Below are positions 1 through 64,000 of a stretch of DNA of 64,000 bases, piece by piece. The position numbers and the translations under genes were made by a program. The DNA is from Alphaproteobacteria bacterium. Lineage in GTDB: Bacteria; Pseudomonadota; Alphaproteobacteria; GCA-2746255. Location of the stretch: contig JAGWAR010000001.1 in assembly GCA_021296325.1 (NCBI GenBank), positions 1 to 64,000 of the forward strand, written 5' to 3'. Positions within the stretch are counted from its first letter, which is position 1. Every line of letters begins with the position of its first letter. The notes beneath the pieces were generated by a model. The model ran no database searches. It saw nothing but the letters and a program-made list of their open reading frames with translations, and was not told the DNA's origin.

Positions 1-8
1 TAGGGGGC

Positions 9-1055
9 ATGGAGGACCGGGTTCTCGCCCTCCGCAGCACGCCGCTGACGGGCCGGAGGCTGCAGAAGTGCTGCGCCAACCGGCGCGGTTTCTGGTCGCT
101 CTGGATTTTCCTCGTGCTTTTCCTGGCAAGCCTCTTTGCCGAGATCATCGCCAACGATCGCCCGTTGGTCGTTTATTACGACGAGGCGTTCTACTTTCCG
201 GTGTTCGAGCGTTACCCCGAAACCGTCTTTGGCGGCGAGTTCGAGACGGAGACCGACTACCGGGATCCCTATGTCATCGATCTGATTCATGCGAAGGGCT
301 GGCTGCTCTGGCCGCTGGTCGAATACGGGCCGAAGACGATCAATTACGAGCTGACCCAGCCGGCGCCGGCGCCGCCTTCGGCCCAGAACTGGCTTGGCAC
401 GGACGACCAAGGCCGGGACGTCACGGCCCGCATCGTTTACGGCTTTCGGATATCGGTCCTGTTCGGGTTGGCGTTGACGCTGTTCAGTTCGATCGTCGGC
501 GTCACCGCCGGCGCCGTGCAGGGCTATTTCGGCGGCTGGACGGATCTGCTGTTCCAACGCTTCATCGAGATCTGGTCGGGGCTGCCGGTGCTGTTCCTGC
601 TGATCATCCTGTCCAGCGTGGTGGAACCCAATTTCTGGTGGCTGCTTGGCATCATGCTGCTGTTCAGCTGGATGGCGCTGGTCGGCGTTGTGCGCGCCGA
701 ATTCCTGCGGGCGCGGAATTTTGATTACGTGCGCGCCGCCCGCGCCCTTGGGGTCCGCAACCTCACGATCATGTTCCGCCACGTGCTGCCGAACGCCATG
801 GTCGCAACGCTGACCTTCCTTCCCTTTATCCTGAGCGGTTCGATCACGACGCTGACCTCGCTCGACTTTCTGGGCTTCGGCCTGCCACCGGGGTCAGCCT
901 CGCTCGGCGAATTGCTGGCCCAGGGAAAGGCGAATCTGCAGGCCCCCTGGCTTGGCATCAGCGGCTTCGTTGTGCTGGCCTTGATGCTGACGCTGCTGAT
1001 CTTTATCGGCGAAGCCGTCAGGGACGCCTTCGACCCGAGGAAAACCCGGCCATGA
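9..1055 (+). CDS. yejE: Peptide/microcin-type ABC transporter permease (YejE-like)
   Basis: Inner-membrane permease of a YejABEF-type importer that takes up short peptides. The 348-residue protein has one N-terminal membrane segment (about 30-47), then a long periplasmic stretch of about 80 residues, typical of YejE rather than ordinary DppC. A BPD_transp_1 domain follows (about 145-340), with the cytoplasmic coupling loop visible as EFLRARNFDYVRAARALG. The motif LGTDDQGRDV before the domain is standard for DppC/OppC/YejE proteins. It overlaps yejF by 4 nt (ATGA at 1052-1055), so the two are coupled. A TAG at 1-3 may be the stop of an upstream yejB, which would lie outside the window (inference). 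Family assignment is secure; the actual substrate is not visible. Confidence 0.9.
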   Translation: MEDRVLALRSTPLTGRRLQKCCANRRGFWSLWIFLVLFLASLFAEIIANDRPLVVYYDEAFYFPVFERYPETVFGGEFETETDYRDPYVIDLIHAKGWLLWPLVEYGPKTINYELTQPAPAPPSAQNWLGTDDQGRDVTARIVYGFRISVLFGLALTLFSSIVGVTAGAVQGYFGGWTDLLFQRFIEIWSGLPVLFLLIILSSVVEPNFWWLLGIMLLFSWMALVGVVRAEFLRARNFDYVRAARALGVRNLTIMFRHVLPNAMVATLTFLPFILSGSITTLTSLDFLGFGLPPGSASLGELLAQGKANLQAPWLGISGFVVLALMLTLLIFIGEAVRDAFDPRKTRP

Positions 1056-2656
1056 CCGCCTTCATCGAAATCGAAGATTTGTCGGTCACCTTCGGCCACG
1101 GCGCCAGGGCGGTGGCGGCCGTCCGCGACGTCTCGCTTGCTATCCACAAGGGCGAGACGCTGGCGCTGGTCGGCGAAAGCGGGTCCGGCAAGTCCGTCAC
1201 CGCGCTTTCGATCCTGCAGCTTCTGCCCTATCCCACCGCGCATCACCCGAAGGGCCGTATCCGAATCGAGGGCGAGGATGTCGTCGGCGCCCCGGAAGAG
1301 ACGCTGCGCCATCTGCGCGGCGGGCGGATCGCCATGATCTTTCAGGAACCGATGACGTCGCTGAACCCGCTGCACACGATCCGCAAGCAGATCGGCGAGA
1401 CGCTGGCCCTTCACAAGGGACTGCTCGGCAAGGCGGCAGAGGCCCGTACGCTGGAGCTGCTGCATCTCGTACAGCTCAAGGACCCGGAAGACCGCCTCGA
1501 TGCCTATCCGCACCAGCTTTCCGGCGGCGAGCGCCAGCGCATCATGATCGCCATGGCGCTGGCCAACGAGCCGGACCTGCTGATCGCCGACGAGCCGACG
1601 ACGGCGCTTGATGTCACCATCCAGGCCGAGATCCTGAAGCTTCTGAGGGAGCTGAAGGAACGGCTTGGCATGGCGATGCTGCTGATCACCCACGACCTGG
1701 GGATCGTGCGCAAGATGGCCGACCGGATCGCCGTCATGCATGACGGCAGGATCGTCGAGACGGCGGTGGCGGAGGCGCTGTTCGAGGCCCCGAGCCACCC
1801 TTACACGAAAAAGCTGCTGGCGGCGGAGCCGGGCGGCAAGCCGGCCACGGCGGACGCATCGGCCCCCGTCGTCCTGACCGGCGAAAGCCTACGCGTCTGG
1901 TTCCCCATCAAGAAAGGCCTACTTCGCCGCGCCCGCGACTACGTGAAGGCGGTCGACGACATTTCCGTGACCGTGCGGGCGGGGCACACGCTTGGCATCG
2001 TCGGCGAAAGCGGGTCGGGCAAGACGACGCTGGCACTGGCGCTGCTGCGCCTGCAGAAAAGCGAGGGGACGATCCATCTGAACGGGCGCGATCTGAAACG
2101 GCTTCGCGGGCACGAGCTGCGCCCGCTGCGCCGGAAGATGCAGATCGTCTTCCAGGACCCCTTCTCAAGCCTGAGCCCGCGCATGTCGATCGGCCAGATC
2201 ATCGAGGAAGGGCTTCGCGTCCACGGCCTTGGCGGCAGCGAGGCAGAACGCGTCGGCCTGATCGAGACGGCGCTCTGCGAGGTCGGGCTCGACCCCGAAA
2301 CCCGGCACCGTTACCCCCACGAATTTTCCGGCGGCCAGCGCCAGCGGGTGGCGATCGCGCGGGCCATCGTGCTGCGGCCGAAACTGCTGGTGCTGGACGA
2401 GCCGACCTCGGCACTCGACCGCTCCGTCCAGGCGCAGATCGTCGATCTGTTGCGCGATCTGCAGGCCCGCCACGGGCTCGCCTACCTCTTCATCAGCCAC
2501 GATTTGAAGGTGGTGCGCGCCCTGGCCGACGAGGTCGTCGTGCTGAAGGACGGCCATCTGGTCGAGCAGGGCCCGGCCGAACGCATTTTCGCCGCGCCCG
2601 AAAACGCCTACACGAAGGCGCTGATCAAGGCCGCCTTCGACCTGGAGGCGGCGTAA
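1052..2656 (+). CDS. yejF: Double ATP-binding subunit of peptide ABC transporter (YejF-like)
   Basis: A 534-residue ATPase with two complete nucleotide-binding domains in one chain, as in YejF. The first has Walker [10 protein letters not shown] (about 41-49), signature [12 protein letters not shown] and Walker [13 protein letters not shown]. The second has Walker [10 protein letters not shown] near residue 315, signature [12 protein letters not shown] and Walker [12 protein letters not shown]. It energises the permeases YejB/YejE at the cytoplasmic face. It starts inside the yejE stop (ATGA). Fusion of both ATPases in one gene, instead of separate DppD/DppF, supports the Yej assignment. Nothing looks damaged. 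Confidence 0.92.
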
Positions 2657-2704
2657 GCCCGATCCTGCATTGCCTCCGGCCACGCGCGACCCTATAAGGC
2701 CCCG

Positions 2705-4507
2705 ATGACGGAGCTACGCCTGATCCGCAATTTTGCGATCATCGCCCATATCGACCACGGGAAATCGACGCTGGCCGACCGCCTGATCCAGCTTTGCGGC
2801 GGGCTGACGGAGCGCGAGCTGCGCGAGCAGGTGCTGGACACGATGGACCTCGAGCGTGAGCGGGGCATCACCATCAAGGCCCATTCCGTGCGCCTCAACT
2901 ACGCCGCCGCCGACGGCAACACCTACCAGCTCAACCTCATGGACACGCCCGGCCACGTGGATTTCGCCTATGAGGTGAACCGTTCGCTGGCCGCCTGCGA
3001 AGGCTCGCTCCTAATCGTCGATGCAAGCCAGGGGGTCGAGGCGCAGACGCTGGCCAACGTCTATCAGGCGGTCGAGAGCGACCACGAGATCGTGCCGGTG
3101 CTGAACAAGATCGACCTGCCGGCGGCCGAGCCGGAACGGGTGAAGGAGCAGCTCAGGGACGTGATCGGACTGGACCCGGAAGGGGCGCTGGCGGTTTCGG
3201 CCAAGACCGGCGAGGGCGTGAAAGACGTGCTGGAGGCGCTGGTCCACCGCCTGCCGGCCCCCAAGGGGAACGCAAACGCGCCGCTTCGCGCCCTGCTCGT
3301 CGACAGCTGGTACGACGCCTATCTCGGCGTCGTCATCCTGGTCCGCATCCTCGACGGCGAGCTGAAGCGAGGCCAGAAGATCCACACGATGGCGACGGAC
3401 GCCACCTACACGATCGACCGCGTCGGTATCCACACGCCGAAGCAGGAGACGGTGGCAAGCCTCGGCCCCGGTGAGATCGGTTTCATCACCGCCAGCATCA
3501 AGGCGGTCGCCGATTGCCGCATCGGCGACACGATCACCGATGCCGAACGCCCGACAGAAACGCCGCTGCCCGGCTTCAAGCCGAGCGTGCCGGTTGTCTT
3601 CTGCGGACTTTTCCCCATGGACGCGGCCGATTTCGGTCAGCTTCGGGAGAGCCTCGCCAAACTTCGGCTGAACGATGCGAGCTTCGTGTTCGAGCCGGAA
3701 ACCTCGGCCGCTCTTGGCTTCGGGTTCCGTTGCGGTTTCCTGGGGCTTTTGCACATGGAGATCATCACCGAGCGGCTGGAGCGCGAGTTCAACCTCGACC
3801 TCATCACGACGGCACCGTCCGTCATCTACCGCGTCCACCTGACCGACGGCGAGGTGCTGGAGCTGCACAACCCGGCCGACCTGCCCGACCCGGTCCGGAT
3901 TGCCCATATCGAGGAACCCTGGATCCGGACGACGATCCTGGTGCCGGACACGTATCTCGGCGCCATCCTGCAGCTTTGCACGGAACGCCGCGGCACCCAG
4001 ATCGAGCTGACCTATGCCGGCAACCGCGCCATGGTCGTCTACCGGCTGCCGCTGAACGAAATCGTCTACGACTTCTACGACCGGCTGAAGAGCGTCTCGC
4101 GCGGCTATGCCAGTTTTGATTACACGATGGACGGCTATGAGGAAGGCGAGCTGGCGAAGGTTTCGATCCTAGTGAACGGCGAGTCGGTCGATGCGTTGGC
4201 CACGATCGTCCATCGGGCCCATGCGGAGACCCGCGGGCGGGCCATGTGCAAGCGCCTGAAAACGCTGATCCCGAAACAGTTGTTCAAGGTGGCGTTGCAG
4301 GCCGCCATCGGCGGCAAGATCATCGCGCGGGAAACGGTAAGCGCGCTACGCAAGGACGTCACCGCGAAATGCTATGGCGGCGACGTGTCCCGCAAACGCA
4401 AGTTGCTCGATAAGCAGAAGAAGGGGAAGAAAAAGATGCGCGAGTTCGGGAACGTCGAGATTCCGAAACGCGCCTTCCTCGAAGCCCTGAAGGCGGGCGA
4501 GGACTAG
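2705..4507 (+). CDS. lepA: Elongation factor 4 (LepA GTPase)
   Basis: Ribosome-associated translational GTPase LepA/EF4. The 600-residue length is normal for the family. G1 AHIDHGKST (about 14-22), G3 DTPGH and G4 NKID are intact. The LepA-specific C-terminal domain is present and Lys-rich ([19 protein letters not shown]), followed by the typical [11 protein letters not shown] ending. It lies 48 bp after yejF on the same strand, so it may be co-transcribed or have its own weak promoter in the gap. No anomalies. Confidence 0.97.
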
Positions 4508-4511
4508 CGTC

Positions 4512-4823
4512 TCAGGCGCGCCGGAGAAACCAGGCGAGCAGGCCCCCGAGGATGCCGAAGACGACCCAGGCGGGCTGCAGCAGGACGGGCGTCACGCCAT
4601 ATTCCCAGATCGCCGGGTGGAGATAACGCTGCACGATCGCCTGCAGGAAGTTGAGGCTGCCGACGTCGAGGCGATACCAGAGCTCGCCGAGGGCAAGGGG
4701 CATGAACGCATCGCCCTTGACCCAGGGCTGCAGGCCGCCACCCAGCGCCAGCAGGGCCACGACCAGAAACCCCCAGCCCAGAGTGCGGCCCGCCCGGCGG
4801 ATGAGGCGAAACACGGTTCCCAT
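4512..4823 (-). CDS. Small conserved-type membrane protein, function unknown
   Basis: A 103-residue protein with two clear hydrophobic spans, near residues 15-35 (WGFLVVALLALGGGLQPWV) and 80-100 (PAWVVFGILGGLLAWFLRR). A middle segment containing LGELWYRLDVGSLNFLQAIV could be amphipathic or re-entrant. Its stop is 4 bp from the lepA stop, so the two genes are convergent. I do not recognise a named family; similar unnamed small membrane proteins are common in alphaproteobacteria. The call rests on reading-frame quality, hydrophobic pattern and an uncluttered genomic slot. Confidence 0.6.
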   Translation of the reverse strand: MGTVFRLIRRAGRTLGWGFLVVALLALGGGLQPWVKGDAFMPLALGELWYRLDVGSLNFLQAIVQRYLHPAIWEYGVTPVLLQPAWVVFGILGGLLAWFLRRA

Positions 4824-4941
4824 TCTTTCCTTACTCCGGATCCAGGCCCGAACCCGGACCTACCGTTCCGATTTTAGGACTTCTGACGGCGGCGCACAGC
4901 CCCTTGCGGGGCATGGCCGATTGCGCAATGGTGGCGGCCCC

Positions 4942-5034
4942 GGAGGGGTGGCCGAGTGGTTGAAGGCGCGCGCCTGGAAAGTGCGTATAGGGTCAAAAGC
5001 TCTATCGTGGGTTCGAATCCCACCCCCTCCGCCA
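4942..5034 (+). tRNA. tRNA-Ser (anticodon GGA)
   Basis: A 93-nt class II tRNA. The acceptor arms GGAGGGG (4942-4948) and CCCCTCC pair perfectly, and discriminator G and the encoded CCA end at 5034. The anticodon stem CGCGC/GTGCG encloses loop CTGGAAA, giving anticodon GGA, which reads UCC/UCU. A long variable arm (about 4986-5010) and T-loop GGTTCGAATCC are visible. It is followed by the hairpin terminator at 5044-5068. Confidence 0.97.
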
Positions 5035-5040
5035 GCGCAT

Positions 5041-5072
5041 AAAAAAGGCCCGCACAAGGCGGGCCTTTCGTT
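5041..5072. terminator. Bidirectional hairpin terminator between tRNA-Ser and the cold-shock gene
   Basis: Stem AAAGGCCCGC (5044-5053) pairs with GCGGGCCTTT (5059-5068) around a 5-nt loop. On the minus strand it is followed by a run of six T (complement of 5041-5046), ideal for the cold-shock gene ending at 5090. On the plus strand TTTCGTTTCTT follows, adequate for the tRNA. Confidence 0.85.
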
Positions 5073-5089
5073 TCTTCATTGCCCGATCG

Positions 5090-5299
5090 TTAGTCGACGA
5101 GCTTCAGGTTCTCAGCGGCGGTTTTGCCGTTGTTCCCTTTTTGCAGCTCGTACTCGATCTGCTGGCCTTCGTTCAGGCCCATCAGGCCGGCACGTTCGAC
5201 GGCCGAAATGTGGACGAAAACGTCTTTTGAGCCATCTTCAGGGCTGATGAATCCATACCCTTTTACAGGGCTGAACCATTTTACGGTTCCACTACTCAT
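5090..5299 (-). CDS. Cold-shock family RNA-binding protein
   Basis: A 69-residue single cold-shock domain, an OB-fold RNA/ssDNA chaperone. RNP1 is KGYGFISPE and RNP2 is DVFVHIS; the start GTVKWFSPVKGYG is typical. Length is normal for CspA-type proteins. A strong ribosome binding site (AAAGGAAG, complement near 5306-5313) precedes the ATG. The upstream 235 bp hold no other gene and probably contain a long leader, which is common for csp genes, but I could not fix a promoter. It ends on a strong terminator shared with tRNA-Ser. Which numbered csp paralogue it is cannot be decided. Confidence 0.95.
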   Translation of the reverse strand: MSSGTVKWFSPVKGYGFISPEDGSKDVFVHISAVERAGLMGLNEGQQIEYELQKGNNGKTAAENLKLVD

Positions 5300-5534
5300 A
5301 GATTTCTTCCTTTTAACAAGTAAGTATCGTGTCGTTGCCTACAGGTCATCTGCGGGCATTCCTTCAGTTCTTAAAATCCTGGGATTGGTAGCTAGGTCAG
5401 CGTGACGAAGCGGCGCACGCAGGGTCTTGGGAAACTGATGGAGGGCATGTACGCACAAGCCCACCCCTTTGCCAACGCTTTTTTGCGGAAAGCCCCGGAA
5501 ACCGCGGAAACGGGCGGAAAACCCGAAGGCGCGC

Positions 5535-6332
5535 CTACGCTTCCGCCCAGCGGGCGATGATCGCCTGCAGGGCGGCTAGCCCGTCGGTGAGCGCCGCCGG
5601 GCCCGGCTGCAGGATGATGGCGGACTTGATCTCGTGGAGCTCGCCGGCCCGAACCGCTGGCACCCTGTCGAAGCCGGGCCGCGCCTTCACCCGGTCGGGC
5701 ACGAAGCGCTTGCCGCACCAGGAGCCGATGACGATGTCAGGCGCCCGGGCGACGACTTCTTCCGCTGTGACGAACCGGTCCTTTGCCGACTTGCCGGCGG
5801 CGCGTTCGGCAAACACGTCCTCGCCGCCGGCGATGGCGATCAGTTCGGAGACCCAGCCGATGGCGCTGATCAGGGGGTCGTCCCATTCCTCGAAAAAGAC
5901 CTTCGGGCGCTTGGGAAAACCGGCGGCGCGGGCGCGCGCCGCATCGAGGTTGGCGGTGAGCCTTTCGACCAGGGCCCGAGCCCCCGCCTCCGCCCCGATC
6001 AGGCGGCCGAGCGTGCCGATCATGTCGAGAATGCCACCCACGTCGCGCTGGTTGAAGGCATGGACCGCAATGCCCCCTCGGACCAGGTCGGCAACGATGT
6101 CGGCCTGGAGGTCCGAGAAGGTGAGCACCAGGTCGGGCTTGAGCTCGAGGATTTTTTCGATCTTCGCCGAGGTGAAGGCGCTGACCTTCGGCTTGTCGCG
6201 GCGCGCCTCGGGCGGACGGACCGTGTAGCCGCTGATGCCGACGATGCGGGCCTCCTCGCCAAGGAGGTAAAGGGTTTCCACCGTCTCTTCGGTGAGGCAG
6301 ACGATCCGTTCCGGCGTGCGCATGAAACGCAT
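5535..6332 (-). CDS. BtuF/TroA-type binding protein, cobalamin- or metal-related, no signal peptide
   Basis: A 265-residue protein of the helical-backbone TroA/BtuF periplasmic-binding fold. It starts RIVCLTEETVETLYLLGEEARIVGISGYTVRP, the usual BtuF opening, and includes KPDLVLTFSDLQADIV and VPAVRAGELHEIKSA. It lacks a recognisable signal peptide and no btuC/btuD-like genes are beside it. Either it acts in the cytoplasm or works as a standalone family member, as seen in many proteobacteria. Two ATGs (6332 and 6323) could serve as start, and neither has a good ribosome binding site. Substrate is unproven; corrinoid is the default guess from the family. Confidence 0.78.
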   Translation of the reverse strand: MRFMRTPERIVCLTEETVETLYLLGEEARIVGISGYTVRPPEARRDKPKVSAFTSAKIEKILELKPDLVLTFSDLQADIVADLVRGGIAVHAFNQRDVGGILDMIGTLGRLIGAEAGARALVERLTANLDAARARAAGFPKRPKVFFEEWDDPLISAIGWVSELIAIAGGEDVFAERAAGKSAKDRFVTAEEVVARAPDIVIGSWCGKRFVPDRVKARPGFDRVPAVRAGELHEIKSAIILQPGPAALTDGLAALQAIIARWAEA

Positions 6333-6427
6333 TCTAGGGCGAAGCGGGCGGGCCGCACAGCACCGTGGACTTTCACCAAAAAATTACGCAAAGATCGGGC
6401 AGGAAGCCAAGGTACAGGGAGGCGGCC

Positions 6428-6889
6428 ATGGCCAGACCGGGCAACGACACGCTGGACGATGACATGCTGGATGAAGACGGGGGCGTACTCGGTATCAGCC
6501 CGGAGAAGGTCTGCTACATCATCGTCAAGGCCCGCGAGTTCGACGTCAAGGTCGCACCCGGTGGCCTGGATACCGGAGACAACCCCAGCGACAACGACGA
6601 CCTGGAGATTCTCGAGGATTACGCCGACGATCCCACCTTCCAGGAGCTGGTCAGCGCGCTGGAAAACCTGAACGAGGACGAACTGATCGAAGTCCTTGGC
6701 CTGATGTGGCTCGGACGCGAGGACTACACGGCGGAGGACTGGCCGGAGGTGCTGGAAGAGGCCGGCGACGCCCATGACGACAAGCTCGTCGCCTACCTCA
6801 TCGGCACGCCGCTGCTGGGCGACTATCTCGAGGAAGGGCTCTCCCAGCTCGGCTATTCCTGCGAGGACTACGAGATCGACCGGTTGTAG
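6428..6889 (+). CDS. DUF3775 family acidic protein
   Basis: A 153-residue, strongly acidic protein that I match to the DUF3775 family common in alphaproteobacteria. Recognisable blocks are LGISPEKVCYIIVKAREFDVKV near the N terminus and ENLNEDELIEVLGLMWLGRED in the middle. Function is unknown. The start at 6428 is chosen because AGGGAGG at 6416-6422 precedes it; the frame is open to 6365 but without a better site. The gene stands alone between the divergent BtuF-like gene and a kinase-tail remnant that begins 2 bp after its stop. Confidence 0.82.
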   Translation: MARPGNDTLDDDMLDEDGGVLGISPEKVCYIIVKAREFDVKVAPGGLDTGDNPSDNDDLEILEDYADDPTFQELVSALENLNEDELIEVLGLMWLGREDYTAEDWPEVLEEAGDAHDDKLVAYLIGTPLLGDYLEEGLSQLGYSCEDYEIDRL

Positions 6890-6890
6890 G

Positions 6891-7049
6891 CCCGGCATCG
6901 GCGCCGGCCTGGGACTGTCGTTGACGAAACGCCTCGTCGGACTGCACGAAGGAACCCTGGAACTCGAGAGCGTCCCGGGCATCGGCACGACGGTGACCGT
7001 TCTGCTGCCCATCCACTGCCCGAAAATTTCCCTGCCCGAAAAGACGTAG
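6891..7049 (+). pseudogene. Remnant of a histidine kinase: last about 50 residues of the ATPase domain only
   Basis: Immediately after the DUF3775 stop, the frame reads PGIGAGLGLSLTKRLVGLHE, then GTLELESVPGIGTTVTVLLP, ending at 7049. This is the G2 box and final strands of a HATPase_c domain. No H box, N box or G1 box precedes it: upstream in this frame is only the out-of-frame DUF3775 gene. It has no credible start codon. Compare the complete sensor kinase at 17847-20465, which ends with the homologous GSGLGLPLVKKFVELHGG. Best read as the 3' debris of a lost kinase gene. Confidence 0.7.
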
Positions 7050-7059
7050 CGGCCGCACC

Positions 7060-8262
7060 TTACGCGCCTTCCGGCGCACCGACGATTCCGTCCGCAAGCA
7101 GCCGGTCGACCGCCGCCGCCTCCAGTCCGATTTCCTCAAGCACGGCGCGGCTGTGCTGGCCCAGGGCCGGGGCCGTCATGGCCGGCGCCTCGTCGGCGAA
7201 GGGCGCCGCCCCCATCACGTGGGGAAGCGGCAGCCGGCCCATGCCGGGCTGGGTCACCCAGGCGAAAAACCCCCCGGCGGCAACGTGCGGATCGGCAAGG
7301 AAGGCACCGAGGTCGTTCACCGGCGCGTGCAGCACGTCGGCCGCGGCAAGCAGCCCGGCCCATTCGGCGGTCGGTTTTTCCCGAAACCGCGCCTGCAGCA
7401 ACGCCATCAGTTCGGCCTCGTTCGCGATACGGGCGGCGGCGGAGGCAAAGCGGGGGTCCGTTGTCAGTTCTGCCCGCCCGATCGCCTCGCAAAGCCGGGC
7501 GAATTGCGCGTCCTCGATGACGATGACCGCGAGTTTCCCGTCGCGGGTCGGCACGACCGCCCGCGGCACGGCAAGCTTGCCGGGCTTGCCGTCGGTCGCC
7601 ACGTACTCGGCCAGGCTGCCCGCCTGAAGCCAGGCCGCCGTTTCCAGAAGGTTCACCGGCAGGTGACGGCCTTTGCCGGTCTTCTCGCGCACGAAAAGCG
7701 CCATGGCGATCGCCTGAAAAAGATTGAGCGCCGTGGCCAGATCGACGATCGGGATTGGCATGTCCTGCGATGGGCCGTCCTGGCTGCGGTCGGGCCCGAG
7801 GATGCCGCTGATCGCCTGGACCACCGAATCGGTTGCCGCGCGATCCCGGTAGGGACCTTCCTCACCGAAGCCGGTCAGCGATGCGTAGACGAGTCGGGGG
7901 TTCAGCGGCATGAGCACCGGCGCGTCGAGGCCGAGACGGCCCAGGATGCCGGGGCGAAAATTCTGGATCAGCACATCGGCGCGCAAGGCGAGCCTGCCCA
8001 GGATATCGCGCGCCGCCGGATCGCGCAGATCAAGCGCCAGGCTGCGCTTGCCCCGGTTGCCGGCAAGAAAGGTGGGGCTTACGCTTTCGAAGGTCTTGCC
8101 CAGATGGCGCGACCAGTCGCCGTTCAAATCCTCGACCTTGACGACATCCGCCCCGTAAGCGACGAGCAACGCCCCGGCACCGGGCGCGGCAATGCCCTGG
8201 GCAAGCTCAAGCACGCGCAGACCGGCAAACGGAAAATCCGGATCGAAGTCACCTTCCGCCAC
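7060..8262 (-). CDS. CaiB/BaiF-family CoA transferase
   Basis: A 400-residue class III CoA transferase that moves CoA between organic acids (formyl-CoA, carnitine, succinyl-CoA types). It begins FAGLRVLELAQGIAAPGAGALLVAYGADVVKVE, the conserved family opening. It contains NRGKRSLALDLRDPAARDIL and YASLTGFGEEGPYRDRAATD; the Asp in the last segment fits the catalytic Asp that forms the acyl-anhydride intermediate. Length is normal. No neighbouring acyl-CoA dehydrogenase or hydratase indicates a substrate. It is divergent from a MarR regulator across a 130-bp gap containing a perfect palindrome, suggesting control by that regulator. Confidence 0.9.
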   Translation of the reverse strand: MAEGDFDPDFPFAGLRVLELAQGIAAPGAGALLVAYGADVVKVEDLNGDWSRHLGKTFESVSPTFLAGNRGKRSLALDLRDPAARDILGRLALRADVLIQNFRPGILGRLGLDAPVLMPLNPRLVYASLTGFGEEGPYRDRAATDSVVQAISGILGPDRSQDGPSQDMPIPIVDLATALNLFQAIAMALFVREKTGKGRHLPVNLLETAAWLQAGSLAEYVATDGKPGKLAVPRAVVPTRDGKLAVIVIEDAQFARLCEAIGRAELTTDPRFASAAARIANEAELMALLQARFREKPTAEWAGLLAAADVLHAPVNDLGAFLADPHVAAGGFFAWVTQPGMGRLPLPHVMGAAPFADEAPAMTAPALGQHSRAVLEEIGLEAAAVDRLLADGIVGAPEGA

Positions 8263-8358
8263 GCGCGTCTTTCTCCCTTGTTCACCGGCAAGGTAGCATA
8301 TCCGCGCCCCGGCTTCGGATCGCGCCTTGCCCCGAGCGGGGCTTTGTGGTGAAATTAA

Positions 8359-8374
8359 GTTTCGGAACCGAAAC
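8359..8374. promoter_or_regulatory. 16-bp perfect palindrome, likely MarR operator
   Basis: GTTTCGG-AA-CCGAAAC: two 7-bp arms around a 2-bp centre. It lies 18 bp before the MarR-type gene's ATG at 8393 and 97 bp before the divergent CoA transferase start at 8262. Symmetry, length and position fit autoregulation by a winged-helix dimer. Inferred, not shown. Confidence 0.6.
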
Positions 8375-8392
8375 GACTACGTGCCCGCTTCC

Positions 8393-8752
8393 ATGGCGAT
8401 CGAATTCGAGCCCGTCTCGGCCCTGCATTTCTGGCGGGAAACGATCGTCCAGAGCCTCCGCCGGGAGGCGCCGGACCTGACGACCCGGCAGATGGCGATC
8501 CTGCTGACCATTTACCTGACGCCGCCGCCCCATACGGTGCGGGGACTGGCCAAGGCGCTCAACGTTTCGAAGCCGGCCGTGACCCGGGCGCTGGACCGGC
8601 TGGGGCATCTCGAACTGGCGCGCCGGCGGCCGGACGAGGGCGACCGGCGAAGCGTGCTGGTTCAGCGCACGGTCAAGGGGTCCGTCTATCTAAACGAATT
8701 CGCCGACGCCATCCTGGCGGCCGCCGGTACGGCACAACCGTCGCCGTCTTAA
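8393..8752 (+). CDS. MarR-family transcriptional regulator
   Basis: A 119-residue winged-helix regulator. The helix-turn-helix reads PHTVRGLAKALNVSKPAVTR, followed by ALDRLGHLELARRRPDEGDR, the MarR recognition helix and wing with the conserved DxRS-like DRRSVLV. The frame stays open up to 8327, but that start would put the palindromic operator inside the gene, so ATG 8393 is preferred. Divergent from the CoA transferase, its likely target. Shares the terminator at 8756-8779 with trxA. Confidence 0.85.
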   Translation: MAIEFEPVSALHFWRETIVQSLRREAPDLTTRQMAILLTIYLTPPPHTVRGLAKALNVSKPAVTRALDRLGHLELARRRPDEGDRRSVLVQRTVKGSVYLNEFADAILAAAGTAQPSPS

Positions 8753-8755
8753 GAA

Positions 8756-8779
8756 AAAACCCCGTTGGGACGGGGTTTT
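8756..8779. terminator. Bidirectional terminator between the MarR gene and trxA
   Basis: AAAACCCCGT and ACGGGGTTTT form a 10-bp stem with loop TGGG, flanked by A-rich sequence upstream and TTTTC downstream. Placed between two convergent genes it can end transcripts from both. Confidence 0.85.
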
Positions 8780-8807
8780 CCTTGTGCCGGTTTCCGCGTA
8801 ACGCGGA

Positions 8808-9128
8808 TCAAAGAATTGATTCGATCCATTCCTCGATCTTGCCCTTCGGCATGGCGCCGACACGCACACCGGCAACCTCGCCGTCCTTGAACAGCATGAG
8901 CGTTGGAATGCCCCGAACCCCATAGCGCGTCGGTGTTTGCGGATTGCCGTCGATGTCGATTTTGGCGACCGACACGCGACCATTCATCTCTTCGGCGATC
9001 TCTTCCAGAATTGGCGCGATCTGTTTGCAGGGTCCGCACCATTCGGCCCAGAAATCAACAAGCACCGGATTGCCGGCCTGGAGAACGTCCTTGTCGAAGG
9101 AGTCATCCGTCACATGGGTGATGTTCAT
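8808..9128 (-). CDS. trxA: Thioredoxin
   Basis: A 106-residue cytoplasmic thioredoxin reducing protein disulfides. The active site WCGPC spans residues 30-34 in the normal [16 protein letters not shown] context, with the cis-Pro in [11 protein letters not shown]. The start at 9128 gives the usual N terminus [11 protein letters not shown]. The frame is open 20 codons further upstream but without homology. Neighbour addA begins 57 bp upstream; the pair addA-trxA is often found in alphaproteobacteria, and trxA could be read from the addBA operon or its own promoter. Confidence 0.97.
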
Positions 9129-9184
9129 CCACTCATCCCGTGAAGTTTCGGTTGGGTAAAATCTAGGTAGTGCCCGATAGAGCG

Positions 9185-12100
9185 TCAAGGCGCGTAAGGA
9201 TGAAGAAATTCCTCGTTTAATGGCATGAGGTTAGGGCCGTCCGTCCACAACAATGCAGCGCGCTTTTTCCGTTCCGGAAATAATTTCGAAAGTAAACTCA
9301 TATATGCCGCCATCTGTCGGAGGTAAATTTCCGGGATCGCCTCCACGCTGGCGGGTGGTTCGCGTCCGGTTTTGTAATCGATCACCAGCACCGTTTTTTC
9401 CGTAACCAGAAGCCGGTCGACCTGACCGGCAATCACTCGACCGTTCACCTCGCCGATGATCGGTACCTCGGCACGGCTGTCCGGGCCGAACAGCGGCGCG
9501 AAGGTCTCCGCTTCGAGCAGGGCAAGCACTTCCTTTGCAATCGCCTGCTGGGCGGCCTTCGTCAGCGCGTGGCGCGACTCAGCCAGATAGCGGCGGCACG
9601 CGCTGGAACGGTCCGCCGGCGCGAGGTCGGGGAGGAACTGCAGCAGGCGGTGGACGATCCGGCCGCGTTGGAAGCGGGGGCCGGAATCCTTGCCGACGGG
9701 CGAGCGCATGGCGGGCTCGGCCCCTTCCGGCCGCGACGGGGCAAGCGTGGGGGATGGCAGGGATTCCGCAGGCGCCGGCTGGCGGGCCCAGGCCGGCAGC
9801 TTGCGGGCGTCGGAGACCGGCAACAAGGGCTTGCCCGTCTTGTCGGGATCGGCTGTTTGCGCATCCTCCAGGCGCAGCCCTTCGCCGCCCGCCTCGAGGG
9901 AGACCGGTGCGGCAAGACCCTGGAGCCCCGCCTCGATCAGCTCGTACCAGCTGCCCGCTTTTTTCGGTGCCCAGCCGGCGACGTAGAGACGGTCCTCGGC
10001 CCGCGTCAGCGCCACGTATAAAAGCCGTCGGTACTCTTGATCGCGCAACCGCCGTTGCGCCTCGCGCGCCTCGCGCGCCACGCTTTCCTCATAGGCCCGC
10101 CGCGGCGGCCAGAGCGGGACGTCGTCTTCCTCGCCGAGCCAGAGCAGAGCCCTGTCCTTGTCCGGCACCTGGCAGGTGTCGGGCAGGAAGACGATCGGCG
10201 CCTGCAGCCCCTTGGCGCCATGGACCGTCATGACGCGAACCTCGTCGCGCCCCTGTTCAAGGTCGCGCTTGATGTCCGTACCCCCCGCCTCGATCCAGTG
10301 AAGAAAGCCTTCCAGCGACGGCGCGTGAATTTTTTCGTAGGCCAGGGCGAGATTCAGGAATTCGTCGATCGGATCGTTCACCTCGCGCCCCAGGCGCGCG
10401 ATGAGGCGCTCGCGCCCGCGTCCCGGACTTAAAAGCGAGGCGTAGAACTCGAAGGGCGGCACGTAGTCGGCCCGGGCCAACCAGCGGGAGAGGGTGGCGA
10501 AGGCGATTTCGAAATCCTCGCGTTCCCGGCGCCGGGCGGCGAGCGCCTCCCAAAGCGACGAAGGGCGGTCATGGGCAAGCGCGAACAGCGCGTCGTCATC
10601 CAGCCCGATCAAGGGGCTTTTCAGCACGACGGCCAGGTTGAGATCGTCTTCCGGCAACAGCACGCAACGTCCAAACGCGATCAGATCGCGCACGGCGAGC
10701 TGATTCGTCAGCACCATGCGGTCGGTGCCGGCGACCGGGATGTTGTATTCCGGCAGCTTGAACGTGCGCACGAGCTCGTCGAAAAATATGTTCCGCCGCC
10801 GCACCAGGACGAGGATGTCGCCGGGCCGGATGGCGCGGTTGCGGGACGGCAGCCGCTCGCCGCTGTCCAGCCATTTGCGGATCTGGATGGCCATCTTTCT
10901 CGCAAGCCGCTTCTCCGGCGCGTCGGCGCGGGCTTGCTTCAGAGGCAGCGCCCAGGGTTCGACCTCGACGCCGTCAACCGGCGCCTCGGCGGGCCACAGC
11001 TCGACCCGTCCGGCCTGGCCCCGACGGGCCGGATCGTGCGTGACCTTCTCGTTCGCACCGACCACGCCGTCACGGGCGGCGGCGGCGGCAAAAACGCGAT
11101 CGACCGTTTTCAGGATGGCGGGGGCCGAGCGGAAGGAACGCTCGAGCGGCACGTCCCGCCATTTCTGCGCCGCCGCCTGCACGCGGTCTGCAAAATAGGC
11201 CCGCATGGCGCCGAAGGCCGCCGGGTCGGCCCGCTGGAAACTGAAGATGGACTGTTTCACGTCGCCCACCGCGAAGACGGTGCGAAGCTCTTCCCGGGCG
11301 CCGGCGCCGGTGAAGAATTCGGAAGCAAGTTTCGAGATGACCTGCCACTGGTCCGGGTTCGTGTCCTGGGCTTCGTCGACGAGAATGTGGTCGATGCCGC
11401 CATCCAGCTTGAACAACACCCAGGGCGCGATGCCTTCGCGTTCCAGCAGGCGGCGCGCCTCCAACACGAGGTCGTCGTAATCGAGCAGGGCGGATTCGCT
11501 TTTGAGGCCGTCATACGCCTTGAGCAGGGCGCCGCCCAATCGCAGCAGCGCCTCCGTCGCCTCGACCACGATTGCGGCGTGGCGGCGTTCGCGCAGCCTC
11601 TCGAGGCGGGTGGCCTCCGCCGCCAGGATGTCGGCGGCGTCGGGGCAAGCCTTCAGGGTCGTATTGTCGGCAAGTTTCGCGAAACGCTCGCCGGTGCCGC
11701 CTTCCGTGAAGAAGGCGCCAAGGTAATCGTCGAAGTTTTCGACCCGCGTCTCCGGTGCAGCGAGCCAACCGGCAATCCTGGCGGCGCGCGCCTGGTCTTT
11801 CTTGCCGGCGCCGGCAAGCGCCTCGACCACCCGCGCCAACGCCTTGCGATCGAAGGCGCGGTCCTTCGAGGCCTTGGTGAGTATCTTTTCCTCGTCTTCA
11901 CCCGGCTTCAGCCCCATCCGTTCGCGCACGGCCCGAACGAGGCCGGCTGGCCCGCCGTGACGAGCAAAGGCGCGATGCAATTTGCCACGCTCCTTCGCGA
12001 GCGCATCCAAAACACTTGCAAACGTTCCTTCCGAGATATGGCCCGTCACCGTTTCGAGCGCCCGGCCAAGATCGGAATCTGTTTTTTCGCCAGCCTCGAT

Positions 12101-12580
12101 GAAGACGGCTTCGCGCGCATCGCGTAGCAATTCGGCGGCGGTGCGTTCGTCCATCACGGTGAAGTGGGGAACGATCCCGGCCTCGACCGGAAAGCGGGCG
12201 AGAAGCGATTCGCAGAAACCGTGGATCGTCTGGATACGCAAGCCCCCCGGGGCATCCAACGCCCTGGCGAAAAGCTGGCGGGCGGTTTCCATGTCGGCCT
12301 CGTCCGCCACGCGGGCCCGCAGGCGCAGCAGCGCCTCGGCAAGGTCCGCCTCGTCCATGCGCGCCCAGTCGCCGAGTTCTCCGTACAGGCGGGTCGCCAT
12401 CTCGGCGGCGGCGGCCTTCGTGAAGGTGATGCAAAGAATGCGCGAGGGCGCGGTGCCGTCGAGCAAAAGGCGCAGCACGCGGTCCGTCAGCACGCGGGTT
12501 TTGCCGGTGCCGGCATTCGCGTGCACCCAGACGGACATGTCCGGATTTGCCGCGATTTGCTGGTCCGTCCATTGTTTCAC
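9185..12580 (-). CDS. addA: Double-strand break repair helicase-nuclease AddA
   Basis: Large subunit of AddAB, the alphaproteobacterial functional equivalent of RecBCD: a UvrD-like 3'-5' helicase with a C-terminal RecB-family nuclease that resects double-strand breaks for RecA loading. Walker A is [11 protein letters not shown] near the N terminus. Helicase motifs include [30 protein letters not shown] and [17 protein letters not shown], and the nuclease motif is [11 protein letters not shown]. The GTG at 12580 overlaps the addB stop as GTGA and has AAGGGGG about 7 nt upstream. An ATG at 12610 is possible but poorly spaced. About 1131 residues, normal size. Last gene of the tsaE-amgK-murU-addB-addA operon. 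Confidence 0.95.
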
Positions 12581-15546
12581 GACGCACCCCCTTCGCGGGT
12601 GCCGATCCATTCCTCGACCCGGGCGAGGTGGGCATAGTCGCTATGGCTCGGCCGCGCTTCGGGCCGGGGTTCGGAACGGTAGGGCGTCTTCGGGTCGTCG
12701 AAGGCCGCGATCAGCCGTTCGAGGCCGGCTTTCGCCTCGGCCGCTAGATCGTGGGGGTCGCTTCGCTTCCAGGGTTTTTCCTCACCCCCGATGGCCCCGC
12801 CGACGAGTTGTATATATAAAAGCTCCTCCACCCGTTCGGCCGGCACGTCCCGGAACCCTCCGGCCTCGGCGATCACGGCTTCAAGCGCCAGTTGCGGGGC
12901 AAGCCCGGTTTCCATCTCCCACCGCGCCGGCAGGCCGCCCGTCTTGTAGTCGATGACCGCAAGCCCGCCCGTGGCGAGGCGGTCGATCCGGTCCGCCGTC
13001 GCCGTCAAGGTGAAATCGCCGCCGGGGCCCGAGAGCGTGACCGCGCCTTTCACCTCCGTTGCCGAACCCAGGATGCGCGAACGCCGGTCACGTTCCATCG
13101 CGAGAAACCAATCGGCGATGCGTTCAAACCGCGGCCACCAGAAGGCAATGATCCCCGGATAGGCGTGGGCGTCGCGAAACGCCTCCCAGCCGATGTCGAG
13201 CAGCCGGTCGAACGCATCCGCCGGCAGCCGGTCCGGGTATTTGCGAACGAAGCGATCGAGCGCCGCGTGGATGAACCGGCCGCGATCGGCCGCCCCTGGA
13301 TCGGCGTCGAGCGGGTCGAGCGGCTTGAGCTTCAGAACCTCGCGGGCATAGATCGCGTAAGGGTCGCGCATCCAGGTCTCGACCGCCGTGACGGACAGCT
13401 GGCGGGGGCGCACCTCCAGCGGCGGCCTTGGTTCCGGCGGTTTGACGGGCCGAACCGCGGCCGGTTGATGCAGAAATTCACGCCAGCGCAACAAATCCGT
13501 CGCCTCGGCCGTCTCGCCCGCACCGGCGAGGCTTTTCATGCGCAGCAGCCAGCGCGACGGCACCGTCGGCGTGCCATCGACGCGGCTTGCCCGCGTCAGC
13601 ACGACGCGGGGCGCCGCCAGGCATTGGGCAAAATCGTGGGCGGAAAGGCCGATCCGCCGTTCCGGCAGAGGCAGCCCGAATTGCGCGCGCATGGGGCGGC
13701 TCATCCAAGGGTCGGGCTCGGGCTCGGGCGGCCAGGTGCCTTCGTTGAGGCCGCCCAGGATCATGACGTCGACGTGCTGAAGGCGCGCCTCAAGGGGGCC
13801 CAGGATTGCCAGGCGCGGGTGCTGGCCGAGATGGGGGCGCAGGACGTGGCCGGCCAGCAGGGAATCGAACAGCGCCCCGTAGGCCGCCGGATCCACGGGC
13901 GGAAAACTGCGCGCGGCGGGGCGCAGATCAGCGATGAAATTGGCCAGCGCCTCGCCCGCCTCGCCGTCCCACAGGCGGCGCCCGGCCTTGTCCTCGGGCG
14001 TGGCCGCCAAAGCTTGCGCGAAAGCGACATGGGCCTCGAGCAGATCGCCAAGGCGGGCGGTGCGGCGCGCCATGATGTCCATGAAAGGCTTTGCCATTTT
14101 CTCGATAGCCGCAAGCCAGGCCTCGAGACCGCCCGGTTTTTTTTCTTCCCCAACGCCCTGCAACGCCTGACGCAGGCCCTTGAAACCGGGCGCGGGGCGC
14201 GGAGCGCGCAGGACCGCGCGTTCAAGTTGACGAATCCGTTTGCGAAAGCGGACGGGGTCCAGCCCGGCGGAAGCAAGCGGGTGCTTGAAACAGGCAAGCA
14301 GGGCGACCGGCGCCGCCTTCTCCATCGCCAGCCGCACGACGAGACGGAGAAAGGCGCCGGGCGGGGTCGCATCCAGCGGGGTGCCGCCCGAATCGTCGAC
14401 TTCGATCTGCCAGCGGCGAAGCTCGGCGGCGACCCGGCGCGCCAGGTGACGGTCCGGTGTCACCAGCGCGGCGCGGGTGTCCTTTTCCTCGAGCGCGCGG
14501 CGCAGCAGCAGGGCGATGACGCCCGCCTCCTCGGTCGGGTCCTGGCATTCGACGCGAAGCACGTCCTTCAGCGCCGTCTCGAAATCAAGTTTCGACTGGT
14601 GCCAGCGATGGGTCGTTTCGGCCGGGCGCATCAGTTCGGAGACGAACGCCGCGCGCGCGGCCGGAATGGCGGGCGCCTCCCCGTCCGGCCAGTCGGGCAC
14701 GTCCTCGCGCGCCACGCCGAGCCCTTCCAGCAATTGCTTCAGCCCGAACTGGGGATGGGTGAAGTTCATCGCCTCCCAGCTTTCCGCGTCCATGTGCCGG
14801 TCGAGGCCGGGCAGAACCAGCCGGCCCTGGGCCAGGTTGGCGACAACCTTCAGGAGATCGGCGGTGGCCGGGATGCTGCCGGTCGAGCCGGCGGCGATGA
14901 CCGGGCCTGCCGGCGGGATGCGCGCCCAGGCCGCGGCCTGGGCCTCGAGCAGGCGGTTGCGGCGGTCGGCCGGATCGATGCCGCCTTCCCCGGCCAGAAT
15001 GGCCGGCCAATGTTCGGTCAGGATGCGGAGAAAGGTCAGCGTCTCCTGCCAATGCGCCGCGTAGTCGGCCGGTACCAGCGCGGCAAGGCCCTCGAAGGAA
15101 AGGCGCTCGGTCTCGACCCGGTCGAGCAGACGGGCAAGCTCGACCGCGAGGTAGGCGGCCTGATCCGGGCTTAGGGGGCCGGGCCCGGAGCCGGGACCCA
15201 GGCCCTTATGCAGGATAAGCTCGCTTAGCAGCAGCCGGCGGCGCAGTTCCGGGATAGCCGGCGGAAGCTTCGCCGCGCTTTCTGAAAAAACGCCTTCGTG
15301 AAATTGCAAATCCTCTTCGTCGACATCGCCGATTGGCGTCATGACGGGAAGCAGCATCGGTTTGCCGCCGCTTAGGCGAAGAAACGCCTCGCGCAACGAA
15401 CGCACGGCGCGGCGCGTCGGCAGCAGAACGCGGATATCGGAAAGGGCAAAGGGCTCGCCGTCGGTTTCGCGCAAAAGACCGGCGGCAAGCGCATCGACGA
15501 AGACCTTGCCCGGCGGAATCGTGAAGACGTTGGGCCGCCCGGTCAT
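12577..15546 (-). CDS. addB: Double-strand break repair protein AddB
   Basis: Partner of AddA. The roughly 989-residue alphaproteobacterial AddB has an inactive helicase-like N-terminal half and a PD-(D/E)XK nuclease near the C terminus (LAVIDYKTGGLPARWEMET, with GRFIHAALDRFV just before). The start MTGRPNVFTIPPGKVFVDAL at 15546 overlaps the murU stop as ATGA and matches family N termini. The frame is open for 22 more codons upstream without similarity. It lacks the cysteine cluster of the Firmicutes AddB, as usual for this class. Overlapping start/stop signals at both ends imply translational coupling with murU and addA. Confidence 0.93.
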   Translation of the reverse strand: MTGRPNVFTIPPGKVFVDALAAGLLRETDGEPFALSDIRVLLPTRRAVRSLREAFLRLSGGKPMLLPVMTPIGDVDEEDLQFHEGVFSESAAKLPPAIPELRRRLLLSELILHKGLGPGSGPGPLSPDQAAYLAVELARLLDRVETERLSFEGLAALVPADYAAHWQETLTFLRILTEHWPAILAGEGGIDPADRRNRLLEAQAAAWARIPPAGPVIAAGSTGSIPATADLLKVVANLAQGRLVLPGLDRHMDAESWEAMNFTHPQFGLKQLLEGLGVAREDVPDWPDGEAPAIPAARAAFVSELMRPAETTHRWHQSKLDFETALKDVLRVECQDPTEEAGVIALLLRRALEEKDTRAALVTPDRHLARRVAAELRRWQIEVDDSGGTPLDATPPGAFLRLVVRLAMEKAAPVALLACFKHPLASAGLDPVRFRKRIRQLERAVLRAPRPAPGFKGLRQALQGVGEEKKPGGLEAWLAAIEKMAKPFMDIMARRTARLGDLLEAHVAFAQALAATPEDKAGRRLWDGEAGEALANFIADLRPAARSFPPVDPAAYGALFDSLLAGHVLRPHLGQHPRLAILGPLEARLQHVDVMILGGLNEGTWPPEPEPDPWMSRPMRAQFGLPLPERRIGLSAHDFAQCLAAPRVVLTRASRVDGTPTVPSRWLLRMKSLAGAGETAEATDLLRWREFLHQPAAVRPVKPPEPRPPLEVRPRQLSVTAVETWMRDPYAIYAREVLKLKPLDPLDADPGAADRGRFIHAALDRFVRKYPDRLPADAFDRLLDIGWEAFRDAHAYPGIIAFWWPRFERIADWFLAMERDRRSRILGSATEVKGAVTLSGPGGDFTLTATADRIDRLATGGLAVIDYKTGGLPARWEMETGLAPQLALEAVIAEAGGFRDVPAERVEELLYIQLVGGAIGGEEKPWKRSDPHDLAAEAKAGLERLIAAFDDPKTPYRSEPRPEARPSHSDYAHLARVEEWIGTREGGAS

Positions 15547-16265
15547 GCAGGCGATTCTCGAAACCGTGCTTCGGCACGCTTTAGGCCATCCACCGTGCCG
15601 ACGTGGTACCACGTCCCCTCATGGGCGAGGCCAAAGAGACGGCCGGCGGCGATGGCACGATCGTAAAGCAGGTTCAGGGAGAAGGGGCCTTGCGGGCTTT
15701 CCGCAAAAAGCCTCGGGTGAAGCAGCTGCACGCCGGTAAAGACGTAAGGCGCGCTCATCCCCGCGCGACGGGCAAGCCTGCCGCCCGCACCCATTTCGAA
15801 ATCGCCTTTCCCGTCATAGCCGGTGGCGCGCGCCAGCGCCTGAACGAGCAGCAGCCCGTCCATCGTTGTTGCATCCCACGCCTCGGCCATTCTTAAAAGG
15901 GCGGAGCTTTCGCCGTCCTGCCAGAGCACATCGCCATTCGCGACGAAGAAAGGCGCGCCCTCAAAATAGTCAAGCGCCTTCAAAAGACCGCCGCCGGTTT
16001 CGAGAAGCTCGGGTTCTTCGGAATAATGAATGCGAAGATCGTCGCGCCCGTCCAGCTGCTGGCGAATCCTGTCCCCCAGATGGTGCAGGTTGACGACGAC
16101 GTCCTCGATGCCCGCTGCCGTCAGGCGGTCGAGCGTGCGCTCCAGCAGCGTGCGCTTGGCGACCGCAAGCAACGGTTTCGGAACCGTATCGGAGAGGGGT
16201 CGCATCCGTTTTCCCCGGCCCGCCGCCAGCACCATGGCGCGTTTAGGCATTTCAATCGCCGTCAT
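15543..16265 (-). CDS. murU: N-acetylmuramate-1-phosphate uridylyltransferase-type nucleotidyltransferase
   Basis: A 240-residue sugar-1-phosphate nucleotidyltransferase with the signature MVLAAGRGKRMRPLSDTVPK near residue 11. ELLETGGGLLKAL and FFVANGDVLW are substrate and metal-site segments. The neighbour one step upstream is an AmgK-like sugar kinase. AmgK plus MurU form the known anhydromuropeptide recycling bypass that makes UDP-MurNAc and by-passes de novo synthesis (described in Pseudomonas and Caulobacter). MurU is therefore preferred over mannose-1-phosphate guanylyltransferase, which looks similar in sequence. Overlaps amgK (ATGA at 16262-16265) and addB (ATGA at 15543-15546). Confidence 0.85.
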   Translation of the reverse strand: MTAIEMPKRAMVLAAGRGKRMRPLSDTVPKPLLAVAKRTLLERTLDRLTAAGIEDVVVNLHHLGDRIRQQLDGRDDLRIHYSEEPELLETGGGLLKALDYFEGAPFFVANGDVLWQDGESSALLRMAEAWDATTMDGLLLVQALARATGYDGKGDFEMGAGGRLARRAGMSAPYVFTGVQLLHPRLFAESPQGPFSLNLLYDRAIAAGRLFGLAHEGTWYHVGTVDGLKRAEARFRESPA

Positions 16266-17278
16266 GGCGCCAAATCCTCCGGGGCAGGCGCGCAGCGCAG
16301 CGCCGGGGGCACGTGGACGTCAAGCCACGCAGCGAGCGGCGCGAGCGCCGGTTCCGCCACATTTCCCTCTAGCAGCCGCCACACGCGGGGCAGATGATCG
16401 AGATAGGCCGGCTTGCCGTCGCGCCGGAAAAGACGCGTGAAAATGCCGATCACCTTGCAATGACGCTGGGCGCCGAGAATGGCAAGGGAGCGGGCAAAGG
16501 CCTGGGCGTCCAGTTTCGGAAATCGCTTGAGGTAGCGTTCGCGCATACGATCGGCGAGCCCCGGCGCGAGGTCGCGGCGCGCGTCCTCAAGCAGCGAGAC
16601 GACATCGTAGGCGACCGGACCGCGAACGGCGTCCTGGAAATCGAGCAGGCCGCAGGCGCGCACCCCTTCGCGTGTGGAAAGCCACACCAGATTGTCCACG
16701 TGATAGTCGCGCAGCACGAGGCTTTCCGGAACTTCGCGCGCAAGATCCAGCAGCGGCGGCCAGAGCACGGCAAAACTTTCGCGTACGACCGCCGGTGTCG
16801 CCTCGCCGGTCATCGCCGGCAGGAACCAGTCGGTGAACAGCAACGCCTCGTCAAGAAAGCGCTGATCCGTATAGGCCGGAAGTTCCGGCGGCACCGCTTC
16901 GGCAAGCGGGCGGCCATGAAGATCGGCCAACAGGTCGATCGCCAGGGCATAGAGCGTTTCCTCCATGTCGCCCCGCGCAAGCATGCGAGTATAGGTCGCG
17001 CGGCCCAGATCCTCGAGCAGGAGAAGACCGGCCGCTTCATCGACGGCGAAAATTTCCGGCGCGCTGTAACCGAGGGAAAGCAGGTGGCGGGCGATCTGCA
17101 GGAAAGGGTCGATGGCCTCCGGTTCCCCCGCCGCATCCATGAGCACGCGGGTTTTCGTGCCGTCCTCGACCCGGAAATAGTGGCGAAAGGAGGCATCGCC
17201 GTCGAGCGGCGCAACCGTCGCCCCGGCAAGACCCTGGGCCTCGAGGAAGGCGCGCTGGCGTTCAGCCCGCTCAGGCAT
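16262..17278 (-). CDS. amgK: Anomeric MurNAc/GlcNAc kinase (AmgK-like phosphotransferase)
   Basis: A 338-residue aminoglycoside-phosphotransferase-fold kinase. The Brenner-type catalytic loop reads LVLRDYHVDNLVWL, followed by GLLDFQDAVRGPVAYDVVSL holding the Mg-binding Asp. The N-terminal lobe includes PLDGDASFRHYFRV. In the AmgK-MurU route it phosphorylates MurNAc at the anomeric carbon, feeding MurU. The ATG at 17278 overlaps the tsaE stop by 8 nt; a longer open frame exists upstream but reads into tsaE. The neighbourhood tsaE-amgK-murU is a recurrent alphaproteobacterial arrangement. Confidence 0.87.
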   Translation of the reverse strand: MPERAERQRAFLEAQGLAGATVAPLDGDASFRHYFRVEDGTKTRVLMDAAGEPEAIDPFLQIARHLLSLGYSAPEIFAVDEAAGLLLLEDLGRATYTRMLARGDMEETLYALAIDLLADLHGRPLAEAVPPELPAYTDQRFLDEALLFTDWFLPAMTGEATPAVVRESFAVLWPPLLDLAREVPESLVLRDYHVDNLVWLSTREGVRACGLLDFQDAVRGPVAYDVVSLLEDARRDLAPGLADRMRERYLKRFPKLDAQAFARSLAILGAQRHCKVIGIFTRLFRRDGKPAYLDHLPRVWRLLEGNVAEPALAPLAAWLDVHVPPALRCAPAPEDLAP

Positions 17279-17783
17279 CGGCTTCCAGAACAAGGCGGGC
17301 CAGGGTTTCCATGCGCGCCGCCCAGCTGCCATGGCCGGCCAAGACGCCGTGGCGCGCGCTTTCGCCGCCCGCCCCTTGGGTCAGCATGATGTCGAGGCGG
17401 TCCCTGGGCAGCCAGCGCCCCAGCCGGCCCGGCCATTCGATGAGCGAGACCCCTTCCGCGAAGGCGTCTTCAATGCCGAGTTCCAGCGCGTCCTCCGCCC
17501 TGGCCAGCCGGTAGAGATCGAAATGCCAGACAGCGAAGTCCGGCAGGTCATACGTCTGGACCAGAGTGAAGGTCGGCGACGGCACCTCTTCGGCGGGGCC
17601 GTGCTGGCGGGCATGAATGAAGGCGCGGGCGAAGGTCGTCTTGCCGGCGCCCAATTCGCCGCCAAGCCCGATCACGTCGCCGCGGCGCACCAGGCCGGCG
17701 ACGGCGCGGGCGAAGGCTTCCGTCGCCGCGAGATCGGCAAAGTCCAGTTCCAGCATGCGGCTTTGGAGAGCCTTTTCGGTCAT
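17271..17783 (-). CDS. tsaE: tRNA threonylcarbamoyladenosine synthesis ATPase TsaE
   Basis: A 170-residue P-loop ATPase required with TsaB/TsaD for t6A37 modification of ANN-decoding tRNAs. Walker A is GELGAGKTTFARAFI, followed by EVPSPTFTLVQTY and WHFDLYRL, the canonical TsaE motifs, and LIEWPGRLGRWLP. The start at 17783 (MTEKALQSRMLELDF) is preferred; a second in-frame ATG at 17819 would add 12 residues with no similarity. First gene of the operon running into amgK, murU, addB and addA. Confidence 0.95.
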   Translation of the reverse strand: MTEKALQSRMLELDFADLAATEAFARAVAGLVRRGDVIGLGGELGAGKTTFARAFIHARQHGPAEEVPSPTFTLVQTYDLPDFAVWHFDLYRLARAEDALELGIEDAFAEGVSLIEWPGRLGRWLPRDRLDIMLTQGAGGESARHGVLAGHGSWAARMETLARLVLEADA

Positions 17784-17846
17784 GTGTCCGTTTGTAACCG
17801 TGGCGCTTCCCACCCACAACCGGCGGCTGGCAAACGGCTGGCCGTC

Positions 17847-20465
17847 TTAAGTGCCGGTCTGGATGGACCGGCGGCCAGGCAGTTCCTCCGCGGGCGAGGA
17901 CGAAAGCAGCGGCTCCCGTCCATCAGCGTTTAATTCCGTCGCATGGTACGGCAGGTAGCAATGCACGGCCGTCCCCTTGCCGGGGGCCGAGGTAAGTTCG
18001 ACCCTGCCGCCATGCAATTCGACAAACTTTTTCACCAGCGGCAGGCCAAGGCCGGAACCGCGGCCCTTGCTGGAACTGCCGCGTTCGAACCTTTCGAAGA
18101 TCCGCTCCTGTTCATCCAGCGGAATACCGACGCCCGTATCCGTCACCCCAAGGACGAGTTCTTCGTTTTCCTTGCGGGCCGAAAGCGAGATGGTGCCGCC
18201 CGAACTGCTGAAATTGATCGCGTTGTTCAGAAGCTTGAAAAGGACCTGTTTCATGCGTTGCTTGTCGGCATGAATTGGCGGCAGGCCACTTTGCGAGTTG
18301 ACGACGACGATCAAATTCTTCTCGTGAGCTTTTTCCTGAACCAACCGCAGGACTTCCCCGATCAGGGTCTGGATAGGAACCTCTTCCGGCCGGACTTCCA
18401 TCTGGCCGGCCTCGATCACGGCAAGGTCAAGAATGTCGTTGATCAGAGACAGCAAGACCTGGGACGAATCCAAAATGCCCTGTACGTAACCCGCCTGCTG
18501 GGTGGTGAGGCTGCCGAAATAACCCTGCTCAAGCAGCTGGGAAAACCCGATGATCGTGTTGAGCGGCGTGCGAAGCTCGTAAGAAACGTGGGCAACGAAT
18601 TCGGACATCAGCTTGTCCGCTGCTTCCAGCGCCTCGTTCCGTTCCCGAAGCGCGCGTTCGACCCGAATGCTGTCCGTCACGTCGACGTAACGCCACAGCA
18701 CCCCGCCATCGGGAAGCGGCAGGCTTGCATAATCGACCGTCGTTCCGTCCCGGCGGTCGAGCCGGCCATGCTTTGGAACCCGCTCGCAGGTGCCAGCGAT
18801 GATCTTCGAGCGCAGCGCTTCCCAATCCTCCGTGATGGCGAACGGCCTGAACGCCTCGATAAGCTCGGAAACGTGAGGCTCGCCCTCGAGGGAGGACGGC
18901 GAAAACCCCCAAATCCGCGCATAGGCCGGGTTGCTGAGCTTGAGCCGGCCGTCGCTTCCGTACACGGCAACCCCTTCATAGAGATTATCGAGGGATTGCT
19001 GCTGCACCTTGATCAGGGTGTTGTAGGAGCGTTCCAGCGCCAGCTTGTCGGTGACGTCCTCGTAGGTGCAGAGCAGACCGCCGAAAGGATGGGGCGAGAC
19101 GGTCGAACGCAGCGTCGTGCCGTCCGGCAGGTGCAGCAATTCCTCGACCGGATCGATGACCGAGGTGAAACGGGCAAGCTGTTCGCCCTTGTAGGCGGGA
19201 AAATCGACGGTTTCCGGCAGGCGCCTTCGGGCGCGCAGCGCTTCCAGCACTTCGCCCTGCATCGGTTCCATCGCCAGCCATTCCTCGCTCAACCGCCAAA
19301 GGCGGGCGAAAGCCTGGTTGAAGAATTTGAGTCGGGCATCCGGCCCATAGATCGCGATGGCGGTGGCCAGCCCCTCCAGCACCTTCGACTGGGCATCGAT
19401 ATGACGGCCGAGTTCGTCCTGAACGCGTTCGATTTCCGTAAAGTCGAGCGAATAGCCGACCATGCCTTCGCCGCCGGTGACGGGAATTTCGGTAATTTCG
19501 AGAAGGCGCCGGAGACCTTCGACGACGAAGTGATGGCTTTCCGACTGGGAAGAGCCGAGACGGTGGGCGCGTTTCGCCAGCGCTTGGCCCTGATCGGTAA
19601 TGATGCCCTCGGCAAGTTCCTGTTTCTGTTCGATCGCCTCTTTCGGTTCCATGCCGAGGATGGCGGCATAAGCCCTGTTACAGAAAGTAAGCGCCAGATC
19701 CTTGCTCCGTTGCCAGATCGGAAACGGCAGCTGATTGAGAAGAAACCGCAGCTGGTCCCGGTCCTCGAGAAGCTTCGCGTTGCGACCGGCAAGTTTCTTG
19801 GCGCGGGCTTCCGCATCGGTGACGTCGTTCAACCGGACCAGCACCCCAAGCGGCGCACCGTCGGCGGCCGCAACCTCCCGGCCCTGCACCTTCAGCGTCC
19901 GCCCGCCCACGGCCGTGACATCGAAGGCAAACTCGCCTCCGGCATCCCGCAGGGTTGCCGCCGCCGTGCGCAGCCGTTTCGCCGATGCGACGTCGAATTC
20001 GGCCAGCGCTTCTTCGAAGCTGGGCATGGTTCCGGCCGGAAGCGGCAGCAGGGCGGAAAAATCCCCGAAGGCGGTCTCGCCTTCCGCGTCATGCCGCCAG
20101 AAGAAAAGGGCGCCGGACGTCGTCCCGAGAAGGGCGGCCAGGGTTTTCGCCCGGCCTTCGGCCTGCCTGGCACGTTTCTCCAGATTGCGCCGGCGGCGTT
20201 GAGCCGGAAGGGCGAAAAAAAGAAGCGCCAGTCCAAACCCCAGGCCAAGGGTGACGACCGCCTGCAAGGCCGGGTCCGAAAGGGAAAGGCCGTCGAGAGC
20301 AAAGCGGTCCAGCGAGAGCCGGTCGAAAAGGTCTTCCACCCCGGCTAACGGCGCCGCCGCGAAGACGGTGCCGGGTGCCGCGCCGGACACAGGCCGATGA
20401 TTTATCACCGTTTTCCCCGTTTCTTGCACGACCGGAAGTTTAGGCGTGAAACAAGGGGTGAACAA
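17847..20465 (-). CDS. Multi-PAS sensor histidine kinase
   Basis: An 872-residue kinase with one membrane span (about 68-88, LQAVVTLGLGFGLALLFFAL) and then three to four PAS-like modules. Recognisable pieces are FPIWQRSKDLALTFCNRAYA and GSDGRLKLSNPAYARIWGF. The dimerisation/phosphoacceptor box is FVAHVSYELRTPLNTIIGFS, with the His before ELRTPL replaced by Tyr-Glu spacing as VSYELRTPLN (see findings). The ATPase domain has N box NNAINFSSSGG, G1 TDTGVGIP and G2 GSGLGLPLVKKF. No receiver gene is adjacent. Start uncertain: TTG 20465 is the longest, while GTG 20408 has GGGGAAAA upstream. It lies 64 bp ahead of tsaE on the same strand and is likely co-transcribed. Confidence 0.88.
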   Translation of the reverse strand: MFTPCFTPKLPVVQETGKTVINHRPVSGAAPGTVFAAAPLAGVEDLFDRLSLDRFALDGLSLSDPALQAVVTLGLGFGLALLFFALPAQRRRRNLEKRARQAEGRAKTLAALLGTTSGALFFWRHDAEGETAFGDFSALLPLPAGTMPSFEEALAEFDVASAKRLRTAAATLRDAGGEFAFDVTAVGGRTLKVQGREVAAADGAPLGVLVRLNDVTDAEARAKKLAGRNAKLLEDRDQLRFLLNQLPFPIWQRSKDLALTFCNRAYAAILGMEPKEAIEQKQELAEGIITDQGQALAKRAHRLGSSQSESHHFVVEGLRRLLEITEIPVTGGEGMVGYSLDFTEIERVQDELGRHIDAQSKVLEGLATAIAIYGPDARLKFFNQAFARLWRLSEEWLAMEPMQGEVLEALRARRRLPETVDFPAYKGEQLARFTSVIDPVEELLHLPDGTTLRSTVSPHPFGGLLCTYEDVTDKLALERSYNTLIKVQQQSLDNLYEGVAVYGSDGRLKLSNPAYARIWGFSPSSLEGEPHVSELIEAFRPFAITEDWEALRSKIIAGTCERVPKHGRLDRRDGTTVDYASLPLPDGGVLWRYVDVTDSIRVERALRERNEALEAADKLMSEFVAHVSYELRTPLNTIIGFSQLLEQGYFGSLTTQQAGYVQGILDSSQVLLSLINDILDLAVIEAGQMEVRPEEVPIQTLIGEVLRLVQEKAHEKNLIVVVNSQSGLPPIHADKQRMKQVLFKLLNNAINFSSSGGTISLSARKENEELVLGVTDTGVGIPLDEQERIFERFERGSSSKGRGSGLGLPLVKKFVELHGGRVELTSAPGKGTAVHCYLPYHATELNADGREPLLSSSPAEELPGRRSIQTGT

Positions 20466-20513
20466 GCCCGCGAAGCGTGCCGGACCGTCCGCCGGAGCTG
20501 CCTGCGGCCCTTT

Positions 20514-21815
<1,302 letters not shown>

Positions 21816-21853
21816 CTATGTCCAACCTGTTCGATCGTTTCCGGGAATCCTTC

Positions 21854-21887
21854 GGCCCCGTCCGGCCAACCGGCCGGGCAAGGGGCC
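21854..21887. other. Nested GC-rich hairpin in the ahcY leader
   Basis: An inner stem CCGGCC/GGCCGG (21862-21867 with 21872-21877) sits inside an outer stem GGCCCC/GGGGCC (21854-21859 with 21882-21887). It lies 42 bp before the ahcY ATG on the minus strand. It could be a weak terminator after HPr or an RNA-level control element. It does not match the SAH riboswitch core as I remember it, and no U tract follows. Confidence 0.45.
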
Positions 21888-21942
21888 TCGACTTAGCAGG
21901 ATTTTCAAGCCCCGATCAAGGGTGAACCCCCTCCTTGCCACC

Positions 21943-22236
21943 CTAGTCTTCCTCGAAGCCGTTGCGGACGAGCGTGCACAGAATGTCCAGGGCTTCCCTG
22001 GCCTCCCCGCCTTCGGCGCGAATCTCGATCAGCGTGCCGCGGCTGGCAGCGAGGGTCAGCAGCCCCATGATCGAAAGCCCGGATACGACGGTGCCCCGCC
22101 TGGCGACCACGACTTCCGAATTGAAGCTGGAGGCGCAACGGACGAATTTCGCCGCCGCCCTGGCATGAAGGCCCCGTTCGTTGCGAATTTTCACCCGCCG
22201 GCACAGAGATTTTTTCCTTGTTTTCCCCTGCGCCAT
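21943..22236 (-). CDS. ptsH: HPr phosphocarrier (NPr-type)
   Basis: A 97-residue HPr. The phosphoacceptor His24 sits in RGLHARAAAKFV. The regulatory Ser lies in VSGLSIMGLLTLAA (Ser55), the site phosphorylated by HPr kinase, and hprK lies three genes upstream in the same operon. This belongs to the regulatory PTS-Ntr branch; no sugar-transporting EIIBC is present. About 12 bp separates it from the EIIA gene, so they are co-transcribed. EI (ptsP) must be elsewhere. Confidence 0.95.
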   Translation of the reverse strand: MAQGKTRKKSLCRRVKIRNERGLHARAAAKFVRCASSFNSEVVVARRGTVVSGLSIMGLLTLAASRGTLIEIRAEGGEAREALDILCTLVRNGFEED

Positions 22237-22248
22237 GGGCCGGTTCCC

Positions 22249-22665
22249 TTACGCCTTCGCCGAGGCTTCCTCGGCAAGCAACTGGGAAGCCACGTTGATG
22301 TATTTGCGCCCCGCCTCGCGCGCCGCCGTCACTGCCGTCTCAAGATCGTCCTTGCCGCGCAGGGAAACCAGCTTGATCAGCATCGGCAGGTTCAACCCGG
22401 CCACCACCTCGACCTTGGCGCGCTCCATGACCGAAATCGCCAGATTCGACGGCGTGCCGCCGAACATGTCGGTCAGGATGACGACGCCACCGCCGTTGTC
22501 CACATCGGAAACGCCCCGCAGGATTTCCTTGCGGCGCTTTTCCATATTGTCTTCGGGATCGATGCAAACGGTTCGAATTTGTTTTTGCGGACCGACGATA
22601 TGCTCGACCGCCTTGACGAATTCGTCCGCCAGATGCCCGTGCGTCACAAGTACAAGCCCAATCAT
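22249..22665 (-). CDS. PTS EIIA component, mannose/fructose family (EIIA-Man-like)
   Basis: A 138-residue EIIA domain. The phosphoacceptor His9 is in VLVTHGHLADEF, matching His10 of ManX. VVILTDMFGGTPSNLAISVM and AGLNLPMLIKLV are the conserved family blocks. It stands alone without EIIB/C, so it serves as a regulatory phosphate acceptor downstream of HPr, as in rhizobial EIIA-Man (ManX). Gene order with rapZ and ptsH fixes the identity. Confidence 0.95.
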   Translation of the reverse strand: MIGLVLVTHGHLADEFVKAVEHIVGPQKQIRTVCIDPEDNMEKRRKEILRGVSDVDNGGGVVILTDMFGGTPSNLAISVMERAKVEVVAGLNLPMLIKLVSLRGKDDLETAVTAAREAGRKYINVASQLLAEEASAKA

Positions 22666-22677
22666 CGCCGCCTCTTA

Positions 22678-23565
22678 TCAAGAACCTTCGGACGGACCGC
22701 CAAGGTCCCGGTGTCGGAGCGACACACGTCTGCCCTGTTCCGCCAGCCAATCACGAAGTTTCTCGGCAATGAACACCGAGCGATGCCTGCCTCCCGTACA
22801 TCCAATTGCAATCGTGAGGTAACTCTTCCCCTCTTCTTCGAAACGGGGAAGCAACAAGCCAAGCATCTGCGTCAGGCTGTCGAAAAAGGAATCGAATCCA
22901 GGATCCGCCGAAACGTATTCGCCGACTTCCTTATCACGGCCATTGAGTGGCCGCAACGCCGCGACATAGTGCGGATTGTTGAGGAAACGCACGTCGAAAA
23001 CGAGGTCCGCCTCGCGGGGCAACCCGTTCGCATAGGCGAAGGAGGTGATGAACAACAGCGTTTCCGCCGCCTCTTCGCCGGCGAAGGCCTCCTTCAGCAA
23101 TTGACGGAATTCCCAGGGGGAAAGCTTCGTCGTGTTGAAGACGAAATTTGCCCTCTCCCGAATGGGCGCCAGCAGCTGGCGCTCGTAGGCGATGCCGTCA
23201 AGCACCGGGCGCTCGCCTCCGGCCGGGTGACGCCGGCGCGTTTCTTCGTAACGGCGCACCAGCACTTCGTCATCGCAATCCAGAAAAATCAGCTGAAGGT
23301 CGAGGTCCTTGTGGGTGCTTAGGGATTCGATTTCCTCCAGGACGTTCTCGACGTTGAAGTCCCGCGTGCGCACGTCGATGCCGACCGCGAGCGGCCGCGT
23401 GAAGCTTTCCGGCAGGTCGAAGAGCCGCCGGAGAAAGGAGAGCGGCAAATTGTCGATCGCCTCGAACCCGAAATCCTCGAGTCCGTGCAGCGCCGTCGTC
23501 CGGCCCGCGCCGGAAAGCCCGGTTACCAACAGCACCCGTCGGGGTGAAGGCGAGTCCCTGCTCAC
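22678..23565 (-). CDS. rapZ: RapZ-family nucleotide- and RNA-binding adapter
   Basis: A 295-residue RapZ/YvcJ protein. The P-loop is VTGLSGAGRTTALHGLEDFG, with Arg in place of the usual Lys; as I recall this is common in alphaproteobacterial members. It also has FLDCDDEVLVRRYEETRRRHP and the C-terminal block AIGCTGGRHRSVFIAEKL. In enterobacteria RapZ guides RNase E to the sRNA GlmZ and senses glucosamine-6-phosphate; alphaproteobacteria lack a known GlmZ, so the target here is open. It is 11 bp from hprK and 13 bp from the EIIA gene. Confidence 0.95.
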   Translation of the reverse strand: MSRDSPSPRRVLLVTGLSGAGRTTALHGLEDFGFEAIDNLPLSFLRRLFDLPESFTRPLAVGIDVRTRDFNVENVLEEIESLSTHKDLDLQLIFLDCDDEVLVRRYEETRRRHPAGGERPVLDGIAYERQLLAPIRERANFVFNTTKLSPWEFRQLLKEAFAGEEAAETLLFITSFAYANGLPREADLVFDVRFLNNPHYVAALRPLNGRDKEVGEYVSADPGFDSFFDSLTQMLGLLLPRFEEEGKSYLTIAIGCTGGRHRSVFIAEKLRDWLAEQGRRVSLRHRDLGGPSEGS

Positions 23566-23575
23566 AATGGCCCCA

Positions 23576-24007
23576 TCAGGCCGCGCAGCCCCCGTCCCGG
23601 CTGGCCAGCATCGCGTGGCGGAGCTTGGCCACCGCCGACGCCTCGAAGGGAGCCAGGCAAAGGCGCGGGAGCGTTACGTCGAGATAGATGCAATGGGTCA
23701 CCTCGGGACTCCGTTCGAGGGTTTCACGCGAAACCAGATCCACGACGAGGGCAAGCGGCGCCGCCGGCGCGGCCTTCACCTTCACGATGCCGATCCCGCG
23801 AATTTCGAGAAGACCGGTGATCGAGGGTGGCGAGGCGGCGTAAAGCCTGCCCTTCTGCACCGTAAGACGGGTCTGGTCGTCGGCAATCAACCCGGCACCG
23901 GCCTCGATCAGGCGCAAGGCCAGATCGGATTTGCCGCTACCGGGCGGCCCCCGCAGGAGAAGGGCCGATTCCTTCCAGGCAACCGACGTACCGTGGACCT
24001 GGATCAT
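23576..24007 (-). CDS. hprK: HPr kinase/phosphorylase, short alphaproteobacterial form
   Basis: A 143-residue protein consisting of the kinase domain only, lacking the N-terminal DRTGG-like domain of Firmicutes HprK, as usual in alphaproteobacteria. The P-loop is RGPPGSGKSDLALRLIEAGA. The catalytic LIADDQTRL and the signature IRGIGIVKVK (normally EIRGLGI) are present. It phosphorylates Ser of HPr, linking PTS phosphorylation to carbon and nitrogen control. The start at 24007 (MIQVHGTSVAWKESALL) matches the family; the open frame upstream is not similar. Confidence 0.93.
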   Translation of the reverse strand: MIQVHGTSVAWKESALLLRGPPGSGKSDLALRLIEAGAGLIADDQTRLTVQKGRLYAASPPSITGLLEIRGIGIVKVKAAPAAPLALVVDLVSRETLERSPEVTHCIYLDVTLPRLCLAPFEASAVAKLRHAMLASRDGGCAA

Positions 24008-24051
24008 GCCGGTCGATTGAGAAATTGTCCTCCCGTCCCCCTTGTCAAATC

Positions 24052-24504
24052 TCAGGGACCCGCGGCATCCATTGCCTTGATGGGAACCTGAAGCGTCCAA
24101 TCCGGCGACTTTTTAAACTGCAGCGTCACCGTGATCATGCTCCCCTCCGTCAGGGGTTTCGTCAGATCAACCAGCATGAGGTGGAGACCACCGGGGGTAA
24201 GGGCGACCTCTTCCCGCTTCGGGATGAGAATGCCGTCCACCGGCTTCATCTTCATGACATCACCGTCTTTTTCCGCATCATGCAGGCTGACGCTGTCGGC
24301 TTCGTACGTCTTGGCGCCGATCAACGTATCACCGGCAGCGCCGGTGTTCTTAAGGGTGAAGTAAATGGCTGCTGTGGTAGCACCCTCCGCGCTCGCCGGC
24401 GCCCAGGCATCCGTAACCATAACCCTGGGATCCCCTTTTTCTTCGCAGGCCGTTACAACGAGCAGAATGACAAAACATGCAAAGGTAAAATAGGACTTGG
24501 CCAT
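24052..24504 (-). CDS. PCu(A)C-type periplasmic copper chaperone, lipoprotein
   Basis: A 150-residue chaperone that delivers Cu(I), usually to the Cu-A site of cytochrome oxidase. The leader AKSYFTFACFVILLVVTAC has a lipobox (VTAC), so it is membrane-anchored in the periplasm. Copper ligands follow the family pattern H-Mx-HxM: SLHDAEKDGDVMKMKPVDG and GGLHLMLVDL. An AAAGGAG site precedes the ATG at 24504. It sits where the chvI-chvG two-component pair usually lies in rhizobial PTS loci, 44 bp upstream of hprK. Confidence 0.9.
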   Translation of the reverse strand: MAKSYFTFACFVILLVVTACEEKGDPRVMVTDAWAPASAEGATTAAIYFTLKNTGAAGDTLIGAKTYEADSVSLHDAEKDGDVMKMKPVDGILIPKREEVALTPGGLHLMLVDLTKPLTEGSMITVTLQFKKSPDWTLQVPIKAMDAAGP

Positions 24505-24686
24505 CGACAGAGCTCCTTTCAGCAAGTCGAGCGAAAAGAAGAAAAAAGCACCTTCAACGGTTTAACGGGGTCCAATCTAGCCACGATCCGGCCCGAGAAG
24601 GAAGCCCGCTTGAGGGCCCTAAAAAAATCCCCGGGCACCCCCCCGGAAACCCGCAGAAACCCTAGGCTCCCGAGTCTGCCGCCGGA

Positions 24687-24715
24687 TTGATTCGCCGGCC
24701 CGCTTCCGGCATGAT
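24687..24715 (+). promoter_or_regulatory. Possible sigma-70 type promoter of pckA
   Basis: TTGATT (24687-24692), a 17-bp spacer and CATGAT (24710-24715) resemble -35 and -10 boxes, 82 bp before the chosen pckA start. A match by eye only. Confidence 0.35.
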
Positions 24716-24796
24716 AGACGCCATGAAAAGAGGGGTCGACGGACTCGCGACAGACCCCCCGAAGCCTTGAAAACTCGCTCATTATGGGGGGTAGCG

Positions 24797-26404
24797 TTGC
24801 AACAAACCGGACCCGTGCAAAGTAGCTATGGACTAGAGCACCATGGCATCCGGAACGTAACTGCCGTTCACTGGAATTACACAACCCCGACCCTTTACGA
24901 AGAAGCCATCAAGCGCGGCGAAGGCAGGCTGGCCTTCGGCGGACCGCTGGTCGCCCATACCGGGGTTCACACGGGCCGCGCGCCGAACGACAAGTTCTTC
25001 GCGAAGGAGCCCGGATCGGAAGGCAACATCGATTGGGGCAAGGTCAACCGGCCCATAGATTCGGCCCAGTTCGAAGGTTTGCACAAGCGGATGCTGGCCT
25101 ATTTCGAGGGCCGCGAGCTATTCGTGCAGGACTGCTGCGCCGGCGCCGACCCGGCTTTCCAGATACAAGTCCGCGTGGTGACGGAGACGGCCTGGCACAG
25201 CTTGTTCGCCCGCAACATGTTTATCCGGCCTTCCAGCGACGAACGTCTCAACTTCACCCCCCAATTCACCATCCTGCACGCGCCGAACTTCCAGGCCGTG
25301 CCCGAAATTGACGGGACGAACTCGGAAGTCTTCATCGTCGTCGATTTTGCAAAGCGGCTGATTCTGATCGGCGGCACGAGCTATGCCGGTGAAATCAAAA
25401 AATCCGTCTTCAGCATTCTGAACTATCTGCTGCCGGAACGCGGCGTGCTGCCGATGCACTGCTCGGCGAATATCGGGCCTGAAGGTGACACGGCGATCTT
25501 TTTCGGGCTTTCCGGCACCGGCAAGACGACCCTTTCGGCGGACGCCAAGCGCACGCTGATCGGCGACGACGAGCATGGTTGGGGCGACAACGGCGTCTTT
25601 AATTTCGAAGGTGGATGCTATGCGAAGGTGATCCGCCTGAGCCCGACGGCAGAGCCGGAAATCTTCGCCACGACTCGGCGTTTCGGTACGATCCTGGAAA
25701 ACGTCGTCTTCGACGAAGGCAGCCGCATGCTTGATCTGGACGACGCCGCGCTTACCGAAAACACGCGGGCCTCCTATCCGATCAATTTCATCCCGAACGC
25801 CAGTTCGGAAGGGGTCGGCGGACATCCAAAAACGATCATCATGCTGACGGCGGACGCCTTCGGCGTGCTGCCGCCGATCAGCCATTTGTCGCCGGAACAG
25901 GCGATGTACCATTTTCTCTCCGGCTACACGGCGCGGGTCGCCGGCACCGAGAAGGGCCTGGGTTCAGAGCCGCAGGCGGCCTTCTCGACCTGCTTTGGCG
26001 CCCCCTTCATGCCGCGCCATCCGACCGTCTATGCCAGGCTGCTGCGCGACAAGATCGCCAAGCACAAGGTGAATTGCTGGCTCGTGAACACGGGCTGGAG
26101 CGGCGGCGCCTACGGCGTCGGCGAGCGCATGAAGATCGGCCACACCCGCGCCATGGTCCATGCCGCCCTTGACGGCCATCTTGGCGGCGTGGCCTTGCGC
26201 AAGGACCCGCATTTCGGTCTTCACATTCCGGAGAGCTGCCCGAACGTGCCGGACGAGGTGTTGAACCCCCGGCACGCCTGGCAGGACAAGCAGGCTTATG
26301 ACTCCACGGCCCGGGGTTTGACGCAGCGTTTCGAAAAGAATTTCAAGCAATTCGAAAGCCACGTCGACGAAAAGGTAAAAGCGGTTTCCATCCGCGCAGC
26401 TTAA
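24797..26404 (+). CDS. pckA: ATP-dependent phosphoenolpyruvate carboxykinase
   Basis: Converts oxaloacetate and ATP to phosphoenolpyruvate and CO2, the entry to gluconeogenesis. About 535 residues. The P-loop is FFGLSGTGKTTLSADAKRT, the kinase-2 Asp lies in IGDDEHGWGDNGVFNFEGGC, and the PEPCK block INFIPNASSEGVGGHPKTII is present. The TTG at 24797 gives (M)QQTGPVQSSYGLEHHGIRN, close to other PckA starts, with GGGGGG upstream; a further in-frame TTG at 24767 is less likely. It is divergent from the PTS-Ntr/copper chaperone operon, the position pckA also has beside chvI-chvG-hprK in rhizobia. Confidence 0.97.
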   Translation: MQQTGPVQSSYGLEHHGIRNVTAVHWNYTTPTLYEEAIKRGEGRLAFGGPLVAHTGVHTGRAPNDKFFAKEPGSEGNIDWGKVNRPIDSAQFEGLHKRMLAYFEGRELFVQDCCAGADPAFQIQVRVVTETAWHSLFARNMFIRPSSDERLNFTPQFTILHAPNFQAVPEIDGTNSEVFIVVDFAKRLILIGGTSYAGEIKKSVFSILNYLLPERGVLPMHCSANIGPEGDTAIFFGLSGTGKTTLSADAKRTLIGDDEHGWGDNGVFNFEGGCYAKVIRLSPTAEPEIFATTRRFGTILENVVFDEGSRMLDLDDAALTENTRASYPINFIPNASSEGVGGHPKTIIMLTADAFGVLPPISHLSPEQAMYHFLSGYTARVAGTEKGLGSEPQAAFSTCFGAPFMPRHPTVYARLLRDKIAKHKVNCWLVNTGWSGGAYGVGERMKIGHTRAMVHAALDGHLGGVALRKDPHFGLHIPESCPNVPDEVLNPRHAWQDKQAYDSTARGLTQRFEKNFKQFESHVDEKVKAVSIRAA

Positions 26405-26443
26405 AAAGAACCCTTCGAGTCTTCGGGGAGGAGACGATAAGGG

Positions 26444-26474
26444 AAGCCGGCCCCTTCGGGGGCCGGCTTTTTTA
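26444..26474 (+). terminator. Rho-independent terminator of pckA
   Basis: AAGCCGGCCCC-TTCG-GGGGCCGGCTT followed by TTTTTA: an 11-bp stem with a UUCG tetraloop and a U tract. It overlaps the polA stop codon (26472-26474) on the other strand. Confidence 0.93.
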
Positions 26475-29246
26475 ATGCGCGTCCGACCAGTTGGTCGCCG
26501 CGTTCGTGTCCACGACGAGCGGCACGGCGAGGGTGAGTTTGGGCTGTGCCGCGCCTTCCATCACCTTGGCGACCAGGGCCGACGCCGCCTCGATCTCGGC
26601 GTTTGGCACCTCGAAAACGAGTTCGTCATGCACCTGTAGCAGCATGCGGGCGCTTAGCTTTGCCTCCTTCAGGGCATCGGGCATGCGGATCATGGCGCGC
26701 TTGATGATGTCGGCGGCGGTGCCCTGCAACGGCGCGTTGATGGCGGCGCGCTCGGAGAAATTGCGGCGCGCCGGGTTCTTGTCCTTGATGCCGGGCACGA
26801 AGCAGCGCCGTCCGAACAGCGTCGTGACGAAGCCGTGGTCGCGGGCAAACGCCTTCGTCTTTTCCATGTAGTCGCGGATACCGGGATAGCGTTCGAAATA
26901 GGCGTCGATATAGGCGGCCGCCTCCTTCTGGGGAATGCCGAGTTGGCGGGCAAGGCCGAAGGGGCTGATGCCGTAGATGATGCCGAAATTGATCGCCTTC
27001 GCTTGGCGGCGGACCATCGGATCCATGCCCTCGATCGGCACGCCAAAAACCTGGGAGGCGGTGAGCGCGTGGATGTCGAGGCCTTCGTGGAAGGCCTCGC
27101 GCAGCGTCTCGATCCCGGCGACTTCGGCGAGCAGGCGAAGCTCAATCTGGGAATAGTCGGCGGAAAGCAGCTTCATCCCCTTCTCGGCCACGAAGGCCGC
27201 CCGGATCTTGCGGCCTTCTTCGGTGCGAACCGGGATGTTCTGAAGGTTGGGGTCCGAGGAGGCGAGCCTGCCCGTCGAGGTCGCCGCCATCGCATAAGAA
27301 GTATGGACGCGCCCCGTTTCAGGGTGAATCTGTTCGGCCAGCGCGTCCGAATAGGTGCTTTTCAGCTTGGCGGTCTGCCGCCACTCCAGCACAAGGGCCG
27401 GAAGCGCGTGGCCCTCGGCCGCCAGCTCCTCGAGCAGGCCAGCGGCCGTGCCATAGGCCCCGGTCTTGCCGCGCCGGCCGCCTTCGAGGCCCATCTCGTC
27501 GAACAGAACCTCGCCCAGCTGTTTCGGCGAGGCGATGTTGAAGGCGTGGCCCGCTTCCTTGTGAATCTTCTTTTCCAGCCCCTCCATGCGTTCGGCAAAT
27601 TCGGCGCTTAGCTTGCGAAGCCGCGTCTTGTCGACGCGAATGCCGGCGCGCTCCATTTCCACCAGGACCGGCACGAGGGGACGCTCGATCGTCTCATAGA
27701 CCGTCGTCACGCGGGTCTCGGCGAGGCGCGGTTTCAAAAGACGGTAAAGCTTGCCGGTGATGTCGGCGTCCTCGGCGGCGTATTCGCAGGCCCTGTCCAG
27801 CGCCACCTCGTCAAAGCGAAGCTGGCCCTTGCCGCTGCCCGCCACGTCCTTGAACTTGACCGTCTCGACGCCGAGGTGAAGCCGGGCCAGCTCGTCCATG
27901 CCGTGCCCGTGCAGGCCGCCTTCCAGTACGTAGGAGAGCAGCATCGTATCGTCGAAGGGCGCGATGCGGATGCCGTAACGCCCCATCACGACCATGTCGT
28001 ATTTCAGATGCTGGCCGACTTTCAGCACGCCTTCGTCCTCGAGCAACGGCTTGAGAAGTTTGAACGCCTCTTGAAAAGCGATCTGGGAAGGCAGGATTTC
28101 GCCATCGCCATTCCCCTCGCCATCAAGGTCGAGCCTGCCCGTCACCGGGCTGCGATGGGCCAGCGGCACGTAGCAGGCCTGGTTCGCCTCGACGGCCAGC
28201 GAGAAACCGACGAGTTCGGCCTGGGTCGCGTCGAGGCCGGTTGTTTCCGTATCGAAGGCGACGACGCCGGCCTCGCGGGCGGCGGCAATCCAGCCCTTGA
28301 GCCGATCAAGGCTTTGCACGAGCTCGTAGGCGGCCGGCTTTCCCTGCAGCTTCGTCGCCGCCTGGGCCGGGACGGCCTCGCCGGCGGCGGCCTCGAGGCG
28401 GGCGGCGAGGCTTCGAAAGCCCTGTTTCTTCACGAATTTCAATAACTTATCCGGCGCCGGCGGACGCACTCTGAAGCTGGCCAGCGCCACCGGCACGTCG
28501 ACGTCGCGCTTCAGCGTCACCAACTCGCGCGAGACACGGGCCAGATCGGCGTTTTCCTTCAAGCGTTCGCGCCGCTTCGGCTGCTTGATGGCGTCGGCAT
28601 GGGCCAACAGGTTTTCGAGGTTGCCATATTCGCGGATCAGTTCGGCGGCCGTCTTGACGCCGATGCCCGGCACACCCGGCACGTTGTCCGTCGAATCGCC
28701 GGCCAGCGCCTGCACCTCGACCACCTTTTCGGGGCCGACGCCGAATTTTTCCTCGACTTCCTTGCACCCGATCATCCGGTTCTTCAGCGAGTCGTACATC
28801 GTGACCTTTTCTTCGACGAGCTGCATGAGATCCTTGTCGGAAGAAACGATCGTCACTTCCGCGCCCGCCTCGCGGGCCAGGCGCGCATAGGTCGCGATCA
28901 GGTCGTCGGCCTCGAAGCCCTTGAGTTCGACCGCCGGCAGATTGAAGGCTTCCGTCGCCTCGCGAATCAGCGCGAACTGGGGAATGAGGTCTTCCGGCGG
29001 CTCGGGCCGGTTCGCCTTGTAGTCGGGGTAGATGTCGTTGCGAAAACTGATCCGGTCCGTATCGAAGATAACGGCGACGTGATCGGCGTCCGTGTCACTG
29101 ATCAGTTTCATCAGCATCTGCGTGAACCCGAAGACGGCGCCGACCGGCGTGCCGTCCGGACGCGTCAGAGGTGGAAGCGCGTGATAGGCGCGGAAAATGA
29201 ATCCGGAACCATCGACCAGAAAAACGTGCTTCGGACTCTTGCTCAA
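26472..29246 (-). CDS. polA: DNA polymerase I
   Basis: A 924-residue PolA with 5'-3' exonuclease (HVFLVDGSGFIFRAYHALPP start, FEADDLIATYARLA), 3'-5' proofreading exonuclease with intact DTET (VVAFDTETTGLDATQ), and family A polymerase (SADYSQIELRLLAEVAG, RRQAKAINFGIIYGISPFGL, QVHDELVFEVPN). Proofreading residues look functional, unlike many thermophile Pol I. The TTG at 29246 is chosen because it overlaps the stop of the upstream zinc-finger gene as TTGA and immediately precedes the conserved N terminus. The open frame to 29378 has no similarity. Fills gaps in replication and repair. Confidence 0.96.
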   Translation of the reverse strand: MSKSPKHVFLVDGSGFIFRAYHALPPLTRPDGTPVGAVFGFTQMLMKLISDTDADHVAVIFDTDRISFRNDIYPDYKANRPEPPEDLIPQFALIREATEAFNLPAVELKGFEADDLIATYARLAREAGAEVTIVSSDKDLMQLVEEKVTMYDSLKNRMIGCKEVEEKFGVGPEKVVEVQALAGDSTDNVPGVPGIGVKTAAELIREYGNLENLLAHADAIKQPKRRERLKENADLARVSRELVTLKRDVDVPVALASFRVRPPAPDKLLKFVKKQGFRSLAARLEAAAGEAVPAQAATKLQGKPAAYELVQSLDRLKGWIAAAREAGVVAFDTETTGLDATQAELVGFSLAVEANQACYVPLAHRSPVTGRLDLDGEGNGDGEILPSQIAFQEAFKLLKPLLEDEGVLKVGQHLKYDMVVMGRYGIRIAPFDDTMLLSYVLEGGLHGHGMDELARLHLGVETVKFKDVAGSGKGQLRFDEVALDRACEYAAEDADITGKLYRLLKPRLAETRVTTVYETIERPLVPVLVEMERAGIRVDKTRLRKLSAEFAERMEGLEKKIHKEAGHAFNIASPKQLGEVLFDEMGLEGGRRGKTGAYGTAAGLLEELAAEGHALPALVLEWRQTAKLKSTYSDALAEQIHPETGRVHTSYAMAATSTGRLASSDPNLQNIPVRTEEGRKIRAAFVAEKGMKLLSADYSQIELRLLAEVAGIETLREAFHEGLDIHALTASQVFGVPIEGMDPMVRRQAKAINFGIIYGISPFGLARQLGIPQKEAAAYIDAYFERYPGIRDYMEKTKAFARDHGFVTTLFGRRCFVPGIKDKNPARRNFSERAAINAPLQGTAADIIKRAMIRMPDALKEAKLSARMLLQVHDELVFEVPNAEIEAASALVAKVMEGAAQPKLTLAVPLVVDTNAATNWSDAH

Positions 29247-29419
29247 GTCCCCCCGCTTTCCGATCCGTGCACTGGTTTCAGAACGTAGCGGCGTGAACAA
29301 TAGGGGCAGACAATTTCGCCCCTGTCTTCCATGTCGAGAAATACGCGGGGGTGCCCTGCCGGGCCGCCGCCGTCGCACGCCACGACGGGCTCGTTTACCT
29401 GGATGGTTTCAACGTCCAT
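29243..29419 (-). CDS. NDUFS6-like (zf-CHCC) zinc-finger protein
   Basis: A 58-residue protein with the C-terminal pattern HPRVFLDMEDRGEIVCPYCS, i.e. one His then CxxC plus an N-terminal Cys (VVACDG), as in PF10276, the family of the mitochondrial complex I subunit NDUFS6. In alphaproteobacteria the gene is usually free-standing and its role is unproven. The start at 29419 (MDVETIQVNEP) is the family start; the frame is open upstream to 29482. It overlaps polA by 4 nt (TTGA), so polA translation is probably coupled to it. Confidence 0.88.
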   Translation of the reverse strand: MDVETIQVNEPVVACDGGGPAGHPRVFLDMEDRGEIVCPYCSRRYVLKPVHGSESGGT

Positions 29420-29510
29420 CTGTCTGCTCTTCCCTTGATCGTCTGGAGGTTTCGACGGATGATACCCTTTGGAAAGCGACAATCAACCACCAGCCAAGCG
29501 CGCCTCGAAA

Positions 29511-30512
29511 ATGGGTACACCGACCGAAGGACCGTCGGCGGACGGGCTTGCCGAAAACGCCATCGAGGTTCGCGGCCTCAAGAAGGTCTATGGCGGAAAC
29601 GGGCGGGGCGGCGGGCTTCTGGCGCTGGAACATTTCGACATCGCGATCCCGCGGGGGGCCTTCTTCGGCCTTCTGGGGCCGAACGGAGCCGGAAAATCGA
29701 CGCTGATCAACATCCTGGCCGGGCTGACGATGAAGACGGCGGGCGAGGTCACGGTCTGGGGTCACGACCTGGACCGGGCAGGGCGGATGGCGCGGGCCTC
29801 GATCGGCGTCGTGCCCCAGGAATTGAACATCGACCCCTTCTTCACGCCGCGGGAGGCGCTGGAGGTGCAGGCCGGGTTCTACGGCGTGCCGAAGCGCGAG
29901 CGGCGGACGGACGCGATCCTTCGCGCACTGCATTTGGCAGACAAGGCGGACGCCTACGCCCGCAGCCTTTCCGGCGGTATGCGCCGCCGCCTGCTGATCG
30001 CCAAGGCGATGGTCCATCGCCCGCCCATCCTGGTGCTGGACGAGCCGACGGCGGGCGTCGACGTCGAGCTTCGCCAGCAGCTTTGGGACCTGATCCGCAC
30101 GTTGAACGCCGAAGGGACGACGGTGCTGCTGACGACCCACTACCTGGAAGAGGCCGAGCAGCTGTGCGACCAGATCGCCATCATCCATCAGGGGCGCCTG
30201 GTTGCCTGCGACCGGACGGAGGCGCTGCTTCGCCGGATGGATCAGCGGGAAATCGTCATTCTGGTGGCCGAGGATTTGAGCGATGTGCCGGAAGCGTTAA
30301 AGCATTTTCGCGTCACCCTGCAGCCGCCGAGGCGTTTGCGCTTTGGTTTTCGTACCAGCGAAACCGGCATCGGCGAAATTCTGGAAAGCGTGCGCAAGGC
30401 CGGGCTTACCGTCACCGACCTTTCGACGAAGGAAAGCGATCTGGAGGATCTGTTCCTTCAGCTCACGCGCAACCCGGACGGGGTTGAACCGAAGGCGGAA
30501 ACCAGCCGTTGA
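29511..30512 (+). CDS. ABC-2 type transporter ATP-binding protein (NodI/CcmA-like)
   Basis: A 333-residue single ATPase. It has Walker A LLGPNGAGKSTLINIL, signature LSGGMRRRLLIAKAM, Walker B LVLDEPTAGVD and the switch His in LLTTHYLEEAEQLCDQ. The C-terminal extension of about 80 residues, ending LEDLFLQLTRN, is typical of export ATPases pairing with ABC-2 permeases. No permease gene is adjacent, which is unusual. The start ATG at 29511 is preferred to TTG 29469. The stop overlaps the next start as TTGA, coupling it to the lipoprotein hydrolase. Confidence 0.9.
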   Translation: MGTPTEGPSADGLAENAIEVRGLKKVYGGNGRGGGLLALEHFDIAIPRGAFFGLLGPNGAGKSTLINILAGLTMKTAGEVTVWGHDLDRAGRMARASIGVVPQELNIDPFFTPREALEVQAGFYGVPKRERRTDAILRALHLADKADAYARSLSGGMRRRLLIAKAMVHRPPILVLDEPTAGVDVELRQQLWDLIRTLNAEGTTVLLTTHYLEEAEQLCDQIAIIHQGRLVACDRTEALLRRMDQREIVILVAEDLSDVPEALKHFRVTLQPPRRLRFGFRTSETGIGEILESVRKAGLTVTDLSTKESDLEDLFLQLTRNPDGVEPKAETSR

Positions 30513-31495
30513 GAAAACGCACCGTCGCCATCCTGATCCTGTTGGCCGCAGCCTGTGCGCCGCTGGTGAAAAGCGCCGGACCCGAACGGATCGAGCCGGC
30601 ACTTCTGGCAAACCATGTCCGCATGGCGGACGGGGTCGAGCTGAAGCTGGCCCGTTTCGTGCCGAAAGAAGGGGCGCCGAAGGCGATCTTTCTGGCGCTG
30701 CACGGCTACAACGATTACCGGAACGCCTTTCGGGAACCGGCGCGCTACCTGAACGGGAAAGGGATCGGGATTTACGCCTATGACCAGCGGGGTTTCGGCG
30801 AAAGCCCGAGCCGCGGCTACTGGCCGGGCACGCGGACGCTGACGCAGGACCTGCGCACCGCCGCCGCCCTGGTGCGCCGGGCCCACCCCGAAACGCCGCT
30901 TTACCTGCTCGGCAATTCCATGGGGGGCGCCGTCATCCTGGTCGCCATGAACGAAACGCCCATGGACGTGGACGGCGTCGTTCTGGCCGCCCCTGCCGTG
31001 CGCTCGCGCGAGACGATGTTCTTCTTCACGCCGATGAGCCTCTGGATCGCCGCCCACACGATTCCCTGGGTGAAGCTGAGCGGCCGCGGCCTCGACATCC
31101 ACCCTTCCGACAATCTCGAGATGCTGAAGCGGCTGGGCAGAGACCCGCATATCCTGAAGGAAAGCCGTATCGATGCGCTTTATGGCCTCGTCAATCTGAT
31201 GGACGCAGCCTTGCAGGCGACGCCCCGGATCCGGGGGCCGGTGCTGCTTCTCTATGGCGAACAGGACCAGTTGATCACGAACGACGTCTTCCGGGCGATG
31301 CTGGAAAGGCTGCCCGATCCGAAGCCGGCGGGCCTCAGGATCGCCATCTACGAGAAGGGGTTCCACATGCTGCTGCGCGACCTTGAGGCCGAAATCGTGC
31401 TTGAGGATGTCGCCGCCTGGGTCGGGGACCGGGAAGGGGCGCTGCCTTCCGGGGCGGAAGGCACCGTCACGGCGTGGATCGATGGCGGCGAATGA
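30509..31495 (+). CDS. Alpha/beta hydrolase, monoacylglycerol-lipase-like lipoprotein
   Basis: A 328-residue serine hydrolase of the Hydrolase_4/monoglyceride-lipase group. Nucleophile elbow GNSMGGAVIL, acid in LLYGEQDQLI and histidine in YEKGFHMLLRD complete the triad. YDQRGFGESPSRG is the oxyanion-side loop. The leader RKRTVAILILLAAACAP has a lipobox (AAAC), implying membrane attachment. The TTG start overlaps the ATPase stop (TTGA). Pairing with an exporter ATPase suggests lipid handling in the envelope, but this is inference. Confidence 0.9.
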   Translation: MRKRTVAILILLAAACAPLVKSAGPERIEPALLANHVRMADGVELKLARFVPKEGAPKAIFLALHGYNDYRNAFREPARYLNGKGIGIYAYDQRGFGESPSRGYWPGTRTLTQDLRTAAALVRRAHPETPLYLLGNSMGGAVILVAMNETPMDVDGVVLAAPAVRSRETMFFFTPMSLWIAAHTIPWVKLSGRGLDIHPSDNLEMLKRLGRDPHILKESRIDALYGLVNLMDAALQATPRIRGPVLLLYGEQDQLITNDVFRAMLERLPDPKPAGLRIAIYEKGFHMLLRDLEAEIVLEDVAAWVGDREGALPSGAEGTVTAWIDGGE

Positions 31496-31538
31496 GGTAG
31501 GATCAGCGCCCGTCGCGTGGCAAGGATGAAGGCCCTAG

Positions 31539-31615
<77 letters not shown>

Positions 31616-31635
31616 TTTCAAAAGGAAATTTTGAC

Positions 31636-32076
31636 ATGCGAAAACTCTTCGCGGTTCTTTCCATTGGCTTTTGCCTTATGGTCGCGGCGCCATCTTTAGC
31701 TGAGATCACTTCACGGAACGTAACCATTTACAAGAACCCACAATGCGAATGCTGCGAGGCTTATGCCGACTATTTACGGGGAAGCGGTTTTACGGTGACC
31801 GTTAAGGAAACCTATAATCTCGTCGACATGAGCCTGAAAGCAGGCATTCCAGAAGATTTTCAAGGCTGCCATCTGGGTTTCATCGACGGTTATTTGATCA
31901 GTGGGCACGTGCCGATAAATACCGTGAACCGGCTGCTTACTGAGCAACCAAAGATAAAGGGGGTCACCCTGCCTGGCATGCCGGATGGTTCCCCGGGCAT
32001 GAGCGGTGTAAAAACTGAACCATTCAAGATTTACGAGATCGGTGCTGCTATTTCGCGAATTTACGCCGTTGAATGA
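31636..32076 (+). CDS. DUF411 metal-binding periplasmic protein
   Basis: A 146-residue protein with a Sec signal peptide ([20 protein letters not shown]) and the DUF411 core: [36 protein letters not shown] and [14 protein letters not shown]. Family members (some called CopG/YpeB-like) bind copper or related metals through the CxCC, His and Met residues. An AAAGGAA site precedes the ATG at 31636. Codon use is visibly poorer in GC at third positions than both neighbours (AAA, ATT, TTA, CCA common). Together with its place 21 bp after a tRNA gene, this suggests acquisition by transfer. Confidence 0.9.
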
Positions 32077-32103
32077 CCGCGCTTCGCGTATTTGCCTGCC
32101 TTT

Positions 32104-32712
32104 TTACTCGAAGCGCCCGCATTCACGCGCGCCTTCACCCCAGAAGTCCACGCACTGGGCCTTCGTCATGTCGCCCTTGCCCTTGATCTTCTCGACGATG
32201 TAGGCGGCAACGCTTTCGATATCCGGGATGCGAAGGCGTTTCGGCGGTTTCGGCGGCTTGTCTTCACCAAGCTCGTCCCATGTCATCCCGAAACAGTCGT
32301 AGCCCTTGTAGGCCTGCCGGTGAAAGGCCGGCATGCCGGTACCGGGGCGTCCGCAGGCGATCACCTCGACGATCTGTTCCTGGTTGAGGATCGTTTCGCG
32401 AAGCGACAGTGCAGCACCCCCGTAACTGCCGCCGCCGCCGCCATGCCATTTGTGGCAGCCGGCGCAATTCGCCTTCTTGTAGACCTCCTTGCCGTGGGCA
32501 AGGTCGTCCTTGCCCTCCGTCGTGACCTTCGGTGCCTTGCCGACGCCGGGCGCTGCCGCCAACTCTTCGGGCGCCGCCGGTTCTTCGGCCGCTGTGGACG
32601 GGGTTTCCTTGGAATTCGCGGGCTCGAGCTTGCCGGCGATCCACAGGGTCGACAGCATCCCGCAGGCCAGCAACACGGCAATCAGAGAAGGGAGAAAGGT
32701 CTTCGGATTCAT
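32104..32712 (-). CDS. Mono-haem cytochrome c, probable electron acceptor of the PQQ dehydrogenase
   Basis: A 202-residue exported cytochrome. It has an uncleaved or cleaved N-terminal segment FLPSLIAVLLACGMLSTLWI, an Ala/Pro/Glu-rich linker, then haem motif CAGCH (NCAGCHKWHGGGGGSYGG). Likely axial ligand Met lies in GTGMPAFH, and a second Met in DCFGMTW. C-terminal extra cysteines (CVDFWGEGARECG) resemble the disulfide of cytochrome cL-type acceptors. It follows the PQQ dehydrogenase on the same strand, separated by a strong hairpin. Start at 32712 preferred; ATG 32727 possible. Confidence 0.85.
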   Translation of the reverse strand: MNPKTFLPSLIAVLLACGMLSTLWIAGKLEPANSKETPSTAAEEPAAPEELAAAPGVGKAPKVTTEGKDDLAHGKEVYKKANCAGCHKWHGGGGGSYGGAALSLRETILNQEQIVEVIACGRPGTGMPAFHRQAYKGYDCFGMTWDELGEDKPPKPPKRLRIPDIESVAAYIVEKIKGKGDMTKAQCVDFWGEGARECGRFE

Positions 32713-32760
32713 CGTGGGACGAAACATAACATGACGGACGGACGGGGCAAGACGTTAAGA

Positions 32761-32792
32761 AGGATACTCCGCCGAAACCGGCGGAGTATCCT
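32761..32792. other. Perfect 14-bp inverted repeat between the PQQ dehydrogenase and cytochrome genes
   Basis: AGGATACTCCGCCG (32761-32774) and its exact complement (32779-32792) enclose AAAC. It starts 26 bp after the dehydrogenase stop on the minus strand and ends 49 bp before the cytochrome ATG. There is no long U tract, so it is more likely an mRNA-stabilising or partial-termination element than a full terminator. Confidence 0.75.
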
Positions 32793-32817
32793 TTCCTCCC
32801 CTAACCTCGATAATTTC

Positions 32818-34605
32818 TTAAGGCCGCGCGAAGATGAAGAGCATCGCGCCGGGCTTGACCTTCTCAAGTCCCTTCGTGCCATCGATGAACCATTTCGGCC
32901 AGGCGCCGCCGAGACCAACGGTCACGGCCACGTACTGCTTGCCGTCGATGGCGTAGGTAACAGGCGGCGCGTTGATGCCGGCGCCCGTCTCGAACCGCCA
33001 GAGCTCATTCAGGGATTTCGCGTCCAGCGCCACGAAGGCCCCTTCTGGATAGCCGACGAAAACGAGATCCCCCGCCGTCGTCAGCACGCCACCCAGCTGC
33101 GGATAAACGGTGTCCTGCTTGGCGGCAATCTTGCCCGTCGTGACATCGATGGCCGTCACGCTGCCGGTGATCGGCTTCGGCTGCGAAGGCCCGCCACCGG
33201 TGAACCACTCGCGGTATTTGTGGTCGCCCGGATTGACCTGTTGCAGGTCAAGCTGATTGCAGCTTTCGATGACGGGGATGTAAACGAGCTTGCGCTCCGG
33301 ATTGTAGGCCATCGGCGGCCAGTTCTTGCCACCCATGTTGCCGGGACAGGGATTGCCCTGCTTGTTCTCGCGGGTCGCCGCCGTGCCGGGCTCGTAAGAC
33401 TGTACGTCCTTTTCAGGATCGTAGGAAAGCGGTCGGCCCGTCTTGGGGTCGAGCCCTTTCGTCCAGTTGAGCTCCTTCACGAACTGGGTCGCCCAGAGAA
33501 AATTCCCGTTCGTGCGGTCCAGCGCGTAGAGGTAGCCGTTGCGGTCCGCGTGAAGGGCGATTTTCTTTCCGTCGATATCGACAAGAATGTGTTCGGAGGT
33601 CGAGTCGTAGTCGAAGGGATCGTTCGGCGTGTACTGGAAGTGCCACTTGATCTCGCCGGTGTCGAGGTCCAGGGCGAGCACGCTGTCCGTGTGGAGGTTG
33701 TCGCCGGGGCGATAGCCGTTGTCCCAGTCCGGGCCCGGATTGCCAGTTCCCCAATAGAGGAGGTTAAGCTCTGCGTCGTAGGTGCCGGTCACCCAGGTCG
33801 ATCCACCGCCCGTTTTCCAGGCATCGTGATCGTCTTTCCAGGTTTCGTGGCCGGGTTCGCCCGGACCGGGCACCGTGTAGGTGCGCCAGACTTCCTTGCC
33901 GGTCACCAGATTCGTCGCCGCCAGCCAGCCGCGCACGCCATATTCGCCGCCGGCGATCCCGGTGATGGCCAGATCCTTGACGACCAGCGGCGCGCCGGTG
34001 ATCGTTTCGGCCTTGTCGGGATCGGCGAGCTGGCGTTCCCAGATCAGGTTGCCCGTCTTCTTGTCGAGAAGCAGCAACCGTCCGTCGAGAACGTGGGAGA
34101 CGACCTTGTCACCCCAAAGGGCGACGCCCCGGTTGTTGACGCCGCAGCAGGTGACGTTGCCGGCCCAATCGCGGTCGATCTCGGGATCGTATTCCCAGAC
34201 AAGCTTGGGAACACCCTTCCGCACGTCGTATTTGTAGACGGTGCCCCAGCCATCGGGGAAGTACATGTAGCCGTCCTCGACGATCGGGGTCGCCTCGTAA
34301 CCGCCATGAGGCCAGATGCCGCCCGCCTGGATGCCGCCCAGGGCCGCCGTGCCGACCACTTGCAGTTCCGTGACGTTCTTGCGGTTGATTTTATCGAGGT
34401 GGGAGTAAGGGTGGGCGGCGTAGTTGCCGTGATGGGTGATCCAGTTCTCCGGCTCCTTGTAGGTGTTCATGAGCCGTTCGTTCGTTACCTGCGCGATCGC
34501 GCCATCCCGTTCGCCGCCTTCGATGAAAAGGGCAAGCGCCAGCAAAATCCCGCCCACAATTGCCAGGATCCAAGGCAAATTCTTGGTGTTTTTCTCGGAC
34601 GTCAT
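32818..34605 (-). CDS. PQQ-dependent alcohol dehydrogenase (quinoprotein)
   Basis: A 595-residue eight-bladed propeller quinoprotein oxidising alcohols in the periplasm. The adjacent-cysteine disulfide lies in GNVTCCGVNNRG, a hallmark of this family next to PQQ. Other landmarks: YWGTGNPGPDW, RPGDNLHTDSVLALDLDTG, W-docking repeats and GVLTTAGDLVFVGYPEG. The N-terminal hydrophobic segment LPWILAIVGGILLALALFI is a signal or anchor, with AIA-QVTNERL a possible cleavage site. Closest in style to ethanol-type quinoproteins rather than MxaF. I cannot decide from motifs alone between calcium and lanthanide use. No PQQ synthesis genes are in the window. GGGGGAGGAC precedes the ATG. Confidence 0.92.
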   Translation of the reverse strand: MTSEKNTKNLPWILAIVGGILLALALFIEGGERDGAIAQVTNERLMNTYKEPENWITHHGNYAAHPYSHLDKINRKNVTELQVVGTAALGGIQAGGIWPHGGYEATPIVEDGYMYFPDGWGTVYKYDVRKGVPKLVWEYDPEIDRDWAGNVTCCGVNNRGVALWGDKVVSHVLDGRLLLLDKKTGNLIWERQLADPDKAETITGAPLVVKDLAITGIAGGEYGVRGWLAATNLVTGKEVWRTYTVPGPGEPGHETWKDDHDAWKTGGGSTWVTGTYDAELNLLYWGTGNPGPDWDNGYRPGDNLHTDSVLALDLDTGEIKWHFQYTPNDPFDYDSTSEHILVDIDGKKIALHADRNGYLYALDRTNGNFLWATQFVKELNWTKGLDPKTGRPLSYDPEKDVQSYEPGTAATRENKQGNPCPGNMGGKNWPPMAYNPERKLVYIPVIESCNQLDLQQVNPGDHKYREWFTGGGPSQPKPITGSVTAIDVTTGKIAAKQDTVYPQLGGVLTTAGDLVFVGYPEGAFVALDAKSLNELWRFETGAGINAPPVTYAIDGKQYVAVTVGLGGAWPKWFIDGTKGLEKVKPGAMLFIFARP

Positions 34606-34637
34606 CTGAAGTCCTCCCCCCGCCTTCGTTTGTTTTC

Positions 34638-34656
34638 ACCGGCCTTTCGGGCCGGT
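34638..34656. other. Small hairpin in the leader of the PQQ dehydrogenase
   Basis: ACCGGCC-TTTCG-GGCCGGT, a 7-bp stem located 33 bp before the dehydrogenase ATG (minus strand). The 245-bp divergent gap 34606-34850 otherwise shows nothing I can name, though it must hold promoters for both flanking genes. Confidence 0.4.
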
Positions 34657-34850
34657 CCGATTGCGCCCATGATGCCGCCTTCCGGATTGGCTGCCAAGTC
34701 CCTTTTGCCCCGGCGAGGAACCCCGGAAAAGGCCGGTTTTCAAGGCCCTGCGCTCTTTTCCGCCGGGCCATTTTTCGGTTGAAGAAGGCGCGGCGACTGG
34801 CCCACACTCCCCCCCTCCTTGGAACCCAGGCCCGCAAACGAGAGCCAGCG

Positions 34851-36650
34851 ATGAACCGTCAGCAACGCCGAAGAGAAGCCCGCGCCGCCCGGCAAAAGGC
34901 AGAGTCGGCCCGCGGTGGCGGTTTTTCGGCCCAACGCCTCGACGACGGGCTTCGCCTGCACCAGCGCGGCGAACTTGAACGGGCCGAAGCGATTTACCGG
35001 AACGTGCTGCGCCAGCAGCCGAACCACCCCGAGGCGCTGCACCTTCTGGGCGTGTTGCTTCATCAAAAAGGCGCCAGCGAGGAAGCCGTTACGTATATCG
35101 AGCGCTCGCTCGAACAGGACCCGCAATCGGCAGACGCCACCTACAACCTTGCTGACATCCTGCTTGCCCGGGGCAAGACGGCGGAAGCCGTGGAACGTTT
35201 TCGCCATGCGCTGACGTTGCGTCCCGACTTTCCGGAGGCGGCCATCAGCTTGGGCATCGCGCTTCGCAGCTACGGCGACATGGACCAGGCCGTCGCCCAG
35301 TTGCGCGAAGCGGCGACGCAATACCCGGACTTCGCGGAAGCCCATTACAACCTCGGTGATACGCTGCGCATCCAGAACGAGCTCGACGAGGCACAGGCGG
35401 CCCTGGAAAAAGCGCTGGAAATTCGCGCGGATTTCGCAGAGGCCGAGAATAATCTAGCCAGCGTGCTGCGCGCCGGGGGCGACATCGACGGCGCCGCCGA
35501 TCACCTTGAGAATGCCCTTCGCATCAATCCGAATTTTGCCGAGGCTCACAACAACCTCGGCAACGTCCAGAAAGTGAAAGGGTCCCTGGAGGCGGCGATC
35601 CCCCATTTCGAAAAGGCGATCGCGCTCAGGCCCGATTTCGCGGAAGCCCACTACAATCTGGGCAACGCCTATCTGGCGACGGGCCGGGCCGTGGAAGCCA
35701 CCCAGGCTTTCGAGCAGGCGATCGCGCTCAACCCGGAATTTGAAACCGCCCGCGCCGGCCTTTCCGAAGCCCAGCAGCGCCAGGTGCCGCGCTGGCATTT
35801 CGCCATGATGAACGACCGCGCCCGCAACGAAGCTTACGACCAGGCCATCCGCGAAGCCGTCTCGAAAGACCAGACGGTGCTGGATATCGGAACCGGCGCG
35901 GGACTGCTTGCGATGATGGCGGCGCGGGCCAGCGCCGGGCATGTCTATGCCTGCGAGACCGTCGCCCCGATTGCCGGGATGGCGCAGCGCATCGTCGAAC
36001 AGAACGGCTTGGCCGAAAAGATCACGGTGCTTCCGAAACATTCCTATGGCCTGAAGATCGGCGAAGACCTGCCCGAACCGGCCGACGTGATGGTGACGGA
36101 ACTGTTGAACGCGGGCTTTCTTGGCGAGGGAATCCTTCAGGTCATCCAGCATGCGCGGGCCAGCCTTCTGAAACCCGACGCCGCCATCATCCCGAGGGGC
36201 GGTACCGTCTATGCGGCGCTGATCGAAAGCGAGCGCCTCGTCGAAGAGGACCGGGTGGCCGAGGCGGCCGGGTTCGACGTCACGCCCTTCAACGAATTCG
36301 CCAGTGTCGAATATCTGACGAAGCGGCTGAACGCCTACCCGCACCAGTTCCTTTCCGAATCCGTCGAGGTCTTTTCCTTCGACTTCACGGGCCCGGCGCC
36401 AAGGCCGGAATCGAAGGAAATGCCGCTGGCCGCGACAGCGAACGGCACCTGTCACGCCGTCCTGCTCTGGTTCCGTCTCGACCTCACCGACAAAATCTCC
36501 ATCGAGACGAAGCCGCGCGAAGAAGACACCCATTGGCGCCAGGCGGTCTATCTCGAGCAAACCCCGCGCAAGGTCCAGGCGGGCGAAACCTACCGTCTGC
36601 TGGCAAGTCACGATTGCCGCTACATTTCGTTGAAGCTGGCCGCCGACTGA
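34851..36650 (+). CDS. TPR-repeat protein fused to a PRMT-like methyltransferase
   Basis: A 599-residue two-part protein. After a basic start (NRQQRRREARAARQKA), about eight TPR units fill residues 30-305, each with forms like DFAEAHYNLGNAYLATGRAV. The C-terminal 290 residues form a SAM-dependent methyltransferase: motif I VLDIGTGAGLLAMMAAR, acidic CETVAP, and TELLNAGFLGEGIL at the place where arginine methyltransferases carry the double-E loop (here one Glu is seen and the second differs). The beta-barrel-like C-terminal region has IPRGGTVYAALIESE. The nearest architecture I know is eukaryotic PRMT9 (TPR plus PRMT). The substrate is unknown. Start ATG 34851 is preferred; the longer frame upstream lacks similarity. 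Confidence 0.82.
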   Translation: MNRQQRRREARAARQKAESARGGGFSAQRLDDGLRLHQRGELERAEAIYRNVLRQQPNHPEALHLLGVLLHQKGASEEAVTYIERSLEQDPQSADATYNLADILLARGKTAEAVERFRHALTLRPDFPEAAISLGIALRSYGDMDQAVAQLREAATQYPDFAEAHYNLGDTLRIQNELDEAQAALEKALEIRADFAEAENNLASVLRAGGDIDGAADHLENALRINPNFAEAHNNLGNVQKVKGSLEAAIPHFEKAIALRPDFAEAHYNLGNAYLATGRAVEATQAFEQAIALNPEFETARAGLSEAQQRQVPRWHFAMMNDRARNEAYDQAIREAVSKDQTVLDIGTGAGLLAMMAARASAGHVYACETVAPIAGMAQRIVEQNGLAEKITVLPKHSYGLKIGEDLPEPADVMVTELLNAGFLGEGILQVIQHARASLLKPDAAIIPRGGTVYAALIESERLVEEDRVAEAAGFDVTPFNEFASVEYLTKRLNAYPHQFLSESVEVFSFDFTGPAPRPESKEMPLAATANGTCHAVLLWFRLDLTDKISIETKPREEDTHWRQAVYLEQTPRKVQAGETYRLLASHDCRYISLKLAAD

Positions 36651-36699
36651 CCGGTTCAGACGGACGGCCGTCGCGCAAAACCGCCAGGGAGGTTGGGAG

Positions 36700-37932
36700 A
36701 TGGCAGGCCGACCCGAAAAAATCGTCTTCGAGGGCGCCCACGGATTGAAGCTGGCCGCCCGGCTTGACCGGCCGCAAGGCCCGGTCAAGGCCTATGCGCT
36801 GTTTGCCCACTGCTTCACCTGCACGAAAGATATCTTTGCCGCCTCCCGCATCGCCGGCGCCCTGGCCGAAAACGGGATCGCCGTGCTGCGTTTCGATTTC
36901 ACCGGATTGGGCAGCAGCGAAGGCGAGTTCGAGAACACGAATTTCACCTCCAACGTCAAGGATTTGGTCGCCGCCGCGGACTATTTGCGGGAAACCGTCG
37001 AGGCGCCGCGGATTCTGATCGGCCACAGCCTGGGCGGGGCGGCGGTGCTGGTCGCGGCAGGGCGCATCCAAGAAGCCGTGGCCGTCGCCACCATCGGCGC
37101 CCCTTCCAGCCCCGAACATGTGAGCCACTTGTTCGAGGGCGGGCTGGACGCCATCGCCGAGAAAGGCGAGGCCGAAGTCCATATCGCCGGGCGGCCGTTT
37201 CGTATCCAGAAACATTTTCTCGACGACATCGCTTCCCAGAATCTCGAACCGGCGATTGGGTCGTTGAAAAAGGCCTTGCTGGTTTTCCATTCGCCGGTTG
37301 ACCAGACCGTCGGCATCGAGAACGCGCAAGCGATCTTCGTCGCGGCGAAACATCCGAAGAGCTTCATCTCGCTGGACGATGCGGACCATTTGTTAAGCCG
37401 AAAGAAGGACGCGATCTACGTCGCCGAAACCCTTTCCGCCTGGGCGATGCGCTATCTCGACGACCGGGCGGCGGAGAAACAAGCGTCCGGGACGAAGGCG
37501 CCGGCGGGCACCGTGCTGGTCACGGAGGCGGAAACGGGCGGTTTTGCGAATGTTGTTCAGGCCGGCCGACACCAATTGGCCGCCGACGAACCGGCCGATG
37601 TCGGCGGCACGGACACGGGGCCTTCGCCTTATGAATTCCTGCTGGCCGGCCTTGGCGCCTGCACGTCGATGACGCTTCGCATGTATGCCGACCGCAAGAA
37701 ATGGCCGCTGGAGAAGGTAACGGTCCGGCTGCGGCATCAGAAGGTGTATGCGAAAGACCGTCAGAATTGCGAAACGAAGGAAGGCAAGATCGACGAGATC
37801 GAACGCGACATCGTCATCGAAGGCCCGCTTGACGCGGAACAGCGGAAACGGTTGCTGGAAATCGCCGACAAATGCCCGGTCCACCGTACGCTCGATTCGG
37901 AGATCCGCATCGTCTCGCGCCTGGCCAAGTAG
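36700..37932 (+). CDS. Fusion of alpha/beta hydrolase and OsmC-family protein
   Basis: A 410-residue bifunctional protein. Residues 1-255 are an alpha/beta hydrolase: oxyanion loop HCFTCTKDIF, nucleophile GHSLGGAAVLVA, acid near SPVDQTVGIENA, histidine DDADHLLS. Residues 270-410 are an OsmC/Ohr-like domain with the redox cysteines in GLGACTSMTLRMY and ADKCPVHRTLDSE, which reduce organic peroxides. This fusion is a known recurring architecture in proteobacteria. GGGAGGTTGGGAG precedes the ATG. It stands alone, 50 bp after the TPR-methyltransferase. Confidence 0.94.
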   Translation: MAGRPEKIVFEGAHGLKLAARLDRPQGPVKAYALFAHCFTCTKDIFAASRIAGALAENGIAVLRFDFTGLGSSEGEFENTNFTSNVKDLVAAADYLRETVEAPRILIGHSLGGAAVLVAAGRIQEAVAVATIGAPSSPEHVSHLFEGGLDAIAEKGEAEVHIAGRPFRIQKHFLDDIASQNLEPAIGSLKKALLVFHSPVDQTVGIENAQAIFVAAKHPKSFISLDDADHLLSRKKDAIYVAETLSAWAMRYLDDRAAEKQASGTKAPAGTVLVTEAETGGFANVVQAGRHQLAADEPADVGGTDTGPSPYEFLLAGLGACTSMTLRMYADRKKWPLEKVTVRLRHQKVYAKDRQNCETKEGKIDEIERDIVIEGPLDAEQRKRLLEIADKCPVHRTLDSEIRIVSRLAK

Positions 37933-37938
37933 CCTGCG

Positions 37939-38772
37939 TCAGGCGATTTCGCGCAGAAGCCGGATGGCGGATTCGCAATCCACGTAGCGAAGCCGGTAGC
38001 ACGCGCCGGTCTTCGCAAGCTGCAAAAGACGGCTGAGTTTCGTTTCCGCATCGAGGCTGTGGGTGAAATTGCGTCCCAGCAGGTCCCGCAGCACCTCGCT
38101 CTTGCCGATGGCCTCAAGGGCGGGAGGGCCCGCCTCCACCCGGTCGAGCAGCAGGATAGCGGCGATCGGCGCCGCCTCGCCGAAGCGTGCAATCTCGCCC
38201 GGCCGCAAGGCAACGTATTGCCCACAGCCATTGCCGAGGATCTCGCGATCCCGAAGAAAAGCATGAAAGCCCTCCGTCACGTTTGCGGGCAAGGGCAGCC
38301 GAAGCCTGGGTGCCACGCCGAAGGAAAGGGCGTTTCCCTCGTGTTCGCGCACCGCCAGCACGTCGTCGGTGAAAACGGTCGCCCCCGCCGCCGCCGCGTG
38401 AACCGTCAGCGTGCTCTTGCCGGCCTTGCCGCTGGCCGGAACGACAAGCAGCCCGCCTTCCCAGCGCATGGCCGCCGCATGGATGCAAAGCAGGTCGGGA
38501 TTGGCGGCAATGAACGCCATGTAGAGTTCGGCGAAGAAGCTTGCGATAACCTCGTAATCGTCGGCGTACTCGCATGACTCGGCGGAATCGGCGTTGCCAG
38601 CGACGATCCGGTAGCCCGTCGGCGAGCGCGTGACAGCAAGGGCCGGACCGGTCGGGTCGCCGGTCCATGCCTCGTTCGGCCAGCTTGCGACCGGGGGCTT
38701 AAGAAAAGGAAGAAGATGCTCGCATCCCGAAAAGGAAACCGGGGACGGAACCCCCTCGAAACGCAGCAGCAT
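37939..38772 (-). CDS. HPr-kinase-like protein of the polysaccharide/peptide type
   Basis: A 277-residue protein whose second half resembles the HprK catalytic domain: P-loop VVPASGKAGKSTLTVHAAAA followed by FTDDVLAVRE, with DD as in true HprK. ILLLDRVEAGPP and a C-terminal segment (RLRYVDCESAIRLLREIA) match the group annotated as HprK-related or serine kinases that sit in exopolysaccharide, PEP-CTERM and lasso-peptide loci. It is not the PTS enzyme, which is encoded at 23576-24007. Its true substrate is unknown. It lies downstream of three tandem small genes on the same strand, separated from the nearest by 49 bp. No strong ribosome binding site is seen. Confidence 0.82.
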   Translation of the reverse strand: MLLRFEGVPSPVSFSGCEHLLPFLKPPVASWPNEAWTGDPTGPALAVTRSPTGYRIVAGNADSAESCEYADDYEVIASFFAELYMAFIAANPDLLCIHAAAMRWEGGLLVVPASGKAGKSTLTVHAAAAGATVFTDDVLAVREHEGNALSFGVAPRLRLPLPANVTEGFHAFLRDREILGNGCGQYVALRPGEIARFGEAAPIAAILLLDRVEAGPPALEAIGKSEVLRDLLGRNFTHSLDAETKLSRLLQLAKTGACYRLRYVDCESAIRLLREIA

Positions 38773-38821
38773 GAATCAGAACAATCCACTTGAACGAGAA
38801 GGTGAAAAAACAGCCCCTATC

Positions 38822-39055
38822 TTATCTTTTCCCAGGAAGCGGCAGGGGCAGACAGGGCAGAAGAAGCGGCTTGCAGCGTGAGGGAAGAATTTTCGCCCGG
38901 GCACTGTTATCGAGGGGCAGGATCGTCGGCGCCGTGTATACCACCGCCACCCCAATTCCGAGCTTGGCCAGCGCCTTGCGGCGACTGATTTCCTTTTCTT
39001 CCGCTTTCTCTCTTTCGTTTATTCGTTTCGCTGGTGGTGACTTATCAAAGGTCAT
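38822..39055 (-). CDS. Small RR-leader two-cysteine protein, copy C (intact)
   Basis: A 77-residue unknown protein. A basic/acidic N-terminal part is followed by EISRRKALAKLGIGVAVVYT, which looks like a twin-arginine or related export leader with hydrophobic core, then APTILPLDNSARAKILPSRC and a short Pro/Leu tail with a second Cys (CKPLLLPC). Copies A and B share the frame RRK-A-LG-YTAP-LD-SA-AK-PS-C. The start ATG 39055 is chosen because the preceding TTTCGGGGCAATGGCG resembles the upstream sequence of the other copies. No known family recognised. Lies directly ahead of the HPr-kinase-like gene. Confidence 0.6.
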   Translation of the reverse strand: MTFDKSPPAKRINEREKAEEKEISRRKALAKLGIGVAVVYTAPTILPLDNSARAKILPSRCKPLLLPCLPLPLPGKR

Positions 39056-39221
39056 CGCCATTGCCCCGAAATTCAATGAATATATGCCTCAGTACATGCC
39101 CACATATATTCGGGCAAAATAGTATACAGAATTCACCGTTCCACAAGACTCTATGCGCGGCCCCCTGCCGCAATGCAGACAGGGATATGCCGCCGGAAGC
39201 GGTAGGGGATAAGGAGCCGGC

Positions 39222-39418
39222 TTAGGAGGGCTTGGAAACCTTCGAGGGCTTCGAGGGTTGTGAGGGTGCGCTTGGGCAATTGCCGCCGCCCTTCCCCTTG
39301 CCCTTGTTGCAGGGCGAGGGCTGCACCTTCGCCATGGCGCTGCCGTCGAGGTAGAACAGCCGAGCCCGAGCCGGGCGAGCGCCTTGCGGCGATTGATGGC
39401 TTCTTTTCTTTGCGTCAT
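39222..39418 (-). pseudogene. Small RR-leader gene, copy A (frame-shifted)
   Basis: The ATG at 39418 opens MTQRKEAINRRKALARLGLG, the same leader as copy C. About 22 nt that are present in copy B after CTCGGG are missing, so the start frame leaves the family frame. The family frame then reads LFYLDGSAMAKVQPSPCNKG, KGKGGGNCPSAPSQPSKPS and KVSKPS before a TAA at 39222-39224. The tail ends in Ser. Either a recent pseudogene, an assembly error, or a frame change that the cell tolerates; the start frame itself remains open down to 39089. Confidence 0.6.
39271..39360. repeat. 90-bp direct repeat, copy 1
   Basis: Identical to 39697-39786 except for one base (C/T in GGGCGAGG versus GGGTGAGG). Encodes the conserved core LDGSAMAKVQPSPC to GGGNCPS of small genes A and B. 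Repeat period 426 bp. Confidence 0.93.
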
Positions 39419-39570
39419 TGCGTTTTGCCCAACCCTGATAGATGGGGTTGCATCGCCCCCATCAAGTCCGCCCCATTTCCTTGCAATATATCCGATTTCC
39501 GGAAAAGCGAGAATGACGACAATGCAAGTCGGGAAGGCAGGCTTCCGCCGGAGGGTAAAAAGGCGATTAG

Positions 39571-39696
39571 GAGGGCCGGCTCGGCCCGGAAGGTCCGCTT
39601 GGCCCGGAAGGTCCGCTCGGCCCGCTTGGCCGGGAAGGCCCGCTCGGCCCGGAAGGCCCGCTTGGCCCGGAAGGTCGGCTTGGCCGGGAAGGCCGA
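39571..39696. repeat. 9-bp tandem repeat tract encoding Pro-Ser-Gly/Arg triplets
   Basis: About 14 imperfect units of the type GGCCCGGAA / GGTCCGCTT (plus strand), giving (PSG/PSR)n on the minus strand in the family frame of copy B. The repeat has few stop codons in any frame, which creates long shadow frames on both strands. Likely to vary in length by slippage. Confidence 0.88.
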
Positions 39697-39786
39697 CTTG
39701 GGCAATTGCCGCCGCCCTTCCCCTTGCCCTTGTTGCAGGGTGAGGGCTGCACCTTCGCCATGGCGCTGCCGTCGAGGTAGAACAGC
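39697..39786. repeat. 90-bp direct repeat, copy 2
   Basis: Partner of 39271-39360 with a single mismatch over 90 bp, in the same orientation. High identity against diverged flanks implies a recent duplication or gene conversion of the tail-coding part. Confidence 0.93.
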
Positions 39787-39961
39787 GCAGGCGCCGTATA
39801 GGCGACCGCCGCCCCGAGCCCTTTCTGCGACCGATTGCCTGTTTTTCCAACGGCATCGTCTTTTCCCCGATCTTGATCAATGGGATAGCTTATCCGCCCT
39901 TCCTTTATACCCGATTTCCGCCAGGAGGGCAGCCGTCATCGCTTTCTTGTGATTTTTCTTT

Positions 39962-41068
39962 TTATTTCAATGGCTTTTCAAGAGCGTAGATCAACTCGAT
40001 CACCGGCTTACCGAATTCGAGGCGCACCGTCTCCTCGCCGACCTCGCGCAAGCAAAACCGGCCCGTTGCCAGGGCCGGCACATAGCCCGGATGGTGGGCG
40101 TAGCGGCCGGAGGCCTGCAGGGTGAAGCCTGCGCCCGTTCCCTTCTCAAGGGTGAAGGCGAAAAACCCGCCCGGCCGCAAGGCCCGGAAGGCGGCGGCTA
40201 CGAGCGATTCGAGATCGCCAAAATAGACCAGCGAATCGCAGGCGATCAGAAGGTCGCAGGAAGCTTCCGGCGCCTCCTCAAGAAAGGTCACCGCATCGCC
40301 CCGATGAAGCGCGTCGTAAAGGCCGCGCGCCTCGGCCTGGGCGAGCATCTTTTCGGAAAGATCGACGCCGGCAAGCGTCTTCGCCAGTTCCCGAAACTTG
40401 AGCCCGGCCAACCCCGTTCCACAACCGATGTCGAGCACGTCAAGCGGGCCGGCTGTCCGGTCGAGGACGCGCCGGACGTATTCAAAGAGAATTTCCGGGC
40501 CGCGGTAGTTGAGCCCCTTGCAAAGGTGTTCGTCGAAACTTTCGGCGTAACCGTCGAAATAACCTTGCACGTAAACTTCCGGCGGACGGGTCGGCACTTC
40601 GCCTTCCCCAAGGGCGGCGATCACGAAAGCGGCCTCGACGCTTTCCGGATCCAGCTCGCGGTATCGGCGATAGCAACGAAGCGCCTCTTCCTTCCGGTTC
40701 AGATGACCGAACGTTTCGCCAAGCCGCCACTGAGCTTTCCGGTAATCGGGCCTGAGTTCAATCGCGCGCTCGAAGAAGGGAACGGCGCGTTCGTACTCGC
40801 TTTCATTGCATAACGCTTTTCCGATCGCGTAGGCGTTGCGGGCTTCGACCTTCGTTCGCTTGCGGCGAATATTGGCGGCTTCGTCCGTGCGGTTCTGTTC
40901 GACGAGCAGGGCTTCCAGGGATTCGAGGGCCGATAAATGGCGGGGCTTTTGTGCAAGCAGGGTGCGGTACGCGGCTTCGGCGTCGGCGAGGCGACCGGCG
41001 CTTCGGTGTTCTTCGGCAAGGTAGTAAAGCTGCGCTTCATCGGCGGCGTCCGCCGCCGCCGGTTCCAA
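39962..41068 (-). CDS. TPR-containing SAM-dependent methyltransferase
   Basis: A 368-residue protein. About four TPR-like units fill residues 10-150 (ERAVPFFERAIELRPDYRKA is the clearest). YVQGYFDGYAESFDEHLCKG, then motif I LDVLDIGCGTGLAGLKFREL and LRPGGFFAFTLEKG, mark a class I methyltransferase. The combination matches predicted TPR methyltransferases of the COG4976 type. The substrate is unknown; in this locus a sugar or a lipid-linked glycan is possible. A TTG at 41068 is the apparent start, with a weak ribosome site. The upstream hldE frame, if read unshifted, would overlap this gene by about 370 bp, which signals the hldE frameshift. Confidence 0.85.
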   Translation of the reverse strand: MEPAAADAADEAQLYYLAEEHRSAGRLADAEAAYRTLLAQKPRHLSALESLEALLVEQNRTDEAANIRRKRTKVEARNAYAIGKALCNESEYERAVPFFERAIELRPDYRKAQWRLGETFGHLNRKEEALRCYRRYRELDPESVEAAFVIAALGEGEVPTRPPEVYVQGYFDGYAESFDEHLCKGLNYRGPEILFEYVRRVLDRTAGPLDVLDIGCGTGLAGLKFRELAKTLAGVDLSEKMLAQAEARGLYDALHRGDAVTFLEEAPEASCDLLIACDSLVYFGDLESLVAAAFRALRPGGFFAFTLEKGTGAGFTLQASGRYAHHPGYVPALATGRFCLREVGEETVRLEFGKPVIELIYALEKPLK

Positions 41069-41110
41069 GGCTCGACTCGACGCCTTCGGCGTGATCGCCT
41101 TCCCCTTGCT

Positions 41111-42582
41111 CTACTTTGCGCTGCGGGTGTGTGGCCGTCCACGAAGTCGGCCAACAGGATTTTTCCGCCATAGCTCATCACGAAATCGGCGCCGACGACT
41201 TCGTCCATCTTGTAATCCGCTCCCTTGACCAGCACGTCCGGGCGGATCGCCTTCAAAAGACGGACCGGCGTGTCTTCCGAGAAGACGATGACAAGGTCAA
41301 CGTCGGCGATGGAGGCAAGCACCGTCGCCCGCGCCATCTCGGCCTGCACGGGACGCTCCGGCCCCTTCAGGCGGGTGACGGAGGCATCGCTGTTGAGGCC
41401 CACGATCAGCCGGTCGCAGGCCGATTTGGCTTGGCGCAGCAGCGACACATGGCCGGGGTGCAGAAGATCGAAACAGCCATTCGTGAAGCCGATGCGAAAG
41501 CCCTGACGCCGCCAGCGGGCAATCGCCTCGTTTGCCTGTTCCAGCGAGACGACGCGGTCCGCGCTGGCCAGCAGGTCGCGTTCGTGAAGGGCCGCGATCA
41601 GGTCCTCTGGATGGACGACGGCGGTGCCCACCTTGGCGACGACGATCCCCGCCGCCACGTTGGCAAGATAGGCCGCGTCCGAAAGGGAAGCGCCGGCCGC
41701 CAGCGCGGCGGCAAGCGTTGCGATGACCGTGTCACCCGCCCCGGAAACGTCGAAGACTTCCCGCGCCCTTGCCGGCAGATGGCGGGTGTCCCCCTCTTTC
41801 GTCACCAGAGTCATGCCGCGGGCGCTGCGCGTGATCAGCATGCCGTCCACGCCGATGCCATCGAGCAGCTTGCGGGCCGCCGCAACGACGTCCTCGTCGG
41901 TGGCGACCGAAAGCAGCGTCGCCTCGTGCAATTCGCGCAAATTGGGGCTCAAAAGCGTCGCCCCACGGTAACGGGCATAGTCGAAGCCCTTCGGGTCGAC
42001 GAGAACGGGCACGTCCGCCTTCCTGGCAAGGGCTAGGATATGCTCGGCTAGTTCACCCGCCAGCACGCCTTTTCCGTAATCGGAAAGCAGCAGGACGCTG
42101 GCCGAGGGAAGGGCCGCCTCGATGCCTTTCAGAAGTTTCTGCCGGGCGGCCTCGCCAGGCAGGACCGGCGTTTCCTGATCGGCCCGCAGCAATTGCTGGC
42201 TGCCCGCGATGAAACGGTTCTTGATCGTCGTCTGGCGGCCCGGTTCAACAAGGACGCCGTCATTGGCCGCGCCTTCCTTCCGGATCAGTTCCCGTATCTC
42301 GTTTCCCGCCGCGTCATTGCCGACGAGGGTAAAGAAACGAACCTTGGCCCCGTAGGCCAGGAGGTTACGAAGCACGTTCCCGGCGCCGCCGAGGACCGTC
42401 GTTTCCCGCTGGATATGGAGCACCGGCACCGGCGCTTCCGGCGAGACCCGCTCCACCTCGCCATAGACGAAACGGTCCAGCATAATGTCGCCGACGCAGA
42501 CGATTTCGGTGCCGCAAAAGGCTTCGACCCTGGATGCGAAATCGGAAGGATCGCCGGCCGGGAGATGCGTTTCCTGGGTCAT
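41111..42582 (-). CDS. hldE: Bifunctional heptose-7-phosphate kinase / heptose-1-phosphate adenylyltransferase, frameshifted near the C terminus
   Basis: HldE/RfaE makes ADP-heptose precursors. Residues 1-330 are a PfkB-type kinase (VLGGAGNVLRNLL, DVSGAGDTVIATLA). Residues 350-480 are the nucleotidyltransferase (TNGCFDLLHPGHVSLLRQAK, NSDASVTRLKGPERPV). The protein is normal up to ILLADFVDGH. There the family has GHSTT-R, but here the frame changes to HTPAAQS and runs on, antisense-free but meaningless, to 40699 inside the next gene. Two frames over, TRSAK and a TAG at 41111-41113 give the expected end. I annotate that end. Clustered with gmhA. Confidence 0.8.
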
Positions 42583-42594
42583 CGAATCCGTTTC

Positions 42595-43182
42595 CTAGAC
42601 AAGGCCGAGCTCCTGCTCCAGCGCCGAACACAGCATCTGGCCAAGCGTAATGTGCATTTCCTGAATGCGCGACGTCCGATCGCTGGGAACGATCAGCAGG
42701 GGATCGGCAAGCCCGTTCAGGTCGCCGCCATCCTTGCCACCGAGCGCGGCGGCGACCAGGCCCATCTTGCGGGCCTGTTCAAGCGCCAGCAGCACGTTCG
42801 GACTTTTCCCGGAGGTGCTGATCCCGATCGCCACGTCGCCGGCTTGGCCCAGCGCCTCCACCTGGCGCGCAAAAAGCGCGTCGAAGCCGAAATCGTTGCC
42901 GATGGCGGTGAGCGCGGAGGTGTCCGTCGTCAGTGCGATCGCCGCGATCGCCTGACGGTTCTTCGAGAAACGGACGGTCAGTTCCGTCGCCAGATGCTGG
43001 GCATCGGCGGCGCTGCCGCCATTGCCGAAGAAGAGCAGCTTGTTACCGGCGCGAATCGCCTTTGCCGAGGCTTCGAGAAGGCGGCAGAACGGCTCGCAAA
43101 GCGCCTTTTCCGTCGCCGCGACGACGGTGGCATGCTCGGCGAATTCGGCCGCGAAGAATTCCTGAAGGTTGAGCTTCGTCAT
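42595..43182 (-). CDS. gmhA: Phosphoheptose isomerase (SIS domain)
   Basis: A 195-residue SIS-domain isomerase converting sedoheptulose-7-phosphate to heptose-7-phosphate. Phosphosugar-binding loops FFGNGGSAADAQHLATELTV and GISTSGKSPNVLLAL are present, and LTTDTSALTAIGNDFGFD is typical of GmhA/DiaA. The start ATG 43182 gives MTKLNLQEFFAAEF; the frame is open far upstream but reads through the WecG gene. It sits 12 bp ahead of hldE. Together they support a heptose-containing glycan; the phosphatase GmhB is not in the window. DiaA is the main alternative, disfavoured by context. Confidence 0.88.
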   Translation of the reverse strand: MTKLNLQEFFAAEFAEHATVVAATEKALCEPFCRLLEASAKAIRAGNKLLFFGNGGSAADAQHLATELTVRFSKNRQAIAAIALTTDTSALTAIGNDFGFDALFARQVEALGQAGDVAIGISTSGKSPNVLLALEQARKMGLVAAALGGKDGGDLNGLADPLLIVPSDRTSRIQEMHITLGQMLCSALEQELGLV

Positions 43183-43186
43183 GCGC

Positions 43187-43960
43187 TCAAGCGCGCTTGC
43201 CTTTCGATCCCAGTAGCGAGCCCAGAGTGTACCAGATAAACAAGCTGTTCGTGACCAGATAGCGCTTCCACAGGTAACGCGGCTCGGCGGCCAGACGAAA
43301 CAGCCATTCGAGGCCGCCCCGCTGCATCCAGCGGGGCGCACGGCGGACGGTGCCGGCGAAGAAGTTGAAGGCGGCCCCCACCCCCAGCTGAACGCCCTTG
43401 AGATGCGGCGCGTGGGCCGCCATCCAGTATTCCTGTTTCGGGCAGCCCAGCCCGACGAAAACGAGACCGGCGCCCGATTCGTTGATCCGGCGGACGGTCG
43501 CCTCGTCCACGACGGGGGTAAGGGGAAGCAGGGGAGGCGATTCGATTCCGGCGATTTTGAGGTTCGGAAATTGTTGGGGAAGCCGTTTTCGCATCGCCTC
43601 GGCCGTCGGCGCGTCGCCACCGAAGAAGTAAACGGGGAATGCTTTCTTCTCCGCCTCTTCAAGCAGGCGCAGCATGAGGTCGGGACCGGCCACCCGCCTC
43701 GCGTGACCGTGCCCCTTCGCGCGCAGCGTCCAGACCAGCGGCATGCCGTCGCTGGTCACCCAGAGCGCCTTTTCCATGATGTCCAGCAGATGCGAATCGC
43801 GCCTTGCCGTCGTTACCATGTGAACGTTCGCGACGCAGACGTAACCGCCCCCGCCGGCTTCGGCGGCCTTAAGAACCGTCGCCGTCGCCGTGGCAAGCGT
43901 GCCTACCGTCACCGGCGCACCGATGACGCGGCCCGTCTCAAGACCGGTGGCTTGGGTCAT
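43187..43960 (-). CDS. WecG/TagA/CpsF family glycosyltransferase
   Basis: A 257-residue family GT26 enzyme. Conserved ANVHMVTTARRDSHLLDIME, SDGMPLVWTLRAKGHG, YFFGGDAPTAEAMRKRLPQQ and LVFVGLGCPKQEYWM are the hallmarks. Members transfer ManNAcA or similar sugars from UDP donors to lipid-linked intermediates at the membrane. The start at 43960 (MTQATGLETGRVIG) lies inside the galE 3' end by 23 bp. Donor and acceptor unknown. Confidence 0.92.
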   Translation of the reverse strand: MTQATGLETGRVIGAPVTVGTLATATATVLKAAEAGGGGYVCVANVHMVTTARRDSHLLDIMEKALWVTSDGMPLVWTLRAKGHGHARRVAGPDLMLRLLEEAEKKAFPVYFFGGDAPTAEAMRKRLPQQFPNLKIAGIESPPLLPLTPVVDEATVRRINESGAGLVFVGLGCPKQEYWMAAHAPHLKGVQLGVGAAFNFFAGTVRRAPRWMQRGGLEWLFRLAAEPRYLWKRYLVTNSLFIWYTLGSLLGSKGKRA

Positions 43961-44930
43961 CGCGGTGTTTCCGTTCCCAGTTGAGCGCCGTCTCGACGAT
44001 AAAACGAAGGTTGTCGTGTTGCGGCTGCCAGTCAAGCGCCTGCCGGATGCGATCCGCATCCGCGACCAGCACCGGCGAATCGCCGGCGCGGCGGGGGCCT
44101 TCCTCGACCGGAAAATCGACGCCGGATACCTCTTTCACCATCTCGACGACCTCGCGCACGCTGGCTCCGTGGCCATAGCCGCAATTCAGGATGAGGGATT
44201 CGCCGCCCCTGTCCAGGTGATCGAGGGCGGCAAGATGGGCCGCCGCCAGATCCGTGACGTGAATGTAGTCGCGCACGCAGGTGCCGTCGGGCGTTGGGTG
44301 ATCGGTCCCGAAGATGGCGATCTTCGGCCGCAGGCCAAGGGCTGCCTGCACGGTAAGCGGGATGAGGTGGCTCTCCGGCGTGTGGGCCTCGCCGATCCGG
44401 CCCTTGGGGTCGGCACCGGCGGCGTTGAAATAGCGCAGGATGACGTAACGCATATCCGAGACGTTCGAAAGGTCGCGCAACAGCCGTTCGCTCATCCTTT
44501 TCGAGGCACCGTAAGGGTTGATCGGCTGAAGCGGCGCGTCCTCGCCGACGCGTTCGCCTGTCGGTTCGCCATAGACCGCCGCCGTCGAGGAAAAGACGAA
44601 ATGCTTTACCCCGAAGCGTCCGCAGCGTTCCAGCAGAGCAAGCGTGTTGCGCATGTTGTTCCGGTAGTATTTGAGCGGGCGTTCGACCGATTCGGCAACT
44701 TCGATATGGGCGGCGAAATGAACGACGGCCTCGAAGGCGTGCGCCTCGAAAAGCGCGTCCATGGCCGGCGCATCGGCGAGGTCAGCTTGCACAAACTCGC
44801 CGGCGAGCACCGCCCAAGCGTGGCCCGCCGAAAGGTTGTCGAGGATAACGATGTCATGGCCCGCCGCGCCCAGCGTCAGGGCCGCGTGACTTCCGATATA
44901 GCCGGCCCCGCCGGTGATCAGCACGCGCAT
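43938..44930 (-). CDS. galE: UDP-glucose 4-epimerase
   Basis: A 330-residue extended short-chain dehydrogenase. NAD site LITGGAGYIGSHAALTLGAA; catalytic Ser (FSSTAAVYGEP) and YxxxK (NPYGASKRMSERLL); ATGTCVRDYIHVTDLA-type segment seen as DGTCVRDYIHVTDLAAAHL. Interconverts UDP-glucose and UDP-galactose (or the N-acetyl forms) to supply this locus. Its ATG overlaps the stop of the upstream glycosyltransferase (TGATG arrangement at 44928-44932). Confidence 0.95.
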   Translation of the reverse strand: MRVLITGGAGYIGSHAALTLGAAGHDIVILDNLSAGHAWAVLAGEFVQADLADAPAMDALFEAHAFEAVVHFAAHIEVAESVERPLKYYRNNMRNTLALLERCGRFGVKHFVFSSTAAVYGEPTGERVGEDAPLQPINPYGASKRMSERLLRDLSNVSDMRYVILRYFNAAGADPKGRIGEAHTPESHLIPLTVQAALGLRPKIAIFGTDHPTPDGTCVRDYIHVTDLAAAHLAALDHLDRGGESLILNCGYGHGASVREVVEMVKEVSGVDFPVEEGPRRAGDSPVLVADADRIRQALDWQPQHDNLRFIVETALNWERKHRDDPSHRS

Positions 44931-46114
44931 CAGGCGCTTTCCTTTTGTCCGTGACGGGTGTTGCGGGCTTCCTCGTAAATTTCCATGAGCCGTGTGTAAT
45001 TCGCTTCCGCCGTGTAGTTCGCTTCGTACAATTTACGCGCGTTTTTGCCCATGGCGCGCATGGCCTCTGGATTGGCTTCGGCCCAGCGTACTTTTGCCGC
45101 CAATTCTCCGGAATTGCCCGCCGCAAAGGTGAGACCGTTCTGGCCTTCCTCGACGATCTCCGCCATGGCGCCCAGTTTCGAGGCAATCACCGGAAGCCCC
45201 GCCCGGAAGCATTCGAGCAGCACCATCGGAAAGCCTTCGTACCATTCAGACGGCAGGACGAAAAAGGCGGCACGCTGCATTTCCTCGGCCACGCTTTCCT
45301 TCGGGCGCGCACCAAGCACGGTAACGGCGGAAGGGGCCTCCCGGCGGACTTCCTCAAGAAGGGGTCCGTCACCGGCCATGCGCAGCGACACGCCCAGGTC
45401 TCGCCAGGCACGAAGCAGGGTGTGGATTCCCTTTTCCGGGCTCAGGCGGCCGACGAAAAGGCCGCCCGCCCTGGAGGCGGGGGGCCCGCCCGCGGCGGGG
45501 GCGCCCTCGGGCAGGAAGTTCGGTTTTACCCGGATGCGATCCTCCGGCAGGCCACCCTCGATGAATTTTTGCCGGGCGAATTCGGTGAGCGCGATGAAGC
45601 GGTCGGGCCGGGTCTGCCAGGTGCCGGCAGCGCGGTGGCGCTTGACCATGCGGGCGACGGCCAGCGAGCCGGGCTGGGAGCCCCGGTAACACCCGTGCAG
45701 CACGGCGCGGTAGGGCGAGCCGGTGACGCATTCCTCGCAGACATGGCCGGAACGGTAGAGCGTCGCCGCCGGGCAGATCAGCCGGTAGTTGTGTAGCGTC
45801 ATCACGGAGGCCACGCCCGCCTCCAGGCAGGCGTCGAAAATGGAAGGGGTGAACAGTGGAAAGAAATTGTGAACGTGCACCAGATCCGGTTCGTGTTCGG
45901 CCAGGCTTGCTGCCATCCGGCGGCGCGCCGCAGCGGAATAAGGCGTCACCAACGCCGTCTTCAGAACCCGGAAGGCGCCACGCACGGCGTCGTTCGTGAT
46001 AGTGAGCTTCCGGACTTCATGGCCATGCGCCGCAAGCAGAGCGTGTTCGTTCGCGAACACGGCGTCCTCGCCACCGGCCTGCTGGTAGAAATTATGAACG
46101 AGAAGGATGCGCAT
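44930..46114 (-). CDS. Glycosyltransferase family 4
   Basis: A 394-residue GT-B enzyme. N-terminal acceptor domain starts MRILLVHNFYQQAGGEDAVF. Donor domain has GRLSPEKGIHTLLRAW and EGFPMVLLECFRAGLPVIAS (E-x7-E type). A cysteine-rich loop CEECVTGSPYRAVLHGCYRG is characteristic of a subgroup in exopolysaccharide clusters. Its 5' end overlaps the preceding membrane protein gene by 23 bp. Confidence 0.92.
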   Translation of the reverse strand: MRILLVHNFYQQAGGEDAVFANEHALLAAHGHEVRKLTITNDAVRGAFRVLKTALVTPYSAAARRRMAASLAEHEPDLVHVHNFFPLFTPSIFDACLEAGVASVMTLHNYRLICPAATLYRSGHVCEECVTGSPYRAVLHGCYRGSQPGSLAVARMVKRHRAAGTWQTRPDRFIALTEFARQKFIEGGLPEDRIRVKPNFLPEGAPAAGGPPASRAGGLFVGRLSPEKGIHTLLRAWRDLGVSLRMAGDGPLLEEVRREAPSAVTVLGARPKESVAEEMQRAAFFVLPSEWYEGFPMVLLECFRAGLPVIASKLGAMAEIVEEGQNGLTFAAGNSGELAAKVRWAEANPEAMRAMGKNARKLYEANYTAEANYTRLMEIYEEARNTRHGQKESA

Positions 46115-47465
46115 GGAATTGCTCTCGAAGAACGCTGCGAAGCGAGCGCCGGACCGGCGACGGCACCTTCAGCTTCGCCCGCAGATGCAGGGAGTAATGC
46201 AGGATAAGCCCCCTGAAGATATAATAGGGAAACGTGTTGAAAGGCTTTTCAAAGGCGTCCTCACCGATGCCGTTGATCCAGATCATCAGGATATAGACGT
46301 AGAGAACAAGCAGGCGTTCCTGGCCAACGCGGTATTTGGCCCGGCGGCATAGACGGAAGGTACGGAACCAGACGACCAGCAGGATGATGTGCATCCAGAC
46401 AAAGGCGAACAGGCCGATGATGCCGCTTCGTCCGAAAATCGAAATATAGGAATTGTGGGGCTCGCGCACCGGGATGCCACCGACCGAGGTAAAGTCGATC
46501 AGGGGAAAGCCGTAACCGAGGCCGAAGAGAAGCGAGCCAATGCTGGACGTTACCTGGTTCCAGATGCTGAGCCACCAGGCCGTCCGCATATCGACGCCGG
46601 CGGCGACGCCTTCGAATTCCCCCTGCCCCTCGCCCATGATCGTCGCAAAATGCTTGAGCACGAAATCGAGCGAAATTTCACCGCCCAGACGGCCCGTCAG
46701 CTGAATGCCGAACGCCGAGACGGCCATGAAAGCGAGCGCACCGAGCATCAGGGACGTCGACATTTTCACGAAGGAAGACCGGTACTGCCACGCGAACAGC
46801 AGCAGCATCGCGATGACCTGAAGGTAAATCGTGCGCGCCTGGAAAATGGCGACGACATAGGCCAGCAGAAGCGGCGCCAGCAGAAGCGGCCCAAGGCCGA
46901 TCGTCTTCGGACGGACGATCATCAGATAGGCCGCCGCCACCAGAACCAGCACTGCCGTGTTCGTGTACTGGAAGAAAATCGCCGTCGATTCGCCCGCCGT
47001 CGAACGAACGGTCGGCGAGTAGTTTTCAAGGATCGACTGGAACGGAAAACCGAACGCATAAATGCTGCCGATGACCAACAGCCACGGCAGCCAGCGGAAG
47101 AAGCGTTCGACGTTTTCCTCTTTCGTCGCGAAAATGAACCCAACCCAGATGAAAAGCGATTCAATCACATGGGTCGCGTCACGCAACGCCAAAAGGCCGT
47201 GTTCGGGAAAAGCAAAATAGGCGCGCCCGATACCGGACGTCCACCAAAGCAGGAAGGGAAACAGAAAAAGCGCTTTTGAAAACCGCGGCAGGTAACGCAC
47301 GTCGGCCAGCCACAAAAGATAGGTCGCCAGCAGCAGTTCCCCGAACGGCACGCCAACGTTCGGCGGCATGCGAATCAACATGAACCCGTAATTGAGGATG
47401 AGGTACAGCGAAACAATGATGAGGGTCGCGTGTTCCCGAAGTCGCACAAGCTTCACTGGCCTCAA
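46092..47465 (-). CDS. O-antigen ligase/polymerase-like membrane protein (first)
   Basis: A 457-residue polytopic protein with about ten hydrophobic segments and a large periplasmic loop near residues 270-340 containing WNQVTSSIGSLLFGLGYGFP and REPHNSYISIFGRSG. The HNSY pattern after a G-rich loop is the mark of Wzy/WaaL-type enzymes that join glycan units. Whether it polymerises repeat units or ligates chains cannot be told. It overlaps genes on both sides by a few bases, so it is translated as part of the operon. Confidence 0.82.
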   Translation of the reverse strand: MRPVKLVRLREHATLIIVSLYLILNYGFMLIRMPPNVGVPFGELLLATYLLWLADVRYLPRFSKALFLFPFLLWWTSGIGRAYFAFPEHGLLALRDATHVIESLFIWVGFIFATKEENVERFFRWLPWLLVIGSIYAFGFPFQSILENYSPTVRSTAGESTAIFFQYTNTAVLVLVAAAYLMIVRPKTIGLGPLLLAPLLLAYVVAIFQARTIYLQVIAMLLLFAWQYRSSFVKMSTSLMLGALAFMAVSAFGIQLTGRLGGEISLDFVLKHFATIMGEGQGEFEGVAAGVDMRTAWWLSIWNQVTSSIGSLLFGLGYGFPLIDFTSVGGIPVREPHNSYISIFGRSGIIGLFAFVWMHIILLVVWFRTFRLCRRAKYRVGQERLLVLYVYILMIWINGIGEDAFEKPFNTFPYYIFRGLILHYSLHLRAKLKVPSPVRRSLRSVLREQFHAHPSRS

Positions 47466-48673
47466 GCCTCCGCCATGATGCGTGCCACTTTTTCCGCCCA
47501 GGTGAACGCGTGCACCCGGGCCCGGGCCCCTTCCGAGAGGCGCGCGCGCAACGCAGGGTCGCGTTCAAGCTCGCCCAACGCCTCGGCCAGGCCTGCAATC
47601 ACGGCCTTGCGGTCGCGGCCTTCCGTGCCCACCGCCCGGCCCGCGCTGGCGTCCACGATGACGCCGGGACCGCCACGGTCAAGGCAGACGACCGGCAGGC
47701 CCTGGGCCATCGCCTCCAGCACGACGAGACCGCCGGAATCGCGGAGGCTTGGAAAGAAGAAAAGGTCGTGTTCCGCATAGACCGCATCGAGTTTCTCGCG
47801 GGCGGTCCAGTCCCGCCAGATGACCTTGCCGGTGAGGCCGAGGCGTTCCACCATGCGCTGCCAATGGGTCTTGTCGGGCCCGTCGCCAAGCAGCGTGAGG
47901 CGGGCCTCCGGGTTGGCCCCGGCAAAGGCCGCGAAGGCCGGCAGGCCCAGATGCATGCCCTTGAGGTCGAGGAAGCGCCCGACATAGAGCAGGCGCAGGC
48001 CATCCCCGGACGGCCGGACGGCGGGCGGCGACGGCGCGGCAACGTCGAAGCCGATGGCCAGGGAGATCGCCGTCTTCGCCCGGTCGCGGGCGGGGACGAA
48101 ACGCCGGCTTTCCGCCGAGGTTACGTAGATTTGCCGGGCGGCCCGATAGGTGCGGCGAAGCAGGGGGTCGAACCGGACGAGCGCGTTTAACCCGTCGCGC
48201 AGCAATTCCTCGACCCAGGCGCGCGCGCCATAGCCGACGCGAAGCCGAAACGGCGCGCGCTCGCCCCCGCCGGCCGGACCGAACGCGAAGGGTACGCCGA
48301 GGCTTCCCAGGAAGCTCGGCTGACGGGCGCTGACCAGGGTAACGTGGTGGATGCGTTCGAAACGAATCTCGGCATGGGCCGCCTGCGCCACGCGGCGCGC
48401 GCCCCACTGCCAGAGCAGGTAGTAAAGGTGAATGCCACGCCGCCCCTTTTTCCACCAGCCGGCCCAGCCGGGCAGGTCGTAATAGAGGAAGCGGGGTTTC
48501 GCGTCGCCGGCCAGCGTGGCCAGCCCCTTTTCGATGGCGGGCCGGTTGTTCGTGCGGGTCAGCACCCACACCTCGTGGCCGAGGCCGGCCAGTTCGACCG
48601 CCCAACGCCAGCCCACCTCCGGCTCGGAGCCGACGCCGGGCTCGCAGGCATAGGCGGACAGCAGAATTCTCAC
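47462..48673 (-). CDS. Glycosyltransferase family 4
   Basis: A 403-residue GT-B enzyme: RILLSAYACEPGVGSEPEVG at the N terminus (a subgroup signature), LLYVGRFLDLKGMHLGLPAF and SGGLVVLEAMAQGLPVVCLD in the donor half. GTG at 48673 is preferred as start, with GAGG six bases upstream. An open frame continues to 48751 without similarity. Overlaps the next gene's start by 4 nt. Confidence 0.9.
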   Translation of the reverse strand: MRILLSAYACEPGVGSEPEVGWRWAVELAGLGHEVWVLTRTNNRPAIEKGLATLAGDAKPRFLYYDLPGWAGWWKKGRRGIHLYYLLWQWGARRVAQAAHAEIRFERIHHVTLVSARQPSFLGSLGVPFAFGPAGGGERAPFRLRVGYGARAWVEELLRDGLNALVRFDPLLRRTYRAARQIYVTSAESRRFVPARDRAKTAISLAIGFDVAAPSPPAVRPSGDGLRLLYVGRFLDLKGMHLGLPAFAAFAGANPEARLTLLGDGPDKTHWQRMVERLGLTGKVIWRDWTAREKLDAVYAEHDLFFFPSLRDSGGLVVLEAMAQGLPVVCLDRGGPGVIVDASAGRAVGTEGRDRKAVIAGLAEALGELERDPALRARLSEGARARVHAFTWAEKVARIMAEA

Positions 48674-48701
48674 ATGAAACCTCGAGATGGGAGGAAAGCC
48701 G

Positions 48702-49505
48702 TCATCGGCCCGCACCGTCCGCGCGCGTGCCAAGCATGCGAAGCCCCCCATAGAGGGCCACTGCCTGCAGGCAACGGTGCACCAGGCGCGCCGGCCAAGC
48801 GTCCGTCGTCAGGGGCGAAAACCGGATCGTCCCGGTATCAGCAAAGCCGCAATCGCCCAACATCCGGGACAGGGCGTGGGCGTTGAACAGCATCAGGTGA
48901 AACGGCTTGGCCTCGCGCCAGCGCGCGCCGTGTAGCCGCGCCTGCAGGCCGTTCCGGTTCGGCGTCGTAACGTAGATGCGCCCGCCGGGAGCCAGGCATT
49001 CCCGAAGCGTCCGCAAGGTTTCCCAGGGCGCCGTCAGATGTTCGATCACTTCGACCATCACGATCAGATCGTAGCGGCCCTTTTCGAGTTGATCGACCGT
49101 CGCGTAAAGCTCGATCCCGAAGCGAGCACGGGCCGTCTCCCTGGCGCCGGCGGAATGTTCAAGGCCTTCCGTCTCGAATCCGTATTGCTTCAGCGCCTGG
49201 CCCAGGGTCCCGATCCCGGCCCCGAAATCCAGCACCCGCATGCCCGGCTTCAGCACCCTGGCGGCCAGGAATTTGGCGTGCGCGTGAAGGGCCGTGTCGG
49301 ACGATTCCATCTCGGTCGTCTGGTGTGCGATGTTTTCCTCGCTGTAATAGTCCGCGTACATCCGATCGAGCTCGTCCGCGTTCGGAATCCTGGCCAGGGT
49401 CACCAATTGGCAGGAACGGCATTCCCTGTAGGCCGCCCCCGACCCGCCCCACGGCCGGGTCGCCATGCCGCAATAAAAGCAAGGCGCACTTTGTTCATTC
49501 ATCAC
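48702..49505 (-). CDS. Class I methyltransferase with N-terminal zinc ribbon
   Basis: A 267-residue protein. Two CxxC pairs (PCFYCGMA and CRSCQL) make a small zinc ribbon at residues 8-33. Motif I is RVLDFGAGIGTLGQALKQYG, then MVEVIEHLTAPWETLRTLRE, LAPGGRIYVTTPNRNG. Similar methyltransferases occur in many surface-glycan loci and often act on sugars or on lipid-linked intermediates. Overlaps the following kinase-like gene by 11 bp. Confidence 0.87.
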   Translation of the reverse strand: MMNEQSAPCFYCGMATRPWGGSGAAYRECRSCQLVTLARIPNADELDRMYADYYSEENIAHQTTEMESSDTALHAHAKFLAARVLKPGMRVLDFGAGIGTLGQALKQYGFETEGLEHSAGARETARARFGIELYATVDQLEKGRYDLIVMVEVIEHLTAPWETLRTLRECLAPGGRIYVTTPNRNGLQARLHGARWREAKPFHLMLFNAHALSRMLGDCGFADTGTIRFSPLTTDAWPARLVHRCLQAVALYGGLRMLGTRADGAGR

Positions 49506-50583
49506 GCAATGACCCCATCAGAAACTTCACGTAGTTCGGATCTTCCATCCCGCCTTTTGCGATGGTGGCCACTCGATAGAATTTCGAGATGCGCACCACG
49601 TCTTCTTCCGTCAGGTGAAACTGCGTGCGCAGGGCCTCCATCGCGCAATCGGATTTGCGATCCGAAAAAAGATACCGCTGAATCCACAGAAAATGCATCG
49701 CGTCGAACAGCGGCAGACCACGAGGTTCTGCGTTTTCCCAATCGCAGGCCACAAGGCGCCCTTCTTGCCGGAAAAGATTCCAGGGCGCGAAATCGCCATG
49801 CAGCCAGACGGCCGGCAACGGTGCCGGCGCGTCGAGGCCGTCGAGAACGGGGCTGATCGCCGCCGCTACATCCGGCGCAAGCCCATCAAGGGCGGGGCGA
49901 AGCCGTTCGACCGCGTGGCGAAGGGAAATTTCGCCGCCAGCGACGCGGAGGCGATCGAGAAAGGCAAGGTGGTCCGCCGTCAGCCGGCGCCCGGTCGGCT
50001 GGCCGCGAAAGGCCTCTTCCGTTGCGATGCCGCGCGCGGCGTTGCGGAAAAGCAGGCGGGGCGCCACGCCCGGCTGTTCTTCGGCCAGGCGTTCCAGCAG
50101 GTCGGCCTCGTGGAGGATGCGAGCCTGCGCGTTGGCGCCGACCGGCACCTTGGCGACGGCCAGGGCCACGCCGGTTTCCGGATCGACGAGGGAGGCGACG
50201 AGACGCTGGTTGGCGCTGGGCGTGCCCACATGCACGACCGGCTGCGGTGCCGAGACCCCTTGCCAGCCGAGATGCGACCAGTCGGCCGTCTCCGGGATGC
50301 CAATGGCGAGCCGCGCGATGCCGGGAACGGCGCCAAGAACGCCGGCCCGGTAGGCTGCCATCAGAAGCGTCCATTTCGCCCGCGAGGCGGCGTCGAAGGG
50401 CCGCCAATGGCGAAGCGCGGCAAGACCTGCGGCCGGGTGGGCGGGGACGATCCAACGGGGGCCGCGCTTGCCCCGGATCACCCAGAAGCGCATCTCCCGC
50501 GGGGCCGTCTCGCCCGTCGCCAACCGGCGGCTGCCTTCCGGAAAGAGGCCGTCCAGGAACGTGCGGGAAAGTTCAGAGTCCAA
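49495..50583 (-). CDS. Aminoglycoside-phosphotransferase-fold kinase-like protein
   Basis: A 362-residue protein. The second half carries the APH-fold catalytic loop WLHGDFAPWNLFRQEGRLVA and the metal-binding DWENAEPRGLPLFD. The N-terminal half (SRTFLDGLFPEGSRRLATGE) is not recognised. Probably phosphorylates a small molecule or sugar for the polysaccharide pathway; substrate unknown. Overlaps the thymidylate-kinase-like gene by 11 bp, and the two co-occur in exopolysaccharide loci. Confidence 0.75.
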   Translation of the reverse strand: MDSELSRTFLDGLFPEGSRRLATGETAPREMRFWVIRGKRGPRWIVPAHPAAGLAALRHWRPFDAASRAKWTLLMAAYRAGVLGAVPGIARLAIGIPETADWSHLGWQGVSAPQPVVHVGTPSANQRLVASLVDPETGVALAVAKVPVGANAQARILHEADLLERLAEEQPGVAPRLLFRNAARGIATEEAFRGQPTGRRLTADHLAFLDRLRVAGGEISLRHAVERLRPALDGLAPDVAAAISPVLDGLDAPAPLPAVWLHGDFAPWNLFRQEGRLVACDWENAEPRGLPLFDAMHFLWIQRYLFSDRKSDCAMEALRTQFHLTEEDVVRISKFYRVATIAKGGMEDPNYVKFLMGSLRDE

Positions 50584-51928
50584 GATGGCGCCTCGTCTGG
50601 TTCTGCAGCCGGTCGAGAATCGCGTCCTCGACCTCGCACACGACGTCTTCCAGCGGCCGGGTGGCGTCCACGATCAGCACGTTTTTCAACTTTTCCACGA
50701 TGGCGCGGTAGGCATCCCGCTGGCGGGCCGCCTCTTCCAGCGTTACCTCGCCCTTGCGCGCCACGACAACCTCCGGCGTTGCATCCAGCAGCACCCAGAG
50801 GTCGGGTTTCGGAACGAGGCGGGCGGCCAGCCGGACAAGCCAGGTAGCGCCGCCATAGCGATACCGCCTGGGGTCCACCAGCAAATCGTGAAAATAGCGA
50901 TCGAAAAGGACGAAGGTCGATCGCACGAGCGCGGGGCGAATGCGGAAAGCGTAGCCCGCGAGGTAATCGAAAAGAAAATAGAAGACTTTTGCCGTCGAAA
51001 GCAGCGCGCTTCTGGACCCCTGCCCATGGGGTTCCGTCACCGGAGCGGCCGTCGGCAGCACCTGTTGGCCGAAACGCGGGCGCAGATGAAAATAGGCGAC
51101 ACGGCGGAAGGCCGGCGCCAAATCCTCGCTGACGCGGCGCTGCACGCTGGTCTTGCCGGCCCCGTCCGGACCGAGAAAGGCAACCCAGAACCCGGTCGGA
51201 TTGAGCACGCGGCGACAGATCCGTGTGAGCATCGGACCCAGATCGCCTAACTGGCGCGGGATGCGCCGGCAGAGTTTTTTCTGAAGCTGGGGCAGTTCGG
51301 CGCGTACCGTGCTCCAGTCGTTTCGTTTCGCCGCATCGACGATGGCCTGGGCCACTCGCCCCCGCCAGAATCGCCAGACCTGACGTGCCGCCCCTTCCGG
51401 GTCGCGCTGCCATTCCGCATTCAGATGGTTGCCTTCGCGTGGTCCGATGCTGCGCTTGTCGACCCGCTTGAGCAGGTAATAGATGAATTCGGAAGCGGGT
51501 GCGGGCACGTGAAAGCCCAGCGAATTGCCTGCTTCGTCACGGGCAAGACGGCGGCCCGAGAGAATCTCGCCGGCCGTGAGAAACCGCCGGCCATAACGCA
51601 AATAGTCGCTGCAAACGTCCGGGTGCAAAAACCGGAGCTCGCCCTTTTCGTCGCGCCAGCCGAGGGCATAGTAGGTGGCAGTTTGCTCATGCTGCAGCGC
51701 CTGAACGAAATGCACGCCGTGATTGAGGCAAAAACGGTTGAGCCGGGTGGCAAATCCCTGCTCCCGGCCGGACGCGACGACGATATCGAGGTCGCTGGGC
51801 ACGCTGTGCGGCAGGCCCTCGGTAACGCCGACGACGCAATAACTGACGTTCGACCGCTCGAGATCGGCAAAAAGCGCGGCCGCGACCGCGCCGCGGCTGC
51901 CGGCGGTGTTCGGTTTTTCAGACGTCAT
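50573..51928 (-). CDS. Thymidylate-kinase-like protein with N-terminal nucleotidyltransferase-like domain
   Basis: A 451-residue protein. N-terminal part CVVGVTEGLPHSVPSDLDIV resembles a minimal nucleotidyltransferase (SDLDIV as the metal-binding DxD). The C-terminal half has a P-loop FLGPDGAGKTSVQRRVSEDL, the thymidylate-kinase-type FDRYFHDLLVDPRRYRYGG and a lid region. It is probably not a genuine thymidylate kinase because of its size and location; kin are common in surface-polysaccharide loci with unknown role. Confidence 0.75.
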   Translation of the reverse strand: MTSEKPNTAGSRGAVAAALFADLERSNVSYCVVGVTEGLPHSVPSDLDIVVASGREQGFATRLNRFCLNHGVHFVQALQHEQTATYYALGWRDEKGELRFLHPDVCSDYLRYGRRFLTAGEILSGRRLARDEAGNSLGFHVPAPASEFIYYLLKRVDKRSIGPREGNHLNAEWQRDPEGAARQVWRFWRGRVAQAIVDAAKRNDWSTVRAELPQLQKKLCRRIPRQLGDLGPMLTRICRRVLNPTGFWVAFLGPDGAGKTSVQRRVSEDLAPAFRRVAYFHLRPRFGQQVLPTAAPVTEPHGQGSRSALLSTAKVFYFLFDYLAGYAFRIRPALVRSTFVLFDRYFHDLLVDPRRYRYGGATWLVRLAARLVPKPDLWVLLDATPEVVVARKGEVTLEEAARQRDAYRAIVEKLKNVLIVDATRPLEDVVCEVEDAILDRLQNQTRRHLGL

Positions 51929-53183
51929 GGCGTCCCATCTCGCGGCGAAGGTGGACGGCGAGCACGCCGATCAGAAGCAGGTTGGTCACCAGCAGTCCGG
52001 CAACCGCGCCGGTCGCGCCAAGGGCATCGATCAGCGGCATGGCGGCGGCAAGGGAGAACACTGCCGAAACGGCGGTGGCTTGAAAAATTGGCTTCGTGTT
52101 CTCCAGCGCACGAAGCCCGGCGCGAAGCGGCAGGCCGATAAACATGACGAGATAGATGACCGCGTACCAGTAAACGAGCGCGCCGTGCTCTGCATAGGTT
52201 TCCCCGAAGAAGAGCTCGAGCCAGAAGCCCGGCGCGAGAGCCGCGATCGCGCCGACGCCGGCCGTTGCCAACCCGCCGGCAACGCCAATCCGCCGGAGAT
52301 AGCCACCAAGCGCGGGGGGGCCTTCCTCGGTAAGGCGCCTAACGGCGTGCAGCGGCACGACGTTCTCCAGCCCCTGAAAGAAGATACGGTTGATCCCGAT
52401 CAACGTCTCCGCGGCACGCAGCGCGCCGACGGCCGCCGGCCCGAGCAGGCCACCCGAAACAATCAGAAAAAGATTCGTCGAAGCCCATTGCAACAGAGCG
52501 GAAGCCCCCATCCATTTCGCAAACTGCCAATGCCGGACCGAAATGGTGAGGAACGCCCTCAGCTGCCAGGCAAGCCGCCCCAGGAACGGCGCGCTGATCA
52601 GGATGGCGGTGGCGGACGCGGCGCCGATCAGCCAAAGCACGGTGGCGCTATCGAAGGTGAAGAAGGGAAGCAATAGCGCCAGCGCTACCAGCAGCCCCAG
52701 ATAGCCGATGACGTCGCTGATAAAGGCCATGACGGGACGTTCGCGGGTGAAAAAGTAACGCCGCAGAAAATCCCGAAGCTGAAAAAGAACCGCCGTGGCG
52801 GCAAGCGGAACCGCCAGGGCGCGGAGGTCCCATTCCGGACGCAGGGCGGCCACGCCATAGGCCCCGAGCAGGATCAGCAGAAAGGTGAGCCCGGCAAAGA
52901 TCAATTGCTGAAGAAAAAGCGCGCCGTAATAGGCCGGCGCTTCTGCGGGTTCCTGTTTGGGGCCGACGCTCATCATCGGCGAGACGATTACCGCCATTTG
53001 CAGGCTGGTGACGAAAAGAACGACCAGCCAGGCCAGGGTGAAACGCCCAAATTCTTCGATTCCCAAATGGCGGGCGATCAGGATGGTGGTCAGAAAGTTG
53101 ACGCCACTCACCATTCCCTGGTCCATCAACGCCCAGTTCATGTGGCGATGGCGTCTGACCGTGCCTACGATCCGGTCCAGCAT
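51918..53183 (-). CDS. Wzx-type lipid-linked oligosaccharide flippase
   Basis: A 421-residue MATE/MOP-fold membrane protein with about 12 to 14 membrane spans. MVSGVNFLTTILIARHLGIE followed by EFGRFTLAWLVVLF is the standard Wzx start. The ATG at 53183 (MLDRIVGTVRRHRHMNWALM) is preferred; the frame is open to 53396 without similarity. It would flip the completed lipid-linked repeat unit to the periplasmic side. Overlaps the TMPK-like gene by 11 bp. Confidence 0.88.
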   Translation of the reverse strand: MLDRIVGTVRRHRHMNWALMDQGMVSGVNFLTTILIARHLGIEEFGRFTLAWLVVLFVTSLQMAVIVSPMMSVGPKQEPAEAPAYYGALFLQQLIFAGLTFLLILLGAYGVAALRPEWDLRALAVPLAATAVLFQLRDFLRRYFFTRERPVMAFISDVIGYLGLLVALALLLPFFTFDSATVLWLIGAASATAILISAPFLGRLAWQLRAFLTISVRHWQFAKWMGASALLQWASTNLFLIVSGGLLGPAAVGALRAAETLIGINRIFFQGLENVVPLHAVRRLTEEGPPALGGYLRRIGVAGGLATAGVGAIAALAPGFWLELFFGETYAEHGALVYWYAVIYLVMFIGLPLRAGLRALENTKPIFQATAVSAVFSLAAAMPLIDALGATGAVAGLLVTNLLLIGVLAVHLRREMGRHDV

Positions 53184-53286
53184 GCTGCGTCCCCATGGCT
53201 TCCAATCGCATTGGATGCCGCCCCCCGCGGAGGCGGGCGCCACCTTATCATCTATGGGGAAAGCCGTCCCCTTCCCGGGGCCGGCG

Positions 53287-54369
53287 TCAGGACCGGGATG
53301 CGAGCCGCGTCCCGGGCGGATGGCCACCATAGGGCCGCACGAGCCCGCGCAAGCGAAGCCAGTTCCGATAAAGGCCGACGCGGCTTTCCGTGCCAAGCAG
53401 GAGTTCCCGCCGCAGGGTCTCCAGCGTGCCGGGGGTGACCGGGAAGAGGGCGGCGTAATCCGAAACGAGCCGCTCGAAGGCGCCAGACGCCAATCCGCGC
53501 GGCGGCATCAGCAGCCCCTCCGGCACCCCGTCGAGCCGGACGCCGAGACGCCGAAGCAGGTTGAGAAAGACCCGCGCGGGTTTCAGGAACCGGCCCTTGT
53601 CCGCCAGCCGCCCGACCGTGTCCCAGGCCAGCGCCTGCGTCCGTTCCAGCAGGCGAATCGCATCGACGGTCTTGCGCACGCTCATCGGCCCGAAAGCCAC
53701 CTTTGCCGCGTTCGTCAACGCAAGCAGGAAGCCGTGTTCCGGCGAAGGAATGCGCAGGCGCATGCCTTCGACGTCGACCCATCCCGAATCGGCAAAAACG
53801 GCTTCCGTCGTCAGCGAACGGTCGGCCGGATAGGCATCGGGGGCGATGTGCAGGTCGAGATTGGCGCTGCCGTCTTCGGAGACGAAGGGAAGAAAGCTCG
53901 TATCGGATATGAACCCCCACGGCGAACGCGGCGCGCCATCGAACCGGAACCCGCGGCCGGACAGAAACCGGATGAGCGGATCGAGCGCATCGGGGCGGAT
54001 CAGAAAATCGAGGTCACCGATGGTGCGCGCGTCCGGGTCGTCGTAAAGGCTGTGCGCGTTGGCGAAGCCTTTCAGGTAGACGACGTCGAAACCCGCCTCG
54101 CCGATCGCCTTTACCCAGCGCAGCTGGGCATGACGGAGAAAACGGTTGTAGAGGAGGTTTTTTTCGGCCGCCGCCGGGTCTACGAGTTCGCGTTTCAGCC
54201 GCGTGGCCGCCGGGCGCAACACTTCCTGCGCGAAGGCCGGCGATAACAGATCGACGAAGCGCTGCACCATCGCGGACGGCGGGGCAACGGACGCGTCCGC
54301 CGCCTCACGCGTGACCAGCGACCAGAACCCTTGCGTCGTACCCGTTTCGTCCCTTTGCCGCGTTTTCAA
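53287..54369 (-). CDS. NTP_transf_5-type uncharacterised nucleotidyltransferase
   Basis: A 360-residue protein of the family annotated as uncharacterised nucleotidyltransferases (PF14907). KGFANAHSLYDDPDARTIGD then LDFLIRP, the GxDxD-like core, and LDLHIAPDAYPADR fit this family. Members occur with HPr-kinase-like proteins in polysaccharide and peptide loci, as here (37939-38772). Function is unproven. It stands between the flippase (103 bp gap) and a phosphatase. Confidence 0.8.
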   Translation of the reverse strand: MKTRQRDETGTTQGFWSLVTREAADASVAPPSAMVQRFVDLLSPAFAQEVLRPAATRLKRELVDPAAAEKNLLYNRFLRHAQLRWVKAIGEAGFDVVYLKGFANAHSLYDDPDARTIGDLDFLIRPDALDPLIRFLSGRGFRFDGAPRSPWGFISDTSFLPFVSEDGSANLDLHIAPDAYPADRSLTTEAVFADSGWVDVEGMRLRIPSPEHGFLLALTNAAKVAFGPMSVRKTVDAIRLLERTQALAWDTVGRLADKGRFLKPARVFLNLLRRLGVRLDGVPEGLLMPPRGLASGAFERLVSDYAALFPVTPGTLETLRRELLLGTESRVGLYRNWLRLRGLVRPYGGHPPGTRLASRS

Positions 54370-54378
54370 GGGAATCCA

Positions 54379-55146
54379 CTATCCGGTTTGCAGGATCCGC
54401 TGTTCGGTGCCATCCAGAACGAGACAGGTTAGCACCCCGCTTGCGAAAGCGCCCGTGTCGATTCCAATCCGGTTCGGCTGAAATTCGGGCTTCGGCGAAA
54501 TCGTATGCCCATGAACGATGATCTTTCCGAAATCGTCCGCCGAAAAAAGAAACGCGTCCCGAATCCAAAGCAGGTCTTCTTCCGACTGTTCCTCAAGCGA
54601 ACGTCCGGGACGCACGCCGGCATGGACGAAAAAATAATCGCCTTCCTCGTGACGGAGGTCGAGCGCGCTTAGAAATTCGAGATGACGGCCGGGCAGCTTG
54701 CGCGCGAATTCGGCCTGCATCGTGGAAAGCTTGTCCGGCGTCAACGGCGAGCGGGGAACCGTCACGCCATAACTGTAAAGCGTCGCATCACCGCCATAGG
54801 CCAGCCAGCCGGGAGCGATGTCGGTGTCGTGCAGAAATTTAAGCATGGCGTCTTCGTGATTGCCCTTCAGATGCACGCTTTCAAAGCCGGGAAGCGGATC
54901 TTCGATCAGGCGATCGATGACCTCGCGGGAGGTCAACCCGCGGTCGACGTAATCACCGAGATAGACAACAACGTGACGCTTGCCGGCCTGCGTGCGGGCG
55001 TCTTCCTGGATTTTCGCCTGCAATTCCTCAAGCAGATCGACCCGGCCGTGAATGTCACCGATGGCGTAAGCCACGGTGCCGTTCGGGATTTTGGCCTTGG
55101 CGTCCGGCTGGTCCGATCGCCGCATGAAGCTGGAGAGGCTGCGCAT
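54379..55146 (-). CDS. PPP-family serine/threonine-type metallophosphatase
   Basis: A 255-residue calcineurin-like phosphatase. The full PPP motif set is visible: GDIHGRVDLLEELQAKIQ, YLGDYVDRGLTSREVIDRL, HLKGNHEDAML, YFFVHAGVRPG and IIVHGHTI. This is the PrpA/lambda phosphatase type with two metals. It could reverse serine, threonine or tyrosine phosphorylation within the locus (inference). Start ATG 55146 preferred; ATG 55125 possible. Divergent from the initiating transferase across a 112-bp gap. Confidence 0.9.
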   Translation of the reverse strand: MRSLSSFMRRSDQPDAKAKIPNGTVAYAIGDIHGRVDLLEELQAKIQEDARTQAGKRHVVVYLGDYVDRGLTSREVIDRLIEDPLPGFESVHLKGNHEDAMLKFLHDTDIAPGWLAYGGDATLYSYGVTVPRSPLTPDKLSTMQAEFARKLPGRHLEFLSALDLRHEEGDYFFVHAGVRPGRSLEEQSEEDLLWIRDAFLFSADDFGKIIVHGHTISPKPEFQPNRIGIDTGAFASGVLTCLVLDGTEQRILQTG

Positions 55147-55258
55147 GCCAAAGATATGGCCCTTTGGGCGCGCCTTCGCCAGAAGAAAAGTACGGGTGGC
55201 GGGCCTTTCGCATCCTCTTGATTGCGCCGAAATGTGCCCTATTCTTAGGGCCTTGCAT

Positions 55259-56695
55259 ATGGACGCGCCGCAAAGCTCCCGAAGGATTTCGACCGACCTG
55301 CAGACCTTCCTGGCAGGCTTTCTTCGCATTGGCGACGTCGCCGCTGTCGTCGTCACCGGCATTCTGGCCTATCGGATTCGCGAACTGGATTTCGACCTTC
55401 CCGGTGCCTATCAGGTCGCACTGGCGCTTGGGGCACTGTTGACCCTCAATTATTTCCATTTCGCCCGCCTTTACCGTTTCGCCAATCTTGCCGCACCCAT
55501 TCAGCAGTTCGGCCGGCTGGCCGTCACTTGGATCATCGTGATCGTGACGCTGATCTTCGTTGCCTATTTCACGAAAACGTCAGAGGAATACTCCCGTATT
55601 TGGGTGGTGCTTTGGTTTTCCCTCAGCTTCGCCGGCTTTCTTTGTCTGCGCTTTTTTTCAACCCTGCTGATTCGCCGCTGGCAGAAGACCGGGCAGCTTA
55701 CGCTGAACCTTGCCATCGTCGGCGCCAACGAACTTGGCCTGTCGCTTGCCAACCACCTGGCCGAAGACAAGCAGGCCGGCGTCCGGCTGGCCGGTTTTTT
55801 CGACGATCAGGCGGCGGATACGGGAAAGCTGGATGCTTATCCGGTTCTTGGCACGGTCGAGGATTTGCTGAAATACAGCCGCGATCACAAGCTCGACGAG
55901 GTCATCGTCGCCATGCCGTGGTCGGAAAGCGAGCGGCTTTTGAAGGTCCTGAAGAAACTGCGTACCCTGCCGATCAGCATTTACCTGTGCCCGGAAATTC
56001 TTGGCGCCCCGATCCCGATTCACAAATTCGACCGCATCGCCGGCTGGCCGATGCTGGCCGTACAGGAACGGCCTTTAAGCGGTTGGGACCTGCTGGTGAA
56101 AACGATTGAGGACTATATCCTCGGCAGTCTGCTGCTGGTGCTGCTCACGCCGTTGATGATTGTCATTGCGATCGCCATCAAGCTGGACAGCGCGGGCCCG
56201 ATTTTCTTTCACCAGCGGCGCTATGGCTTCAACAACAACTTAATCAACGTCTACAAATTCCGGACGATGTACCACACCGAGGAAAGCCGGACGGCGGCCC
56301 GTGCCGAAGGCGCCGTGCCGCAGGCCAAACGGAACGACCCCAGGGTGACGCGGGTCGGCGGCTTTTTGCGGCGCACGAGCCTGGACGAACTGCCCCAGCT
56401 TTTCAACGTGCTGCAGCGGCAGATGTCCCTGGTCGGGCCGCGGCCGCATGCCGTCGTCCACAACGAACAATACGCCAAGATCATCGACGATTATTTCGGC
56501 CGCCATCGCATGAAGCCGGGCATCACGGGATGGGCCCAGGTGAACGGATTCCGGGGGGAAACGAGTTCCTACGAGAAAATGCAAAAGCGGGTTCATTACG
56601 ACCTTTACTATGTCGACAATTGGTCGCTTTTCTTCGACCTTAAAATCCTGTTTCTTACGTTCTTCGTGCCCTTCATGCAGGAAAATGCCTATTGA
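55259..56695 (+). CDS. Undecaprenyl-phosphate glycosylphosphotransferase (WbaP/WcaJ-like)
   Basis: A 478-residue initiator that places the first sugar phosphate on undecaprenyl phosphate. Several N-terminal membrane spans and a Rossmann CoA-binding-like region ([20 protein letters not shown]) precede the catalytic bacterial sugar transferase domain: [34 protein letters not shown] and GPRPH. Glucose-1-phosphate is the usual donor for the closest group. The ATG at 55259 fits; the frame is open upstream to 55076 without similarity. Overlaps the next gene by TTGA. Confidence 0.93.
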
Positions 56696-58095
56696 ATCCC
56701 CGCGCCCTTCTCTTCTGGCTTCTGATGGCGATCGTGGCGCTCGCGCCCCTGCCCTTTGGCAGCAACCGCCCATGGTCATGGTCGCTGCTTGGCGTGCTGG
56801 TGGGACTGCTCGTTCTCTTCTGGGTGGCCGCCGCCTATCGCGATCGCACGCTCATCCAGATCGAATGGCGGCGCTCCCGCATCATCGTGGTGCCGTTCGC
56901 CGTATTGATGCTGTGGTTCCTTCTGCAGGCAAGCGGCCTGACGCCGGATGCCTGGCACCATCCGCTTTGGGAGAAAGCCGCGGGCGTGCTCGGGGTGCCG
57001 CTTACGGGGGCGATCAGCCTTAATCCGGAAGCGAGCAAGATGGCCGTGATGCGCCTGCTTGCCTATGGCGGCATCTTCTGGCTCGCCTTTCAGTTGGGCC
57101 GCAACGAAGAACACGCCCAGCGGGTTTTCTGGGTCGTTGCGATCACCGGCCTCGTTTATGCGATCTATGGCCTCGTTGCGCATCTCAGCGGCAGCCAGAA
57201 AATCCTCTGGTATCCGAAATGGGCCTATGAGGAATCGCTGACCAGCACCTTTATCAACCGCAACAATTTCGCCACCTATGCCGGGATCACGCTGATCACC
57301 ACCCTGGCGCTGCTGGTTGCCGAAATCCGCCGCATCCTGCGCTACAGCCCGATCGCCGCCAGCCATTTTCTGGGCTTTCTCGATGCCTGCGGGTTCCGTT
57401 TCTACCTGCTGATCGTCGCCTGTGGCACGATCTTCACGGCCCTGCTGCTCAGCCATTCCCGCGGCGGGTTCCTGAGCGCGCTGGTTGGCATCGGGGCCTT
57501 CATGGTCGTTTCCGGCATGCGGCTGCGTAGTCGCGAGCCGGTTCTCAATTTCCTGCCGGCGGCCATCGGTGGCACCCTGGCGCTGGGCATGATCGTCGCC
57601 ATCCTGCTGGTAAGCGGCAAGCAGACGTTTACCCGCATCGACGAAGCCTTGAGCACCGGTGGCGACCGTCTGGCAATCTATGAGCGCACCGCCGAGGCGA
57701 TCGGAGACTTTCCCATGGTGGGCACCGGCATCGGCGCCTTCAAGGAAAGTTTTCGTCTCTACCGTGACGCGGATTTCCGTTTTTCCGTCGAGACCATCGA
57801 CCGCGCCCACAACACCTATCTGGAACTTGCCCTCGAAGGCGGCCTGCCGGCCCTGATCCTGATGGTGCTGCTGTTGGCCTACCTGACGCTGCTTTGTTTT
57901 CTGGGCACGCTCAGACGAGGGCGCAGCGCCATTTACCCGGCGGTGGGCGTGGCAACAACCGCGCTGGTTGCAACCCATGCGATGGTGGATTTCAGCATTC
58001 AGGTGCCGGCCGTCGCTGCCACCTATCTGCTGCTATTGGGCGTGGGGACGGCCCAGTCCTGGTCACAACGGGCCTATCCCGCCGCGCCCGTCTAG
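56692..58095 (+). CDS. O-antigen ligase/polymerase-like membrane protein (second)
   Basis: A 467-residue polytopic protein with about 11 hydrophobic segments. LLSHSRGGFLSALVGIGAFM carries the conserved SRGG of the Wzy_C/O-antigen ligase domain, and IDRAHNTYLELALEGGLPAL the HNTYLE motif. Second such protein in this locus; here the motifs match the Wzy_C family better. TTG start at 56692 overlaps the upstream stop. Its stop and the stop of the convergent next gene share CTAG (58092-58095). Confidence 0.88.
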   Translation: MNPRALLFWLLMAIVALAPLPFGSNRPWSWSLLGVLVGLLVLFWVAAAYRDRTLIQIEWRRSRIIVVPFAVLMLWFLLQASGLTPDAWHHPLWEKAAGVLGVPLTGAISLNPEASKMAVMRLLAYGGIFWLAFQLGRNEEHAQRVFWVVAITGLVYAIYGLVAHLSGSQKILWYPKWAYEESLTSTFINRNNFATYAGITLITTLALLVAEIRRILRYSPIAASHFLGFLDACGFRFYLLIVACGTIFTALLLSHSRGGFLSALVGIGAFMVVSGMRLRSREPVLNFLPAAIGGTLALGMIVAILLVSGKQTFTRIDEALSTGGDRLAIYERTAEAIGDFPMVGTGIGAFKESFRLYRDADFRFSVETIDRAHNTYLELALEGGLPALILMVLLLAYLTLLCFLGTLRRGRSAIYPAVGVATTALVATHAMVDFSIQVPAVAATYLLLLGVGTAQSWSQRAYPAAPV

Positions 58096-58778
58096 AGACC
58101 CTGATAGGACTGGATAAGACGCTGGCGAAGTTCGGGCTCGTCGGCCAGCGAATCGTAGACAAGCTTTAGCGCGTAGCGTTTCTTCGCCAGTTCGGCGAGG
58201 CGGGTTGGTGCATGATGCGCCGCGATGAGGATTTGCGAGCGTAGCTGTTCAGTGGCTTGCGGATCCAGATGCACCCAGATGGCAAGACCGATGGCAAGGC
58301 GGCGCATGACGAGGCGGGGTTCCGTCGGCGCCGTCTCGACCGACATGGCGAAGAGCGGGCTTAAATCCTTCGAGGGCCCCTCGAGCGCCAAGCGTGCCTG
58401 AAGGAGCTGCACCCAGGCGTAGGGCTGCGCCGGGGAAAGCGTCAAACTGCGCCGCTCGGCGGCGATGCTTGCCTTGAGAAACTGGATTCCCTCCGCAGAC
58501 GCATAGCCCGCCTTGCCGGCCTGCACGAGATGAAGGCTGCCGATTTCCGCATGAAGTTTCGGATCGGCAACCCAACCGGCGGCTGTCTTGCGCGCCGCAA
58601 TTGCGTTTTTGGCTGCTCCTTCGGATACCGCCTCCCCCTTGCTGACCGCCTCAAGCGCGGCATGGGAGGGAAGCACCGTAAGTGCGGAAATCAGTCGGGG
58701 AACGGCAAACCAGAGCGCAAAGAAGGCAAGGATGCAGGGGAAGGCCAACAGGACAAGGGTATCGGAATTTCGCCGCAC
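58092..58778 (-). CDS. Exopolysaccharide-locus hypothetical protein with one membrane span
   Basis: A 228-residue protein with an N-terminal membrane anchor (LVLLAFPCILAFFALWFAVP) and a helical, TPR-like remainder (SLTLSPAQPYAWVQLLQARL). The pattern resembles small unnamed proteins placed next to Wzy/Wzz genes, perhaps assembly scaffolds. No catalytic motif. Lies 14 bp downstream of the Wzz/BY-kinase gene on the same strand. Confidence 0.7.
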   Translation of the reverse strand: MRRNSDTLVLLAFPCILAFFALWFAVPRLISALTVLPSHAALEAVSKGEAVSEGAAKNAIAARKTAAGWVADPKLHAEIGSLHLVQAGKAGYASAEGIQFLKASIAAERRSLTLSPAQPYAWVQLLQARLALEGPSKDLSPLFAMSVETAPTEPRLVMRRLAIGLAIWVHLDPQATEQLRSQILIAAHHAPTRLAELAKKRYALKLVYDSLADEPELRQRLIQSYQGL

Positions 58779-58792
58779 GGCAGGGCTTCTCC

Positions 58793-61042
58793 TTATGCCT
58801 CCTTGTAGTAGCGGTCGTAGTCCTCGTAATAGTGACTCGACCCCCCGAACCCATACTGCGCGCTCTTGCGAACGTCGACAAGGCTCAGGACGACGCCGGC
58901 CAGATTGGTCCCGGCTTCAAGCAATTGCTTCAGCCCGGCCCTGGCGGTGTTGCGGTCGGTCCTTGCCCAGCGAACCATGAAGACCGTCTTGTCGACGTTG
59001 CGGGCCAGAATCAGCGCATCGGAGACGGCAAGCAGGGGCGGCGCGTCCAGGATGACGAAATCGAAGAGTTCGCCCAGCTGCTGGGTAAGGTTGCGCATCT
59101 GCTGGGAGCCAAGCAGGTCGGCTGGATGCGGCACGGACGGCCCGGCGGGGATGACCCGCAAACCCGAGCGCACATCCATTTCCATGATGCCGCTCAAGTC
59201 CATCTGACCGGCGAGGTAATTGCTAAGCCCTTGTTCGTTCGGCATGCCGAGGGCTTCATGGACACTGGGGTGGCGCAAATCGCAATCGATCAGAACGCAT
59301 TTCTGCCCGGAACGGGCCGCCGAGACGGCCAGGGCCACGGCCCCCGACGTCTTCCCCTCGCCCGGCACGGACGAGGTCACCATGATGGCCTTGGGCATGC
59401 CCTGGACGCTGGACAGCGCAAGCGAGGTGCGTATCCGGCGAACCGATTCGCCGAAGATACTGTTCGGTCGTTCCAGCGCCGCCTTGTACGGGGACTCTCC
59501 GTCGCGCAGGTGCGGGAAAAGGCCCAGCACCGGCTGGCCCGTCACGTTTTCCAGCTGTTCGGCCGTCCGGAAACCGGAATCGAGGTATTCGAGAACGAAG
59601 GCAAGGGCGATACCGCCGATCATCGAGGCGAAAAGGGCCGCCATCACCATGAGGCGCTTCTTCGGATAGTAGGGCGAACTGGGCTCGACGGCGCGGGAGA
59701 TAATGCGGGCATTCGCCTGAATCAGTTCGTCGTCCTGCACCTTCGTTTCCTGGAATCGGGTCAGAATCGTTTCGTAGAGCTGCTTGTTCGCCTCGACTTC
59801 GCTTTCCAGCGCGTTGATGGTGGTTTCCGCTTCGGCCTGGGCCTCGATCTTCTTCTGCAACGAGGCGATTTCCGCTTCCAGATTCGCTTCCCGCACGCGG
59901 GCAATTTCAAGCTCGTTGCCGAGGTTAAGCGCGATCTTGTTGACTTCGTTTGCGATGTTCTTCCGCAAATCTTCCAGTTCGTTCGCGGCCAGCGTCATCC
60001 GGGGATGGCCTTCCCGAAGCTGGGTCTTGTACTCGGCAATCTTGCGGAGAAGCTGCGATTCCTGCTCCCGAAGCTTCTGGATAAGCGGCGAATTGATGAC
60101 GGCAGCCGCCGATTCGACGCTACCCGACGCGGCCAGTAATTTTTTAATCTGTTTGCTCTGCGCTTCCGCCTCGGCCCGCTTCGTCCGGGCGATAATCAGC
60201 TCGGAGCTCAAATCGGCGAGCTGGTTCTGGTAGACGCTCCGCCCCCCCGTTTCGACGATGCCGGAGGCGCGGCGAAATTCATCAAGCCGGCGTTCGGATT
60301 CGATCACCCGGCGGCGCAGCTGATCGGTGCGCTCGCTGAGCCAGTCCGTGGCGCGCACGGTGGCCGCACCGCGCGTTTCCAATTGGTCGAGAATGTAGAT
60401 TTCGGCCGCCGTATTCGCGAGCCGGGCAGCCACCCGGGGGTTTGTCGACGCATAGCCAACGGCAATGATGCGTGAAGTGAACGACGGCGAAACGCTAAGA
60501 CCGGCAAGGTAATAGTCCGTTGTATATTCAAGTATGAGCTCGCGTTTCTCTTCAGGCGAAAATCCGGCCCACGGGTCTTCTTCCTCTCCCGCCTCGAAAA
60601 GCCAGTTCCGAATCGAATCGAGAAGCCCCGGTTTGGGAGGTTCCAGGTACGGATTGAATAGCGGATCCTCGACGAGATTGAGCATCTCGACGGTCTTAAC
60701 GGCAAGCTCGCGCGATCCGATGACGGCGGCTTCGGTTTCGTTCGTATAGTAATCCGTGCGCAGGCCCTGGGTGACCGCATCGATGTTCAACACGTTCTGC
60801 TGATTTTCTTCCAGAACCAGCAATGTCTCGGCCCGGTAAAGCGGCGTGATCTGGGTGACGAAAAGGGCGGTGAAGCTGGTGACCAGGAACATGATCCCGG
60901 CAATCAAATACTTCCGCCGACGCAGCACGCCCAGAAGGTAGGCGAGGTCGAGCTGTTCCTCATCGTCAACGAACGTCTCGACGTTCGATGCACGGGAATC
61001 GTCCGAACCTGGAAAACGACGGACGGTTACCATCCTGTTCAC
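58793..61042 (-). CDS. Wzz co-polymerase fused to a BY-type tyrosine kinase
   Basis: About 749 residues, combining a Wzz chain-length domain (LDLAYLLGVLRRRKYLIAGI start, a long coiled coil, second membrane span YPKKRLMVMAALFASMIGGI) with a cytoplasmic BY-kinase: Walker A VTSSVPGEGKTSGAVALAVS, Walker A' CVLIDCDLRHPSVHEALG, Walker B FVILDAPPLLAVSDAL. The C terminus has a tyrosine cluster (QYGFGGSSHYYEDYDRYYKE), the autophosphorylation tail. GTG at 61042 follows an AGAGGAG site; further upstream GTG 61090 and ATG 61060 have worse sites. Controls glycan chain length by cycles of phosphorylation. Confidence 0.93.
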   Translation of the reverse strand: MNRMVTVRRFPGSDDSRASNVETFVDDEEQLDLAYLLGVLRRRKYLIAGIMFLVTSFTALFVTQITPLYRAETLLVLEENQQNVLNIDAVTQGLRTDYYTNETEAAVIGSRELAVKTVEMLNLVEDPLFNPYLEPPKPGLLDSIRNWLFEAGEEEDPWAGFSPEEKRELILEYTTDYYLAGLSVSPSFTSRIIAVGYASTNPRVAARLANTAAEIYILDQLETRGAATVRATDWLSERTDQLRRRVIESERRLDEFRRASGIVETGGRSVYQNQLADLSSELIIARTKRAEAEAQSKQIKKLLAASGSVESAAAVINSPLIQKLREQESQLLRKIAEYKTQLREGHPRMTLAANELEDLRKNIANEVNKIALNLGNELEIARVREANLEAEIASLQKKIEAQAEAETTINALESEVEANKQLYETILTRFQETKVQDDELIQANARIISRAVEPSSPYYPKKRLMVMAALFASMIGGIALAFVLEYLDSGFRTAEQLENVTGQPVLGLFPHLRDGESPYKAALERPNSIFGESVRRIRTSLALSSVQGMPKAIMVTSSVPGEGKTSGAVALAVSAARSGQKCVLIDCDLRHPSVHEALGMPNEQGLSNYLAGQMDLSGIMEMDVRSGLRVIPAGPSVPHPADLLGSQQMRNLTQQLGELFDFVILDAPPLLAVSDALILARNVDKTVFMVRWARTDRNTARAGLKQLLEAGTNLAGVVLSLVDVRKSAQYGFGGSSHYYEDYDRYYKEA

Positions 61043-61157
61043 GCCATCTCCTCTGGCCATCTCCCGAAAGGAGAAGCCATTTTGACCCACCCGGTCCTGC
61101 CCTGTCCGGCTACCCGGCTATGTTTTGCTTTTATATAGTTGGGAATTTGCAGGAATT

Positions 61158-61186
61158 TATCTATATTTTTAAGTAAGTTGGGTCAA
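61158..61186 (-). promoter_or_regulatory. Probable promoter of the Wzz/BY-kinase gene
   Basis: On the minus strand TTGACC (complement of 61181-61186), a 17-bp spacer and TAGATA (complement of 61158-61163) lie in an AT-rich stretch that stands out from the GC-rich surroundings. It would give a leader of about 110 nt before GTG 61042. The rest of 61043-61316 shows only AT-rich sequence and a GC-rich inverted repeat (about 61228-61248). Confidence 0.5.
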
Positions 61187-61316
61187 TCTTTTTACGAATT
61201 ATCAGAAGGCCCCGCCGGCAAGGGGCACCGTGGGCGGCCCGGAACCGGCCCGGCGAAAATAAACCGGATTATTATTAACTATCTATAATTGCTTGTTTTT
61301 TTCCGGGAGCAGAGGG

Positions 61317-61907
61317 CTAAAAGAGGCGCCGCTCGACCTCGATCGTATCCCCCGGCAGGACCGGAACGTCAAGCGTCGCCTGGTAGCGCACCTTGCCTTC
61401 CGCCGTGCGGCGGATCAGCAGGACGGCGTCCGTCTTCGCCCGCCGGGTAAAACCGCCGCCGATGGCGATGGCCTGGCGAATGTCGATGCCGCTTTGATAG
61501 GGGTAGCTGCCCGGCTTGTTGACCTGGCCCAGGATGAAGAAGGGCCGGAAATTCCGGACCTCGATGCTGACCCTCGGATCGACGATGAATTCCTTGTCCA
61601 GCCGTTCCTCGAGCTGGCCTTGAAGGGCGCGGACGGTTCGCCCGGCCGCTTCGATCTGCCCCATAAGCGGCAACGAAATGAAACCGGCGCTGTCGATCTC
61701 GAATTCGCCGGAAAGGTCCGCATGGCCGAAAACCGTGACGTTCAGCTTGTCGCCGGGGCCCAGGTAGTATTCGGACGCCTCCACCTGGGCGTGGGCCGGC
61801 GCGGCGAGCACTCCGATAACGAACAGGCAGGCCAGCGCGAACAGCGCGCGCCATCCCGCGCGCGCCGTGGCGGGCCTTAGAGACGGAATGTAAACTGTGC
61901 CAACCAT
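61317..61907 (-). CDS. Polysaccharide export protein (Wza/KpsD-type)
   Basis: A 196-residue periplasmic/outer-membrane exporter. Signal peptide ends PAHA-QVEASEYYLGPGDKLNV, the last part being the conserved export-domain opening. Then DSAGFISLPLMGQIEAAGRT (SLBB-type) and ILGQVNKPGSYPYQSGIDI. It is short, with one SLBB-like repeat and no lipobox, as in many alphaproteobacterial systems. Its first codons overlap the upstream gene's end by 31 bp. Confidence 0.92.
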   Translation of the reverse strand: MVGTVYIPSLRPATARAGWRALFALACLFVIGVLAAPAHAQVEASEYYLGPGDKLNVTVFGHADLSGEFEIDSAGFISLPLMGQIEAAGRTVRALQGQLEERLDKEFIVDPRVSIEVRNFRPFFILGQVNKPGSYPYQSGIDIRQAIAIGGGFTRRAKTDAVLLIRRTAEGKVRYQATLDVPVLPGDTIEVERRLF

Positions 61908-63166
61908 CGGTTGTCCTTATAGCTTTCGCCGATCTCGTTCGAATCCCGGTCTTCGTACTGGTAACGGAACTCCGTCACCCATTCCGGATGAATGAGGTAT
62001 TTCACGATGAAATGGAAGCGAAGCGTGTCCTCTTCCCGGGTAACTCCCTCGTAATCCTCATTCTTCATCGACCCTCCCAGGGTAAAAATCAAATTTTCCA
62101 ACGGATCGTAATCGACTGCAAAGCTCCATTTCGTGTTCAGGATACCCGAAGCGTTAACAAGTGTCGTCTCCTCTACGGTGCGGTCGAGTTCGAGAGTAAA
62201 CGTCATCAAATCCGTGGCGTTCCACACGAAATCCACGGTGAAGGCAGGGCCACTGACCGTGCCGAAAAGCACGTCGTCGAATTTCTGCTCAAGGAAGCCC
62301 GCCCCGATTTTGAGAAAGGTCACGCCCGAGATATCCCATTCGAGCCCGCTCAACAGCCGGTACCCGTCCGAGCTGCGCTGGCGGCCGCCATCGTCGAGGC
62401 TTTGGTCGTATTCAACCAGCTTGTAGCTGGGCTGCACGAAAAGGGTCGTGCCCCGTAAAAATTCGTAGCCGACCCGAAAACTGAACCGGTATTCGTCCCG
62501 GTCCTGATCGTCGTTGTTAATGGGCCCCGCGTCGTCGAAATCAAGGACCGTCCACTCGCCGTCGGTACGAAAGGAAAAGCGCTCGCCCTTGAAGGCGGCA
62601 TTCAGGCGATAGGTCGTCTGAAACGTATCCGTCAGGGGAATGCCCTGACCGCTGTCATCCGGGGAGGCCCGGTCGGTGTGGGACTTTGCAAAGGAGATGC
62701 CACCCCCCACCGACGTCCGTTCCGTGAGGTCCACCACCCCCGACCCGCCGAAATTGAAGTCTTCGTAATCTTCGCTGCCATTGTCCTGGTAGCGGCCGAT
62801 ATTGGCCCCCGCCCGCAGCGTCAGCAGGTGATTGTCCCAGTCCGACTGGATGCGCACGCCGGGTGAAAAGCGCAAAATCTTGTCGGAGCGCTCGTCCGTT
62901 TCGATGCGATAAATATTGTCGTCATAGACGAAACCGACATCGGCTTTCGGAAAGATCAGGAAACTGCCCGTAAAAGGATCCGCCGCAAGTCCCATGCTGG
63001 TCAGCAGATCCCGGGATTCAATGCCCAGCGGGTCGTAGTCCGGGCGGGCCCGGCTTCCGACCGAATCCTCCTTCGCCGTCGGCGCCTCCGTCTGGGCAAA
63101 GGCGGGAAACGCGATCAAGGCGATCGCGAAGCCCGTTAGAAAACGACCTACGCCATGCAACAGCAT
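61877..63166 (-). CDS. Outer-membrane beta-barrel protein of polysaccharide export loci
   Basis: A 429-residue protein with a signal peptide (RFLTGFAIALIAFPAFAQ) and a series of amphipathic beta strands with aromatic girdles, such as YRFSFRVGYEFLRGTTLFVQ, ending NRWLAQFTFRL, a typical outer-membrane C terminus with final Leu after Arg. Matches the outer-membrane beta-barrel family found beside Wza-type exporters (BBP2-like). Start ATG 63166; the frame is open upstream into the next gene's region without similarity. Role likely in export or anchoring of the glycan. Confidence 0.83.
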   Translation of the reverse strand: MLLHGVGRFLTGFAIALIAFPAFAQTEAPTAKEDSVGSRARPDYDPLGIESRDLLTSMGLAADPFTGSFLIFPKADVGFVYDDNIYRIETDERSDKILRFSPGVRIQSDWDNHLLTLRAGANIGRYQDNGSEDYEDFNFGGSGVVDLTERTSVGGGISFAKSHTDRASPDDSGQGIPLTDTFQTTYRLNAAFKGERFSFRTDGEWTVLDFDDAGPINNDDQDRDEYRFSFRVGYEFLRGTTLFVQPSYKLVEYDQSLDDGGRQRSSDGYRLLSGLEWDISGVTFLKIGAGFLEQKFDDVLFGTVSGPAFTVDFVWNATDLMTFTLELDRTVEETTLVNASGILNTKWSFAVDYDPLENLIFTLGGSMKNEDYEGVTREEDTLRFHFIVKYLIHPEWVTEFRYQYEDRDSNEIGESYKDNRWLAQFTFRL

Positions 63167-63233
63167 GGCGCCGCCCTTTGCACCGCCGGTTTCACCCGCG
63201 GCGCAGCCAGAAGAAAAATCAGGCGATGCGTAA

Positions 63234-64000
63234 TCAGCTTGGGCTTGCGAGCTGCTCATCCTCAAGGATGGGCTCCGGAAGGTCGAGAAGTTCCACGATA
63301 TCTTCCTCACCTGCTTCCGGCACGAGCTCGGCGACCACCTCGGCCACGGTCGAACCGATATCCGCTTCCGCCAACAGGCGCCGTTCGTTCGAGAAGACGG
63401 CTTCTTTTGCTTCTGGCGGAAGGTCGAGAATGCTTTCCTGATCCGTCGGTTCGAAAATCGCACCGGTCAGATAGGTCCGGCCATCGGTCTCATCTTCGGC
63501 ATCGAAGTCAATTTCGAGCACGTTACCGGGAATGTCCACTTCCAGGATGATGATGCCGCCGACAAACCGGGCGGAAGCTTTTTTCGACGGATCGACGATT
63601 TGGGCAACCGACCGCTCGCCCTGCTTCAAGCGCGCCACGCGAACCCAGTCCTGGGGCAGCGCCTCCGAGATTGTAATCTTGACCCCGTTCACGATGATCG
63701 TCGAGCCGAACGGCGCGGAAACGGAGCTGCCTTCGCCGATCGCCTCCGTCATGAGAATGATCCGCCAGCGCCCGCTTTTCGTCATCGGCACCTTGAGCGT
63801 CTTGACGCCGATCAGCCCGTCCGACTGCAATCCTTCCTGCCCAGGACGACGGATGGATTGAAGGGCGGACTGCGCCGTGCCGCCGATGCGGGGGTCGTTG
63901 TTCGTGACCTTCTCGAAGCCTTCCGCCAAATTCCCGTCGGCTGGCCCAAAATCCAGCGCGATAACGCCTTTCGGTGGAACAAAGTTCGCCGCGCTCGGGT
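63234..64000 (-). CDS. Unknown acidic protein, N terminus beyond the window
   Basis: At least 255 residues; no stop between 63234 and the window end, so the start lies outside. Read from the end of the window it includes NFVPPKGVIALDFGPADGN, then two beta-rich parts (KTLKVPMTKSGRWRIILMTE and ARFVGGIIILEVDIPGNVLE). The final 60 residues are very acidic (AELVPEAGEEDIVELLDLPE). I do not recognise the family. Downstream is the beta-barrel gene, 67 bp away on the same strand, so it may belong to the export operon. Confidence 0.7.
   Translation of the reverse strand, partial: PSAANFVPPKGVIALDFGPADGNLAEGFEKVTNNDPRIGGTAQSALQSIRRPGQEGLQSDGLIGVKTLKVPMTKSGRWRIILMTEAIGEGSSVSAPFGSTIIVNGVKITISEALPQDWVRVARLKQGERSVAQIVDPSKKASARFVGGIIILEVDIPGNVLEIDFDAEDETDGRTYLTGAIFEPTDQESILDLPPEAKEAVFSNERRLLAEADIGSTVAEVVAELVPEAGEEDIVELLDLPEPILEDEQLASPS

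Follow-up and report, generated by a model that had tools for sequence, protein, structure and literature searches.

A gene for an HprK-like kinase and the small RR-leader genes beside it, found in a stretch of alphaproteobacterial DNA of 64,000 nucleotides (hereafter the window), probably belong to a RiPP-like phosphopeptide system, in which a leader carrying both a YxxP motif and a Tat-like signal would be read by a PqqD-type domain, a Ser of the peptide core would be phosphorylated and the product would be exported by Tat. The observations on which this reading is based are the components themselves, their co-occurrence and linkage, the fusions among them, the motifs of the leaders and the coincidence of peptide absence with decay of the kinase. 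The best reading of the host range is that the system occurs in Alphaproteobacteria and in some other Pseudomonadota.

Organization of the Locus

The genes considered here are listed in Table 1. The assembly of the genome to which the window belongs is incomplete (91.7% complete). The HprK-like gene reported in the initial annotation is present as claimed, and the three related small copies that it described in tandem upstream of the kinase are likewise found there, all on the same strand, in the order B, A, C, with copy C nearest to the kinase.

Table 1. Features of the window discussed in the text (positions are those of the window).
Feature	Coordinates	Strand	Remarks
HprK-like kinase	37939..38772	-	277 aa; P-loop G..GKST (118-120), H98, D136-D137, R158, R211
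Copy C, intact 77-aa precursor peptide	38822..39055	-	leader RRKALAKLGIGVAVVYTAPTILPLDNSARA, then core KILPSRC...C
Copy A, broken	39222..39418 (ATG at 39418)	-	DNA alignment; 28-nt leader deletion
Copy B, broken	39567..39856 (ATG at 39856)	-	DNA alignment; 16-nt deletion after RRK
TPR + class I methyltransferase	39962..41068	-	in further families, homologs also adjoin the peptide gene
HldE (heptose-7-P kinase / adenylyltransferase)	41069..42582	-	adjoins the peptide gene in further families
NTP_transf_5 nucleotidyltransferase	53287..54369	-	PF14907, 82.7 bits

The motifs said to be common to the copies (RRKA..LG, YTAP, LD.SA.AK and PS.C) are real in the sequence, as are the PS-rich tails of copies A and B and their terminal Ser residues. 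However, A and B do not stand as intact genes. In comparison with intact orthologs from three genomes of the same genus, copy A has a 28-nt deletion that takes out the YTAP segment and shifts the frame, and copy B lacks 16 nt between RRK and LGLG, a loss that also shifts the frame and leaves YTAP and the (PSG/PSR)n tail in another frame than RRK. Because both deletions shift the frame, the RR leader, YTAP and the tail never lie in one frame in either copy. The possibility that A and B are intact, or are read by frameshifting, was rejected, as the deletions are out-of-frame and A is without its YTAP segment; copy B may be read from an internal start that leaves out the RR. Since the core segment shared by A and B is nearly identical, they are apparently the products of a recent duplication. 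Copy C, whose tail KILPSRCKPLLLPCLPLPLPGKR is without PS repeats, is thus the sole intact copy, and as judged from the reading frames only this copy can work as written in the window genome. The same-genus genomes have one intact copy each, with the kinase directly after it, and peptide-carrying genomes commonly have two or three copies in tandem. Purifying selection is seen within the genus, both on the leader (dN/dS 0.10–0.51; 0.33–0.51 for copy C against its same-genus orthologs) and on the kinase (0.15–0.30).

Several neighboring genes also recur. HldE adjoins the peptide gene in seven families, even where the kinase is located elsewhere. In the window, the HldE frame (40699–42582) continues for about 120 codons after the point where it stops in relatives and extends into the TPR-methyltransferase gene, as a frameshift close to its 3' end would produce. 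The TPR-methyltransferase was considered as a core component and rejected, as it recurs in four families only. Genes for an ABC-2 type transporter are also found repeatedly in the vicinity of the kinase. An alpha/beta hydrolase-OsmC fusion (36700–37932) is located between the kinase and a TPR-PRMT-like gene; it is present in genome G001 and absent from this place in G002 and G003. At one locus (L040 of genome G019, 1602–2765) a gene for a TPR protein with a 2OG-Fe(II) oxygenase, possibly an extra tailoring enzyme, separates the RR peptide gene from that of the kinase, and in several families (L053–L055, L041 and L075–L078) the kinase gene immediately follows regB/regA (ActS/ActR), a redox two-component pair.

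Co-occurrence of the Kinase and the Peptide

The distribution of the two genes was examined in 385 genomes of the class. Members of the kinase subfamily, defined by a score of at least 125 bits, were found in 34 genomes, and strong matches (E ≤ 2.4e-8) to a leader profile built from 21 sequences, in which R, R, L, L, G, Y, and P are invariant, were also found in 34. Both genes were present in 32 genomes belonging to 16 families, the kinase only in two (G106 and G188), the peptide only in two (G116 and G375) and neither in 349, which gives a Fisher p of 5.7e-42 when the genomes are taken as independent and their shared ancestry is ignored. The co-occurrence check named in the initial annotation thus turned out positive in both directions, with 32 of the 34 peptide genomes having the kinase and 32 of the 34 kinase genomes the peptide; neither gene occurs mostly without the other, either of which would have spoken against the pairing. 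Kinase-like matches in G116 and G375 were left out of the count, being short matches to a P-loop, and a leader match in G191 (E = 8e-4), inside a 492-aa frame, was treated as due to chance.

The two genes are also physically associated. In 47 kinase neighborhoods that were fetched, no leader match above 30 bits was farther than about 1.6 kb from the kinase, and the most common position was 170–380 bp upstream on the same strand. Both genes are nevertheless kept in several families where they lie 37–120 kb apart. A second leader profile was built mostly from peptides in kinase neighborhoods; the genome-wide search and the finds outside of the class are independent of linkage. The latter came from a fresh sample of 299 genomes of the phylum, which yielded two new strong peptide matches, both outside the class. 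In both of these genomes a kinase::PqqD fusion is directly downstream, its start overlapping the stop of the peptide gene by 4 nt, and both peptides have cores of the SRPSYSRP type. A search of viral contigs found no relatives.

The two exceptional kinase genomes are informative. No credible peptide was found in G106 or G188 even by a relaxed search, and their kinases are exactly the two without catalytic residues, a coincidence expected by chance once in 561. This coincidence of kinase decay with peptide absence ties the catalytic ability of the kinase to the presence of the peptide. A functional pairing of the kinase and the peptide is supported by these observations.

Named examples of the system are found in Thalassorhabdomicrobium and on plasmids of Shinella and Paracoccus. 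On the plasmids (L128, L129, and L130) a gene for an S8 family serine peptidase, which might process the peptide, immediately precedes those of the RR peptide and a kinase::PqqD fusion, and a divergent sigma factor gene is also present at the locus.

Leader and Core of the Peptides

The leaders conform to the pattern RR..L..LGL...YxxPx[L/I/V]...AxA. All 47 collected peptides have the RR and YxxPx[LIVMAF], and in 45 of them the leader ends with A-x-A; the universality of YxxP is partly circular, because this motif belongs to the profile by which most of the peptides were found. Among 25 other RR-type signals from the same loci, which served as controls, none has YxxP. When the 47 loci were searched with a pattern that includes neither the Y nor the P (RR..L..LGL), 20 matches were obtained near kinases, 19 of them with YxxP, and none elsewhere.

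The cores that follow are hypervariable and poor in hydrophobic residues, and they are enriched in Ser (3.0-fold), Lys (3.0-fold), Cys (2.8-fold), and Pro (2.3-fold). Every core scored contains Ser or Thr; one has Thr but no Ser, and that of copy C has one Ser. About half of the cores begin with an [ST]-x-C motif, as does copy C (PSRC). None of the Pfam and NCBIfam families reaches its cut-off with the precursors.

The leaders have the layout of a Tat signal, with RR, a hydrophobic region and an A-x-A cleavage site. By the TIGR01409 Tat signal model, copy C scores 14.5 bits and its ortholog in G003 13.8 bits, against a cut-off of 16.7. TatC is present in the window's own genome. The match (G000:C14:445–1081) is split into two parts that lie in different frames close to the end of a contig, and it may be broken or reflect an assembly error.

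The Kinase Subfamily and its Partners

A profile of the subfamily matches the structures of HPr kinase/phosphatase (1ko7, E = 2.5e-6; 3tqf; 1jb1). The HprK-type P-loop GK[ST], the catalytic His and the Asp-Asp are kept in 34 of the 36 subfamily kinases, including that of the window, and H98, G118, K119, S120, D136, D137, R158, and R211 are conserved throughout the 36 aligned sequences with two exceptions, viz. L074 (from G188), which has H98Q, D136G, R158H, and R211Q, and L077 (from G106), where the P-loop and all other catalytic residues are lost. Because an AlphaFold2 model built from three sequences is poor (mean pLDDT 51), the assignment of an HprK-like fold is based on sequence. In comparison with HPr kinase/phosphatase, these kinases have a divergent N-terminal region, no PTS context was seen for them, and their partners are peptides instead of HPr.

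PqqD-like domains in RiPP pathways bind the leader of the precursor, and most kinases of the present subfamily have such a domain beside them or fused to them. A PqqD-like protein of about 89 aa adjoins the kinase in 21 genomes from 11 families, and in five loci (L038, L052, L056, L057, and L065) it is fused to the C-terminus of the kinase, as it also is in Thalassorhabdomicrobium, Shinella, Paracoccus and the two genomes outside the class. In the genus of the window, no PqqD is found beside the kinase. The statement in the initial annotation that there is no PqqD-like gene here holds within the window, but a PqqD of the kinase-associated type (109.7 bits with the profile of such proteins) is encoded at 67808–68221 of the contig, 3.8 kb past the window end. 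The window also contains an NTP_transf_5 gene, overlooked earlier, of the same kind as accompanies these kinases in nine other genomes of seven families. It is probably a fourth component, loosely linked to the kinase in the window. From the positions of the PqqD and nucleotidyltransferase (NTase) genes, PqqD, kinase, NTase and peptides all fall within about 30 kb. The NTP_transf_5 gene sits in an exopolysaccharide cluster together with APH-like, dTMP-kinase-like, and metallophosphatase genes.

Comparison with Known Systems

Among the closest known systems are the linear polyphosphorylated peptides (LPP) of Bacillota, whose loci encode an HprK-like kinase, a discrete RRE and an NTP transferase, together with one to three precursors that have a conserved N-terminal YxxP and highly variable C-termini, and are often found in polysaccharide loci (PMC13381572). 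The LPP kinase was shown to phosphorylate Ser of the precursor, and YxxP is the motif bound by the RRE (PMC13381572). The present system similarly has a kinase and an NTase in the window, PqqD a short distance beyond it, and precursors with a YxxP leader and a variable C-terminal part. However, of the LPP motif YxxPxVLxHQxIxFETxxS only YxxPx[hydrophobic] is common to both and HQxIxFET is absent; additionally, the leader here is Tat-like (RR, A-x-A), the kinase is often a fusion with PqqD and the hosts are Pseudomonadota. An SpI (SipW-like) peptidase and an MsbA-like exporter also belong to the LPP family, whereas the transporter that recurs beside the present kinases is of the ABC-2 type.

HPr-rel-A (TIGR04352) is similar in having an HprK-related kinase with PqqD and an NTase, and a PqqD-type partner is found here as well. 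The window kinase scores 40.6 bits with this model and its relatives 27.5 and 41.6 bits, whereas the curated cut-off is 200. In canonical HPr-rel-A loci (L131–L160), the kinase has an RR-leader protein as a neighbor in 23 of the 30 according to a profile search and in three more by eye. These leaders (RRRxLLKGL..GVPxIxTLxSGAALA) are without YxxP and are carried on proteins of 150–240 aa, which are candidate substrates of that system. In the open-licence literature, no paper was found under the system name HPr-rel-A, nor was a description of its substrate. The TAT target of the formate dehydrogenase region (TIGR02811) also comprises short RR-leader proteins, but the Paracoccus member scores 25.7 bits with this model, below the cut-off of 48.45, and the gene context differs.

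Alternative Explanations

Three other explanations of the locus were weighed against the phosphopeptide reading. The peptide could be a regulator or an adaptor and not a substrate, in which case the kinase and PqqD would modify some other molecule, such as an exopolysaccharide or an LPS intermediate, and the exported peptide would act in the same envelope process. The frequent envelope-sugar contexts, viz. HldE beside the peptide gene and the exopolysaccharide cluster of the window, are in keeping with this, and the cores are too variable to have a single obvious acceptor site in common. However, a RiPP-type PqqD adjacent or fused to the kinase, together with a leader in which YxxP is invariant and a hypervariable core rich in Ser, is the layout of a precursor that serves as substrate, and related HprK-like enzymes do phosphorylate peptides (PMC13381572); we consider a role as regulator or adaptor unlikely. 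It is less likely still that the products of the small genes are ordinary small proteins exported by Tat, which accompany the kinase only through inheritance and shared regulation. Although the RR and A-x-A layout, and a family ancestry common to many of the genomes with both genes, agree with such an origin, the pairing extends over 16 families and another class and is kept when the genes separate, the peptide is missing where the kinase has decayed, and the control RR signals of these loci are without YxxP.

The paeninodin-type lasso clusters share with the present loci an HprK-like kinase, which there phosphorylates a Ser of the precursor, a PqqD-type RRE, an NTase and a Y/WxxP leader, and the YxxP motif is used by lasso leaders too (PMC13381572). 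That the locus is such a pathway with parts missing is nevertheless highly improbable, as no macrolactam synthetase (lasso cyclase) or B2 leader protease is found among the conserved kinase and peptide neighbors in 17 families, and the proteins encoded around the NTase gene in the window have domains of other kinds. This agrees with the earlier view that this is not an ordinary lasso cluster. Furthermore, the leader is Tat-like and the cores are long and of low complexity, mostly without a ring acceptor at a fixed position.

Proposed Pathway and its Significance

In the phosphopeptide pathway that we favor, the leader of the small-gene precursors would have two roles, in recognition by PqqD and as a Tat signal. 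A PqqD-type domain, encoded 29 kb away in this genome and adjacent or fused to the kinase elsewhere, would bind YxxPx[L/I/V] and pass the peptide to the HprK-like kinase, which would, in the cytoplasm, phosphorylate Ser residues of the variable core. An NTP_transf_5 enzyme may modify the peptide further in many genomes, that of the window among them. The phosphopeptide would then be exported by Tat, a step predicted from the leader motifs, and signal peptidase I would cut at A-x-A to release it; we infer from the gene contexts that the product probably acts at the cell envelope or on exopolysaccharide. More broadly, we lean, by a modest degree, toward a class of pathways in Pseudomonadota in which PqqD reads YxxP inside a Tat signal, an HprK-like kinase phosphorylates a hypervariable core and Tat exports the phosphopeptide, with canonical HPr-rel-A being of the same kind and using another RR leader.

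These systems are easily overlooked, because the precursors match no family above its cut-off and because of their annotations: on the named plasmids the precursors are annotated as hypothetical proteins and the kinase fusion as 'PqqD family protein'. The peptides provide a concrete candidate substrate for HprK-related kinases that are annotated by NCBI without a known target. The proposed pathway would extend phosphorylated RiPP-like peptides from Bacillota to Pseudomonadota, with a single leader that would be used by the recognition domain of a RiPP pathway as well as by the Tat translocon, and the results suggest a widespread, apparently undescribed route to phosphorylated, secreted peptides.
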